Positions 1 to 43,044 of a stretch of 43,044 bases of DNA are shown here, in pieces. Origin of the DNA: Magnetococcales bacterium (GTDB lineage: Bacteria > Pseudomonadota > Magnetococcia > Magnetococcales > JADFWU01); contig JADFWU010000004.1 of assembly GCA_015234045.1 (NCBI GenBank), positions 1 through 43,044 on the forward strand, in the 5' to 3' direction. A model generated the notes under the pieces. It worked only from the letters and a program-made list of their open reading frames with translations. It did no database searches and was not told the DNA's origin. A program made the position numbers and the translations under genes. Position 1 is the stretch's first letter, and each line of letters begins with the position of its first letter.

Positions 1-298
1 TCAATTGAGCGCCATTCTGACCTAAATTTCTAAAAATGTCGCCTCACGGCGTAAATAAATATGGTAACACGTTTTCACCGACCATCACCCAGTGACGTTC
101 ACAGTGTATAGAGAAACAAAAACAGCGTCCCTCCTCAACACCTATTTGTCATCAGGCGCAAAGAGTATAGAGCCTTCTGCACTAAACGACAATGGCCCCA
201 TAATTGCATTTCACGAATAACAGAAATGACAAACCCCTGTACTGGCTGAGTCCGTCAGGGAGTATGGTATGCAACTGCATGGAAGCAAAGGAAAAAAC
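1..298. other. Intergenic region with no recognisable gene
   Basis: All six frames are broken by stops or give only short, low-complexity peptides. No tRNA, clear terminator or well-spaced sigma70 promoter could be made out. The stretch lies upstream of a small predicted DNA-binding protein and presumably holds its promoter. Confidence 0.4.
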
Positions 299-529
299 AT
301 GGCAAAGCAAGCAATGCGCTCCGCAGGAGTGCGTATTTACGGTGAAGGGCTGGTCAACGGTGTGTATATTCGTAACCTTGCAAAAGAGTTGAAGGCACCT
401 GAATCCAGTGTACGTCGCTGGTGGTACGGCACAGAAAAAAATCTGCCAAAACAGACTCAGATACATTTGGATCAACTCATGGCACAAACCAGTTCACCCC
501 ACCAGATCTGTGAAAGAAGACACTGGTAG
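299..529 (+). CDS. Small predicted helix-turn-helix DNA-binding protein
   Basis: This 76-residue protein is basic and has a stretch at about residues 20-45 (IRNLAKELKAPESSVRRWW) that reads like a helix-turn-helix, with the SVRRW segment as the likely recognition helix followed by a G-x-(x)n-LP turn. That pattern is common in small phage-type or regulator-type DNA-binding proteins. The ATG at 299 is preferred over the one 30 bases upstream because an AAAGGA ribosome binding site sits about six bases before it. The gene stands alone, about 100 bases before the HDOD gene. I do not recognise a named family, and a regulatory role is inferred only from the fold-like pattern. The C-terminal ten residues look unstructured. 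Confidence 0.5.
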   Translation: MAKQAMRSAGVRIYGEGLVNGVYIRNLAKELKAPESSVRRWWYGTEKNLPKQTQIHLDQLMAQTSSPHQICERRHW

Positions 530-632
530 GCCTTTTCCTTAGAGCCTGTTTAGAAACACTAAAAAGTGTAGTAACATACGTTTCTGACAGAAACTCTGTA
601 ATCGCGTTAAGCGGCATAACCACACTATTGAC

Positions 633-1484
633 ATGACTAATAACGAATATAAAAAAATTGTCAAAGCTGTTGATAAGATGCCTGCTTTTCCCAATAGCGT
701 GCATCAAATCCTCGCGCTTACTTCAGACATCAACTGTCCACCGAAAAAACTGCTCAACGTGGTCCATCATGACCCGGTTCTGACACTTGAAATTCTGAAA
801 ATCGTCAATTCTCACTACTTCGGCTTATCCGAAAGTGTTGTTTCCATAAACCAGGCTGCGGTATTTATCGGTTACAATACCATCAAGAATCTGGCGCTGG
901 GCGTTGCAGCCATGGGCATACTGCCCAAAGGCAAGCATGCAGGCTTGAATATGACCAAGTTTCTGCATCATGCGCTGGCTACAGCCTCTATTTGCAGACT
1001 CTTTCACCGCTGGTCTGGCGGATCGGAAGCTGAGGCCACCAGCTATTTCGTTGCAGGATTATTGCATGATGTTGGCAAGGTTGTTTTGGCGGAACACCTT
1101 CCTGATGTTTATGAAAAAGCAATGACTTTATCAAAATCCCGGAATATTGCTCTCCATTTGGCTGAACAGATGATGCTCGGCATGGATCATTGCGATGTCG
1201 GTGCCATGCTGGCAGAAAAATGGAGCCTGCCAACAGATATCGTTGCAGCCATCGGCCAGCATCATGAGGAACAACTCACCGGTGTCAACAGCGTCAGAGA
1301 GTGTGTTATTGCCGCCAATACTGTTGCCAAAAAGATGGCGCTTGGTGACTCTGGCAACCCTATAATCGCACCACTGCCCGCAGAAGTGGAAAGCTACTTT
1401 GGCCGCGATATCGACGCACTGATAACCGCCTTGACCCCTCATAAAAACGAACTGGACGATGTACGATCATTTTTACAGGCATAG
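633..1484 (+). CDS. HDOD domain protein
   Basis: The 283-residue protein is an HDOD domain over most of its length: it opens with the typical MPAFPNSVHQILAL segment (residues 16-29), continues through HHDPVLTLEILKIVNSHYFGL (about 45-65), and has an LLHDVGK segment at 144-150 that keeps the His-Asp pair (H145, D146). HDOD proteins are HD-related signalling modules, often without enzymatic activity and linked to motility, cyclic-di-GMP or stress control. No output domain (GGDEF, EAL, receiver) is attached. The upstream ribosome binding site is poor, but the start fits the family. The metallo-hydrolase gene begins three bases after the stop, so the two are almost certainly cotranscribed. Confidence 0.85.
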   Translation: MTNNEYKKIVKAVDKMPAFPNSVHQILALTSDINCPPKKLLNVVHHDPVLTLEILKIVNSHYFGLSESVVSINQAAVFIGYNTIKNLALGVAAMGILPKGKHAGLNMTKFLHHALATASICRLFHRWSGGSEAEATSYFVAGLLHDVGKVVLAEHLPDVYEKAMTLSKSRNIALHLAEQMMLGMDHCDVGAMLAEKWSLPTDIVAAIGQHHEEQLTGVNSVRECVIAANTVAKKMALGDSGNPIIAPLPAEVESYFGRDIDALITALTPHKNELDDVRSFLQA

Positions 1485-1487
1485 TCA

Positions 1488-4551
<3,064 letters not shown>

Positions 4552-4743
4552 GGCTTTTTGTAGTAGATAGAAAAGTGCGTTGAAAAGGCGGACACTTTAC
4601 CTTGTGTCACTGCGTTGGCCAACCTTTGACACCGATCAATCACCGGTAAAATTACCTGGTGGTCTTTTCTGGTCTGGAAAGCCAGGGCGTTCCTGCCCCT
4701 CTTTTATCAAAAGGAAGTGCCCAATCTGAAGGTCGAAAAAAAA
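4552..4743. other. Upstream region of queA and possible upstream part of a gene remnant
   Basis: This stretch should hold the queA-tgt promoter on the minus strand, though no clean -35/-10 pair was found. On the plus strand, the frame containing PLLSKGSAQSEG at about 4689-4730 resembles the segment that precedes the last transmembrane helices of RND pumps, but it is out of frame with the better remnant that follows. A run of nine A residues at about 4736-4744 lies between the two frames. Confidence 0.3.
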
Positions 4744-4845
4744 ATAGTTGGGGGACTCACTGGTTCAACCATCATCACACTGATACTGATCCCGGTGGTT
4801 TACACTTTATTCCATCCAGATCAAAGGAGCATAACAACCCATTGA
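4744..4845 (+). pseudogene. Remnant of the C-terminal end of an RND efflux transporter
   Basis: Reading the plus strand from 4744 gives IVGGLTGSTIITLILIPVVY followed by TLFHPDQ and a stop at 4843. This matches the last transmembrane segment of AcrB/CzcA-type RND pumps, where GGL-x-x-ST-x-x-TL-x-x-x-P-x-x-Y is characteristic. No other recognisable part of the roughly 1000-residue protein remains and there is no start codon, so this is a decayed fragment. It lies in a 660-base gap between divergent genes. The call rests on motif recognition only. Confidence 0.55.
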
Positions 4846-5214
4846 TTTATTAGTATAATCTTATTATTGCACATATCGGCAAGAATGAAACACAATTAAA
4901 CAATTCACTGAAAAATCAAATAGTAACCATAACACCATAGAACACTTAAATTCCTCGATTTAAAGAGGATTTTGAAAAAAAATTGCAGTAGGTGTTGAAT
5001 TTCTTATCAGGAATGCTTAAATATTGCGGTATTGAAAAAGTGCGCGTATTAATCCTCAGCGTGCTAAATTGACTCGGTTCATTTGTAATAGATGGCTCGG
5101 ATCAGCAATTAGATTATCCGGGTTGCACTCCTTTGGAACGCTTCCCGACATGTCGGAACAATGTTAGATTGATCAATTATTCATGTCTTTCCTAGAATTC
5201 GGAGACCCAACCTC
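4846..5214. promoter_or_regulatory. AT-rich leader and probable promoter region of the SapC gene
   Basis: The region is AT-rich and has no convincing open frame. A possible sigma70 pair is TTGAAT at 4995-5000 and TTAAAT at 5017-5022 with a 16-base spacer, which would leave a long 5' leader of about 185 bases. A second TTGACT at 5069 has no well-placed -10. The ribosome binding site of the next gene is CGGAGA, nine bases before its ATG. Confidence 0.3.
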
Positions 5215-6012
5215 ATGACCACCCTGCTGTTCTATGAAAATCCAGTCCCGGTACAGACTGATAAGCATCAAAAAACCAAAATCAAGCCACTGGAAAACAA
5301 ATTCCGGTTCGCTGCGAAAACCAATTCGGTAATTCTCTCCGGGGTTGAATTCGTAGAAGCTGCCAAAGAGTATCCTATTGTCTTCACCCGTATCGGTGGA
5401 GAGGGTAACCCTATTCCTTTGGCACTGCTTGGTCTTCGTAACGACGAGAACCTGTTCGTCCAGAAGGACGGTGCCTGGGATGCTCGCTATATCCCTGCTT
5501 TTGTACGCCGCTATCCTTTCGTGCTCTCTAAAGCACCGAAAGGCGAGCAGTTCATGGTGTGTGTGGATGAGTCCTATCCCGGCATGAATGAAGAAGAAGG
5601 CGCACCACTGTTTGATGAAAAAGGTGAGCAGACACCTTTGTTGGCCAATGCCGTCAACTTCCTGCAAGACTATCAGGCACAGATTCAACGCACAGAGCAA
5701 TTCACCAAAACGCTGATCGACAATGAGCTTTTGGTTGACTTGACCGCACGTGCAACCGGACCTGATCAGGCGCAATACTCTCTTGGTGGCTTGATGGCCA
5801 TTGACGAGAAAAAACTTCGCGCCCTGCCTGATGATAAAGTGCTTGCTCTGTTTAAATCCGGTGAGCTCGGCTGGATCTACAGCCATTTGGTCTCACTTTC
5901 CAATCTTCCAACCTTGGCCAATCGTTTGTCCAAGAACCTCAATGAGGGAAAGGCCGCGAAACCCGCAGCCAAGAAAGCCACGGTGAAACGTATTACGAAA
6001 ACAAAGAAGTAA
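5215..6012 (+). CDS. SapC family protein
   Basis: The 265-residue protein has the hallmark SapC-family text: LLFYENPVPVQTDKHQ near the start, FRFAAKTNSVILSGVEF, EYPIVFTR, PLALLGLRNDENLFV, WDARYIPAFVRRYPFVL and LFDEKGEQT. SapC was named from the Campylobacter fetus surface-layer locus; its biochemical role is not established. There is no signal peptide, so it is probably cytoplasmic. The C-terminus is a lysine/alanine-rich tail (about residues 245-265) that could bind nucleic acid or acidic polymers. A good ribosome binding site fixes the start. A strong hairpin with a T-run lies 60 bases after the stop and may terminate its transcript. Confidence 0.88.
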   Translation: MTTLLFYENPVPVQTDKHQKTKIKPLENKFRFAAKTNSVILSGVEFVEAAKEYPIVFTRIGGEGNPIPLALLGLRNDENLFVQKDGAWDARYIPAFVRRYPFVLSKAPKGEQFMVCVDESYPGMNEEEGAPLFDEKGEQTPLLANAVNFLQDYQAQIQRTEQFTKTLIDNELLVDLTARATGPDQAQYSLGGLMAIDEKKLRALPDDKVLALFKSGELGWIYSHLVSLSNLPTLANRLSKNLNEGKAAKPAAKKATVKRITKTKK

Positions 6013-6015
6013 TCT

Positions 6016-6606
6016 GTGAATACAGATAAGACAGTTACCTGGATTCTTTCCGATTCCAGTTGTAGTTCAGTAAAAGACCGGCTCTATGAGTCGGTCTTTT
6101 CTGATTTCCAACGGATCAATATCTTTCTGGTTTATCGGGGTGTTTATCTCTCTGGTGCGTTAACATCGTTCGACATCCCTGGAGAACGGTTTGCCTGTGG
6201 TTTAAGCGCACGTCAGTTTGAAAAACCAGCGTCCGCTTTCTCATTGGGTGGACTGGCTAACCTCGGCAATATGATTCGTCATAGCCAGTGGATTGCTATT
6301 AACGACGCGCCACCCGTTGCCTTTCCGCACTCTGAGACAACATCAGCAGGTGTGCAAAAACTGACTCTATTGGTCAATGATCCCACTGATCATCCACGCA
6401 CGACCGAAAGCATTCGAATTGCCATTGGTCTGGCTGGTTGTGGTCACACCGTTGCTTTATCCGGTCGCACTTTTGCCGAATCAACACTGAATCCCGAAGA
6501 ATTTCAAAACGATGCCCGCGAATATTTAAGCTATCTGGACGCTCTGGGCGTACGCATCGCACCCGATCCGTCATACCTTGAAAATTCTACGACTCTTCCT
6601 CTTTAG
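6016..6606 (+). CDS. DsrE/DsrF-like protein with two tandem halves (putative)
   Basis: The first half has the DsrE/TusD layout: a beta strand (INIFLVYRGVYLSGAL, residues 34-49), a cysteine in FACGLSARQ (C61, where TusD has its active-site Cys), and SLGGLANLGNMI (about 75-86), which resembles the L-x-G-L-x-x-L helix. The second half (from about 113, KLTLLVNDP) resembles a second DsrE/DsrF unit. Such proteins relay sulfur or act as small thiol proteins; the function here is unknown. The likely start is GTG at 6016, with AGAAG six bases before it and three bases after the SapC stop. A terminator-like hairpin lies inside codons 19-29. The 3' end overlaps convergent comEC by 20 bases. Confidence 0.55.
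   Translation: MNTDKTVTWILSDSSCSSVKDRLYESVFSDFQRINIFLVYRGVYLSGALTSFDIPGERFACGLSARQFEKPASAFSLGGLANLGNMIRHSQWIAINDAPPVAFPHSETTSAGVQKLTLLVNDPTDHPRTTESIRIAIGLAGCGHTVALSGRTFAESTLNPEEFQNDAREYLSYLDALGVRIAPDPSYLENSTTLPL
6072..6104 (+). terminator. Rho-independent terminator-like hairpin inside the next coding region
   Basis: AAAAGACCG (6072-6080) pairs with CGGTCTTTT (6092-6100), and the inner GCTC/GAGT adds four more pairs with one G-T, giving about 13 pairs and a TAT loop. TTTT and a T-rich stretch follow. It sits 60 bases after the SapC stop but within the 5' part of the following gene, so it could act as an attenuator. Confidence 0.6.
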
Positions 6607-9031
6607 AATCATTCTGTAAATTGATCCAAATCTGATTTCCATCAGTCTGAATGGTGATGGCACCATCTTGCCCGGTGTTCCAACCTGTTGCGCCCACCTT
6701 TTGCCAACGTTCTACCACTGCCTGTTTAGGGAACCCAAACCGATTGCCACGACCAGTACTGAAAATCACATGCTTTGGCTGAAGTGCTGCCACGGTATTC
6801 GGATAACTGGATGTGCGACTACCATGATGTGGCGCAACCACGATATCAACCGGTTTCAACTCTCCTCGCGCCAACATATCGGCTTCAGCACCTTTTTCCA
6901 CATCACCGGCAAACAACATATCAACCGCGCCCATCTTCAGTCCAATCACCAATGAACGATCATTCACACCCCCCTCAAATCCTTTTGGCGGATGGTGTAC
7001 GCGCAGTTGATATCCATTCTCCGAAACAACCTGATCCCCTCGAAAAACCCGCCGAATTTCAACACCCCGCTGTTTGGCTAACGTCAACACAGCCTGATAG
7101 GCCGGTTTATCACACTCTTGCTCGGGGAAAAATCCGATCCACAGAGACTCAACCTCAAAATTTCTTAACAGTCGATGTACACCGGCCATATGATCCCACT
7201 GCGGATGGCTGATAATGATACGTTTGATTTTTGAACTGCCCTGTTGCCAAAGATGCTTGGAAAGGATGCCCTCTCCAACGTTGAATCGCGGTGTTACTGG
7301 ACCACCGGCATCCAAAACCGTCCATCCATCCCCTGGCATATGCCAAATAATGGATTGTGCCTGTCCAACATCCATCACTGTAACTTGGAGCCGATCATCT
7401 GGTGGTCCATCCCGATCCCAGCTGAGACCGATGATCAGCAGAATCAAAAATCCAAGCCGCATCATGTTTACGCCAGCCTTGGTGTTACCAATCTCTGTAG
7501 CGCTTTCCTCGGTCGTAGCCGCTTTTTTTGTGCTTCCGATCAGGCCCGCAAGCGCAAGTACAGCCAGTATCGCACCAATCGCCGATGGACCAGGCAAACG
7601 CCACCATCCGCCCGGCCAATCTACAATCAATTCCGCAACCCAACCCACCAGCCAGAGCGAATAGGCTGCCATACCCATCAACCAACCGGAAATGGTCTCA
7701 GAGAGGCCATAGCTCAATAAACTTAACAATCCCAACGGCACCGAGACAAAACTGACCCATGGAATGGCCCAAAGATTCATCAGTGGTCCATAAGGTGCCA
7801 ACCGATTAAAATGATGAACCGCTACAATGCTGGTGGCAAAATCCACCATCATTGTCGTTAGAATCATGACAACCAATAATCGGAGCAACCGGTTGTACCA
7901 GGTATCCGTTTCTCGTTCTACCGCATTTTCAGGTCGCTGCAACCAACCTTGATTCTGTAAAAAACGCCAGAACAGAATCAAAAAACCAACCGCCACAAAA
8001 GAGAGTTGAAAACCGGCTTGAAACAGCTCATCAGGATGGATCACCAGCAACACAATAGCGGCGATCATCAAACCACGTACTGTTTGACTGCGCCGCCGAA
8101 CCGCAACTGCGATCAGAATCATCACTGTCATCATTACCGCGCGTTGCGTGGCCAAAGACCAGCCGGAAAGCGCACCAAATAACAGAACGGGAATCAAACT
8201 GATGAGCGCAGCCGCACCTTTCAAATCACGTCCGCGTGAGAGTGGCACAATCAGAGTCAACATGAACCGAATAATGAAAAATGACCAAGCCGCAACCAGT
8301 CCCACATGCAGACCGGAAATCGCCATCAGGTGAAACACGCCCGCCGCATGCAACGCTTCTCGATCAGACATATCCAAACGCCCACGCTTGCCAATCATCA
8401 GCGCTTCGGTAAGACCTACAACGGGTTCTGGAACCCACCGGGTCATTAACTGAGATATATTCTGTCTGAATCGCGCTATGGTGTACCCATCCACCATACC
8501 CAATTCAACTGGCTTTCCAACAAGATACCCTGTTGCAACAACCCTCTGTTTCCTCAACCAGGATACATAGTCAAAACCATTTGGATTCTGAAAGCCTGCG
8601 CCAGAACTAATGCGGGCTTTTACCTTCAGGCGCGTGCCGGGTATTGGATTGACGTTTCTACGATAATCACTGAGCAAGATTCTGTTTGAAGCGGGAATCT
8701 TCGGACCATCGTCAATATGAACATGTTCAAGGATCAATCGGTTGGAGTCAGGACGATAGGTGATGTCAGCCAGTGTGGCCGTTAATGTGACTTGCTGTTT
8801 TTCTGCTGAAAATGGACTTTGTGTACCCCAGTTTGGAGATAAAATCAGAACGGAAACACCAAAGACAAAACCATACATGGACAGGCGTATCAATTGCCTG
8901 TCAAGCGTGACATTCGTTAAACGCCAAACAACAACAAATGACCATATCAGGATCAACTCATAGGAAGATCCGCTCTGAATGACATCAGCAACACTGATGC
9001 CTCCGAGAAAAAAAATAAAAAAATCGATCAA
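6587..9031 (-). CDS. comEC: DNA internalization competence protein ComEC/Rec2
   Basis: ComEC forms the inner-membrane channel for single-stranded DNA uptake in natural transformation. Domains follow the family order: N-terminal membrane segments (1-70), the DUF4131 OB-like domain (about 70-180), the competence domain with MISGLHVGLVAAWSFF-type helices and several membrane spans (about 210-500), and a C-terminal MBL domain with SHPQWDHMAG (about 604), FAGDVEKGAE and APHHGSRTSS. The length of 814 residues is normal. The most upstream start is TTG with AAAGAG a few bases before it; the first ATG is about 50 residues inside. The gene stands alone. Its 3' end overlaps the DsrE-like gene. Confidence 0.92.
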   Translation of the reverse strand: MIDFFIFFLGGISVADVIQSGSSYELILIWSFVVVWRLTNVTLDRQLIRLSMYGFVFGVSVLILSPNWGTQSPFSAEKQQVTLTATLADITYRPDSNRLILEHVHIDDGPKIPASNRILLSDYRRNVNPIPGTRLKVKARISSGAGFQNPNGFDYVSWLRKQRVVATGYLVGKPVELGMVDGYTIARFRQNISQLMTRWVPEPVVGLTEALMIGKRGRLDMSDREALHAAGVFHLMAISGLHVGLVAAWSFFIIRFMLTLIVPLSRGRDLKGAAALISLIPVLLFGALSGWSLATQRAVMMTVMILIAVAVRRRSQTVRGLMIAAIVLLVIHPDELFQAGFQLSFVAVGFLILFWRFLQNQGWLQRPENAVERETDTWYNRLLRLLVVMILTTMMVDFATSIVAVHHFNRLAPYGPLMNLWAIPWVSFVSVPLGLLSLLSYGLSETISGWLMGMAAYSLWLVGWVAELIVDWPGGWWRLPGPSAIGAILAVLALAGLIGSTKKAATTEESATEIGNTKAGVNMMRLGFLILLIIGLSWDRDGPPDDRLQVTVMDVGQAQSIIWHMPGDGWTVLDAGGPVTPRFNVGEGILSKHLWQQGSSKIKRIIISHPQWDHMAGVHRLLRNFEVESLWIGFFPEQECDKPAYQAVLTLAKQRGVEIRRVFRGDQVVSENGYQLRVHHPPKGFEGGVNDRSLVIGLKMGAVDMLFAGDVEKGAEADMLARGELKPVDIVVAPHHGSRTSSYPNTVAALQPKHVIFSTGRGNRFGFPKQAVVERWQKVGATGWNTGQDGAITIQTDGNQIWINLQNDSKEEES

Positions 9032-9151
9032 CTATTCTCTTTCAATACCGATAAGAACTGATACGATTGTATGTGATTTGGATATAGTACAACCGATATC
9101 CACTTCAGATAAATTATTTAAATAACTTTATAATTAATGAAGTTCCAGTCC

Positions 9152-9181
9152 CATTTATGACCCATAAATGACGTTTTTTTT
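9152..9181 (+). terminator. Weak AT-rich terminator-like hairpin
   Basis: CATTTATG (9152-9159) pairs with CATAAATG (9163-9170) around a three-base loop and is followed by ACG and eight T residues. It lies in the divergent gap between comEC and the next gene, with no annotated gene upstream on this strand, so its role is unclear. Confidence 0.3.
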
Positions 9182-9259
9182 GCTAATATGTGAAATTCCG
9201 AATATTCAACATCACTAATAAACTATCTAACATGTTGTTTTTCATTTGTTAATTTTTCC

Positions 9260-9287
9260 TTGATAAACTTTTTTTTGATCCTATAAT
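9260..9287 (+). promoter_or_regulatory. Sigma70-type promoter
   Basis: TTGATA at 9260-9265 and TATAAT at 9282-9287 are separated by 16 bases. Transcription would start near 9294, giving a leader of about 34 bases before the ATG at 9328. Confidence 0.6.
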
Positions 9288-9327
9288 CAAACAGGTTGCT
9301 ATGAAAACGACTAAAGAAGGACATAAT

Positions 9328-9639
9328 ATGGATCAGGAAATGTCACCACTGCAACGTATGCAGTCGGAAACAACCGAACCCCTTCTGAGAAATCGCATTC
9401 TTATTTCTCTTGGTGGCTTCATGATAGCCGGATTCACCATGTGGGGATTGTTTGTCAACTTGGACGAGTTGATTCAAAGTGATCATCAAGCTGGACCACT
9501 CCTCGCAGCAATGCGCATCTTTATTCCTGTGTTGTTCTCGTTGATGATTGTCTACTTCTTGGGACAGGTAAGAAAGTGTAAAAAGTGCGGGAAAATGATC
9601 TTTTTCTGGACTAAAGAGCACGAAGAGGACAATAAATAA
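9328..9639 (+). CDS. Small two-helix membrane protein with C-terminal CxxC
   Basis: I do not recognise this 103-residue protein. Two hydrophobic segments are evident: RILISLGGFMIAGFTMWGLF (about 23-42) and the stretch ending IPVLFSLMIVYFLG (about 65-80). They are followed by a basic tail with a CKKCGK knuckle that resembles half of a zinc ribbon. The ATG at 9328 is preferred because AAGAAGGA lies six bases upstream; the earlier ATG at 9301 has no ribosome binding site. It has its own promoter and a strong terminator 100 bases downstream, so it is monocistronic. Both termini are predicted to be cytoplasmic, with the CxxC on the inside. Confidence 0.65.
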   Translation: MDQEMSPLQRMQSETTEPLLRNRILISLGGFMIAGFTMWGLFVNLDELIQSDHQAGPLLAAMRIFIPVLFSLMIVYFLGQVRKCKKCGKMIFFWTKEHEEDNK

Positions 9640-9741
9640 GCACCGAATTCAAACATGTTTGATTATTTCCCGTGAAATACCGCTCGGCGGTTCTCATGGA
9701 CAGAGAGTGGAAAATATATTTCCTCACTCTATGAATGCCTT

Positions 9742-9768
9742 GACGGACTCTGTTCCGTCTTTTTTTTT
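9742..9768 (+). terminator. Rho-independent terminator
   Basis: GACGGA (9742-9747) pairs with TCCGTC (9754-9759) around a six-base loop and is followed by nine T residues. It ends the transcript of the small membrane protein gene. Confidence 0.85.
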
Positions 9769-9815
9769 GCTATTTTCTCAATTCTGACAAAGTATGCTTA
9801 ATCACACTGATAGAG

Positions 9816-9965
9816 TAATTTCGATCCAAAATCTGACAATGAATCACAACCTGAGCGAAAGCCCTGGTGATGTTTTTGCGCCGCTTTTGATAAGCGAAGC
9901 AGATCATCAGAGCAAAATCATCACCAGGGCTGGAACGACTGACTGTTAAAATCTTAGACGAAACC
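9816..9965. repeat. Dispersed repeat, copy 1 of 2 (about 150 bp, palindromic core)
   Basis: This copy matches 16497-16631 in the same orientation. Both begin TAATTTCGATCCAAAA, share the block CCCTGGTGATGTTTTTGCGC, and end TTTTAGACGAAACC or a close variant. Inside copy 1, AGCCCTGGTGATG is repeated in inverted form about 80 bases later (CATCACCAGGGCT), so the core can fold into a long stem. The outer ends (TTTCGATC and GACGAAA) are weakly inverted. Both copies lie between genes next to terminators. It looks like a MITE or REP-type element; no transposase is nearby. Confidence 0.7.
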
Positions 9966-10008
9966 TCTATATTGATACTATTTATTGGGGGCATTTTGGA
10001 CCAGAATG

Positions 10009-10036
10009 TTGCAACCTGTGGAAATATCAGTAATAT
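10009..10036 (+). promoter_or_regulatory. Possible promoter of acs
   Basis: TTGCAA (10009-10014) and TAATAT (10031-10036) are separated by 16 bases, about 80 bases before the acs start. Both hexamers deviate from consensus. Confidence 0.35.
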
Positions 10037-10117
10037 CTTGATGCACTGCTTGAAAATCAATACGCCTGTTTAGAAACTCGTGGACATCGTTCCGCCTCCC
10101 TCATGGAGCCATTAGAT

Positions 10118-12046
10118 ATGAGTAAAACATACCCAGTGCCTGAAGGATTTAAAAAAGATGCCCTCATTGATGAGGCCACCTACCAGGATATGTATAATCG
10201 TTCCATCCAGGACCCTGAAGGATTCTGGGCTGAACAGGCCGAAAAATTTATCGACTGGTTCAAACCCTGGGATAACGTACTCTCCCACGACTACAACAAA
10301 GCACAGATCAGTTGGTTTGAAGGCGCACAGGTCAATTTGTCCTATAACTGCCTTGATCGCCATTTGGAAAAACGCGGTGATCAGGTCGCCATTATCTGGG
10401 AAGGTGATGATCCCAACAGTGATCGGAAGATCACCTACACAGAACTTCATGAACAAGTGTGCCGATTTTCCAATGCCTTGAAAGCACGGAATGTCAAAAA
10501 AGGTGATCGGGTCTGTATCTACATGCCGATGATTCCCGAGGCCGCTGTGGCCATGCTGGCGTGTGCCCGAATCGGTGCGGTCCATTCGGTGGTGTTTGGC
10601 GGGTTTTCTCCTGATTCGCTGAGAAACCGGATTCTGGATTCCGATTGCCAAACCGTTATCACTGCGGATGAAGGATTGCGCGGTGCAAAACCGATTCCTC
10701 TGCGAAACAATGTTGATGAAGCACTGAAAGAGTGCCCTAACGTACACACCGTATTTACAGTCAAATACACCGGTGGTGCAATCGACTGGCAGGAAGGCCG
10801 GGATGTCTGGTACCAAGAGGCAGTCGATGCTGCCTCCGCTGACTGCCCCGCTGAAAAACTGGATTCAGAAGATCCGCTGTTTATCCTCTATACATCAGGC
10901 TCTACCGGCAAGCCCAAAGGCGTATTGCATACACAAGGCGGTTATGGTCTGTTTGCCGCCATTACTCACAAATACATATTTGACTATCGTGATGGCGATA
11001 TCTATTGGTGTACAGCGGATGTGGGTTGGGTCACCGGACACACCTACATTCTCTATGGTCCATTGATCAACGGTGCCACCACTTTGATGTTTGAAGGTAT
11101 TCCCACCTACCCGGATGCCTCGCGCTTCTGGCAGGTTGTGGATAAACATCAGGTCAATATCTTCTACACCGCCCCGACTGCTCTGCGTTCGCTGATGGGA
11201 CAAGGTGACGCACTGGTCAAGAAAACAGACCGCAGTTCGCTACGTTTATTAGGTACGGTTGGTGAACCGATCAATCCTGAAGCATGGGAGTGGTATCACC
11301 GGGTTGTGGGCGGTGGACGCTGCCCCATCGTGGATACTTGGTGGCAAACCGAGACCGGCGGTATTCTCATTTCGGCCATTCCTGGTTGCACACCGTTGAA
11401 ACCCGGTTCTGCCACACGGCCTTTCTTTGGTGTTCAACCCGTCTTGGTCGATCCTGAAGGAAATGAACTGGAAGGCAAAGCCTCCGGCAATCTCTGCATG
11501 AAATTCCCCTGGCCTGGCCAGATGCGTGGTGTCTATGGCGACCATCAACGTTTCTACAACACCTATTTCTCCGCCTATCCTGGTAAATACTTCAGCGGTG
11601 ACGGCTGTCGCCGTGATGAAGACGGGTACTACTGGATCACAGGCCGCGTGGATGATGTGCTGGTCGTATCCGGCCACAATCTTGGCACCGCTGAAATTGA
11701 AAGCGCTTTGGTGCTGCATGAAGATGTTGCTGAGGCGGCTGTCGTGGGATTTCCGCATGAAATCAAGGGGCAAGGTATTTATGCCTATGTCACATTGATG
11801 AGTGATACGGAACCAAGTGACGATCTGCTCAATGAGTTGGTCGCTCAGGTCCGCAAAGAGATCGGACCCATCGCTACTATTGATGCGATCCAATGGGCTC
11901 CCGGCTTACCAAAAACACGTTCTGGCAAAATCATGCGCCGTATTCTGCGCAAAATTGCTGTGAACGAATTGGATAATTTGGGCGATACATCTACCTTGGC
12001 TGATCCCAGCGTTGTACAAAGTTTGATTGACAACCGACCCACTTAA
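10118..12046 (+). CDS. acs: Acetyl-coenzyme A synthetase
   Basis: Acs activates acetate to acetyl-CoA through acetyl-AMP in the cytoplasm. The 642-residue protein shows the AMP-binding P-loop [15 protein letters not shown] (about residues 255-270), the WWQTETGG motif, [21 protein letters not shown] hinge region, and the C-terminal [13 protein letters not shown] motif whose lysine (K604) is the site of regulatory acetylation in characterised Acs. The GHR of many homologues is GHN here. The ATG at 10118 is chosen because GGAG lies nine bases upstream; the ATG at 10103 has no ribosome binding site. The gene stands alone between repeats and has no adjacent lysine acetyltransferase. Confidence 0.96.
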
Positions 12047-12050
12047 GGGC

Positions 12051-12188
12051 CACGGAATAAATTAATCATCCCATTCACTGGTCTCTTGATCCGTCCGTAA
12101 GGTGCAGAAAGAGCTACGCGCAATAAGTACGCGTGCCTTGCGGACGAACCAATATCCTGCGCGACTGGAATAATTAATTTTTTCCGTG
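12051..12188 (+). repeat. MITE-like element, family A/B copy A (138 bp)
   Basis: The ends are inverted repeats of about 24 bases: CACGGAATAAATTAATCAT at the left and its near-complement ATAATTAATTTTTTCCGTG at the right. The interior (12104-12172: GCAGAAAGAGCT, GCAATAAGTACGCG, GAACCAATATCCTGCGCGACTGG) matches the reverse complement of 31941-32090. It starts four bases after the acs stop. No transposase is present in the window. Confidence 0.65.
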
Positions 12189-12206
12189 ACCCAAAATACG
12201 CTTCTT

Positions 12207-12285
12207 GAGTGTTTTTTACAGGAACAAACACTCCTTTACGAGTGTTAAAAAGCCGGGCAGTACTTATACTGCTCGGTTTTTTTTT
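12207..12285 (+). terminator. Terminator preceded by a pair of competing hairpins
   Basis: CCGGGCAGTA (12253-12262) pairs with TACTGCTCGG (12267-12276) around CTTA and is followed by nine T residues, a strong terminator. Just before it, AACACTC (12227-12233) can pair either with GAGTGTT at 12207-12213 or with GAGTGTT at 12240-12246. This may be the acs terminator, 200 bases away across the MITE-like element, or belong to a short separate transcript. Confidence 0.65.
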
Positions 12286-12428
12286 ACATAATTGTGAAAA
12301 AAAAATTTGCATGCCTCTCGCTGGTATGAGTAAAATAACGTTGTCATCAAAAATTAATATCTGTGATATAGTATCTTTATACCTGAATCTGTTGATTCAA
12401 GGAATATACGCTAAAAGGAGCAACACAC

Positions 12429-12869
12429 ATGTCTAAGAAAGCCGACCGTAAATTGGCCAAGCAACTTGACAAACAAGCCAAGCTGCAAGAGAAAATCGCC
12501 AAAAGACAAGCTCAGCAAGAAAAGATCACTGCTGCTCTAGAAGCCGAAAAAGCCAAAGAAGCTGCTTTGGTACGGGATCTTCAGGAAGAGCATCGTCAAG
12601 AGCTGCGCATCACTGAGAAACAACTCCAAGCTGAGTTGGCTGACAAGCGTGACCAAGAGCACAAACTGCAACGCAAGCTTGAGAAACTCCAAGGCATCAA
12701 ATCCAAAGCCGAGGCAGAATTGGCCGAGATGAATTTCCAAGAGAAGAAATTGGCTCAGACTCTGGCTGACCATCAAGAAGACTTGAACGCAACGTCCGAA
12801 GCCTTGGCCGCCGCCAGCGCTGAGAAAGCTGAGTTGGGTAGCAGCTTGGTAGCAGACGACGCTGAGTAA
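12429..12869 (+). CDS. Coiled-coil protein of unknown function
   Basis: The 146-residue protein is almost entirely Lys, Glu, Gln, Ala and Leu and should form one long coiled coil from about residue 5 to 130, with a short acidic, less charged tail (GSSLVADDAE). There is no signal peptide or membrane segment, and no cysteine. The ribosome binding site AAAGGAG eight bases before the ATG and a strong terminator about 60 bases after the stop suggest a well-expressed single gene. I do not recognise a family; a structural or nucleoid/cell-envelope scaffolding role would be a guess. Confidence 0.75.
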   Translation: MSKKADRKLAKQLDKQAKLQEKIAKRQAQQEKITAALEAEKAKEAALVRDLQEEHRQELRITEKQLQAELADKRDQEHKLQRKLEKLQGIKSKAEAELAEMNFQEKKLAQTLADHQEDLNATSEALAAASAEKAELGSSLVADDAE

Positions 12870-12930
12870 TCTTATTGATTACATAGCAAGATTCTATGAT
12901 TGTATTTGATAAATCATAGAAGTATAGAAT

Positions 12931-12966
12931 AGACCGGCAATGCGTTATATTGCCGGTCTTTTTTTT
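12931..12966 (+). terminator. Rho-independent terminator
   Basis: AGACCGGCAAT (12931-12941) pairs perfectly with ATTGCCGGTCT (12949-12959) around a seven-base loop, with eight T residues at the 3' side. It ends the coiled-coil gene. Confidence 0.92.
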
Positions 12967-12988
12967 CACAGTAAAAACCGTTTGTGGC

Positions 12989-13876
12989 TTATAGCCGATT
13001 GTAGCAACGAATCCGATAAAATAGACGCTTACCTACTGTTTCATCATTTTTAATGGCGTCTCGATTGTGCGGCACATTATTGCACAACATGCCCCAACCC
13101 GATTTTAATCTCAGCGTGTGAATATAAGGACTCTCTGACTCTAAAATCGACTCCATGGCCGATTTTGCCTCCTGAACCTCTACTGCCTCACTCCAGCGGA
13201 TATTTCTTTTTCTTGCGGTGTAGCGCATGTGTAGATAACCTTTAGTTCCCACTGAAAAAACAGGCCCACAGCTTTCAGGACGTTTGATTTTTCCATCCTT
13301 CCCGACACGTGCGGGAATACGCATGGCATCCGGCTTCATCAGTGCCGCAATATAGTCAGGATTCTGCTCTCGAAGCAGAATATACAGCATTTCTTGATCC
13401 ATCAGCGCATTGGAACCCCCTTTAAAGGCGGGCCTTACACAGTGCAAAACCATAGCGCACACCTGCCGATCAAGGGTATTGTAGTATCCATCGGTATGCC
13501 AATTGATAGGCACTTCTCTATATGGAATATAGTGCTTATAGGGTCCATCATTGACTGTTAAGGCTGTAACACCATTTTCATCGGCATTGGGATTATGGTC
13601 TGCCTGGAAACCACCGGTCATCTGATTCAAAATAGCGGCTGGAATGGCTGGATTTTCCTCAGCGTTGCAATTGGTCTGGTATATGACCATATTGGTGCGT
13701 TGGATACACTGCGTGATTGCCTGTTTTTCCGCATCTGAAATCTGAAAAGGATCTTTTATTTCAACAAACAACGCATCCGAATGAGTCGGATAGTTCTGAT
13801 ATTTATCATCACGCCATTGTTGATAGGCATCCACATTATCGAGTCTAAAAGGGCTTTGGGCATCAAGATTGGTCAT
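12989..13876 (-). CDS. TauD/TfdA-like Fe(II)/2-oxoglutarate dioxygenase
   Basis: The 295-residue protein has the facial triad of this family: HTD in NWHTDGYY (H127, D129) and the distal histidine in CNNVPHNRDAI (H270), with arginines in KRLFYRIRCYNR (about 284-290) to hold 2-oxoglutarate. TauD-type enzymes hydroxylate small substrates; nothing here names the substrate. No sulfonate, phosphonate or amino-acid hydroxylation genes are adjacent. The start is placed at the ATG ending at 13876; GTG/ATG codons four residues upstream are possible. The divergent helicase start codon overlaps it, so the two genes share no spacer. Confidence 0.82.
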   Translation of the reverse strand: MTNLDAQSPFRLDNVDAYQQWRDDKYQNYPTHSDALFVEIKDPFQISDAEKQAITQCIQRTNMVIYQTNCNAEENPAIPAAILNQMTGGFQADHNPNADENGVTALTVNDGPYKHYIPYREVPINWHTDGYYNTLDRQVCAMVLHCVRPAFKGGSNALMDQEMLYILLREQNPDYIAALMKPDAMRIPARVGKDGKIKRPESCGPVFSVGTKGYLHMRYTARKRNIRWSEAVEVQEAKSAMESILESESPYIHTLRLKSGWGMLCNNVPHNRDAIKNDETVGKRLFYRIRCYNRL

Positions 13877-15248
13877 GGTTAACATCACATTTGATCAAGG
13901 AACATTGCGTATCACCGGCACAGCGGAGGCAGTGGAACCTGTCAGCCAGTATCTGCTGTGGGATGACCGTATGGAGTGCTACCGTGCTGAAGGACGATAC
14001 TATGGTGTAATCGTGCTGACACTGCATCGTTTAAAAGCACCCTATCAGGATGACGCTCGCCTATTCGAAACGCAACAGTTTCAAACAACAAACGACTTTC
14101 CACCACGACCACATCAGGAAAAAGCGCTTCAAGCCTGGTTAAAAGCCGGTCGCCGTGGCGTGGTTGTTCTGCCAACGGGTTCAGGAAAGACACTTGTGGC
14201 GCGTCTGGCTATCACACATACGCAGCGCAACACCATCATATTGGTGCCAACCATTGATCTTTTACATCAATGGTATGAACAAATGTGTGAGGCCTTTGGT
14301 ATGGATGTCGGCCTGTTGGGAGGTGGTGAGAACCGTTTGGAGACCATCACCATTTCAACCTATGACTCCGCCTTGATTCATATGGAGCGGATCGGCAACC
14401 AATTTGGTTTCATGGTATGCGATGAATGCCACCACCTACCTGCCGCCAATACCCGAATGGCTGCGGTGATGAGTATTGCACCCTTTCGACTTGGCCTGAC
14501 CGCAACGCCTGAACGAGAAGATGGTGCTGAAGAGGATCTATACGCCCTACTCGGTCCCGTGGTGCATCGCAGCGAGATCACTGAACTGGAAGGCACGTTC
14601 CTGGCACCCTATCGACTGGAAACAGTTCCTGTGGTGCTTGATCCTGACGAGCGGGAAGCCTATGACACCGCCTACGCCCAATATCGTGGATTTGCTCAAG
14701 CCAGTGGCATCAGTTTCAGCCATCCAAATGGCTGGACCCGATTTATTCAGGTATGCGCCCGTTCCCGTGAAGGTCGGGCTGCCTTCGCCGCTTATCGAAT
14801 GCAAAAACAGCTGGCTCGTGCTTCTCGCGCCAAATTGCGTATGGTCTGGCTGTTGTTAAGACGCCATAACAGTGAGCAATCCATCCTGTTTACCGATGAC
14901 AATGCCACCGCCTACACCATTGGTGAAACCTTTTTTTTACCGGTCATTACCCATAAAACAAAGGTCTCTGAACGTAAGAAAATGTTGGATGCTTTTCGTC
15001 AGGGCAAAATTCCCAGCGTGGTCACCTCCCGTGTTCTCAATGAAGGCGTGGATGTGCCGGAAGTCTCCGTAGCCATCATTGTTTCCGGGAGCGGCTCTGT
15101 TCGAGAACATGTGCAACGGTTGGGACGTATTCTCAGACCTCGGGAAGGCAAACAAGCGGTACTTTATGAACTGGTTTCCGAAGATACTGCTGAGACGTAT
15201 ACCAGTGAACGTCGGCGTCAACATCTGGCCTATATGAGTAAACCGTAA
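13875..15248 (+). CDS. XPB/Ssl2-type superfamily 2 DNA helicase
   Basis: Motifs are in the SF2 order: RPHQEKALQAWL (Q-like region, 78-89), Walker A LPTGSGKT (99-106), DECHH (183-187) as the DExH box, LTATPER (motif III), and VQRLGRILRPR near the C-terminus (motif VI). The N-terminal 75 residues correspond to the damage-recognition region of XPB. XPB unwinds DNA in nucleotide excision repair; its archaeal forms work with the nuclease Bax1, which is encoded just downstream here. At 457 residues it has the archaeal rather than the eukaryotic length. The ATG at 13875 is preferred over TTG at 13869. The Bax1-like gene starts four bases after the stop. Confidence 0.9.
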   Translation: MVNITFDQGTLRITGTAEAVEPVSQYLLWDDRMECYRAEGRYYGVIVLTLHRLKAPYQDDARLFETQQFQTTNDFPPRPHQEKALQAWLKAGRRGVVVLPTGSGKTLVARLAITHTQRNTIILVPTIDLLHQWYEQMCEAFGMDVGLLGGGENRLETITISTYDSALIHMERIGNQFGFMVCDECHHLPAANTRMAAVMSIAPFRLGLTATPEREDGAEEDLYALLGPVVHRSEITELEGTFLAPYRLETVPVVLDPDEREAYDTAYAQYRGFAQASGISFSHPNGWTRFIQVCARSREGRAAFAAYRMQKQLARASRAKLRMVWLLLRRHNSEQSILFTDDNATAYTIGETFFLPVITHKTKVSERKKMLDAFRQGKIPSVVTSRVLNEGVDVPEVSVAIIVSGSGSVREHVQRLGRILRPREGKQAVLYELVSEDTAETYTSERRRQHLAYMSKP

Positions 15249-15252
15249 CGCC

Positions 15253-16470
15253 ATGCTGACCAAGGATCTCCTAAAATACAGCGTCACCAGACAACGGCGC
15301 ATCTTTCCGCGTTTTCTGGATACTCATAATAAACAACTGCTGGCCGTTGCTCAGGAGTTGATTGATATCTATACCACAGGAAACGGCCTTTCCATGGAAG
15401 AGTTGGGCGAAATGACCCACCCCGTGGTCACCGCCTACCGCTCACCTGTTGTGGCAAAAGGACTCAATAAACTCCTTCTCAATCGCTGCCGGTTCAAAGA
15501 GAGTGAAGAAGCGCTGCCAGACCTACGTATGCGGGTTTTTAGTATTACAAATACCTTACTGAAAGAGCCTGGATTTGACCAACTGAGCGTATTCCGTGAT
15601 GAGTTGGCCAAACGGTGTGATAGTGATGCGGAAACACTGTCTCAACAGCTCTACAGTGATCTACCCATCCGCCAACCACTGATCTCTTTGAAACCCATTG
15701 AAGCCGAGATGCTTCTGCATCGTTACAATACCGCCCAGGTTCAAGGCTTACTGATTCGTGCCGCCTCCATGGATCTGGAAATCGATGAACCGGATGTTGG
15801 ATTACGGCGTGAGATTCTGCGCTTTTTACGTTTTTTCCGACTATTGGCCACCATCCGAAAAACCGGCACATCGCGTGTTTCCATCACCATTGATGGGCCA
15901 ATGAGTCTATTACAGAACTCCCAGAAATACGGCTTTCAGATGGCGTGTTTCTTTCCTGCTGTCTGTGCGCTCAGCAACTGGCAACTCACCGCATCAATCA
16001 AAATATCTCAGCGGCCTGCCCGCCTTGAGTTGGATCATACCACCGGACTAAAAACCCATTTCACCCGAATATCCGGCTATCGACCTGACTCTTTCAGCCA
16101 CTTTGCCGATAATTTTGAACAGCTGGATAGTCCTTGGCGTATTCGAAAAAATCCGCCTTTACTGGATCTTGGACAACAGGAAATCATCGTGCCTGATTTC
16201 ACTTTCAAGCATCCTGATCAAGGTGTGGTACATCTGGAAATGTTCCACCGCTGGCATGCCGCAGCATTGAATCGCCGGTTGAAAACAGTAAGTCAAAACC
16301 GCAAGAAAAAACAGATTCCACTGCTGATCGGCGTGGATCGGTTTCTTAGCAAAGATAAGGCCACCAAAAGCGTGTTGGATGGCTCACCCTGGTTTCAGGA
16401 ACATGGTGTTCTTTTTAATGATTTTCCAACAGTTAAGAGCATTCTGAAGGGATTGAAGAGCTTTTTGTGA
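15253..16470 (+). CDS. DUF790/Bax1-family nuclease
   Basis: The start MLTKDLLKYSVTRQRRIFPRFL and the body (RFFRLLATIRK, ARLELDHTTGL) are typical of DUF790, the family of archaeal Bax1, the structure-specific endonuclease partner of XPB. A PD-(D/E)xK-like core is visible as VPDF (D315) and HLEMFHRW (E329), followed by basic residues (NRRLKTVSQNRKKKQIP). The usual EIVGFW wording is replaced by EMFHRW. It follows the XPB helicase by four bases in the same direction, which strongly supports a helicase-nuclease unit that opens and cuts damaged or branched DNA. Length, 405 residues, fits the family. Confidence 0.82.
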   Translation: MLTKDLLKYSVTRQRRIFPRFLDTHNKQLLAVAQELIDIYTTGNGLSMEELGEMTHPVVTAYRSPVVAKGLNKLLLNRCRFKESEEALPDLRMRVFSITNTLLKEPGFDQLSVFRDELAKRCDSDAETLSQQLYSDLPIRQPLISLKPIEAEMLLHRYNTAQVQGLLIRAASMDLEIDEPDVGLRREILRFLRFFRLLATIRKTGTSRVSITIDGPMSLLQNSQKYGFQMACFFPAVCALSNWQLTASIKISQRPARLELDHTTGLKTHFTRISGYRPDSFSHFADNFEQLDSPWRIRKNPPLLDLGQQEIIVPDFTFKHPDQGVVHLEMFHRWHAAALNRRLKTVSQNRKKKQIPLLIGVDRFLSKDKATKSVLDGSPWFQEHGVLFNDFPTVKSILKGLKSFL

Positions 16471-16496
16471 TTATCCATACAAATCACGACATATAA

Positions 16497-16631
16497 TAAT
16501 TTCGATCCAAAAATTGACAATGAATCACTACCCAATTGGAAACCCTGGTGATGTTTTTGCGCCGCTTTTGATTAGATAATGAATCACAACCAGGGCTGAA
16601 ACGGCTGACTATTCAAATTTTAGACGAAACC
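16497..16631. repeat. Dispersed repeat, copy 2 of 2 (about 135 bp)
   Basis: Same orientation and same ends as the copy at 9816-9965. The interior differs: the right-hand half of the palindrome is shortened to AATCACAACCAGGGCT, and about 15 bases are missing. It starts 26 bases after the nuclease stop and ends just before a bidirectional terminator. Confidence 0.7.
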
Positions 16632-16640
16632 GCCATAACA

Positions 16641-16682
16641 AAAAAAGCACTCTTCACCAAATTGGCAAAAAGTGCTTTTTTT
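16641..16682. terminator. Bidirectional terminator
   Basis: AAAAAGCACT (16642-16651) pairs with AGTGCTTTTT (16671-16680) around a 19-base loop. A-run on the left and T-run on the right let it work in both directions between the convergent nuclease and CYTH genes. Confidence 0.75.
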
Positions 16683-16709
16683 ACTACTTCATTCAAAGGC
16701 TAAACCTCT

Positions 16710-17252
16710 CTACGAGGCATCATCATCCGATATGCCGCCGCTGTGTTCCAAATGGACACGCCCAAGCTCGGTTTTTGGATTCAGATCCCATGTGGTAAAC
16801 GGATGTCGCGCCAGATACACATTATAGTAACGTGGATTATCAGAAACCTCGTTACCTGCCCAATCTGGCCGTGCAACATCTTCCATCTCAGAATCCAGTT
16901 CAATCTCAGCCATGATCAAACCGTTATTCGCACCATGAAAATCATCGATCACCCAGACTTTATCGGCATAAGTCACCCAATTTCGGGTTTTCTCAACGAT
17001 AGGTTTGGTACAAAGGGTTTCCAAAATCTCTTCAGCATCCACCACTGGAATCTCATACTCAAACTCTTTGCGGGTAAAGCCATGGCTCTCACTCTTCATC
17101 GTGATAAAGCCCTGCTTGCCCTTTACGCGGATACGTACCGCGCGATCTTTAATGCTAAGAAAAAATCCCTGACGGATCTTGGCCGATTTTTCAATATTCT
17201 TGCGCCAGCTGTTAGATTTAACAAGAAATTTGCGTTCAATTTCTTCGCCCAT
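16710..17252 (-). CDS. CYTH domain protein (triphosphate tunnel metalloenzyme family)
   Basis: The 180-residue protein begins with the CYTH signature EIERKFLV (E4, E6, K8) and continues with IRQGFF, VRIRVKGKQGFITMKS, RKEFEYEIP and the VWVIDDFHGANNGLIMAEIEL block, giving the acidic and basic pairs of the tunnel. Members hydrolyse inorganic triphosphate, polyphosphate or nucleoside triphosphates in the cytoplasm; the substrate here is not known. The start has a GGAGG site seven bases upstream. A 35-residue C-terminal extension is rich in Asp and Ser at its end. It is the last gene of a minus-strand cluster with apaH and a second CYTH gene. Confidence 0.88.
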   Translation of the reverse strand: MGEEIERKFLVKSNSWRKNIEKSAKIRQGFFLSIKDRAVRIRVKGKQGFITMKSESHGFTRKEFEYEIPVVDAEEILETLCTKPIVEKTRNWVTYADKVWVIDDFHGANNGLIMAEIELDSEMEDVARPDWAGNEVSDNPRYYNVYLARHPFTTWDLNPKTELGRVHLEHSGGISDDDAS

Positions 17253-17375
17253 GGGTATCCCTCCAAAGTCCGGTTACACTTCCAACCTGCTGAATCTGAA
17301 ATAGTCAATAATCCGTCCATAATAACGCCTGTTCACCCAAAATGGTACGTACTGAGAACAGATCTGTCAGAAAAA

Positions 17376-18245
17376 TCACTTTCCAGGCACCACATATTGA
17401 GGACAAGGAACTCTAAAGATCGGCCAATCTGGATGATCCAAGCGCATTGCCACCAAAGATCCGCCATAGACACAGCCATCATCAAGACCAAAAGAGTTGT
17501 TTCGAATCGTCATCCGTGCCACTGCCCAGTGGCCATAAATCATACGGGATTCATCCCGGTCCTGACGCATTTCATACCAAGGCTTGAATTGGGGATCTGC
17601 TGATGGTGGCAATAGATAGGGATTCTCGCCCTGCTCTTCACGTACTTTGCGGACATTGGCTGGCCACATGGGCCGACCGTCTGGATGACACAGGCGAATA
17701 CGGGTCATAACTGAGATATCAAAGCGGTGTTGCGAAAGCGCTTTGGAACCATTGTCCCGTTCTGGCAGAATGGGAAACATACCTCGAAACAGTTCAGGAA
17801 TCCGCTTCCCTTCCGCAAAGAGCCTTTCCAACTCACGGGCATGTTGACTGGCTGTTTGTTGGCTCCATCCCGGCACGAGACCAGCATGAACAGCAAAGGC
17901 ATTGAGTTCTGTATCATGCCAAGAGAGCGGAAACGTCTGAATAAACCGGGTAAGCGTATCACGATCCGGCGCATCACGAAGCTCTTTGGCATACGCTTGG
18001 AAAACCGGCGTTTCAAGACCATGTAAACCACCTAATGCCCATGCTTCATGATTGCCCATCAAAGCGGTTGCAGCATCACCAAGATCTTGGACAAAGCGCA
18101 ATACGCCCAGTGTGTCCGGTCCTCGGTTAATCAGGTCACCTACGAACAGCAACCGATCACGTCCAGGATGAAATTTTATTTTATCCAAAAGAGCACGAAG
18201 CGGCTTCAGGCAGCCGTGAACATCTCCGATTGCATATAACGCCAC
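17376..18245 (-). CDS. apaH: Symmetrical bis(5'-nucleosyl)-tetraphosphatase
   Basis: ApaH splits Ap4A into two ADP and controls dinucleoside polyphosphates and mRNA caps. The calcineurin-like metal motifs are GDVHG (7-11), GDLINRGP and GNHE, followed by HAGLVPGWS and IYGHWAV. A GTG start at 18245 gives the usual ALYAIGDVHG beginning and 289 residues; an ATG at 18287 would add 14 residues, overlap the upstream CYTH gene by 16 bases and has no ribosome binding site. The gene sits between two CYTH genes, all on the minus strand, which points to shared polyphosphate or dinucleotide metabolism. Confidence 0.92.
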   Translation of the reverse strand: MALYAIGDVHGCLKPLRALLDKIKFHPGRDRLLFVGDLINRGPDTLGVLRFVQDLGDAATALMGNHEAWALGGLHGLETPVFQAYAKELRDAPDRDTLTRFIQTFPLSWHDTELNAFAVHAGLVPGWSQQTASQHARELERLFAEGKRIPELFRGMFPILPERDNGSKALSQHRFDISVMTRIRLCHPDGRPMWPANVRKVREEQGENPYLLPPSADPQFKPWYEMRQDRDESRMIYGHWAVARMTIRNNSFGLDDGCVYGGSLVAMRLDHPDWPIFRVPCPQYVVPGK

Positions 18246-18271
18246 AGTGACACTTTCAAGGCCGACAAGCC

Positions 18272-18745
18272 CTAGTTGGAACCCCATTCTGAATAGGGTG
18301 ATTGAACAAGATTGGAATTGAAGTAGCGTGGATCGTTGGAGATCTCTTCACCTAACCATTCGGGCCGATCAAAAGGTTGATCTTCACTTGCCAGTTCCAC
18401 TTCAGCAATCTTCAACCCTTCATTAACGCCAAAGAAATCATCCACTTCCCAAACAAGATCACCCATGGGAATGCTGTAGCGTTTTTTCTCAATGATCGGC
18501 TGTTCGCAAAGATCATCCAGCATGATTTGAGCATTTTCCACAGGGATTTCATACTCGAATTCGGTTTTGGTAAAACCTCGGGTCAATCCTTTGACCGTCA
18601 TAGTGCCCTTACCACCGGCAATACGCACACGAACCACACGTTCCTTGACCGTGGAGAGAAAACCCTGCCGAAATGACACACCTTCAGCCAGACTTTTGAA
18701 GGCATCTCCTTTGACCAGGAAACGACGCTCAATCTCTTTGCCCAT
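18272..18745 (-). CDS. CYTH domain protein, paralogue
   Basis: This 157-residue protein is clearly similar to the CYTH protein at 16710-17252: GKEIERRFLVKG, FRQGF, VRVRIAGGKGTMTVK, TKTEFEYEIPVENA, EQPIIEKKRY and LVWEVDDFFGVNEGLKIAEVEL all align. The signature reads EIERR, so the usual lysine is arginine (R8), which may alter metal or phosphate binding. The ATG at 18745 is chosen because AAAGGAAA lies just before it; starts further upstream have none. It precedes apaH by 26 bases. A tandem duplication followed by divergence is the simplest origin. Confidence 0.87.
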   Translation of the reverse strand: MGKEIERRFLVKGDAFKSLAEGVSFRQGFLSTVKERVVRVRIAGGKGTMTVKGLTRGFTKTEFEYEIPVENAQIMLDDLCEQPIIEKKRYSIPMGDLVWEVDDFFGVNEGLKIAEVELASEDQPFDRPEWLGEEISNDPRYFNSNLVQSPYSEWGSN

Positions 18746-18819
18746 TGTGTGATTTCCTTTTATTGATTCCAACACTCTGCCAGACAAACAAATATCGATA
18801 CGACTATCTGGCTTTCCAG

Positions 18820-19419
18820 TTATTGATACAGTCTATCCATCTTGACGAAAGATTTTAGCGCAGCAAGGTAACTGGTATTATCATGACTATTCAAACCCAA
18901 TTTTTTCAATACAGACATCACCATCAATGGATCAACATGCTCCACACCAGCGGTCTGAATAGATGACCCATTAAAAGTGAGATAGCCCACTTCGCAGATC
19001 ACATTATTCACCATGAAACCATGGCGCTCTTTGGTTACTTTAACGCTCTCAAGATACGGACTTGGCTCAACAATAGTATTGATAAGCGTATCAAGATCAC
19101 ACGGCCTGGTTCCACTCAACGGTATCGGCATATCCCATGCTTGATAAACCATTTTAAGCTGATTTGCTTCAACAGGAAGCGCATTTTTGAAGGTTGGGTA
19201 CCACTGTTCAAGCCGATCTTTGCTGATCTGCTTGAGCATTTTGACATCCATCATATCGAAACGGATCTTGGTGTTATTATTGGATCGACGAGAAAGGATG
19301 TAAATTTCTTCGCTTTCACGAACCTGTGGCTCTCCAGCGATATCCCGAAATGCCTCTTCGAGATGGGTCATATCGTCGCCAAACACACGCCATTCCCAAC
19401 GCGGCACTATCTCAGTCAT
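18820..19419 (-). CDS. CYTH-like (triphosphate tunnel-type) protein, putative
   Basis: The 199-residue protein starts PRWEWRVFG and contains ESEEIYILSRRSNNNTKIR, MMDVKMLKQ, LEQWYP and VTKERHGFMV. The alternating charged strands (E-x-R, K-I-R, D-V-K, K-E-R) resemble a CYTH barrel, and the gene leads a cluster with two true CYTH genes and apaH; both facts support a distant triphosphate-tunnel fold. The classic ExExK motif is absent. The ribosome binding site GGAGG is four bases from the ATG. Its exact family and substrate are unknown; the fold assignment is inference. Confidence 0.5.
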   Translation of the reverse strand: MTEIVPRWEWRVFGDDMTHLEEAFRDIAGEPQVRESEEIYILSRRSNNNTKIRFDMMDVKMLKQISKDRLEQWYPTFKNALPVEANQLKMVYQAWDMPIPLSGTRPCDLDTLINTIVEPSPYLESVKVTKERHGFMVNNVICEVGYLTFNGSSIQTAGVEHVDPLMVMSVLKKLGLNSHDNTSYLAALKSFVKMDRLYQ

Positions 19420-19540
19420 GATACCTCCACCCCTATAAAACCGACTTTGTTAGTTGATTTTATTGTTTATTAATTCTTAGCGAGCATACTGCCCGAACAC
19501 CCGTAAGAAAAGATTAATAGGATTCATTATGATCCCTTAT

Positions 19541-20002
19541 TCAAAGGGTTTCAATACCGCCAGGAGGACAACGCATGACGATAGCCGCTTCTCCATCTCG
19601 ATAATAGCCTTTTCGAAGACCTATTTGTTGAAAACCAAGTTGTATGTAAAGCGCCTGGGCCACAAGGTTGGATTGCCGCACTTCGAGATAATGTGCATCC
19701 GGCCCTGCCTGACGTATAGACTGTTTGATCAAATGTGAGGCAATGCCCTGCCGACGACACGCACTATCAACACCCAACGCCATGACATGCCAGGAATCAC
19801 CCATCCAACGACAAAAAAGATAACCTACCAAAACCCCTTGTTTAAATCCACCTAAACAAAGCGCATTGCCATAGTTTAACTCTTGCTCAATCTGTTCCTG
19901 ACTCCAAGGATCCAGCGCAGCCTGTTGATCCAGAGCAACCAGCTGATCCAGATCATCCATAGTCAGTTCTCGTATCACTGGTGCATCATCTCGACTGCAC
20001 AC
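19541..20002 (-). CDS. rimI: Ribosomal protein S18-alanine N-acetyltransferase
   Basis: RimI acetylates the N-terminus of ribosomal protein S18. The GNAT fold is visible: IRELTMDDLDQLVALDQ (9-25), the acetyl-CoA loop RRQGIASHLIKQ (about 88-99), and YLEVRQSNLVAQALYIQLGFQQIGLRKGYYRDGEAAIVM (residues 109-147). The wording E-V-R-x-x-N-x-x-A-x-x-L-Y-x-x-x-G-F is the RimI hallmark. The start is GTG at 20002, with AAAGGA about nine bases upstream. It is the third gene of a dinG-tsaB-rimI run; tsaB and rimI are neighbours in many genomes. Confidence 0.9.
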   Translation of the reverse strand: MCSRDDAPVIRELTMDDLDQLVALDQQAALDPWSQEQIEQELNYGNALCLGGFKQGVLVGYLFCRWMGDSWHVMALGVDSACRRQGIASHLIKQSIRQAGPDAHYLEVRQSNLVAQALYIQLGFQQIGLRKGYYRDGEAAIVMRCPPGGIETL

Positions 20003-20035
20003 GATTTCCGGTCCTTTTGCGGTGGCTTTTTACGT

Positions 20036-20779
20036 TCAATCAGCCGTAATTTGTTTCGCTTTCATCAAGGTTAATTCAGCGTCAGAACGCCGAATATAAC
20101 TCGGGTAGAGCGTTTCAACAGGATCAGCACCGCGCTGCATAAACCGTAACCGCCCTAAACGCGCCAATTGAACAGGATCTGGATGCCATAGCCCTTCATC
20201 CGCGATCTGCAATTGACTACCCAAAGCCTTTTTAAATAGATCACCATACACACCAACACCACTGCCGATGAGTGGAATGGTGCTGTTGGTAAACATTTTA
20301 CCTAATGTAGTGGTATTATCGGATAGATTTTGTACCAAATCATTGGGATTCCAGGCCATCTCGTCAATCAATGGCTGCATGTTTTGTTGTTCATCCGGCT
20401 GATATAGACCAACGAACACTTCACCACGCCGTGCATCCATCACCACCAAACGGGGATGCTGTTCCAACGACCATCCCGATGCAATGACGGCCAGCGTGGA
20501 AACACCAACCACCGGTAAATTTTGCGATAAACTTAACCCTTTTGCAAATCCTAAAGCAATACGCAACCCCGTAAAACCGCCCGGTCCCAGCGTGACAGCG
20601 ATCAGATCCAGATCACTCACTGCCCAATCGGCTTTCTGGATGAATGCCTGAAACATCTCCGGCAACGTCACAACAAGCCCGGCTCCTTTGGTGAGCGTAG
20701 AGTGTGCCAATATGGCATCACCATCCAGCAGAGCAAGTCCGCCTTCAATCTGCGTGGTGTCCATGGCAACGATCTTCAT
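20036..20779 (-). CDS. tsaB: tRNA t6A synthesis protein TsaB
   Basis: TsaB is the non-catalytic partner of TsaD and TsaE in making N6-threonylcarbamoyladenosine-37 of tRNA. The ASKHA-type start MKIVAMDTTQIEGGLALL and the GPGGFTGLRIALGFAKGLS motif (about residues 71-89) are diagnostic, followed by VVMDARRGEVFVGLY. The length of 247 residues is normal. The start codon overlaps the stop of the upstream helicase as ATGA, so the two are translationally coupled, and rimI follows 33 bases later. Confidence 0.93.
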   Translation of the reverse strand: MKIVAMDTTQIEGGLALLDGDAILAHSTLTKGAGLVVTLPEMFQAFIQKADWAVSDLDLIAVTLGPGGFTGLRIALGFAKGLSLSQNLPVVGVSTLAVIASGWSLEQHPRLVVMDARRGEVFVGLYQPDEQQNMQPLIDEMAWNPNDLVQNLSDNTTTLGKMFTNSTIPLIGSGVGVYGDLFKKALGSQLQIADEGLWHPDPVQLARLGRLRFMQRGADPVETLYPSYIRRSDAELTLMKAKQITAD

Positions 20780-22728
20780 AATTCATCCTCACTCACTTCC
20801 TGCTTAAAAAATGCTTCAATCAAATCAAGGGTTGTGACACAGGGAAAAGGCGGCAATCCTCTAAGCAACTGTTGGCCATATTGCCGAGAAGTCAGACGTT
20901 GATCCAAAATCGACACCACACCCCGATCATCCATCCGCCGTAACAACCGCCCCGCCCCCTGCTTCAAAGTCAGAATAGCCTGAGGAATGAACAGATCCCG
21001 AAATGGATTGCCACCCTTGGACTGAATATGACGACTCCGAGCCGAAATGAGCGGATCATCCGGCGGTGTAAACGGTAGACGGTCTATAATAACCTGCGAA
21101 AGCGCATCACCCGGTACATCCACACCTTCCCAGAATGTGCCCGTCGCAAACAACACCGAATCCACATCCTCTTTGAATTGCTCCAACAATACGCGCTTGG
21201 GCTTTTCACCTTGCACCAGTACGTTGTAGGGTAATTCATCCGCCAACATGTTCTGTGCAAGATTCATCATTCTCAAACTGGTGAACAGACAGAGCGTACG
21301 ACCGCGTGACAATCTGATTAACTCTTTGATCCGCTCCATGGCCAACTTCTGAAAATCAGCATGGTTCGGCTCGGGCAGATCAGAAGCCACATAAAGCAGT
21401 GCCCGATGTCCATAATCAAATACCGGACGCAATCGCCCGGTGCGAACATCCAGCACATCCAATCCCAATTGATCCGACAAGAAAGCAAAGCCCGGCTTTC
21501 CCGGTCCGGTAGTCAATGTTGCGCTGGTAAAGGCGACCCGTTCAACCCGAGGATAGAGCGCTTCTCGCAGAGAAGGGCCGGTTTCCAGTGGTGACACCTG
21601 AAGATAGATGTTTTTGCCCCGCATTTCATACCAATAGACCTGATTCGGCTCATCCAACGAGCGTAACTTGCCCGAGGTAATGAGAAACTGTTCCGCCCGA
21701 CGATCACATGCCGCCAAATCAGCGCTGCGTTCACGATGCTCTTTCAGAGCGTCCCGAACAGCGTGTAACTGAGTCTCAATATTCACCAATGCCCGACCTG
21801 GCTCTTTTTGTAGCGCCTCTGGTCCCAGTGAATCCCGATCATCCAGGTTTTCAAACGCCACACGCAACTTGACCGTAGACTCATCCAGATTATCCAGCGC
21901 CTCCAGCACATGCGGATCATCGCCAGCCACTTCATCAAAAGCCGATCGACAATCACGTACCAGTTCTCGGAGCTGCGGTGAGCTTAATTCCAAACCAAAA
22001 TAGCGAGTAGCCACTTCAGGAATTCGATGTGCCTCATCAAAAATCACCGTTGGATGGTCCGGCAGAATTTCACCAAATCCCTCCTCTTTCACTGCTAAAT
22101 CAGCAAAGAAAAGATGGTGATTCACCAACACCAGATCGGATTTTTTAGCACGATTGCGTGCTTTGAACAGAAAACAAGCGTCGTAGTCTTCACACTTTTG
22201 CCCGGTACAGTGATTGCCGCCTGCGTTCATGTCGTACCAGAGGTAGAAATCTTCCGGCAACGATGCCAACTCATCCCGATCACCGCTTTGGGTCTCATGC
22301 CTCCATACATCAATCAGTTCCAGATGCTTGCGTTCAGTTGCCCGAATGGACATGACATGGTGCTTCAATTGCCTAAATCGGCTGATACATAGATAGTTAC
22401 TACGCCCTTTGAGCAGAGCAATGGAGAATTTACGTCCGGTAATGGTGCGAAGCAGTGGAATATCCTTATGGAGAATCTGATCTTGCAGCGCTTTTGTAGC
22501 TGTAGAGACGATCACCTCTTCTTTCATCACGATCAGTGGCAACAGGTAAGCCAGCGTCTTTCCCGTCCCGGTTGCCGCCTCGACCATCATCGCCCCTTTG
22601 TCCAGACAAAGCCGTGCGATACCACGCGCCATGGCAGCCTGAGGATCTCGCATCTCAAAGCCGGGAATCTTATCAGCAAGCTTACCTTTCTCGCCAAACC
22701 ACTCTTCTATGAATGCATCAACGTCCAA
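20776..22728 (-). CDS. DinG/YoaA-family iron-sulfur DNA helicase
   Basis: This is a 5'-3' XPD-like superfamily 2 helicase. Walker A is EAATGTGKT (50-58), the DEAH box is at 231-234 (IFDEAHRIPE), and four cysteines (C114, C174, C179, C185) are spaced for a 4Fe-4S cluster. C-terminal motifs include FATGTFWEGVDVPG and LKQGAGRLLRR. At 650 residues and without an exonuclease domain it is closer to YoaA/DinG of proteobacteria than to the Gram-positive DinG. The start is TTG at 22728, preceded by AGAGGA; an in-frame stop lies just upstream. It heads the helicase-tsaB-rimI operon. Confidence 0.9.
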   Translation of the reverse strand: MDVDAFIEEWFGEKGKLADKIPGFEMRDPQAAMARGIARLCLDKGAMMVEAATGTGKTLAYLLPLIVMKEEVIVSTATKALQDQILHKDIPLLRTITGRKFSIALLKGRSNYLCISRFRQLKHHVMSIRATERKHLELIDVWRHETQSGDRDELASLPEDFYLWYDMNAGGNHCTGQKCEDYDACFLFKARNRAKKSDLVLVNHHLFFADLAVKEEGFGEILPDHPTVIFDEAHRIPEVATRYFGLELSSPQLRELVRDCRSAFDEVAGDDPHVLEALDNLDESTVKLRVAFENLDDRDSLGPEALQKEPGRALVNIETQLHAVRDALKEHRERSADLAACDRRAEQFLITSGKLRSLDEPNQVYWYEMRGKNIYLQVSPLETGPSLREALYPRVERVAFTSATLTTGPGKPGFAFLSDQLGLDVLDVRTGRLRPVFDYGHRALLYVASDLPEPNHADFQKLAMERIKELIRLSRGRTLCLFTSLRMMNLAQNMLADELPYNVLVQGEKPKRVLLEQFKEDVDSVLFATGTFWEGVDVPGDALSQVIIDRLPFTPPDDPLISARSRHIQSKGGNPFRDLFIPQAILTLKQGAGRLLRRMDDRGVVSILDQRLTSRQYGQQLLRGLPPFPCVTTLDLIEAFFKQEVSEDEL

Positions 22729-22824
22729 CCTGGACTATCCTCTAGATTAATACTTCTGTAGGAGTTACGCAGTTGCCGGTTGAAACAGACACCAAAGCGT
22801 GTACCGTCATTCCTGCATAAGCTG

Positions 22825-22840
22825 ACCGGCTGAAGCCGGT
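22825..22840. repeat. REP-like palindrome
   Basis: ACCGGC, loop TGAA, GCCGGT, followed by GGTTTAAACC, itself a palindrome. It lies between the divergent dinG-like and queD genes. GC-rich hairpins of this wording occur as REP-type repeats in other genomes, but only one copy is present in this window. There is no T-run, so it is not a terminator. Confidence 0.4.
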
Positions 22841-22971
22841 GGTTTAAACCTTGCGCATGGATAATCAAACGCATGATGACTTTGCCGAAGTGAAACCAAG
22901 TGGTAAACTTTTTTTCTACACGGTCACTCTGAGTACAAAATTACCTTTACTCCCAGACGATGCAGGATTAC

Positions 22972-23406
22972 ATGAAAATCGCCCGACGTTTTAAATTTGA
23001 AGCGGCCCACCGCCTGGATCACCATGACGGAAAATGCCGCCGTCTGCATGGTCATACCTATCACATGGAGCTTGTTTTCAGCGGCACCATTGTACCCATC
23101 AATCCCGATGAACCACAATCTGGATTTCTGGCAGATTTTGGCAGAATCAACCGTCTGGTCAACGCGGGCTTGATTGATCCCTATCTTGATCATCATATGC
23201 TCAATGAGCGCGTTCCCAACCTTCCCTACCCTTCCGCTGAAATTCTGGCTCTCTGGATTTTGGAATGGTGTGAAAACAATCTGAACAACCATGAACAACT
23301 GCCTGGACTGACCATCGAACGGGTTCGACTGTGGGAAACACCCAACGCCTGGGCTGAAGCGCAACGCGGTGATGTGGCACTGCTTGATCAATTACGCAAC
23401 GCATGA
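22972..23406 (+). CDS. queD: 6-carboxy-5,6,7,8-tetrahydropterin synthase
   Basis: QueD turns dihydroneopterin triphosphate into 6-carboxytetrahydropterin, the second step to preQ0. The zinc histidines are H13 (EAAHRL), H26 and H28 (RLHGHTYH), with catalytic C22 in KCRRLHGH. The DHHMLNE block and the ETPNAWAE segment near the end are also typical. The ATG at 22972 gives the normal short N-terminus and has AGGA upstream; an ATG 12 bases earlier is possible. The stop overlaps the queE start, so the genes are coupled. Confidence 0.92.
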   Translation: MKIARRFKFEAAHRLDHHDGKCRRLHGHTYHMELVFSGTIVPINPDEPQSGFLADFGRINRLVNAGLIDPYLDHHMLNERVPNLPYPSAEILALWILEWCENNLNNHEQLPGLTIERVRLWETPNAWAEAQRGDVALLDQLRNA

Positions 23407-24038
23407 TGTCCAACAGCATACCCGTCACCTATCCGGTCTGTGAACTGTTTGCCTCAGTCCAGGGAGAAGCCACCTGGACTGGTCGTCCGGTGATCTTTAT
23501 CCGCTTTTCAGGCTGTCCGCTTGCCTGCACCTGGTGTGATGAACCCCGTCATCGTAATCCTGCTTTGGCACGTCACCTTTCAAGCGATGAGATCATACAG
23601 GAAATCCATCAAGGATTCCCTGATTTGAAATATCTGGTCCTGACCGGTGGTGAACCACTTGCGGTGAATGAATTGGCACCACTGGTGAAAAAACTGAAAG
23701 CGCATGGATTTTGGATTGCCATGGAAACCAGTGGCGTGGGTGGTTCTATTCCCGAGGAAATTGATTGGGTGACACTCTCCCCTAAAACCGATATTGCCGA
23801 ATCAATCGCAAAACGAGTCGATGAGATCAAACTGATTATCGGACCTCAACAGGATGACGAAGAACAAAAACACATTCAACAGTGGACAGCTACTAAACAA
23901 CCCGTTTGGCTGCAACCACGATCAAAGGGCAATCGCATAGACCCTGAAGCGGTTGCACGCTGCTTTGAAATGGTGATGAACAGTGCGGGTCGTTTGCGAC
24001 TCTCTCTTCAGATCCATAAATATATGGGTGTGCAGTGA
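23403..24038 (+). CDS. queE: 7-carboxy-7-deazaguanine synthase
   Basis: QueE is the radical-SAM enzyme that contracts 6-carboxytetrahydropterin to 7-carboxy-7-deazaguanine. The cluster cysteines are C38, C42 and C45 (CPLACTWC), here the standard C-x3-C-x2-C. Other family features are the start VCELFASVQGEATWTGRP, LVLTGGEPL (SAM-binding GGEP) and METSG. The 211-residue length fits. It overlaps queD upstream and the thiE-like gene downstream, so all three are on one message. queC, which would complete preQ0, is not in the window. Confidence 0.93.
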   Translation: MMSNSIPVTYPVCELFASVQGEATWTGRPVIFIRFSGCPLACTWCDEPRHRNPALARHLSSDEIIQEIHQGFPDLKYLVLTGGEPLAVNELAPLVKKLKAHGFWIAMETSGVGGSIPEEIDWVTLSPKTDIAESIAKRVDEIKLIIGPQQDDEEQKHIQQWTATKQPVWLQPRSKGNRIDPEAVARCFEMVMNSAGRLRLSLQIHKYMGVQ

Positions 24039-24652
24039 AACCCAAAAAAGTCATTCCCCAAACCCTGCTCATCACCCATTCCACCCTTCGTCAAGACTGG
24101 ATGGACGCAGCTGTTGAGGCGGGTCGTGGTGGAATTGGTCACATTTTACTCAGAGATCCCGGCGCTTCGGCGGCTCTGATGATTACCCAAGCCCAGACCC
24201 TGCAAGCCCGGTTGGACAACACCATGCTGCTTATCCATGACCGCGTTGATGTGGCATTGGCTGTCAAAGCCGATGGTGTCCATCTGCCAGGGCATGGACT
24301 TTCTCCAGTACAGGCACGCACACAACTTGGCCCGACAGCTTTGATAGGATGTTCCTGCCACACCGTGGAACAGGCAACAGTGGCTTTTAGCCAAGGTGCC
24401 GACTATGTCACTCTTTCACCACTGTTTGCCACCCAATCACACCCTGACGCATCGCCGCTTGGAAAAGAGCGGTTTTCCGATATGCTCAATGGAATTGATG
24501 GCCCTGTCCTGGCTTTGGGAGGCATCACGCCGGACAATGCTGCCATTCCACTTTCTTTAGGTGCCTACGGCGTGGCCATGATACGAGGTATTCTTGACCA
24601 GAAAGATCCCTGTGACGCAGTAAAAAAACTTCGAACATTGATGAAAATATGA
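24035..24652 (+). CDS. ThiE/TenI-like thiamine phosphate synthase family protein
   Basis: The 205-residue TIM-barrel protein has ThiE/TenI wording: LLIHDRVDVALAVKADGVHL (about 65-84), GCSCHTVEQA, GADYVTLSPLFAT and LALGGITPDNA. Two ThiE catalytic spots differ: the usual Q-x-R-x-K reads ILLRDPG, and the T-x-T-K loop reads ATQSHPDAS. TenI-type thiazole tautomerases or orphan paralogues show such changes, so thiamine phosphate synthase activity is uncertain. The start is GTG overlapping the queE stop; the family is not normally part of queuosine synthesis. I would not give it the thiE symbol without more evidence. Confidence 0.72.
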   Translation: MKPKKVIPQTLLITHSTLRQDWMDAAVEAGRGGIGHILLRDPGASAALMITQAQTLQARLDNTMLLIHDRVDVALAVKADGVHLPGHGLSPVQARTQLGPTALIGCSCHTVEQATVAFSQGADYVTLSPLFATQSHPDASPLGKERFSDMLNGIDGPVLALGGITPDNAAIPLSLGAYGVAMIRGILDQKDPCDAVKKLRTLMKI

Positions 24653-24871
24653 TAGTCTGAGAAGAGGTTTAGAAGTGTTGATTCTCATTTCGAATTAGAT
24701 AGTCATTACTCCTAAATTATTTCATTTGATCCGACAAATAGCCGTTCCTCTGATAAAAAGGAATAAACGCCCTTGGAATTTATGGTGATATGACACAAAA
24801 TAATGGCTGATTTAAAAAAAATAGCTGTTTCCAGTTGTAAAAATGCACTTATTACCTCAAACTCCAAAGAC

Positions 24872-24945
24872 AGGGGGAGCATGCTTTCAAATGTGGTATC
24901 TGTGGATCAGTCGCTTTGTATCTGATACGCTGAGATATGCCCCCT
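24872..24945 (+). promoter_or_regulatory. Possible structured leader upstream of the chemotaxis operon
   Basis: In an AT-rich 350-base gap, AGGGGG (24872-24877) pairs with CCCCCT (24940-24945), and after a two-base bulge CATG pairs with TATG (one G-U). Inside, GTATC (24896-24900) pairs with GATAC (24924-24928). No known riboswitch consensus was recognised. The rest of 24653-25002 shows no gene and no clear promoter. Confidence 0.3.
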
Positions 24946-25002
24946 CGTAGTAATTTGGTTTGGCACAAACAACACTATCGTTACACCGCTTGAGGACCGC
25001 CC

Positions 25003-25350
25003 ATGTTCAATCTGTCCGTGGATGACTCTGGAAAAAACGGTACACTGACACTCGCTGGGGATCTAGTGATTCAGAATGCCCATGCCCTCAGAAGCAGCCT
25101 GGATGAGGCGTTGACCAAGGTTGAAGAGACCTTGACCATCACCTTTGAAGAGGTCTCTCGTGCAGACCTTTCAGGACTGCAACTGCTGTGTGCTGCACAC
25201 AAATCCTTTCTCAATTCTGATAAAAAAATTACCTTGGAAGGCGCTCTACCCGATGCACTCAAAGAAGTGATCGGAACGGCAGGTTTTTCTAACTGCGCCG
25301 GCGACGGAGACTCTAGTGGTATTTGGACGGGAGTAAAAGCCAATGGCTAA
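25003..25350 (+). CDS. STAS domain protein of the chemotaxis operon
   Basis: The 115-residue protein is a single STAS domain: LTLAGDLVIQNAHALRSSLDEAL, then VSRADLSGLQLLCAAHKSFL with the serine (S57) that is phosphorylated in anti-sigma-factor antagonists, and TAGFSN near the end. It is the first gene of the operon and its stop overlaps cheY by eight bases. STAS proteins in chemotaxis clusters are known from several bacteria but their partners are not settled; no matching anti-sigma kinase is encoded nearby, so CheA-linked signalling is an inference from position. Confidence 0.82.
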   Translation: MFNLSVDDSGKNGTLTLAGDLVIQNAHALRSSLDEALTKVEETLTITFEEVSRADLSGLQLLCAAHKSFLNSDKKITLEGALPDALKEVIGTAGFSNCAGDGDSSGIWTGVKANG

Positions 25351-25708
25351 AAAAATCATGACCGTGGATGACTCTTCCAGCGTTCGACAAATGGTCGGCC
25401 TCACACTAAAAGGGGCTGGCTATGATGTGTCTGAAGGCGTGGATGGACAAGACGCACTCAATAAACTTAAAACCGCTCAGGTTGACATGGTTGTCACTGA
25501 TCTAAATATGCCCAATATGGACGGCATTACCTTGATCAGAGAGCTCAGGGCACTGCCCCAATACAAGTTCACGCCAATTGTCATGCTGACCACCGAGTCG
25601 CAAGCAACCCGAAAACAGGAAGGAAAATCCGCTGGTGCAACTGGCTGGATTGTTAAACCTTTTAAGCCTGATCAGCTTCTTGGTGTCGTGAAAAAAGTAC
25701 TCGGATAG
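25343..25708 (+). CDS. cheY: CheY-type response regulator
   Basis: A stand-alone receiver domain of 121 residues. The acidic pair is D9-D10 (TVDDSSSVRQ), the phosphorylated aspartate is D53 (VVTDLNMPNMDG), the switch threonine is in VMLTTES and the lysine in WIVKPF. It has no DNA-binding output and should carry the phosphoryl group from CheA to the flagellar motor. GGGAG lies nine bases before the ATG, within the end of the STAS gene. cheA follows 60 bases later. Confidence 0.93.
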   Translation: MAKKIMTVDDSSSVRQMVGLTLKGAGYDVSEGVDGQDALNKLKTAQVDMVVTDLNMPNMDGITLIRELRALPQYKFTPIVMLTTESQATRKQEGKSAGATGWIVKPFKPDQLLGVVKKVLG

Positions 25709-25770
25709 TCCCACGGTCCCCAAATTTGGGAGACAATGAAGTTACCGGTAAGTTGTAGAGGGGCGTGGCA

Positions 25771-27909
25771 ATGGAAATAGATACCAGTGCATTTACAGAA
25801 GAGGCCTATGAGCTGCTGTCTGAGCTCGAGGACTCTTTGCTTGAGTTAGAAGAGGCGCCGGAAGATGAAGATTTAATTGGGCGCGTTTTCAGGGCGATGC
25901 ATACCATCAAAGGTTCGGGCGCAATGTTCGGCTTTGATGATATTGCTGAATTCACCCATGAGGTGGAAACCGTTTTTGACATGGTTCGTGGTGGCAGTAT
26001 CCCTGTCACCAAAACGCTGATTGATCTCACTTTGGCCGCACGAGATCAAATCCGCTCCATGTTGGATGCATCGGCTGGTGGTGATCCCCCGGATGAAGCC
26101 AAAGCACAAACCATTATCACTGGACTGCGTGCCCTTGTACCTGGCGGTGGTGGTGGCGGTGATGAAGGCAGTGCCAACGCCCAAGTTACCACACCGGATA
26201 CACAGCAAACTGGTGGCGGCAAAGCTGACGATAAAGCAACAACATTCCGTATTACCCTGGCACCCAGCGAAGACATCTTTGCCAATGGCACCAACCCCGT
26301 ATTATTGCTTTATGAACTCCAGGATCTAGGTCCCTGTAATGTCGTTGCACGGCTTGGCGATCTGCCTCACTTTGAAGAGTTGGATTTCGAAAAGTGCTAT
26401 ACGCGCTGGGATATCATCCTCTCTACCAATGAGGGTGAGAATGCTATCCGTGATGTGTTCATTTTTGTTGAAGATGAATGCGAAATTGATATCCGTGTCA
26501 TTGACGATGATGATTCCTTTGATGACGAAACACCTAAAAAGCTTGGTGAAATTCTCATCGAACGTGGTGATATCAAGCCAGAACAACTTGATCAAGTGCT
26601 TCATGCTCAAGCGCCCCTCGGTGAACGCTTGGTTCAGGCTGGTGTTGTTGGTGCAGAAAAAGTTAAATCTGCTCTGGTTGAACAAAAAGTCGTCCAGGAA
26701 AAACGGGATAACCGCAAAAAAGCAAGCGCCTCAACAAGTCTGCGTGTTCCTTCAGAAAAACTGGATGTTCTTGTTGATCTTGTTGGTGAACTTGTTACCG
26801 TACAAGCGCGTCTGACTCAAACCTCCATCTCCACTCACGATCATGACCTGCAATTAATTGCTGAGGAGGTGGAACGGCTCACAGGTGAGTTGCGCGACAA
26901 CACCATGAGCATCCGCATGCTCGCCATTGGTACCACATTCAACAAGTTCCGTCGTTTGGTCCGTGATCTCTCCAAAGAACTTGGTAAAGAGATTGAAATG
27001 ACCACAGCCGGTGCAGATACCGAGCTGGATAAGACGGTTATTGATCAGTTGAACGATCCTCTGATCCATATCATCCGTAATTCCATTGACCATGGTGTTG
27101 AGCCACCTGATGTTCGTGAGGCGGCAAACAAACCACGCGTAGGTAAAGTACATCTGAGTGCAGAGCACTCCGGTGCCAGTGTGTTGATCAAAGTCATGGA
27201 TGATGGCAAGGGTCTTGATGCGGCACTGCTCAAAAGAAAAGCCATTGAAAAAGGCCAACTGCCGGCTGATGCAGAACTGAGTGACAAAGAGTGCTACATG
27301 CTCATCTTTGGTGCTGGTTTCTCCATGGCTGAAAAAATCACCAACGTTTCTGGCCGTGGCGTGGGTATGGATGTGGTGCGCAAATCAATTGATGCACTGC
27401 GCGGCTCGATTGATGTCCAAAGTGAAATCGGTGTTGGTACAACCATCACTCTGAAGCTGCCCCTAACCTTGGCCATCATTGAAGGTTTACTCGTGAAAGT
27501 GGGTGACGAGTCCTTCATTCTACCGTTGGCTGCTGTTGAAGAATGCGTTGAACTGACACGTAAGGATGTATCTGACACACATGGCCGTCATGTCATCAAC
27601 GTGCGTGATGTGATCGTACCTTATATTCGTATTCGTGATCGCTTTGAGGTCAAGGGCAACTCTCCCGAAGTAGAACAAATTGTCATTGCTGAAGTAAATG
27701 AAAGACGGGTTGGCTTTGTGGTTGATCATGTTATTGGTCAGCATCAAACTGTTATCAAATCACTTGGCAAAAATTTTGAGCATTCAGATGAGTTCTCCGG
27801 CGCCACAATTCTTGGGGATGGCTCCGTTGCACTGATTCTTGATCTGCAAAGAATGGTTCAATTTGTTCAAGTTGAGGAGGTTGACGAGCTTAACGCAGGA
27901 CAACCATAA
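25771..27909 (+). CDS. cheA: Chemotaxis histidine kinase CheA with an extra MshEN-like segment
   Basis: Domain order in the 712 residues: Hpt with phosphorylated H44 (RAMHTIKGSG); Gly-rich linker; a regulatory domain (about 150-245) with NPVLLLYELQDLGP; then about 253-310 a double repeat LGEILIERG-(x)n-EQLDQVL and LGERLVQAG-(x)n-KVKSAL resembling GspE/MshEN N-terminal domains; dimerisation and ATPase (NTMSIRML, DPLIHIIRNSIDHG, DGKGLD, GRGVGMDVVRKS); and CheW-like C-terminus (FILPLAAVEECVEL). It autophosphorylates under receptor control and feeds CheY and CheB. AGAGGGG seven bases before the ATG fixes the start over a GTG six bases upstream. A run of TAA repeats follows the stop. Confidence 0.95.
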   Translation: MEIDTSAFTEEAYELLSELEDSLLELEEAPEDEDLIGRVFRAMHTIKGSGAMFGFDDIAEFTHEVETVFDMVRGGSIPVTKTLIDLTLAARDQIRSMLDASAGGDPPDEAKAQTIITGLRALVPGGGGGGDEGSANAQVTTPDTQQTGGGKADDKATTFRITLAPSEDIFANGTNPVLLLYELQDLGPCNVVARLGDLPHFEELDFEKCYTRWDIILSTNEGENAIRDVFIFVEDECEIDIRVIDDDDSFDDETPKKLGEILIERGDIKPEQLDQVLHAQAPLGERLVQAGVVGAEKVKSALVEQKVVQEKRDNRKKASASTSLRVPSEKLDVLVDLVGELVTVQARLTQTSISTHDHDLQLIAEEVERLTGELRDNTMSIRMLAIGTTFNKFRRLVRDLSKELGKEIEMTTAGADTELDKTVIDQLNDPLIHIIRNSIDHGVEPPDVREAANKPRVGKVHLSAEHSGASVLIKVMDDGKGLDAALLKRKAIEKGQLPADAELSDKECYMLIFGAGFSMAEKITNVSGRGVGMDVVRKSIDALRGSIDVQSEIGVGTTITLKLPLTLAIIEGLLVKVGDESFILPLAAVEECVELTRKDVSDTHGRHVINVRDVIVPYIRIRDRFEVKGNSPEVEQIVIAEVNERRVGFVVDHVIGQHQTVIKSLGKNFEHSDEFSGATILGDGSVALILDLQRMVQFVQVEEVDELNAGQP

Positions 27910-27939
27910 TAATAATAATAAAATCATAACCGTTACAGA

Positions 27940-27999
27940 TTTGACTTCCGAGTGCTTGTTGGTACTGGTCATACCTTGCACCCCACTCGGAATGTCAAA
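27940..27999 (+). other. Intercistronic hairpin between cheA and the receptor gene
   Basis: TTTGACTTCCGAGTG (27940-27954) pairs with CACTCGGAATGTCAAA (27984-27999) with one bulged base, giving a 15-pair stem over a 29-base loop that itself contains GGTA/TACC. There is no T-run. It may mark an mRNA processing or stability site in the 195-base gap. Confidence 0.5.
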
Positions 28000-28104
28000 C
28001 TGGAACGGCCCGTTAATGATTCTCTGGAAGATGAACAGGTACTTCTTTCAGAAAGGGGTGCATCTTTCTTTATATGATGGGTAGATGTATACAGGGGATT
28101 AACG

Positions 28105-30957
28105 ATGGCCGGACTTCAAAACATTCCAATGAAGCCCAAACTGATCGGGCTATTTCTCCTTGTTGGGCTTATTCCACTGATTATTGTGGCATGGTTCAGT
28201 AGCAGTCAGGGATCAAATGCCCTGATGGAGAAATCTTTTTCACAACTTGACGGCGTTAGAGAAATCAAACGTGTTCAAATAGAAAAATATTTCGGTGAAA
28301 GAAGAGGTGATCTCGGTGTTTTAGTTGAAACCGTAAACACTTTACGTTCCGAAGCCATGAGAAAGCTCGCCGGACTCCGTGATGTCAAAAAAGGACAGAT
28401 TGAAGGTTACTTCGGTGAACGACTGGGTGATATCTCGGTTCTTGCCGGTAACAATTTTGTCGCCGACTCTTTGGCCGCGTTTACCGAGGCTTTCGAAGCG
28501 GAAGGCAACAAAGTCAATGGTCCACTCTGGACCAATGTTGCCAGTGAGATGGAAGGTTGGCTGAAGCAGTATCAACAAGAGTATGGCTACTACGACCTGT
28601 TCTTGATCTCCAACAAGGGTGATGTTGTCTATACTGCCACCCGTGAGAGCGATATCGGTCAAAATCTGGTTTCTGGTCCTCTGAGTAGCAGTGGTTTTGG
28701 CAAGCTGTTCAAAAAAGCCCAACGTGGTGTTGCTATTCAGGATTTTGAGCCTTATGCACCTTCCAATGGTGATCCAGCGGCTTTTGTCGGTGCGCCTGTG
28801 CGTAAAAATGGCGAAATCATCGGCCAGGTTGCCCTTCAGCTTTCTCTGGATGCAATCAATAAAGTAATGAAAGACCGCTCTGGTCTGGGAAAAACGGGTG
28901 AAACCTATCTGGTTGGCCCGGATATGCTGATGCGTTCGGACTCATTTCTTGATCCTGACAACCATACCGTGGTTGCTTCTTTCCGCAATCCAACCAAAGG
29001 CAGAGCGGAGACCGAGGCATCCCGTGCCGCACATACTGGCACCACCAAAGAAAAAGTGATTATCGACTACAATGGTAATCCTGTCCTTTCTGCCTGGGCA
29101 CCTCTGGATATTCCTGGCCTGAAATGGGTCATTCTCTCTGAAATTGATGTTGCTGAAGCGTTCTCACCTGTTGTGGATGGCAAAGAATACTTTAAGCAGT
29201 ATCAGGAAATGTACGGATACTATGACCTGTTCCTGATGGATTCTCGTGGCTATGTATTCTATTCCGCCACCAAGGAAGCCGACTATCAAACCAATATGAT
29301 TGACGGTAAGTATGCCAGTAGTAACCTGGGTGAACTGACACGTCAGGTCGTACGCAGTAAAAACTTTGGTATTGCTGACTTTGCACCCTACGCCCCCAGC
29401 AATGATGCACCTGCGGCATTTGTTGCTCAACCTGTTGTTAATGGCGGAGAAGTTGAGTTAATTGTTGCCCTTCAACTCTCGCTTGGTGATATCAATAACA
29501 TCATGCAACAACGTGAAGGCATGGGCGAAACCGGTGAGACCTATCTGGTTGGATCCGATAAAAGAATGCGTTCTGACTCTTTCCTGGATCCGCAAGGCCA
29601 TTCGGTTGAAGCATCGTTTTCTGGATCTGTGAGCAAAAACGGTGTTGATACTGAGGCTGTTCGTGAAGTTCTAGCGGGTCGTTCTGGCTCCAGAGTGATC
29701 ATGGACTACAATGGTAATCCAGTGCTCTCTTCCTTTACCAGCGTCAAAGTTGCTGATCTGACCTGGGCACTGATCGCTGAGATTGACCTGGCTGAGATTG
29801 AGCAACCCATCAACGCCATGTTGAAAGCGATTATTCTCACGGGTGTAGTGATTGCTGCTATTGTTGCCATCATCGCCTACATTGTCGCACAGAGCATTGC
29901 CATACCACTTGTCAAAGGTGTCGATTTTGCCAATCGTGTTGCTCAAGGCGACCTGACAGCCACCATTGATTTGGATCAAAAAGATGAGCTTGGTGCGCTG
30001 GCTTCTGCCCTTCGTGAGATGGTTGCCCAGTTGAGCCGCGTTGTAAGAAATGTGACCACGGCTTCGGATAATGTTGCCTCCGGCAGCTCAGAACTTTCAG
30101 CAACGGCTCAAGGTCTTGCTGAAGGCGCTACTGAACAGGCCGCTTCAGTGGAAGAGACTTCCTCGGCTATGGAAGAGATGTCTTCCAATATTCACCACAA
30201 CACTGATAATGCACAAACTACTGAGAAGATTGCTTCAGAAGCGGCAACCAGCGCCGTCTCTTCTGGTGAAGCGGTAACAGAGGCACAAGGTGCCATGCGC
30301 GAAATCGCTGAAAAGATCTCCATCATCGAAGAGATTGCCAGACAGACGAATCTACTCGCCCTGAATGCGGCGATTGAGGCGGCCAGAGCCGGTGAACATG
30401 GCAAAGGCTTTGCCGTTGTGGCCGCTGAAGTTCGCAAGTTGGCGGAACGCAGTCAGGTTGCTGCCGGTGAAATCACCACTCTCTCTTCAAAAAGTGTTGA
30501 TGTGGCCGAACGCGCTGGCGGTATGTTGGAGAAGCTGGTTCCAGCCATCCAAAAAACCTCTTCTCTGGTTCAGGAGATCACGGCATCCAGTCAAGAACAG
30601 ACTCAAGGTGCAGATCAGATCAACCAGGCCATCCAACAATTGGATCAGGTTATCCAGCAAAACGCAGGTGCTTCTGAAGAGATGGCGGCCACAGCCGAGG
30701 AGCTATCCTCACAAGCTGAACAACTTTCAGCAGCAATCAGCTTCTTTCGGGTAGCTGGAGCTAACCGCACATCATCAACTACACGACCAGCACCTAAGCA
30801 AGCAACGGCACCAAGAAAAGCCGTTGCACAAGCAACACCGAAAAAAGCACCGCCTGCTAGAAAACCCGCAGCACTTCCAGCACCTTCACCCCGTTCTGGT
30901 GGTGCTGGAAGCGGTGTTAGTCTGGACATGGGCGATGATGAGTTTGAACGCTTCTAA
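28105..30957 (+). CDS. Methyl-accepting chemotaxis protein with duplicated sensor region
   Basis: The 950-residue receptor has TM1 at about 14-33, a very large periplasmic part, TM2 at about 570-595 ([20 protein letters not shown]), a HAMP domain (about 595-650) and the cytoplasmic signalling rod with the tip [21 protein letters not shown] (about 742-762). The periplasmic part holds two similar units of about 210 residues, one from [13 protein letters not shown] (154) and one from [13 protein letters not shown] (364), each ending in [10 protein letters not shown] shorter pair ([24 protein letters not shown]) precedes them. A Pro/Ala/Lys-rich linker ends in DDEFERF, like a CheR-tethering tail. 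The ligand is unknown. AGGGGA is seven bases before the ATG. Confidence 0.93.
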
Positions 30958-30971
30958 AGCGGTTTGATTGT

Positions 30972-31014
30972 TTGCAAGACTCTGACGCACTTTTCTTTTG
31001 TCAGAGCCTTGCAA
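30972..31014 (+). other. Intercistronic hairpin between the receptor gene and cheW
   Basis: TTGCAAGACTCTGAC (30972-30986) pairs with GTCAGAGCCTTGCAA (31000-31014) with one A-C mismatch. No T-run follows, so it is probably not a terminator but could protect the upstream mRNA. The remaining 31015-31218 shows no gene. Confidence 0.5.
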
Positions 31015-31218
31015 AATCATTCCATTTCTATCATCATCCGTGGTAAATTTTGTTTGGTAGACAATGAATTTGAATGAGATTCTCCAGTATGGTAGTGTAA
31101 TTGCTGGGGAGTTTCTGTGACTTGGTTTTTTTGTCTCAGATGGTGATGTGATACTCAAGAGCGTGGTGAACTCGGCTCTTAACTCGTTGCCTTTATTTGG
31201 ATTTTGGAGAATCATCTC

Positions 31219-31713
31219 ATGAGCGAAGAGCAACAACAGGCAATTGTTGATTCCACACAATATCTGACGTTTCAGTTGAGCGATGAGGTATTTGCTGTTG
31301 ATATTTCCAAGGTGCGCGAAGTTCTGGAGTATACTTCGGTAACAACCGTACCGCGTACACCAGCTTTCATGTGTGGTGTTATCAACCTTCGTGGCAGTGT
31401 CGTGCCTGTGGTTGATATGCGACTGAAATTCAGCATGGAAGAAACGGAAAAAACAGTCAATACCTGTATCATCATCGTTGAGATTGTTCAGGATGATGAG
31501 GTTGCCGTTATGGGTGCCTTAGCTGACTCCGTTCGTGAAGTCATGGAACTGGAGCCAAACCAGATTGAACCACCACCAAAAATCGGCACCAATATCCGCA
31601 GCGATTTCCTCAAAGGTATGGGTAAGCATGATAACCAGTTTATTATGATTCTGGATATCAATAAGGTCTTCTCGCAGGAAGAGCTTTCCTTTATGAAGGA
31701 TGCCGCGTCCTAA
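31219..31713 (+). CDS. cheW: Chemotaxis adaptor CheW
   Basis: CheW links receptors to CheA. The 164-residue protein is one CheW domain: YLTFQLSDEVFAVDISKVREVLEYT (15-39), VPRTPAFMCGVINLRGSVVPVVDMR (43-67), CIIIVEI and GMGKHDNQFIMILDINKVFS near the end. GGAG nine bases upstream supports the ATG at 31219. A strong terminator follows within 60 bases, so a first transcription unit (STAS to cheW) may end here, with cheB-cheR-cheD expressed from a second promoter or by readthrough. Confidence 0.94.
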   Translation: MSEEQQQAIVDSTQYLTFQLSDEVFAVDISKVREVLEYTSVTTVPRTPAFMCGVINLRGSVVPVVDMRLKFSMEETEKTVNTCIIIVEIVQDDEVAVMGALADSVREVMELEPNQIEPPPKIGTNIRSDFLKGMGKHDNQFIMILDINKVFSQEELSFMKDAAS

Positions 31714-31744
31714 GCAGAGTCCTATCCATATTTGAATGATGAAG

Positions 31745-31775
31745 GGGAGACACTTTTAGGGTCTCCCTTTTTTTT
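31745..31775 (+). terminator. Rho-independent terminator after cheW
   Basis: GGGAGAC (31745-31751) pairs with GTCTCCC (31761-31767) around a nine-base loop and is followed by eight T residues. Confidence 0.9.
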
Positions 31776-31787
31776 GCTGAACTGGCT

Positions 31788-31840
31788 GTATCCAAACATG
31801 CAAAATGCACATTAATTGTGCATTTTGCATGTTTGGATAC
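31788..31840. repeat. Perfect 24-bp inverted repeat
   Basis: The arm 31788-31811 (GTATCCAAACATGCAAAATG plus CACA) is exactly complementary to 31817-31840, with a five-base spacer TTAAT. No T-run follows, and it comes 12 bases after the cheW terminator. The length and perfection are unusual for a terminator and suggest a mobile-element remnant or a cruciform-forming site. Confidence 0.85.
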
Positions 31841-31940
31841 ATGCTGTTGAAGGTTGATGTGAAAACATGTCGATTTTTGGACTTATTTATGCACTAAAGA
31901 CTTGTCAATAAGTGCGGGAAGGACCAAAATCCTTTTGGGC

Positions 31941-32090
31941 CTCGAAAAAGACAGATTGTCCCAGTCACGCAGGACATTGGTTCTTCAGCAAATCGCAGAA
32001 AGACGCGCGTGCTTATTGCACAGCTCCCTTTCTGCAATATGCCTGAGGAGTCCAATAAAGAAGTGAAGGTGGCACTATATTTTTTCCACG
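31941..32090 (-). repeat. MITE-like element, family A/B copy B
   Basis: The reverse complement of this stretch aligns with 12051-12188: shared blocks include GCAGAAAG, GAGCTG(T/A)(G/C)GCAATAAG-type wording, GAACCAATGTCCTGCGTGACTGG and an A/T-rich end (TTTTTCCACG on the plus strand). It is more diverged than copy A and its outer ends pair less well. Confidence 0.55.
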
Positions 32091-32095
32091 ATCCT

Positions 32096-32240
32096 TAGGG
32101 CGTGTTGACATTCGCCAGATTTCGGTTCCTGGCAAGGCAAATCCAACGAAAAAGCGGAGCGTACTTGTTAGTACGTGAGCATTTTGAGGCGGATTTAACG
32201 CCGCCATGGGCCGAAAGATGGTGAATGTCAACAGGGCCTA
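32096..32240. mobile_element. Non-autonomous MITE-like element (145 bp, TA ends)
   Basis: The left end TAGGGCGTGTTGACATTCGC (continuing CAGATTTCGG) and the right end, read in reverse complement as TAGGCCCTGTTGACATTCAC (continuing CATCTTTCGG), match at about 25 of 30 positions. Both ends carry TA, as expected for Tc1/mariner-IS630-type insertion. The middle contains CGTACTTGTTAGTACG, a small hairpin. No transposase is encoded in the window. It lies in the cheW-cheB gap. Confidence 0.7.
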
Positions 32241-32334
32241 GTTTACCATCTGTTCATCTGAATTATTGATGAATATGACACCACTTACTGCAAATTATTG
32301 AAGAAAGCCTCCTGGCGGGGGGTGGAGGGGTTTT

Positions 32335-33426
32335 ATGGCAGGCAATAAAAAAGTTCGCGTTCTGGTTGTTGATGACTCGGCTGTCGTACGTCAAACTCTG
32401 ACAAAAATTCTGACATCCGACCCCCAGATTGAGGTGGTTGGCAATGCACCAGACCCTTTTGTTGCAGCTGAACGCATCAAATCTTTGGTCCCAGATGTCA
32501 TTACCCTTGATGTTGAAATGCCTCGTATGGATGGCCTGACCTTTCTGAGAAAGATCATGAGCCAACACCCCATTCCCGTTGTAATGTGTTCAACACTGAC
32601 CGAAAAAGGCTCTGAAACAGCCATTAAATCGATGGAATTTGGTGCTATTGATATTATTACCAAGCCAAAATTAGGCACCAAAGAGTTTCTGGAAGAATCC
32701 CGCATCCGCATATGTGATGTTGTCAAGGCGGCCGCTTCTGCCAATCCAAATACGATCCGAATTCGTCGCAACGCTCGGGCTAGTAGTGTCAAAGTTCAGC
32801 CTAAACTGACAGCAGATGCCGTACTTGCCGCACCGACTTCACGCGCTATGACCCAGACCACAGACAAAGTGGTTGCTGTAGGTGCATCAACCGGTGGTAC
32901 AGAAGCATTGCGGGTCTTTCTTGAAGGACTACCCGGCGATTGCCCACCCATCGTTATCGTGCAGCACATGCCTGAGAAGTTTACCCGCGCTTTTGCCGAA
33001 CGTCTGAACACTATCTGCCAAATGAACGTTAAAGAAGCAGAGCATAATGACTCTGTGGTTCGTGGACGCGCTCTGATTGCCCCGGGCAATAAGCATATGA
33101 TTCTCAAACGCAGTGGTGCTCGTTATTATGTGGAATTAAAGGATGGCCCGCTTGTAAGTCGTCATCGTCCCTCCGTTGATGTACTATTCCGTTCAGCGGC
33201 GCGTTATGCTGGCAAGAATGTTGTCGGTGTCATCATGACCGGTATGGGTGATGATGGTGCCCGCAGTATGAAAGAGATGAAAGACGCTGGATCCATCAAT
33301 ATCGCTCAGGATGAAGCATCCTGTGTGGTGTATGGCATGCCAAATGAGGCGGTCAAACATGGTGGCGTTGACAAGAGTTTGCCGCTGAATAAAATTGCTG
33401 ATGAAGTCATGAGATTAACCAGATAA
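32335..33426 (+). CDS. cheB: Chemotaxis methylesterase/glutamine deamidase CheB
   Basis: CheB removes methyl groups from receptors and deamidates glutamines. The N-terminal receiver has D13-D14 ([10 protein letters not shown]) and D59 ([13 protein letters not shown]). The C-terminal esterase has the catalytic serine in [11 protein letters not shown], histidine in [10 protein letters not shown] and aspartate in [10 protein letters not shown] 30-residue linker rich in Ala and Thr joins them. The length of 363 residues is normal. GGAGGGG lies five bases before the ATG. It heads a cheB-cheR-cheD set separated from cheW by 620 bases of repeats and a terminator. Confidence 0.96.
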
Positions 33427-33496
33427 CTGATTCTGCAAATAGTAAACATACAGAATCCTATCGTTTCATAGCAGAAATAAAGGTGAGCATGTTCTA

Positions 33497-34354
33497 ATGG
33501 GCGGAGCTGAGTATCAGATATTATCAGACCGCGATTTTCGGCGTCTCAGTGAGCATATCTACTCACAGTGCGGTATCATGATGCCGCCTTCCAAAAAGCC
33601 CTTATTGGTTGAGCGCCTGCAAAAACGTATTCGTTCACTGGGACTGGCAGACTATTCCAGCTATATCGACTATGTCATCAGCCCAAGAACTGGTGGCAAT
33701 GAACTTGTTCAGCTGATTGACGTGGTAACGGTCAGTAAAACCGAGTTCTTTCGAAATCCTTCACAGTTTGAATACATGGCTCAACGGGCGTTGCCAGAGT
33801 TGATCAAAACTGAGGGTGCTGGCGTTTCACGCCCTCTTATGATCTGGAGTGCGGGTTGCTCCACCGGTGAAGAACCCTATACACTGTCAATTGTGTTGAA
33901 AGAGTTCTCCAAGCACTACCCTGGCATAAAATTCAAAACTAAAATTCTTGCTACTGATATCTCATCCCGCGTCCTTGAAAAAGGCAAAAGTGCTGTCTAT
34001 GAAATGGAGCGCGTTGCGCCTATTCCCATTGAGCTGAAGAAAAACTATCTTCTACGCAGCAAAGATCGGAATAAAAAACAGGTACGTATGATTCCTGAAG
34101 TCCGTGACATGGTCCGGTTCAGACGATTAAACTTTATGGACCAGGATTATGGACTGCGGGAAAAAATGGACTTGGTATTTTGTCGAGATGTCATGATCTA
34201 CTTTGATGATGCCACAAAAGAGCGCGTGGTCAATCGTTTTGCCCGACTGATGACACCTGGAGGGTATCTGTTTATCGGCAAATCGGAGTCTCTGGAACAT
34301 CTCAATGTGCCCATAATTCAAGTTGCGCCAACGATTTATCGCCTACCAAAATGA
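33497..34354 (+). CDS. cheR: Chemotaxis protein methyltransferase CheR
   Basis: CheR methylates receptor glutamates with SAM. The 285-residue protein has the N-terminal helical domain (FRRLSEHIYSQCGIMMPPSK), TEFFRNPSQFEYM, and the SAM-binding site WSAGCSTGEEPYTLSI (about 116-131), followed by ATDISSRVLEKG and FCRDVMIYFDD. No beta-subdomain anomalies were seen. AGGTGAG is nine bases before the ATG at 33497. Its stop overlaps the cheD start as ATGA. The receptor in this operon ends in an aromatic-acidic tail that could bind it. Confidence 0.95.
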   Translation: MGGAEYQILSDRDFRRLSEHIYSQCGIMMPPSKKPLLVERLQKRIRSLGLADYSSYIDYVISPRTGGNELVQLIDVVTVSKTEFFRNPSQFEYMAQRALPELIKTEGAGVSRPLMIWSAGCSTGEEPYTLSIVLKEFSKHYPGIKFKTKILATDISSRVLEKGKSAVYEMERVAPIPIELKKNYLLRSKDRNKKQVRMIPEVRDMVRFRRLNFMDQDYGLREKMDLVFCRDVMIYFDDATKERVVNRFARLMTPGGYLFIGKSESLEHLNVPIIQVAPTIYRLPK

Positions 34355-34899
34355 ATGGCAACGATGCACAAAAGTTAACGCCCAATCTACGCGGACTGAG
34401 TCATATTCATCTTAACCCCGCTGAAATATCCATATCAACCAAACCGATATTGGTTTCAACCATCTTAGGCTCCTGTGTTTCTCTGACTTTTTTTCATGCC
34501 AAAACCAACACTGCTGCCATATGTCACGGCATGCTCCCTAACGCACCAAACCATAGCGACCAAGCACCCGAACCAAATCAGAAAAACTGTTTCCGTTATG
34601 TGGATTGTGCGGTTAACTTTATTATTGGTCAGTTGCGAGAAAAGCATGTGCCATTGAAAGAGCTGCATATCAAAATGTTTGGTGGGTCAGAAATGTTTAT
34701 CCAAGGAGAAAAGGATATTGTGCAGTCTGAATGGAAAGAAAGCGTTGGACAAAAAAACATTGCAGCGGCCAAAGCATGCATTAAAAAAAGCGGCTTAACG
34801 ATCAGAGCAACCGACGTAGGCGGGCTGCGGGGCCGTAAAATTTTCTTCTATACCGACACCGGAGAAGTTCTATTGCGACGTCTCTACAATGGCTTATAG
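34351..34899 (+). CDS. cheD: Chemoreceptor glutamine deamidase CheD
   Basis: CheD deamidates receptor glutamines and can bind CheC. The catalytic cysteine is C42 (TILGSCVSLTFF) and the histidine H59 (AICHGMLPN), followed by RYVDCAVNFIIGQL and KMFGGSEMF. The length of 182 residues fits. No cheC is present. It begins inside the cheR stop (ATGA) and its last 16 bases overlap the convergent transglycosylase gene. Confidence 0.93.
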   Translation: MNGNDAQKLTPNLRGLSHIHLNPAEISISTKPILVSTILGSCVSLTFFHAKTNTAAICHGMLPNAPNHSDQAPEPNQKNCFRYVDCAVNFIIGQLREKHVPLKELHIKMFGGSEMFIQGEKDIVQSEWKESVGQKNIAAAKACIKKSGLTIRATDVGGLRGRKIFFYTDTGEVLLRRLYNGL

Positions 34900-36899
34900 A
34901 GTATCCTCGACATACCCGGTGCATTGCGCGGAAGCATCTCCTTCAAAGAAGCACGCCCTGTCATCCGTAGACGATAGATGGTAATTCCGTGCAATACTTT
35001 TTTGACATAGTTACGTGTCTCGGTAAACGGAATGCTCTCTATAAAGGTTAACGGATCCATTTCCTGACGATCTTGCCGCCATTTTTTCGCACGATGCGGT
35101 CCGGCATTGTATGAGACCAAACCGAGAATAATATCTCCATCCCACTGTTCGGTCATCCGTTTGATATAGGATTGGCCCAATGAAAGATTATAGCTCGGAA
35201 ACTGCAATCGATAGCGGGTTGCTTCAGGCATGGAGAGCAACTTGGCCTCTACACGTGCAGTTTTAGGCATAAGCTGTAAAATACCACGCGCTCCAACCGG
35301 TGATTCAACCCGGTGAAACAGCAAACTTTCCTGACGACCCAATCCCCAAACCACCGCAGGATCAAGCGTCCAACCTGTTGCTGGTTTCCAGTCTGGATTT
35401 GGGTAGAGTCCATCCCAGAAAAGCAGACCATCACGATGCAGTGCGGTTGCCAATTTAATAACCAGATTGGGTGCTCCATACTGCTTGGCCAGGCAGAGTT
35501 GATCCAGCTTACCTACACCTGTCAACTCAGCTGTCCGCTGAACCTCTTTATCGTTGTAAAAGCCCCTGCCCACTTCGGCAAGCTGGGCCATTCGCTTACG
35601 ATAGGGTGCCAATTTAGGATTGGGTGGTATGGATTTACACATCCGTCTGGTTTCGGATGGCAGAGCATCCAGACGTTTTTGTCGGGTCTCCAGGGCAAGG
35701 AGTCCATAGAAGGTTTCTGGAAAACCTGAAGCGATTTTGAGCCAGGATTGTGGGTCTTTACCGGTATCCAGTGCAGCCCGCCCTGCCCAGAATGCGCCTT
35801 GTGCTCTTCTGCGGTCACTCATACCTTCACGTGCCAGTTTGGAAAAGAGCGCATAGGCATCTTTTTTACGATTAAGCTTCCAGGCACTCCAGGCAGCCAT
35901 CCAGAGCGAATCCTGAAGCTTACCGCCCATCTCCTTCACGTTTGGCTTTAATAAACGGTAGGCCTGCTTAAAATCTCTATCCTTGGCAATGATGCTGCGT
36001 GCCAACCGAAAGCGTAAACGGTGACGGTCCTTGGCGGTGAGATTGCGCCCTTCCCGACCTTCAAGCATCTGAATCGCTTTTTTATAATATCCGTGCCTGC
36101 GCAAACCTTCTATTCGAGCTGACCAAAGTTCTGATTTCTTTGAGAGACTTTTAGGAAGCTTGCCAACATAGGTATTGAACTTCTTCATTGCCTCTTTTGC
36201 AGCTGACAAGGCTAGGAAATAGTTCTGCTGGTCACGACTCAGATTTCCTAGATGCTGCTTCAGTGTTTTCTTTTTCTTAGCCCCTACCAAAGCTCTGGCA
36301 CGGACCTGATGATCATCTTTACTAAACCGTTTATATGCATTTTCAAGATGTTTACTCAAATAGTTAGGCAGCACATATCCTTTTCGATACAGGCTTTTCC
36401 AATGCTTTTCAGCCTCTTTGGCCCGTCCTTCTTTTATCAGCAAATCCATATACTGATACCAAGCCGCAGCAAAACGCGGTTTGCGTTTATCAAACCAACC
36501 CAGAATTCGATTAGGATTATTATTTTTCAGAATACGCTTATCGAGAAAACTTCGGACACGGTAGGCTTGTGGATGATTAGGCCACCGCTTTAAAAAACGC
36601 AACATTCTCTCAGAAGTGGCTTTATAGTTGGGATGATAAAACAGCTCCATCTCCAAATAGCTGGCAAGATGGGTGTTATCGGGCCATTTGTTTCGATCAA
36701 GTACCCGATTCAGGGAACCACCACCTTCCATGATACGAAACAGCTTGGCATAGCCAGCAACGCCATTATCACTGCGTGACCCAGCCCAGACCGCACCCGG
36801 TCCAGTCATGGTTGTAAGTACTACGGCACATAGCGTGGCTAGAATACCACCTAGCAAACCCCAGAATAGAGGCTTTTGAGTCAGTTGACTGAGAGTCAC
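34884..36899 (-). CDS. Slt70-like lytic transglycosylase
   Basis: The enzyme cleaves peptidoglycan to anhydro-muropeptides in the periplasm. A hydrophobic segment at about 12-31 (FWGLLGGILATLCAVVLTTM) acts as signal or anchor. A long alpha-helical superhelix of about 430 residues, with repeated W/Y/R-x-x-x-A-x-x-L patterns, precedes the SLT domain, where the catalytic glutamate is about E524 (LGRQESLLFHRV), followed by GARGILQLMPKTA and VSYNAGPHRAKKW. The length of 671 residues fits Slt70. The start is GTG with AGGGA about eight bases before it. It overlaps cheD at the 3' end. Confidence 0.9.
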   Translation of the reverse strand: MTLSQLTQKPLFWGLLGGILATLCAVVLTTMTGPGAVWAGSRSDNGVAGYAKLFRIMEGGGSLNRVLDRNKWPDNTHLASYLEMELFYHPNYKATSERMLRFLKRWPNHPQAYRVRSFLDKRILKNNNPNRILGWFDKRKPRFAAAWYQYMDLLIKEGRAKEAEKHWKSLYRKGYVLPNYLSKHLENAYKRFSKDDHQVRARALVGAKKKKTLKQHLGNLSRDQQNYFLALSAAKEAMKKFNTYVGKLPKSLSKKSELWSARIEGLRRHGYYKKAIQMLEGREGRNLTAKDRHRLRFRLARSIIAKDRDFKQAYRLLKPNVKEMGGKLQDSLWMAAWSAWKLNRKKDAYALFSKLAREGMSDRRRAQGAFWAGRAALDTGKDPQSWLKIASGFPETFYGLLALETRQKRLDALPSETRRMCKSIPPNPKLAPYRKRMAQLAEVGRGFYNDKEVQRTAELTGVGKLDQLCLAKQYGAPNLVIKLATALHRDGLLFWDGLYPNPDWKPATGWTLDPAVVWGLGRQESLLFHRVESPVGARGILQLMPKTARVEAKLLSMPEATRYRLQFPSYNLSLGQSYIKRMTEQWDGDIILGLVSYNAGPHRAKKWRQDRQEMDPLTFIESIPFTETRNYVKKVLHGITIYRLRMTGRASLKEMLPRNAPGMSRILYKPL

Positions 36900-36987
36900 C
36901 GGCTTTTTCCCTTTGGACGTTGAGGATCATCCATGTATCAGCACATGTCTATTAAAACATGTTTAGCGCCCGATTTCACATGTCATA

Positions 36988-37917
36988 TCATGCTTTGTCA
37001 AACAGTGCATCAACAAAGGCATCGGCATCAAAGGGTCTCAAATCATCTACCCCTTCGCCAACACCGATAAAATGCACTGGGATATCAAATTGTTCACAAA
37101 TACCAACCACCACACCACCTTTGGCCGTGCCATCCAGTTTAGTCAGAATCAAACCGGTCAATCCCATGGCTTTATGGAACTGCTGAACCTGGCTGATAGC
37201 ATTTTGACCAGTGGTTGCATCCAGCACCAACCAAATATCCTGTGGTGCGCGTTCGTTCTGACGACTCAGCACCCGCTTGATCTTCTCCAACTCAGCCATC
37301 AGATTGGATTTTGTGTGCAAACGTCCAGCGGTATCAGCAATCAATATATCCATACCTTTGGCCTGAGCCGAGGCATGTGCGTCAAAAATCACTGAGGCAC
37401 TGTCTGCGTTTTCACCTTGGGAAATCACCGGACAGTTGGCCCGCTCACCCCATTGATTCAGCTGTTCCACAGCAGCGGCGCGAAAGGTATCCCCTGCGGC
37501 CAGCATCACCTTTTTACCCTCTTGGCTGAACAGTGCTGCCACTTTACCGATGGTGGTGGTCTTACCCACACCATTGACACCCACGACCAGAATCATGTGC
37601 GGTTTGTCTTCGGAGAGTTGAATCGGTTTCTGATGCTTGGCCAAACGATCACGTATGGCATCACGTATGGCTTGTCGAAGTGATTCGGCATCATTGCGTT
37701 CACGGCGCTTGAGGTTGGCTTGCGCCTCATTCAAAATGCCTTGTGTGGTCTCCATGCCGAAATCAGAGGTGATCAACAACGTTTCCAAATCTTCAATCAG
37801 CTCATCATCAACCGTTCCTCCGGTAATGATGGCATCCATTTTTTCAACAAAACCTTTACGCGTCTTGGAAAGACCCGCTTTAAGGCGTGAAAAAAGTCCC
37901 TTTTTTTTCTTAAACAT
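36988..37917 (-). CDS. ftsY: Signal recognition particle receptor FtsY
   Basis: FtsY docks the SRP-ribosome complex at the inner membrane. The NG domain shows GVNGVGKTTT (113-122, P-loop), DTFRAAAVEQL, DTAGRLHTK and TKLDGTAKGG. The acidic A domain found in enterobacteria is absent; the N-terminus is basic (MFKKKKGLFSRLKAGLSKTRKG) and probably amphipathic. The ATG at 37917 gives 309 residues; starts further upstream would run into the preceding gene. It follows the exported thioredoxin by 19 bases on the minus strand. ftsE and ftsX, common neighbours, are not here. Confidence 0.95.
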   Translation of the reverse strand: MFKKKKGLFSRLKAGLSKTRKGFVEKMDAIITGGTVDDELIEDLETLLITSDFGMETTQGILNEAQANLKRRERNDAESLRQAIRDAIRDRLAKHQKPIQLSEDKPHMILVVGVNGVGKTTTIGKVAALFSQEGKKVMLAAGDTFRAAAVEQLNQWGERANCPVISQGENADSASVIFDAHASAQAKGMDILIADTAGRLHTKSNLMAELEKIKRVLSRQNERAPQDIWLVLDATTGQNAISQVQQFHKAMGLTGLILTKLDGTAKGGVVVGICEQFDIPVHFIGVGEGVDDLRPFDADAFVDALFDKA

Positions 37918-37936
37918 AATCAGGCCTGTCCGCCTA

Positions 37937-38401
37937 TCATTTAATGTGTGCAACAGTATGTTTTGACTGACCTTGATTGAGACCAGTCAGAATTTCATCA
38001 ACCTTCCACCAGAACATTTCTGAATTGGCATAACCTTGAATGCGATGGTGTTCATTATTGTCTGCATCAGTCACAATGAATGTCGGCGTAAGATAAACCG
38101 TCATAGCGATATCTTCATAACGACCCGGGTCGGACATCGTGACCTCAATCAATGGAAGCTGCTTGGCTGCATCGGTATTGTGATACCCATTACCCACTTC
38201 TGTTTCAAACTTCCGGCAGTAGCCACAATAGGGATTCGTAAAGAAAAGCAACTTGCCAAGAACTGGGGTATTGACTTCTTCTTTAGCACTCACCAACCTA
38301 TCAAATGCTGCTACATCAGTAGGTTGCACAACAAAACCAAACATCAGCACTGATACAAACAGCAAAACTGTCGCGTTAACTATTCTCAACATCTTTGACA
38401 T
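37937..38401 (-). CDS. Exported thioredoxin-fold protein
   Basis: The 154-residue protein starts with a signal peptide (hydrophobic residues 9-25, likely cleavage near 31) and has a thioredoxin active site C59-G-Y-C62 in FFTNPYCGYCRKFE plus the cis-proline segment YLTPTFIV. It resembles SoxW or other single-domain periplasmic thioredoxins that reduce or trap disulfides. AGAGGT precedes the ATG. The next gene downstream is ftsY, with no evident functional link; no DsbD or cytochrome maturation gene is present. Confidence 0.85.
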   Translation of the reverse strand: MSKMLRIVNATVLLFVSVLMFGFVVQPTDVAAFDRLVSAKEEVNTPVLGKLLFFTNPYCGYCRKFETEVGNGYHNTDAAKQLPLIEVTMSDPGRYEDIAMTVYLTPTFIVTDADNNEHHRIQGYANSEMFWWKVDEILTGLNQGQSKHTVAHIK

Positions 38402-38543
38402 AGTAATACCTCTTGCTGACTGCTATCACAGTGGAATGGGTTGGAAAACCCCACGCCCACCGGCTATGATGACGGTTTTCTACCCATATGTCACCAATCA
38501 CTACACAATAATATCACATTTTTTCGTGTAAAATAGATATTCT

Positions 38544-40217
38544 ATGGCCATCCATAAAAAAAACATGCTCGACACTACGTTAACAGATCACCAGAACCGA
38601 TTGAAAAACAGTGTAAATCGTCTTACGCGAATTATACAGAGTCACGCCAATGAAAACGGTTATATCAATACCGTGCCTCAGGAAATTCTCATCTACTTGC
38701 ATACACTCAATTGGCTGCGTGTTCATGGTCATCCCGATCATGTGGTAAAAATGATCCCCTTTGGTGCCAACAGTCCGCATGCGTATTTAATGCCTCTGTT
38801 TTCCGCCCTGCCCTCAGATAGTGATTTTATCAGACGCTATCTTGATCACTGGTTTAGTCAAAAAAATCAAGACTCCAGACGTGAACGGATACTTTGGTCG
38901 CTTTCCGCCTGCAACGCTGACAGAGATCTGTTGTCTAATGAAATCAATGCCACATGGCAACGCTTTAACACCCTGACCAACGATAAACAACAGCGCATCC
39001 GACTCATTCAGAAGCGCCAAAAACAGGAAGATCAAGACACCCTTGGCTCTTTGGACCAACAGCGCCTTGCATTGATTGATCAACTGCCAGACATCCACCA
39101 TAAACCCATTACAAAAATCGGCTTGATTCCGGTCATGAGCTGTCCTGAATCCTGTCCACACTGCATGTTTGTCTGGCGCACGCCCATGAAACAGACTCCA
39201 GATCCCGGCCCACTTTTCGAAGCAGTCAATAAACACACCCGCGCCACACTGTTTACCGGCGGCGATCTAACGCCTCATTTAAACCACTTCTACCGAGCCA
39301 TACGGCAAATGGACCAGCTCGGTCAGTTTGCCATTCTGCTCAATGGCAGTTTCGCCGAATCGGATAAAGCCACGGAACGCGTATTTCAAAAGCTGGATCG
39401 GGCTCTCAATCAACGCCCTGCCAATGCCGTTCCCGCACAAATAACGGTTCAGATCAGTTTTGATGAGTTTCATCAACAACGCATTTTCAATCGTCATGGC
39501 GAAGCTTACGAGCGCATCCCAGTCGAAAATATTGCCCGTATTGTCAACCAGGCTGTCCATTTTTCACGTATTCGACTCAGCCTGATTCATAAACAGAATC
39601 CGCTCAATTTTTCCAATGATCTATTCAAAAAGGGCGTGTTCGGTCGGCTGGCTGAAGCATTAGGAAAGAAAGGCCATACCGTAAAAGTTCTCCAGATCGT
39701 TCCTTCCCATCGGCCCAAAAAACATCCCATAACCGGTGTTAATGCACCGGTGATCCGTGAGGCGGTTTTTGTTCTTGAACATCAACCCAACCGCCCCGTT
39801 CACTTCATGAGCTCTACACTGGATGCTTATGGACGCGCCGCTCTGGTGGATGAGAGCGACTATGTAAATGAACGTGACTATCTCCAGACCATTCTCAACC
39901 ACGGTCCGCCAGCGGATGACGCATTCGACACCGATCCCATGGTGTGGTTCAATGGACGTATTACCCTTTTTTCAGCGATTCATATCGCTTTGGGAGATGT
40001 ATTACAGGAAGGATTTGATGCGGTAATCAATCGCTGGCACAAAGATCCACTGCGTCATGCACTGGAGCGCTTTGATCCTGTTCTTCTCAAAACATATGGC
40101 ACACTGTATGATGATCTTGACCAGATAAAAGCACGTGCAACTGGACCGCACTATCTGTTCCATCAGATCACAAAAACGCCAGAAGCACGATTGGCTTTGA
40201 CTAAGGCGTTACTCTAA
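38544..40217 (+). CDS. Unusual radical-SAM protein linked to a MNT/HEPN pair
   Basis: The 557-residue protein has an alpha-helical, charged N-terminal part (about 1-185), then LIPVMSCPESCPHCMFVWR with C200, C204 and C207 spaced C-x3-C-x2-C for a 4Fe-4S cluster, and TGGD (238-241) at the place of the SAM-binding GGE motif. Further strands follow (QISFDEFHQQRIF, LSLIHKQNPL, VLQIVPSH). The last 120 residues contain no further cysteine cluster. I do not recognise the subfamily, and the substrate is unknown. The stop overlaps the MNT start as TAATG, so it is cotranslated with the toxin-antitoxin pair. The start has no good ribosome binding site. Confidence 0.75.
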   Translation: MAIHKKNMLDTTLTDHQNRLKNSVNRLTRIIQSHANENGYINTVPQEILIYLHTLNWLRVHGHPDHVVKMIPFGANSPHAYLMPLFSALPSDSDFIRRYLDHWFSQKNQDSRRERILWSLSACNADRDLLSNEINATWQRFNTLTNDKQQRIRLIQKRQKQEDQDTLGSLDQQRLALIDQLPDIHHKPITKIGLIPVMSCPESCPHCMFVWRTPMKQTPDPGPLFEAVNKHTRATLFTGGDLTPHLNHFYRAIRQMDQLGQFAILLNGSFAESDKATERVFQKLDRALNQRPANAVPAQITVQISFDEFHQQRIFNRHGEAYERIPVENIARIVNQAVHFSRIRLSLIHKQNPLNFSNDLFKKGVFGRLAEALGKKGHTVKVLQIVPSHRPKKHPITGVNAPVIREAVFVLEHQPNRPVHFMSSTLDAYGRAALVDESDYVNERDYLQTILNHGPPADDAFDTDPMVWFNGRITLFSAIHIALGDVLQEGFDAVINRWHKDPLRHALERFDPVLLKTYGTLYDDLDQIKARATGPHYLFHQITKTPEARLALTKALL

Positions 40218-40633
40218 TGCCGAAAAGCAATCAGATCATGAACTGGGATGTAATCGTCCATTATCTGCGCGATCATCAGCCAAAACTATTGGCCATCTAT
40301 GGATTTGGTAGCCGGATGACCGGAGATGCCAACCAGCAAAGCGATTGGGATATCGGTCTCTTGTTTGATGGAAAATCTGACCCTGTCACACTATGGAATA
40401 TCGCAGAAAATCTGGCTGAACGCCTTGATAATGACGTCGATCTGGTCGATTTACGCACGGCTTCAGTTGTCATGCAATACCAGATTATCACCACCGGTAA
40501 ACGTCTTTGGACAAAAAATCACCATGCCGCACTCTATGAAAGCTTTATTCTGAGCAGTAAAACAGAACTGGATGAAGACCGAGCACTACTGCTTAATCGT
40601 ATTCAACAGGAAGGCACAGTTCATGGTAGATGA
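40217..40633 (+). CDS. mntA: MNT-domain nucleotidyltransferase, MntA-type antitoxin
   Basis: The 138-residue protein has the minimal nucleotidyltransferase motif: GSRMTGDANQQSDWD at 31-45 with D43 and D45, and a third carboxylate in DNDVDLVDL (D75 or near). In MntA/HepT systems this enzyme adds AMP to a tyrosine of the HEPN toxin and so silences it. Neighbour order here is MNT then HEPN, with an 11-base overlap, typical of such pairs. It overlaps the radical-SAM stop upstream. Both motif acids are intact, so it should be active. Confidence 0.88.
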   Translation: MPKSNQIMNWDVIVHYLRDHQPKLLAIYGFGSRMTGDANQQSDWDIGLLFDGKSDPVTLWNIAENLAERLDNDVDLVDLRTASVVMQYQIITTGKRLWTKNHHAALYESFILSSKTELDEDRALLLNRIQQEGTVHGR

Positions 40634-41069
40634 TGTATTGATCAATAAGGTGTCTATCATTGAACGCTGTGTTGCTCGCGCCAGAGAAGAGTATCAAAAA
40701 GATCCTGACAGCTTTTCAACGGACTATACCAGACAGGATGCCGCAATCCTGAATATCCAGCGTGCCTGTCAAGCGACTTTGGACATGGGACACCATTTGA
40801 TCCGGCGTGAACGGCTGGGCGTACCACAAAGCGCGCGTGATGTTTTTACTTTATTAAACAAAGGAAAATGGATTGATGAGACGCTATCTAAAACCATGAA
40901 ACAGATGGTGGGATACAGAAACATCGCTGTACATGAGTATCAGGAATTACAACTACCGATCACTATCTCAATCATCACCAAAAATCTGGATGATTTTCTG
41001 GATTTTTCACAAACAATTCTCAAACAAGACAGCGTTATAAGACAACAGCACACAACCAAGGCCATTTAA
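40623..41069 (+). CDS. hepT: HEPN-domain RNase toxin, HepT-type
   Basis: The 148-residue, all-helical protein (DUF86/HepT family) carries the R-x4-H-x-Y motif as RNIAVHEY, with R99, H104 and Y106; the Tyr is the site of AMPylation in characterised HepT. HEPN toxins cut RNA, often tRNA. The ATG at 40623 is preferred because AGGAAGG is eight bases upstream; it lies within the end of mntA. The convergent gene ends seven bases after its stop. Confidence 0.87.
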   Translation: MVDDVLINKVSIIERCVARAREEYQKDPDSFSTDYTRQDAAILNIQRACQATLDMGHHLIRRERLGVPQSARDVFTLLNKGKWIDETLSKTMKQMVGYRNIAVHEYQELQLPITISIITKNLDDFLDFSQTILKQDSVIRQQHTTKAI

Positions 41070-41076
41070 CGTGATT

Positions 41077-41979
41077 CTAAGGAATCATCCGAATATCTGT
41101 GATTCGATCTGATGGGGGTTTGTCTTCCTGGCCGTGCAACACGCGAACCAGGCGCAAGCCAATATCGGTGCGACGGGTTGTGAAGTGTTCAAAGCCTCGG
41201 TTTGCACAGCGCAGGCTTTTTTGTGGGCTGACCCAACCACCACCACGCAGTGCTCGATACACACTGGGCTTTTCTACCACTGGATTATTGCGTTTATGGG
41301 TCTGATAGCCGTCTTTTTCGTAGGCATCCACCACCCATTCCCAAACATTACCGCTCAAATCACCCACGCCCAAAACGTTGGGGGTACGTGTGCCAACAGG
41401 TTGGGTGAAATTACCACTGTTTCCGGCATACCAGCTCATACTGTCTGGATCACCACCACCGGCATAGCGCACCCGCTTACCCAGATTGCGGCACACATAT
41501 TCCCATTCCGCCTCAGTAGGTAGCCGAAAGCGATAAATACCCGGATAACGCGCATTCATCTTACGTACAAATGATTCCGCATCTTCCCAGGAAACACGCT
41601 CGACAGGATACTCTTCTCCTTTGCGGAAATTGGCTGGATTATGGCGCATCACCCGTTGCCATTGGCCTTGAGTGACCTCATAACGCCCCATCCAAAAACC
41701 GGAAAGGCAGGAATCATGCACCGGCCCTTCATCGGCATCACGCCCTTCAATCCGGGGTGGACTGCCCATCTTAAAACATCCACCAGGAATCCAGACAAAG
41801 GACATTTCACTATACGGCTCCGTCCAGTTTCGCCCAGGACGGGCCGGTTCCGCTTCAGGCGCTTCCCCAGTCATGGTATCAATGGGTTGCCATTCATTTA
41901 CTAAAAAGGCATGCACAGAGAGCGGGAAAGAGGCGATCAACAGAAATAAACAGGAGAGCGCATAACGATGGATCATCAT
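41077..41979 (-). CDS. Exported formylglycine-generating-enzyme-fold protein lacking catalytic cysteines
   Basis: The 300-residue protein starts with a signal peptide (about 1-24, SFPLSVHA). It has the SUMF1/FGE fold: FVWIPGGCFKMGS, YEVTQGQWQRVM, PVERVSWEDAESFVRKMN, RLPTEAEWEYVCR, GNVWEWVVDAY and RGGGWVSPQKSLRCANRG. In true formylglycine enzymes the last block has two catalytic cysteines; here the first is a serine (W-V-S) and the second is missing, so it is probably a binding rather than an oxidising protein. It overlaps the caspase-like stop as TAATG. The two are likely one operon. Confidence 0.85.
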   Translation of the reverse strand: MMIHRYALSCLFLLIASFPLSVHAFLVNEWQPIDTMTGEAPEAEPARPGRNWTEPYSEMSFVWIPGGCFKMGSPPRIEGRDADEGPVHDSCLSGFWMGRYEVTQGQWQRVMRHNPANFRKGEEYPVERVSWEDAESFVRKMNARYPGIYRFRLPTEAEWEYVCRNLGKRVRYAGGGDPDSMSWYAGNSGNFTQPVGTRTPNVLGVGDLSGNVWEWVVDAYEKDGYQTHKRNNPVVEKPSVYRALRGGGWVSPQKSLRCANRGFEHFTTRRTDIGLRLVRVLHGQEDKPPSDRITDIRMIP

Positions 41980-43044
41980 TATTTCTCGCCTCCGATTTTA
42001 GTCATACGAAGCGAAACAGGTGACGACAGGAAAGGATCTTGTTTTGGATAGCGCTCGCCAAGTTTTTTTCGGGTATAGTTCACGGCTTCCTGGAAATCAA
42101 CCCAACCATCCACAGGCTGGGTATCCGCCTCACCAAGCAGACCTTTAAGCAGGAAATAGGTAAATGCACCTTGCCTACCCAAACCATGGTATTCAGCCGG
42201 TTGAGAGATGGCTGCCATAGTCCACCCTTTAGTGGATTCAAACAGGCCTGTATTCAAACGCGCTGTGCTGTTATCCAGCGTAGGTGCAATTTTACATCCT
42301 TTCTGATCAGGCCGAAAACACGCATCAATCATTACGATGATATTTTTATTTGGTAGCTCTTCAAAGCGTTTTTTCATCCAGGATAGCGAGATGGCACGAA
42401 AGGGATCAATCTCATCCGGCTTAGTCTCAACAGGAAGAATCAGCGCATCCTGTCCGGTGGGATTATTCTCATCGTTCCATGCCAGCCCATGACCTGAGAA
42501 ATAGAATATCAATACAGCATTGGGATTCAGCTCACCTTGGCGCAGAAGCCATTCGATATCCCGTTGTATAACCCGGCGTGTGGCTGCGGTATCAATACGC
42601 AATCGGGCATGATTGGAATCATTGATAATCTGACCACGCCGTTCCAGGAGATTGAACAAATTATTCGCATTCCGATCAGCAAAATAACGACCACGCAGAT
42701 GTTGATAGCGGTAGATACCAACCATCACCGCAAACACATCAGAACGCTTCTGCCATGGGCTTAGTGGAGGTAGTGCACTGATGAAATCGTCCAGCACCTC
42801 ACGACCATCATCAATAGCACCGGTTTTTGCCCAAATCTGATGCGGAAGCAGCACCTCATAAGGAATCTCAGCGTTGGGATCGACTTCAGCCCGAACAATC
42901 TGATCTTTAGCGGCGATAAAGCCCGGCTCATCGGGATATTCCCGCGCCAATAGATTCACAGCTTTGCGAATCGCCTCCATCCGCTCACCACGGCGGAAAC
43001 GTTGCCAAAGCGCCTCAACCACATACTCTGCCGCCTGGGTACGC
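41979..43044 (-). CDS. Caspase-like (peptidase C14) protein, 5' end outside the window
   Basis: The reading frame stays open to the right edge, so the N-terminus is missing; the visible 354 residues start in a helical region. The caspase core shows AVMVGIYRYQHLRGRYFADRNA, the catalytic histidine in FYFSGHGLAW (near 42490) and the cysteine in MIDACFRP (near 42325), followed by TMAAISQPAEYHG and FTYFLLKGLLG. Bacterial caspases of this kind cut after basic or acidic residues and act in stress or defence; the substrate here is unknown. It is the first visible gene of an operon with the FGE-fold protein. Confidence 0.85.
   Translation of the reverse strand, partial: RTQAAEYVVEALWQRFRRGERMEAIRKAVNLLAREYPDEPGFIAAKDQIVRAEVDPNAEIPYEVLLPHQIWAKTGAIDDGREVLDDFISALPPLSPWQKRSDVFAVMVGIYRYQHLRGRYFADRNANNLFNLLERRGQIINDSNHARLRIDTAATRRVIQRDIEWLLRQGELNPNAVLIFYFSGHGLAWNDENNPTGQDALILPVETKPDEIDPFRAISLSWMKKRFEELPNKNIIVMIDACFRPDQKGCKIAPTLDNSTARLNTGLFESTKGWTMAAISQPAEYHGLGRQGAFTYFLLKGLLGEADTQPVDGWVDFQEAVNYTRKKLGERYPKQDPFLSSPVSLRMTKIGGEK

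Follow-up and report, generated by a model that had tools for sequence, protein, structure and literature searches.

Caspase-like domains have repeatedly been found together with domains of the FGE-sulfatase family in bacteria, with 33 metacaspase-FGE-sulfatase fusion sequences counted in 2012 (PMC3501461), and FGE/CLec domains have been found in conflict and DGR systems (PMC7159879, PMC10907252). Caspase homologues with a substituted catalytic dyad are known from cyanobacteria, where the accessible part of the report on pseudo-orthocaspases describes an exported "YS" type that is kept lineage-wide, has a proposed export signal, and has been suggested to play a non-proteolytic role (PMC6426788). 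Such bacterial combinations of caspase and FGE domains have hitherto been interpreted in terms of proteolysis, cell death, or conflict. PvdO of Pseudomonas is a periplasmic enzyme of the FGE fold that does not have the FGE cysteines, and c-FLIP(L) of animals is a cytosolic caspase-8-like scaffold without activity, in which the catalytic cysteine has been lost.

The pair of genes described here, found in Magnetococcales, brings together the same two domain families as the metacaspase-FGE-sulfatase fusions, but whereas the latter are single polypeptides of scattered taxa (PMC3501461), the Magnetococcales pair consists of two separately exported proteins that form a fixed pair in one order. With the YS pseudo-orthocaspases, as far as the accessible part of that report goes, the Magnetococcales caspase shares a dyad that is incomplete in most members, an export signal (a proposed one in the YS type), lineage-wide retention, and a suggested non-proteolytic role; it differs from them in that both dyad residues of the YS type are replaced (by Tyr and Ser), whereas in Magnetococcales the His goes and the Cys is invariant and joined by a second Cys, and in that no FGE partner gene is described there for the YS type, while the Magnetococcales caspase has an N-terminal TPR domain and an FGE-fold partner gene (PMC6426788). 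The resemblance to c-FLIP(L) is one of working only (a caspase fold that has lost catalysis and acts by binding), the two being related by fold alone. A separate, exported, order-wide pair with the caspase cysteine retained in a likely disulfide is probably new; a search of the open-access literature for Magnetococcus together with caspase, DUF323, or C14 proteomics returned nothing on the pair, and one for periplasmic bacterial pseudocaspases gave none.

The pair lies at the end of the window, by which we mean the whole stretch of DNA analyzed (43,044 bases of a Magnetococcales genome), with the following features on the minus strand:
41077 to 41979, minus strand: FGE-fold gene, 300 aa (PF03781, 158.9 bits, 2.4e-46)
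41979 to 43044, minus strand: part of the TPR-caspase gene within the window (3' two thirds, residues 176-529; PF00656, 53.6 bits)
41977 to 41981, minus strand: TAATG junction, caspase stop and FGE-fold start with one base in common (gap -1)
42021 to 42734, minus strand: Peptidase_C14/caspase-fold domain (residues 279-516), by profile and fold match
42489 to 42491, minus strand: codon for His360, at the site of the catalytic histidine (retained in only 9 of 41 orthologs)
42318 to 42320, minus strand: codon for Cys417, at the site of the catalytic cysteine (a Cys in all 41 orthologs)
42294 to 42296, minus strand: codon for Cys425, proposed disulfide partner of Cys417 (likewise a Cys in all 41 orthologs)
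41206 to 41208, minus strand: codon for Cys258 of the FGE-fold protein, the invariant cysteine within RGGGWVSPQKSLRC
41491 to 41493, minus strand: FGE-fold Cys163, likely disulfide partner of Cys258
41707 to 41778, minus strand: segment with FGE-fold Cys91 (41707-41709) and Cys68 (41776-41778), both invariant

Both genes are real and have one base in common, in the TAATG overlap that the sequence-only reading of this DNA had noted. The window edge falls inside the caspase gene, which is the first of the pair and is complete on the same contig (114,600 bases, of which the window is bases 1-43044), where it runs from 43568 to 41979 and comprises 529 codons (full protein at L004:1480-3069).

Orthologs of the caspase were found in 43 of 48 Magnetococcales genomes (its own included), in one piece in 41 of them, and are 40-51% identical to the window protein over the alignment, with one ortholog per genome. 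The FGE-fold ortholog follows directly downstream in 42 of the 43; the exception is G015, whose contig stops about 200 bases beyond the caspase gene. Of the five genomes without a caspase ortholog, four have a completeness of only 57-78%, and the fifth (G003, completeness 96%, contamination 6%) has a contig break within fba, which usually lies upstream of the pair. An apparent FGE ortholog in genome G030 is cut at a contig edge, as judged by eye from the sequence. The survey of genomes that the sequence-only reading had called for thus shows the two genes conserved side by side across Magnetococcales. About 250 genomes from elsewhere in the phylum yielded no full-length relative and only three matches, all restricted to the caspase domain, and the named full-length relatives are all Magnetococcales, namely MAGs and Candidatus Magnetaquicoccus inordinatus UR-1. 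Within the pair the gap ranges from -4 to about +100 bases, with start and stop often overlapping. The upstream neighbor differs between families (fba in 33, dnaE in 5, and accA in 1), and downstream neighbors are not conserved, being common to at most nine genomes; that the pair stays joined while its neighbors change makes the linkage stronger than general synteny and unlike that of a mobile defense island. Pairwise distances of the caspase and of its FGE partner are correlated at 0.90, and at 0.86 after allowing for fba, which is consistent with coevolution of the two sequences, although shared rates would fit as well. The two genes look like a lineage-specific, vertically inherited operon unit of Magnetococcales, and the earlier suggestion that the two proteins belong together is supported by the order-wide linkage, by the export of both, and by the covarying distances.

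In the window, the pair is approached from the other side by a MntA/HepT type VII toxin-antitoxin pair (40217-41069, plus strand; NCBIfam equivalogs, 101 and 159 bits), which runs toward the FGE gene and comes within about 8 bases of its end. HepT was not found in the other pair loci examined, so MntA/HepT is probably a local insertion beside the core operon. The gene before it (38544-40217, plus strand) encodes a 557-aa protein with a radical-SAM-like Cys cluster (CPESCPHC), for which Pfam gave no match and a radical SAM peptide epimerase only a weak one.

The N-terminus of the caspase, missing from the window and read from the contig beyond it, begins with MHSSTLFSVGLMLLVSLTLGLMPSATLAA, a Sec-type signal peptide, followed by TPR-like helices, a linker, and the C14 domain in a protein of 529 aa. 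Pfam TPR matches cover residues 55-126, and the AlphaFold model places helices at 34-229. The caspase-fold assignment is solid: the domain scores 53.6 bits against a PF00656 cutoff of 21.4, superimposes on MALT1 with a Z of 21.8 and an rmsd of 2.4 Å over 190 residues, and is matched by Pfam C14 in 34 of 41 orthologs at E ≤ 0.001. The FGE-fold protein starts with MMIHRYALSCLFLLIASFPLSVHA, a signal peptide, after which comes the C-type-lectin-like FGE-sulfatase domain (residues 60-279). Export signals are therefore carried by both proteins and not just by the one partner on which a signal peptide had been noted; the outcome that would have told against the earlier reading, a caspase N-terminus pointing to another compartment with no conserved linkage to the FGE gene, was looked for and not seen. 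Signal peptides in the 41 orthologs of each protein were judged from sequence with a simple hydrophobicity rule, and by this heuristic a cleavage-like motif follows the N-terminal hydrophobic segment in 41 of 41 full-length caspase orthologs and in 41 FGE orthologs, a strict threshold for the segment being passed by 39 and 33, respectively. By sequence and heuristic, then, the pair carries Sec signal peptides on both partners; with no lipobox in either, both products would most likely be soluble in the periplasm.

The sequence-only reading also held that the caspase His and Cys are present. This is true of the present genome, which has both residues of the orthocaspase/metacaspase His-Cys dyad (His360 and Cys417), but the histidine is the minority state in the order: its position is occupied by Leu in 26 of the 41 aligned caspases, by His in 9, by Trp in 3, and by Arg, Phe, and Asn in one each, while the flanking columns are Gly in 41 and 39 of 41. 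The definition of a pseudo-orthocaspase (a p20 with a substituted dyad) thus fits 32 of 41 orthologs and does not fit the window's own protein. On a caspase tree built without the His column, His and its absence are separated by at least three changes, some of the placements being weak. The TPR domain (25) and the linker hold most of the columns that are invariant in the caspase, and few of these columns lie near the catalytic site. Selection keeps both proteins, but in most lineages not for catalysis. Two other histidines were considered as substitutes and rejected: His320, conserved in 40 of 41, precedes a beta strand (321-325) and, going by known caspase topology, should lie at the opposite end of the fold from the active site, and His461 is found in only 22 of 41.

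In contrast to the histidine, Cys417 is present in all 41 orthologs, and so is Cys425, at a spacing of 7 residues in 40 sequences and of 8 in the window's own. The comparison set was 31 other C14 domains in which the His-Cys dyad is intact, 30 of them from the phylum sample and one from this genome, mostly best matches to the Pfam model rather than a random sample; in none of them does a second cysteine occur within 12 residues of the catalytic one. Mature caspases have exactly four cysteines in 33 of 41 cases, six in one clade of seven, and five in one; the six-Cys clade, which includes Ca. Magnetaquicoccus, has two extra cysteines nine columns apart. These (columns 245 and 254 of alignment A1, in L075, L077-L080, L082, and L084) were gained together, as fits pairing. 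Even and invariant sets of cysteines in exported proteins lead one to expect disulfides, and on our reading of the sequences Cys417 would be tied to Cys425 by such a bond.

It has to be noted that the same cysteine pair is open to a different model, our main rival reading, in which the protein is a working periplasmic caspase whose cysteine is locked to Cys425 when oxidized and freed by reduction, the FGE partner presenting substrates or inhibiting it, and the lineages without His being derived losses. Consistent with that, His360 and with it the full dyad are retained in this genome and eight others, including both genomes of the genus to which the complete 4.72 Mb assembly G010 belongs; Asp precedes the catalytic Cys in 39 of 41 orthologs, and Cys425 is found in all nine His-bearing members. 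The histidine is, however, missing in 32 of 41 orthologs that have lost neither the gene nor its partner, and few parts of the protein are less conserved than the catalytic region. We consider a redox-latched protease in the His-bearing species, the present one included, to be unlikely, if the strongest of the alternatives. For the same reason (His gone in 32 of 41, the protein otherwise kept), the earlier proposal that the FGE-fold protein is a sensor, substrate, or inhibitor of an active caspase finds no support as a general role. A tentative evolutionary account, which we think somewhat less probable than not, would have the caspase cysteine captured by a second invariant cysteine, the bond serving as a redox latch first and as a structural element after repeated loss of the His, in an exported, Magnetococcales-only scaffold with an FGE-fold partner.

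Membership of the partner in the FGE-sulfatase fold family is clear, with 158.9 bits against a PF03781 cutoff of 23.3 and FGE/PvdO structures matched at E ≤ 1e-15. Its AlphaFold model, made with 41 orthologs, has a pLDDT of 85, and the nearest solved structures are PvdO (5hha, 8.9e-20), followed by TvpA and formylglycine-generating enzymes; PvdO is also the top match of the window protein by sequence, while in a profile search of the PDB TvpA came best, followed by PorK/GldK and PvdO. The two copper-binding catalytic cysteines that follow the RGG(S) motif are absent in 41 of 41 orthologs, which means that the partner is not a formylglycine-generating enzyme. The FGE block RGGGWVSPQKSLRC indeed has no second Cys, as first read, and its sole Cys is not a catalytic one; the accompanying claim that the protein "has lost" its catalytic cysteines goes too far, there being no sign of recent loss when none of the 41 orthologs has them. 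None of the other FGE-domain blocks of this genome, read by pattern, has the catalytic pair either, so the absence is ordinary and does not single out this protein. Cys258 is invariant and has as its counterpart in formylglycine-generating enzymes a structural Cys rather than a catalytic one; the cysteines of LRC and EYVCR in the Magnetococcales protein correspond to a structural disulfide of human FGE (Cys346 and Cys235). By this alignment, a Cys163-Cys258 disulfide is likely, and Cys68-Cys91 is proposed as a second; exactly four cysteines are present in the mature partner in 40 of 41 orthologs.

The likeness to PvdO (best structural match, periplasmic, no FGE cysteines), which differs in having no caspase partner, raises the possibility that the FGE-fold protein is itself a periplasmic enzyme, performing a PvdO-like oxidation or another modification, with the TPR-pseudocaspase as its substrate-recruiting subunit. 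PvdO heads the matches by structure and by sequence, but the protein scores only 89.4 bits against a cutoff of 500 for the PvdO equivalog (NCBIfam, dihydropyoverdine dehydrogenase), and most of its invariant residues are fold-defining ones, which makes an enzymatic role improbable. A putative binding role is plausible. TvpA of Treponema denticola (2y3c) likewise has an FGE fold without catalytic cysteines; it is, however, a DGR variable protein, whereas the Magnetococcales gene has no reverse transcriptase or template repeat beside it and is conserved in sequence, and a DGR variable protein was rejected on these grounds. The 3' end of the FGE gene matched only itself among ten loci of this genome, and the only reverse transcriptase found there, on another contig, is group-II-intron-like as judged by sequence. 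PorK/GldK of the type IX secretion ring is also an exported FGE-fold protein, with a structural part to play, but it is a Bacteroidota lipoprotein without a TPR-caspase partner.

The reading of the pair as a conflict or programmed-death system, with an FGE partner that detects an invader and then licenses the caspase, on the pattern of NTP-dependent conflict systems and of DGR-diversified sensors, draws on the caspase-FGE associations and fusions known from such systems (PMC3501461, PMC7159879, PMC10907252) and on a match to the PADLOC caspase model at 41.7 bits. It is already largely contradicted by a pair that is order-wide, syntenic, exported, and present as a single ortholog per genome, that lacks a neighboring NTPase, adaptor domain, or reverse transcriptase and has no DGR copy of the 3' end of the FGE gene, and whose catalytic His is mostly lost; nor does the pair belong to the NTP-dependent conflict systems (VMAP ternary, EACC1-type caspases), with 51.2 bits against 140 for NF047832 (caspase_w_EACC1) and no linked NTPase or adaptor. 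We regard this reading as very unlikely.

Elsewhere in the genome, two convergent FGE-domain genes on contig C49 (L095:4755-6065, plus strand, and L095:6347-9250, minus strand), one of them adjoined by a MoxR-like AAA gene, have in common a 3' tail of 137 bases with 90.5% identity, in which 12 of 13 differences fall in the first two codon bases and change the residue (by eye), like DGR variable regions; neither a template repeat nor a DGR reverse transcriptase for these tails was found in the assembly. An exported single-chain caspase-FGE fusion (L006:6722-8572, plus strand, contig C29) keeps GGH and has no recognizable catalytic Cys. It was rejected as a conserved "Rosetta stone" because its full architecture is not found in relatives, only the FGE half having matches in the order, and it supports the association of the two domains loosely. 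The third caspase of the genome (L005:4987-6765, plus strand, contig C46) has a lipoprotein-like N-terminus (LTSCQSG) and intact GHG and DSC motifs, and its neighbors are a long, repetitive gene resembling filamentous haemagglutinin on one side and an OmpA-like gene on the other.

In the model that we favor, with a probability of roughly 0.55, one member of the pair would be an exported scaffold of TPR and pseudocaspase domains and the other, of FGE/C-lectin fold, its binding partner, the two together forming a probable constitutive complex in the cell envelope. The TPR superhelix and the caspase-fold domain would act mainly as a scaffold, the catalytic His having been replaced in most lineages, mostly by Leu, and the old catalytic Cys being retained as one half of a disulfide with the Cys 7-8 residues further on. 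The cysteine-paired FGE/C-lectin-fold protein, as the probable ligand- or glycan-binding partner, would dock on the caspase protein, and proteolysis would have ceased in most of the order. Some protease activity, switched on by reduction of the disulfide, may survive in the species that keep the His, nine with the present one. The export signals, the order-wide pairing, the residue losses, the invariance and even number of the cysteines, and the predicted caspase and FGE folds come directly from computation, whereas the disulfides, the physical binding, the lack of proteolysis, and the envelope role are inferences.

Magnetococcales keep the pair in the envelope while mostly dropping the residue that is essential to a protease, so that a caspase beside an FGE domain is, by itself, no evidence of cell death or defense. 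The orthologs, running from those that bear the His to those without it while the cysteine pair stays fixed, offer a natural series for the change from a caspase to a structural protein. In the magnetotactic cocci and their relatives, the pair is a core component that has gone unstudied.
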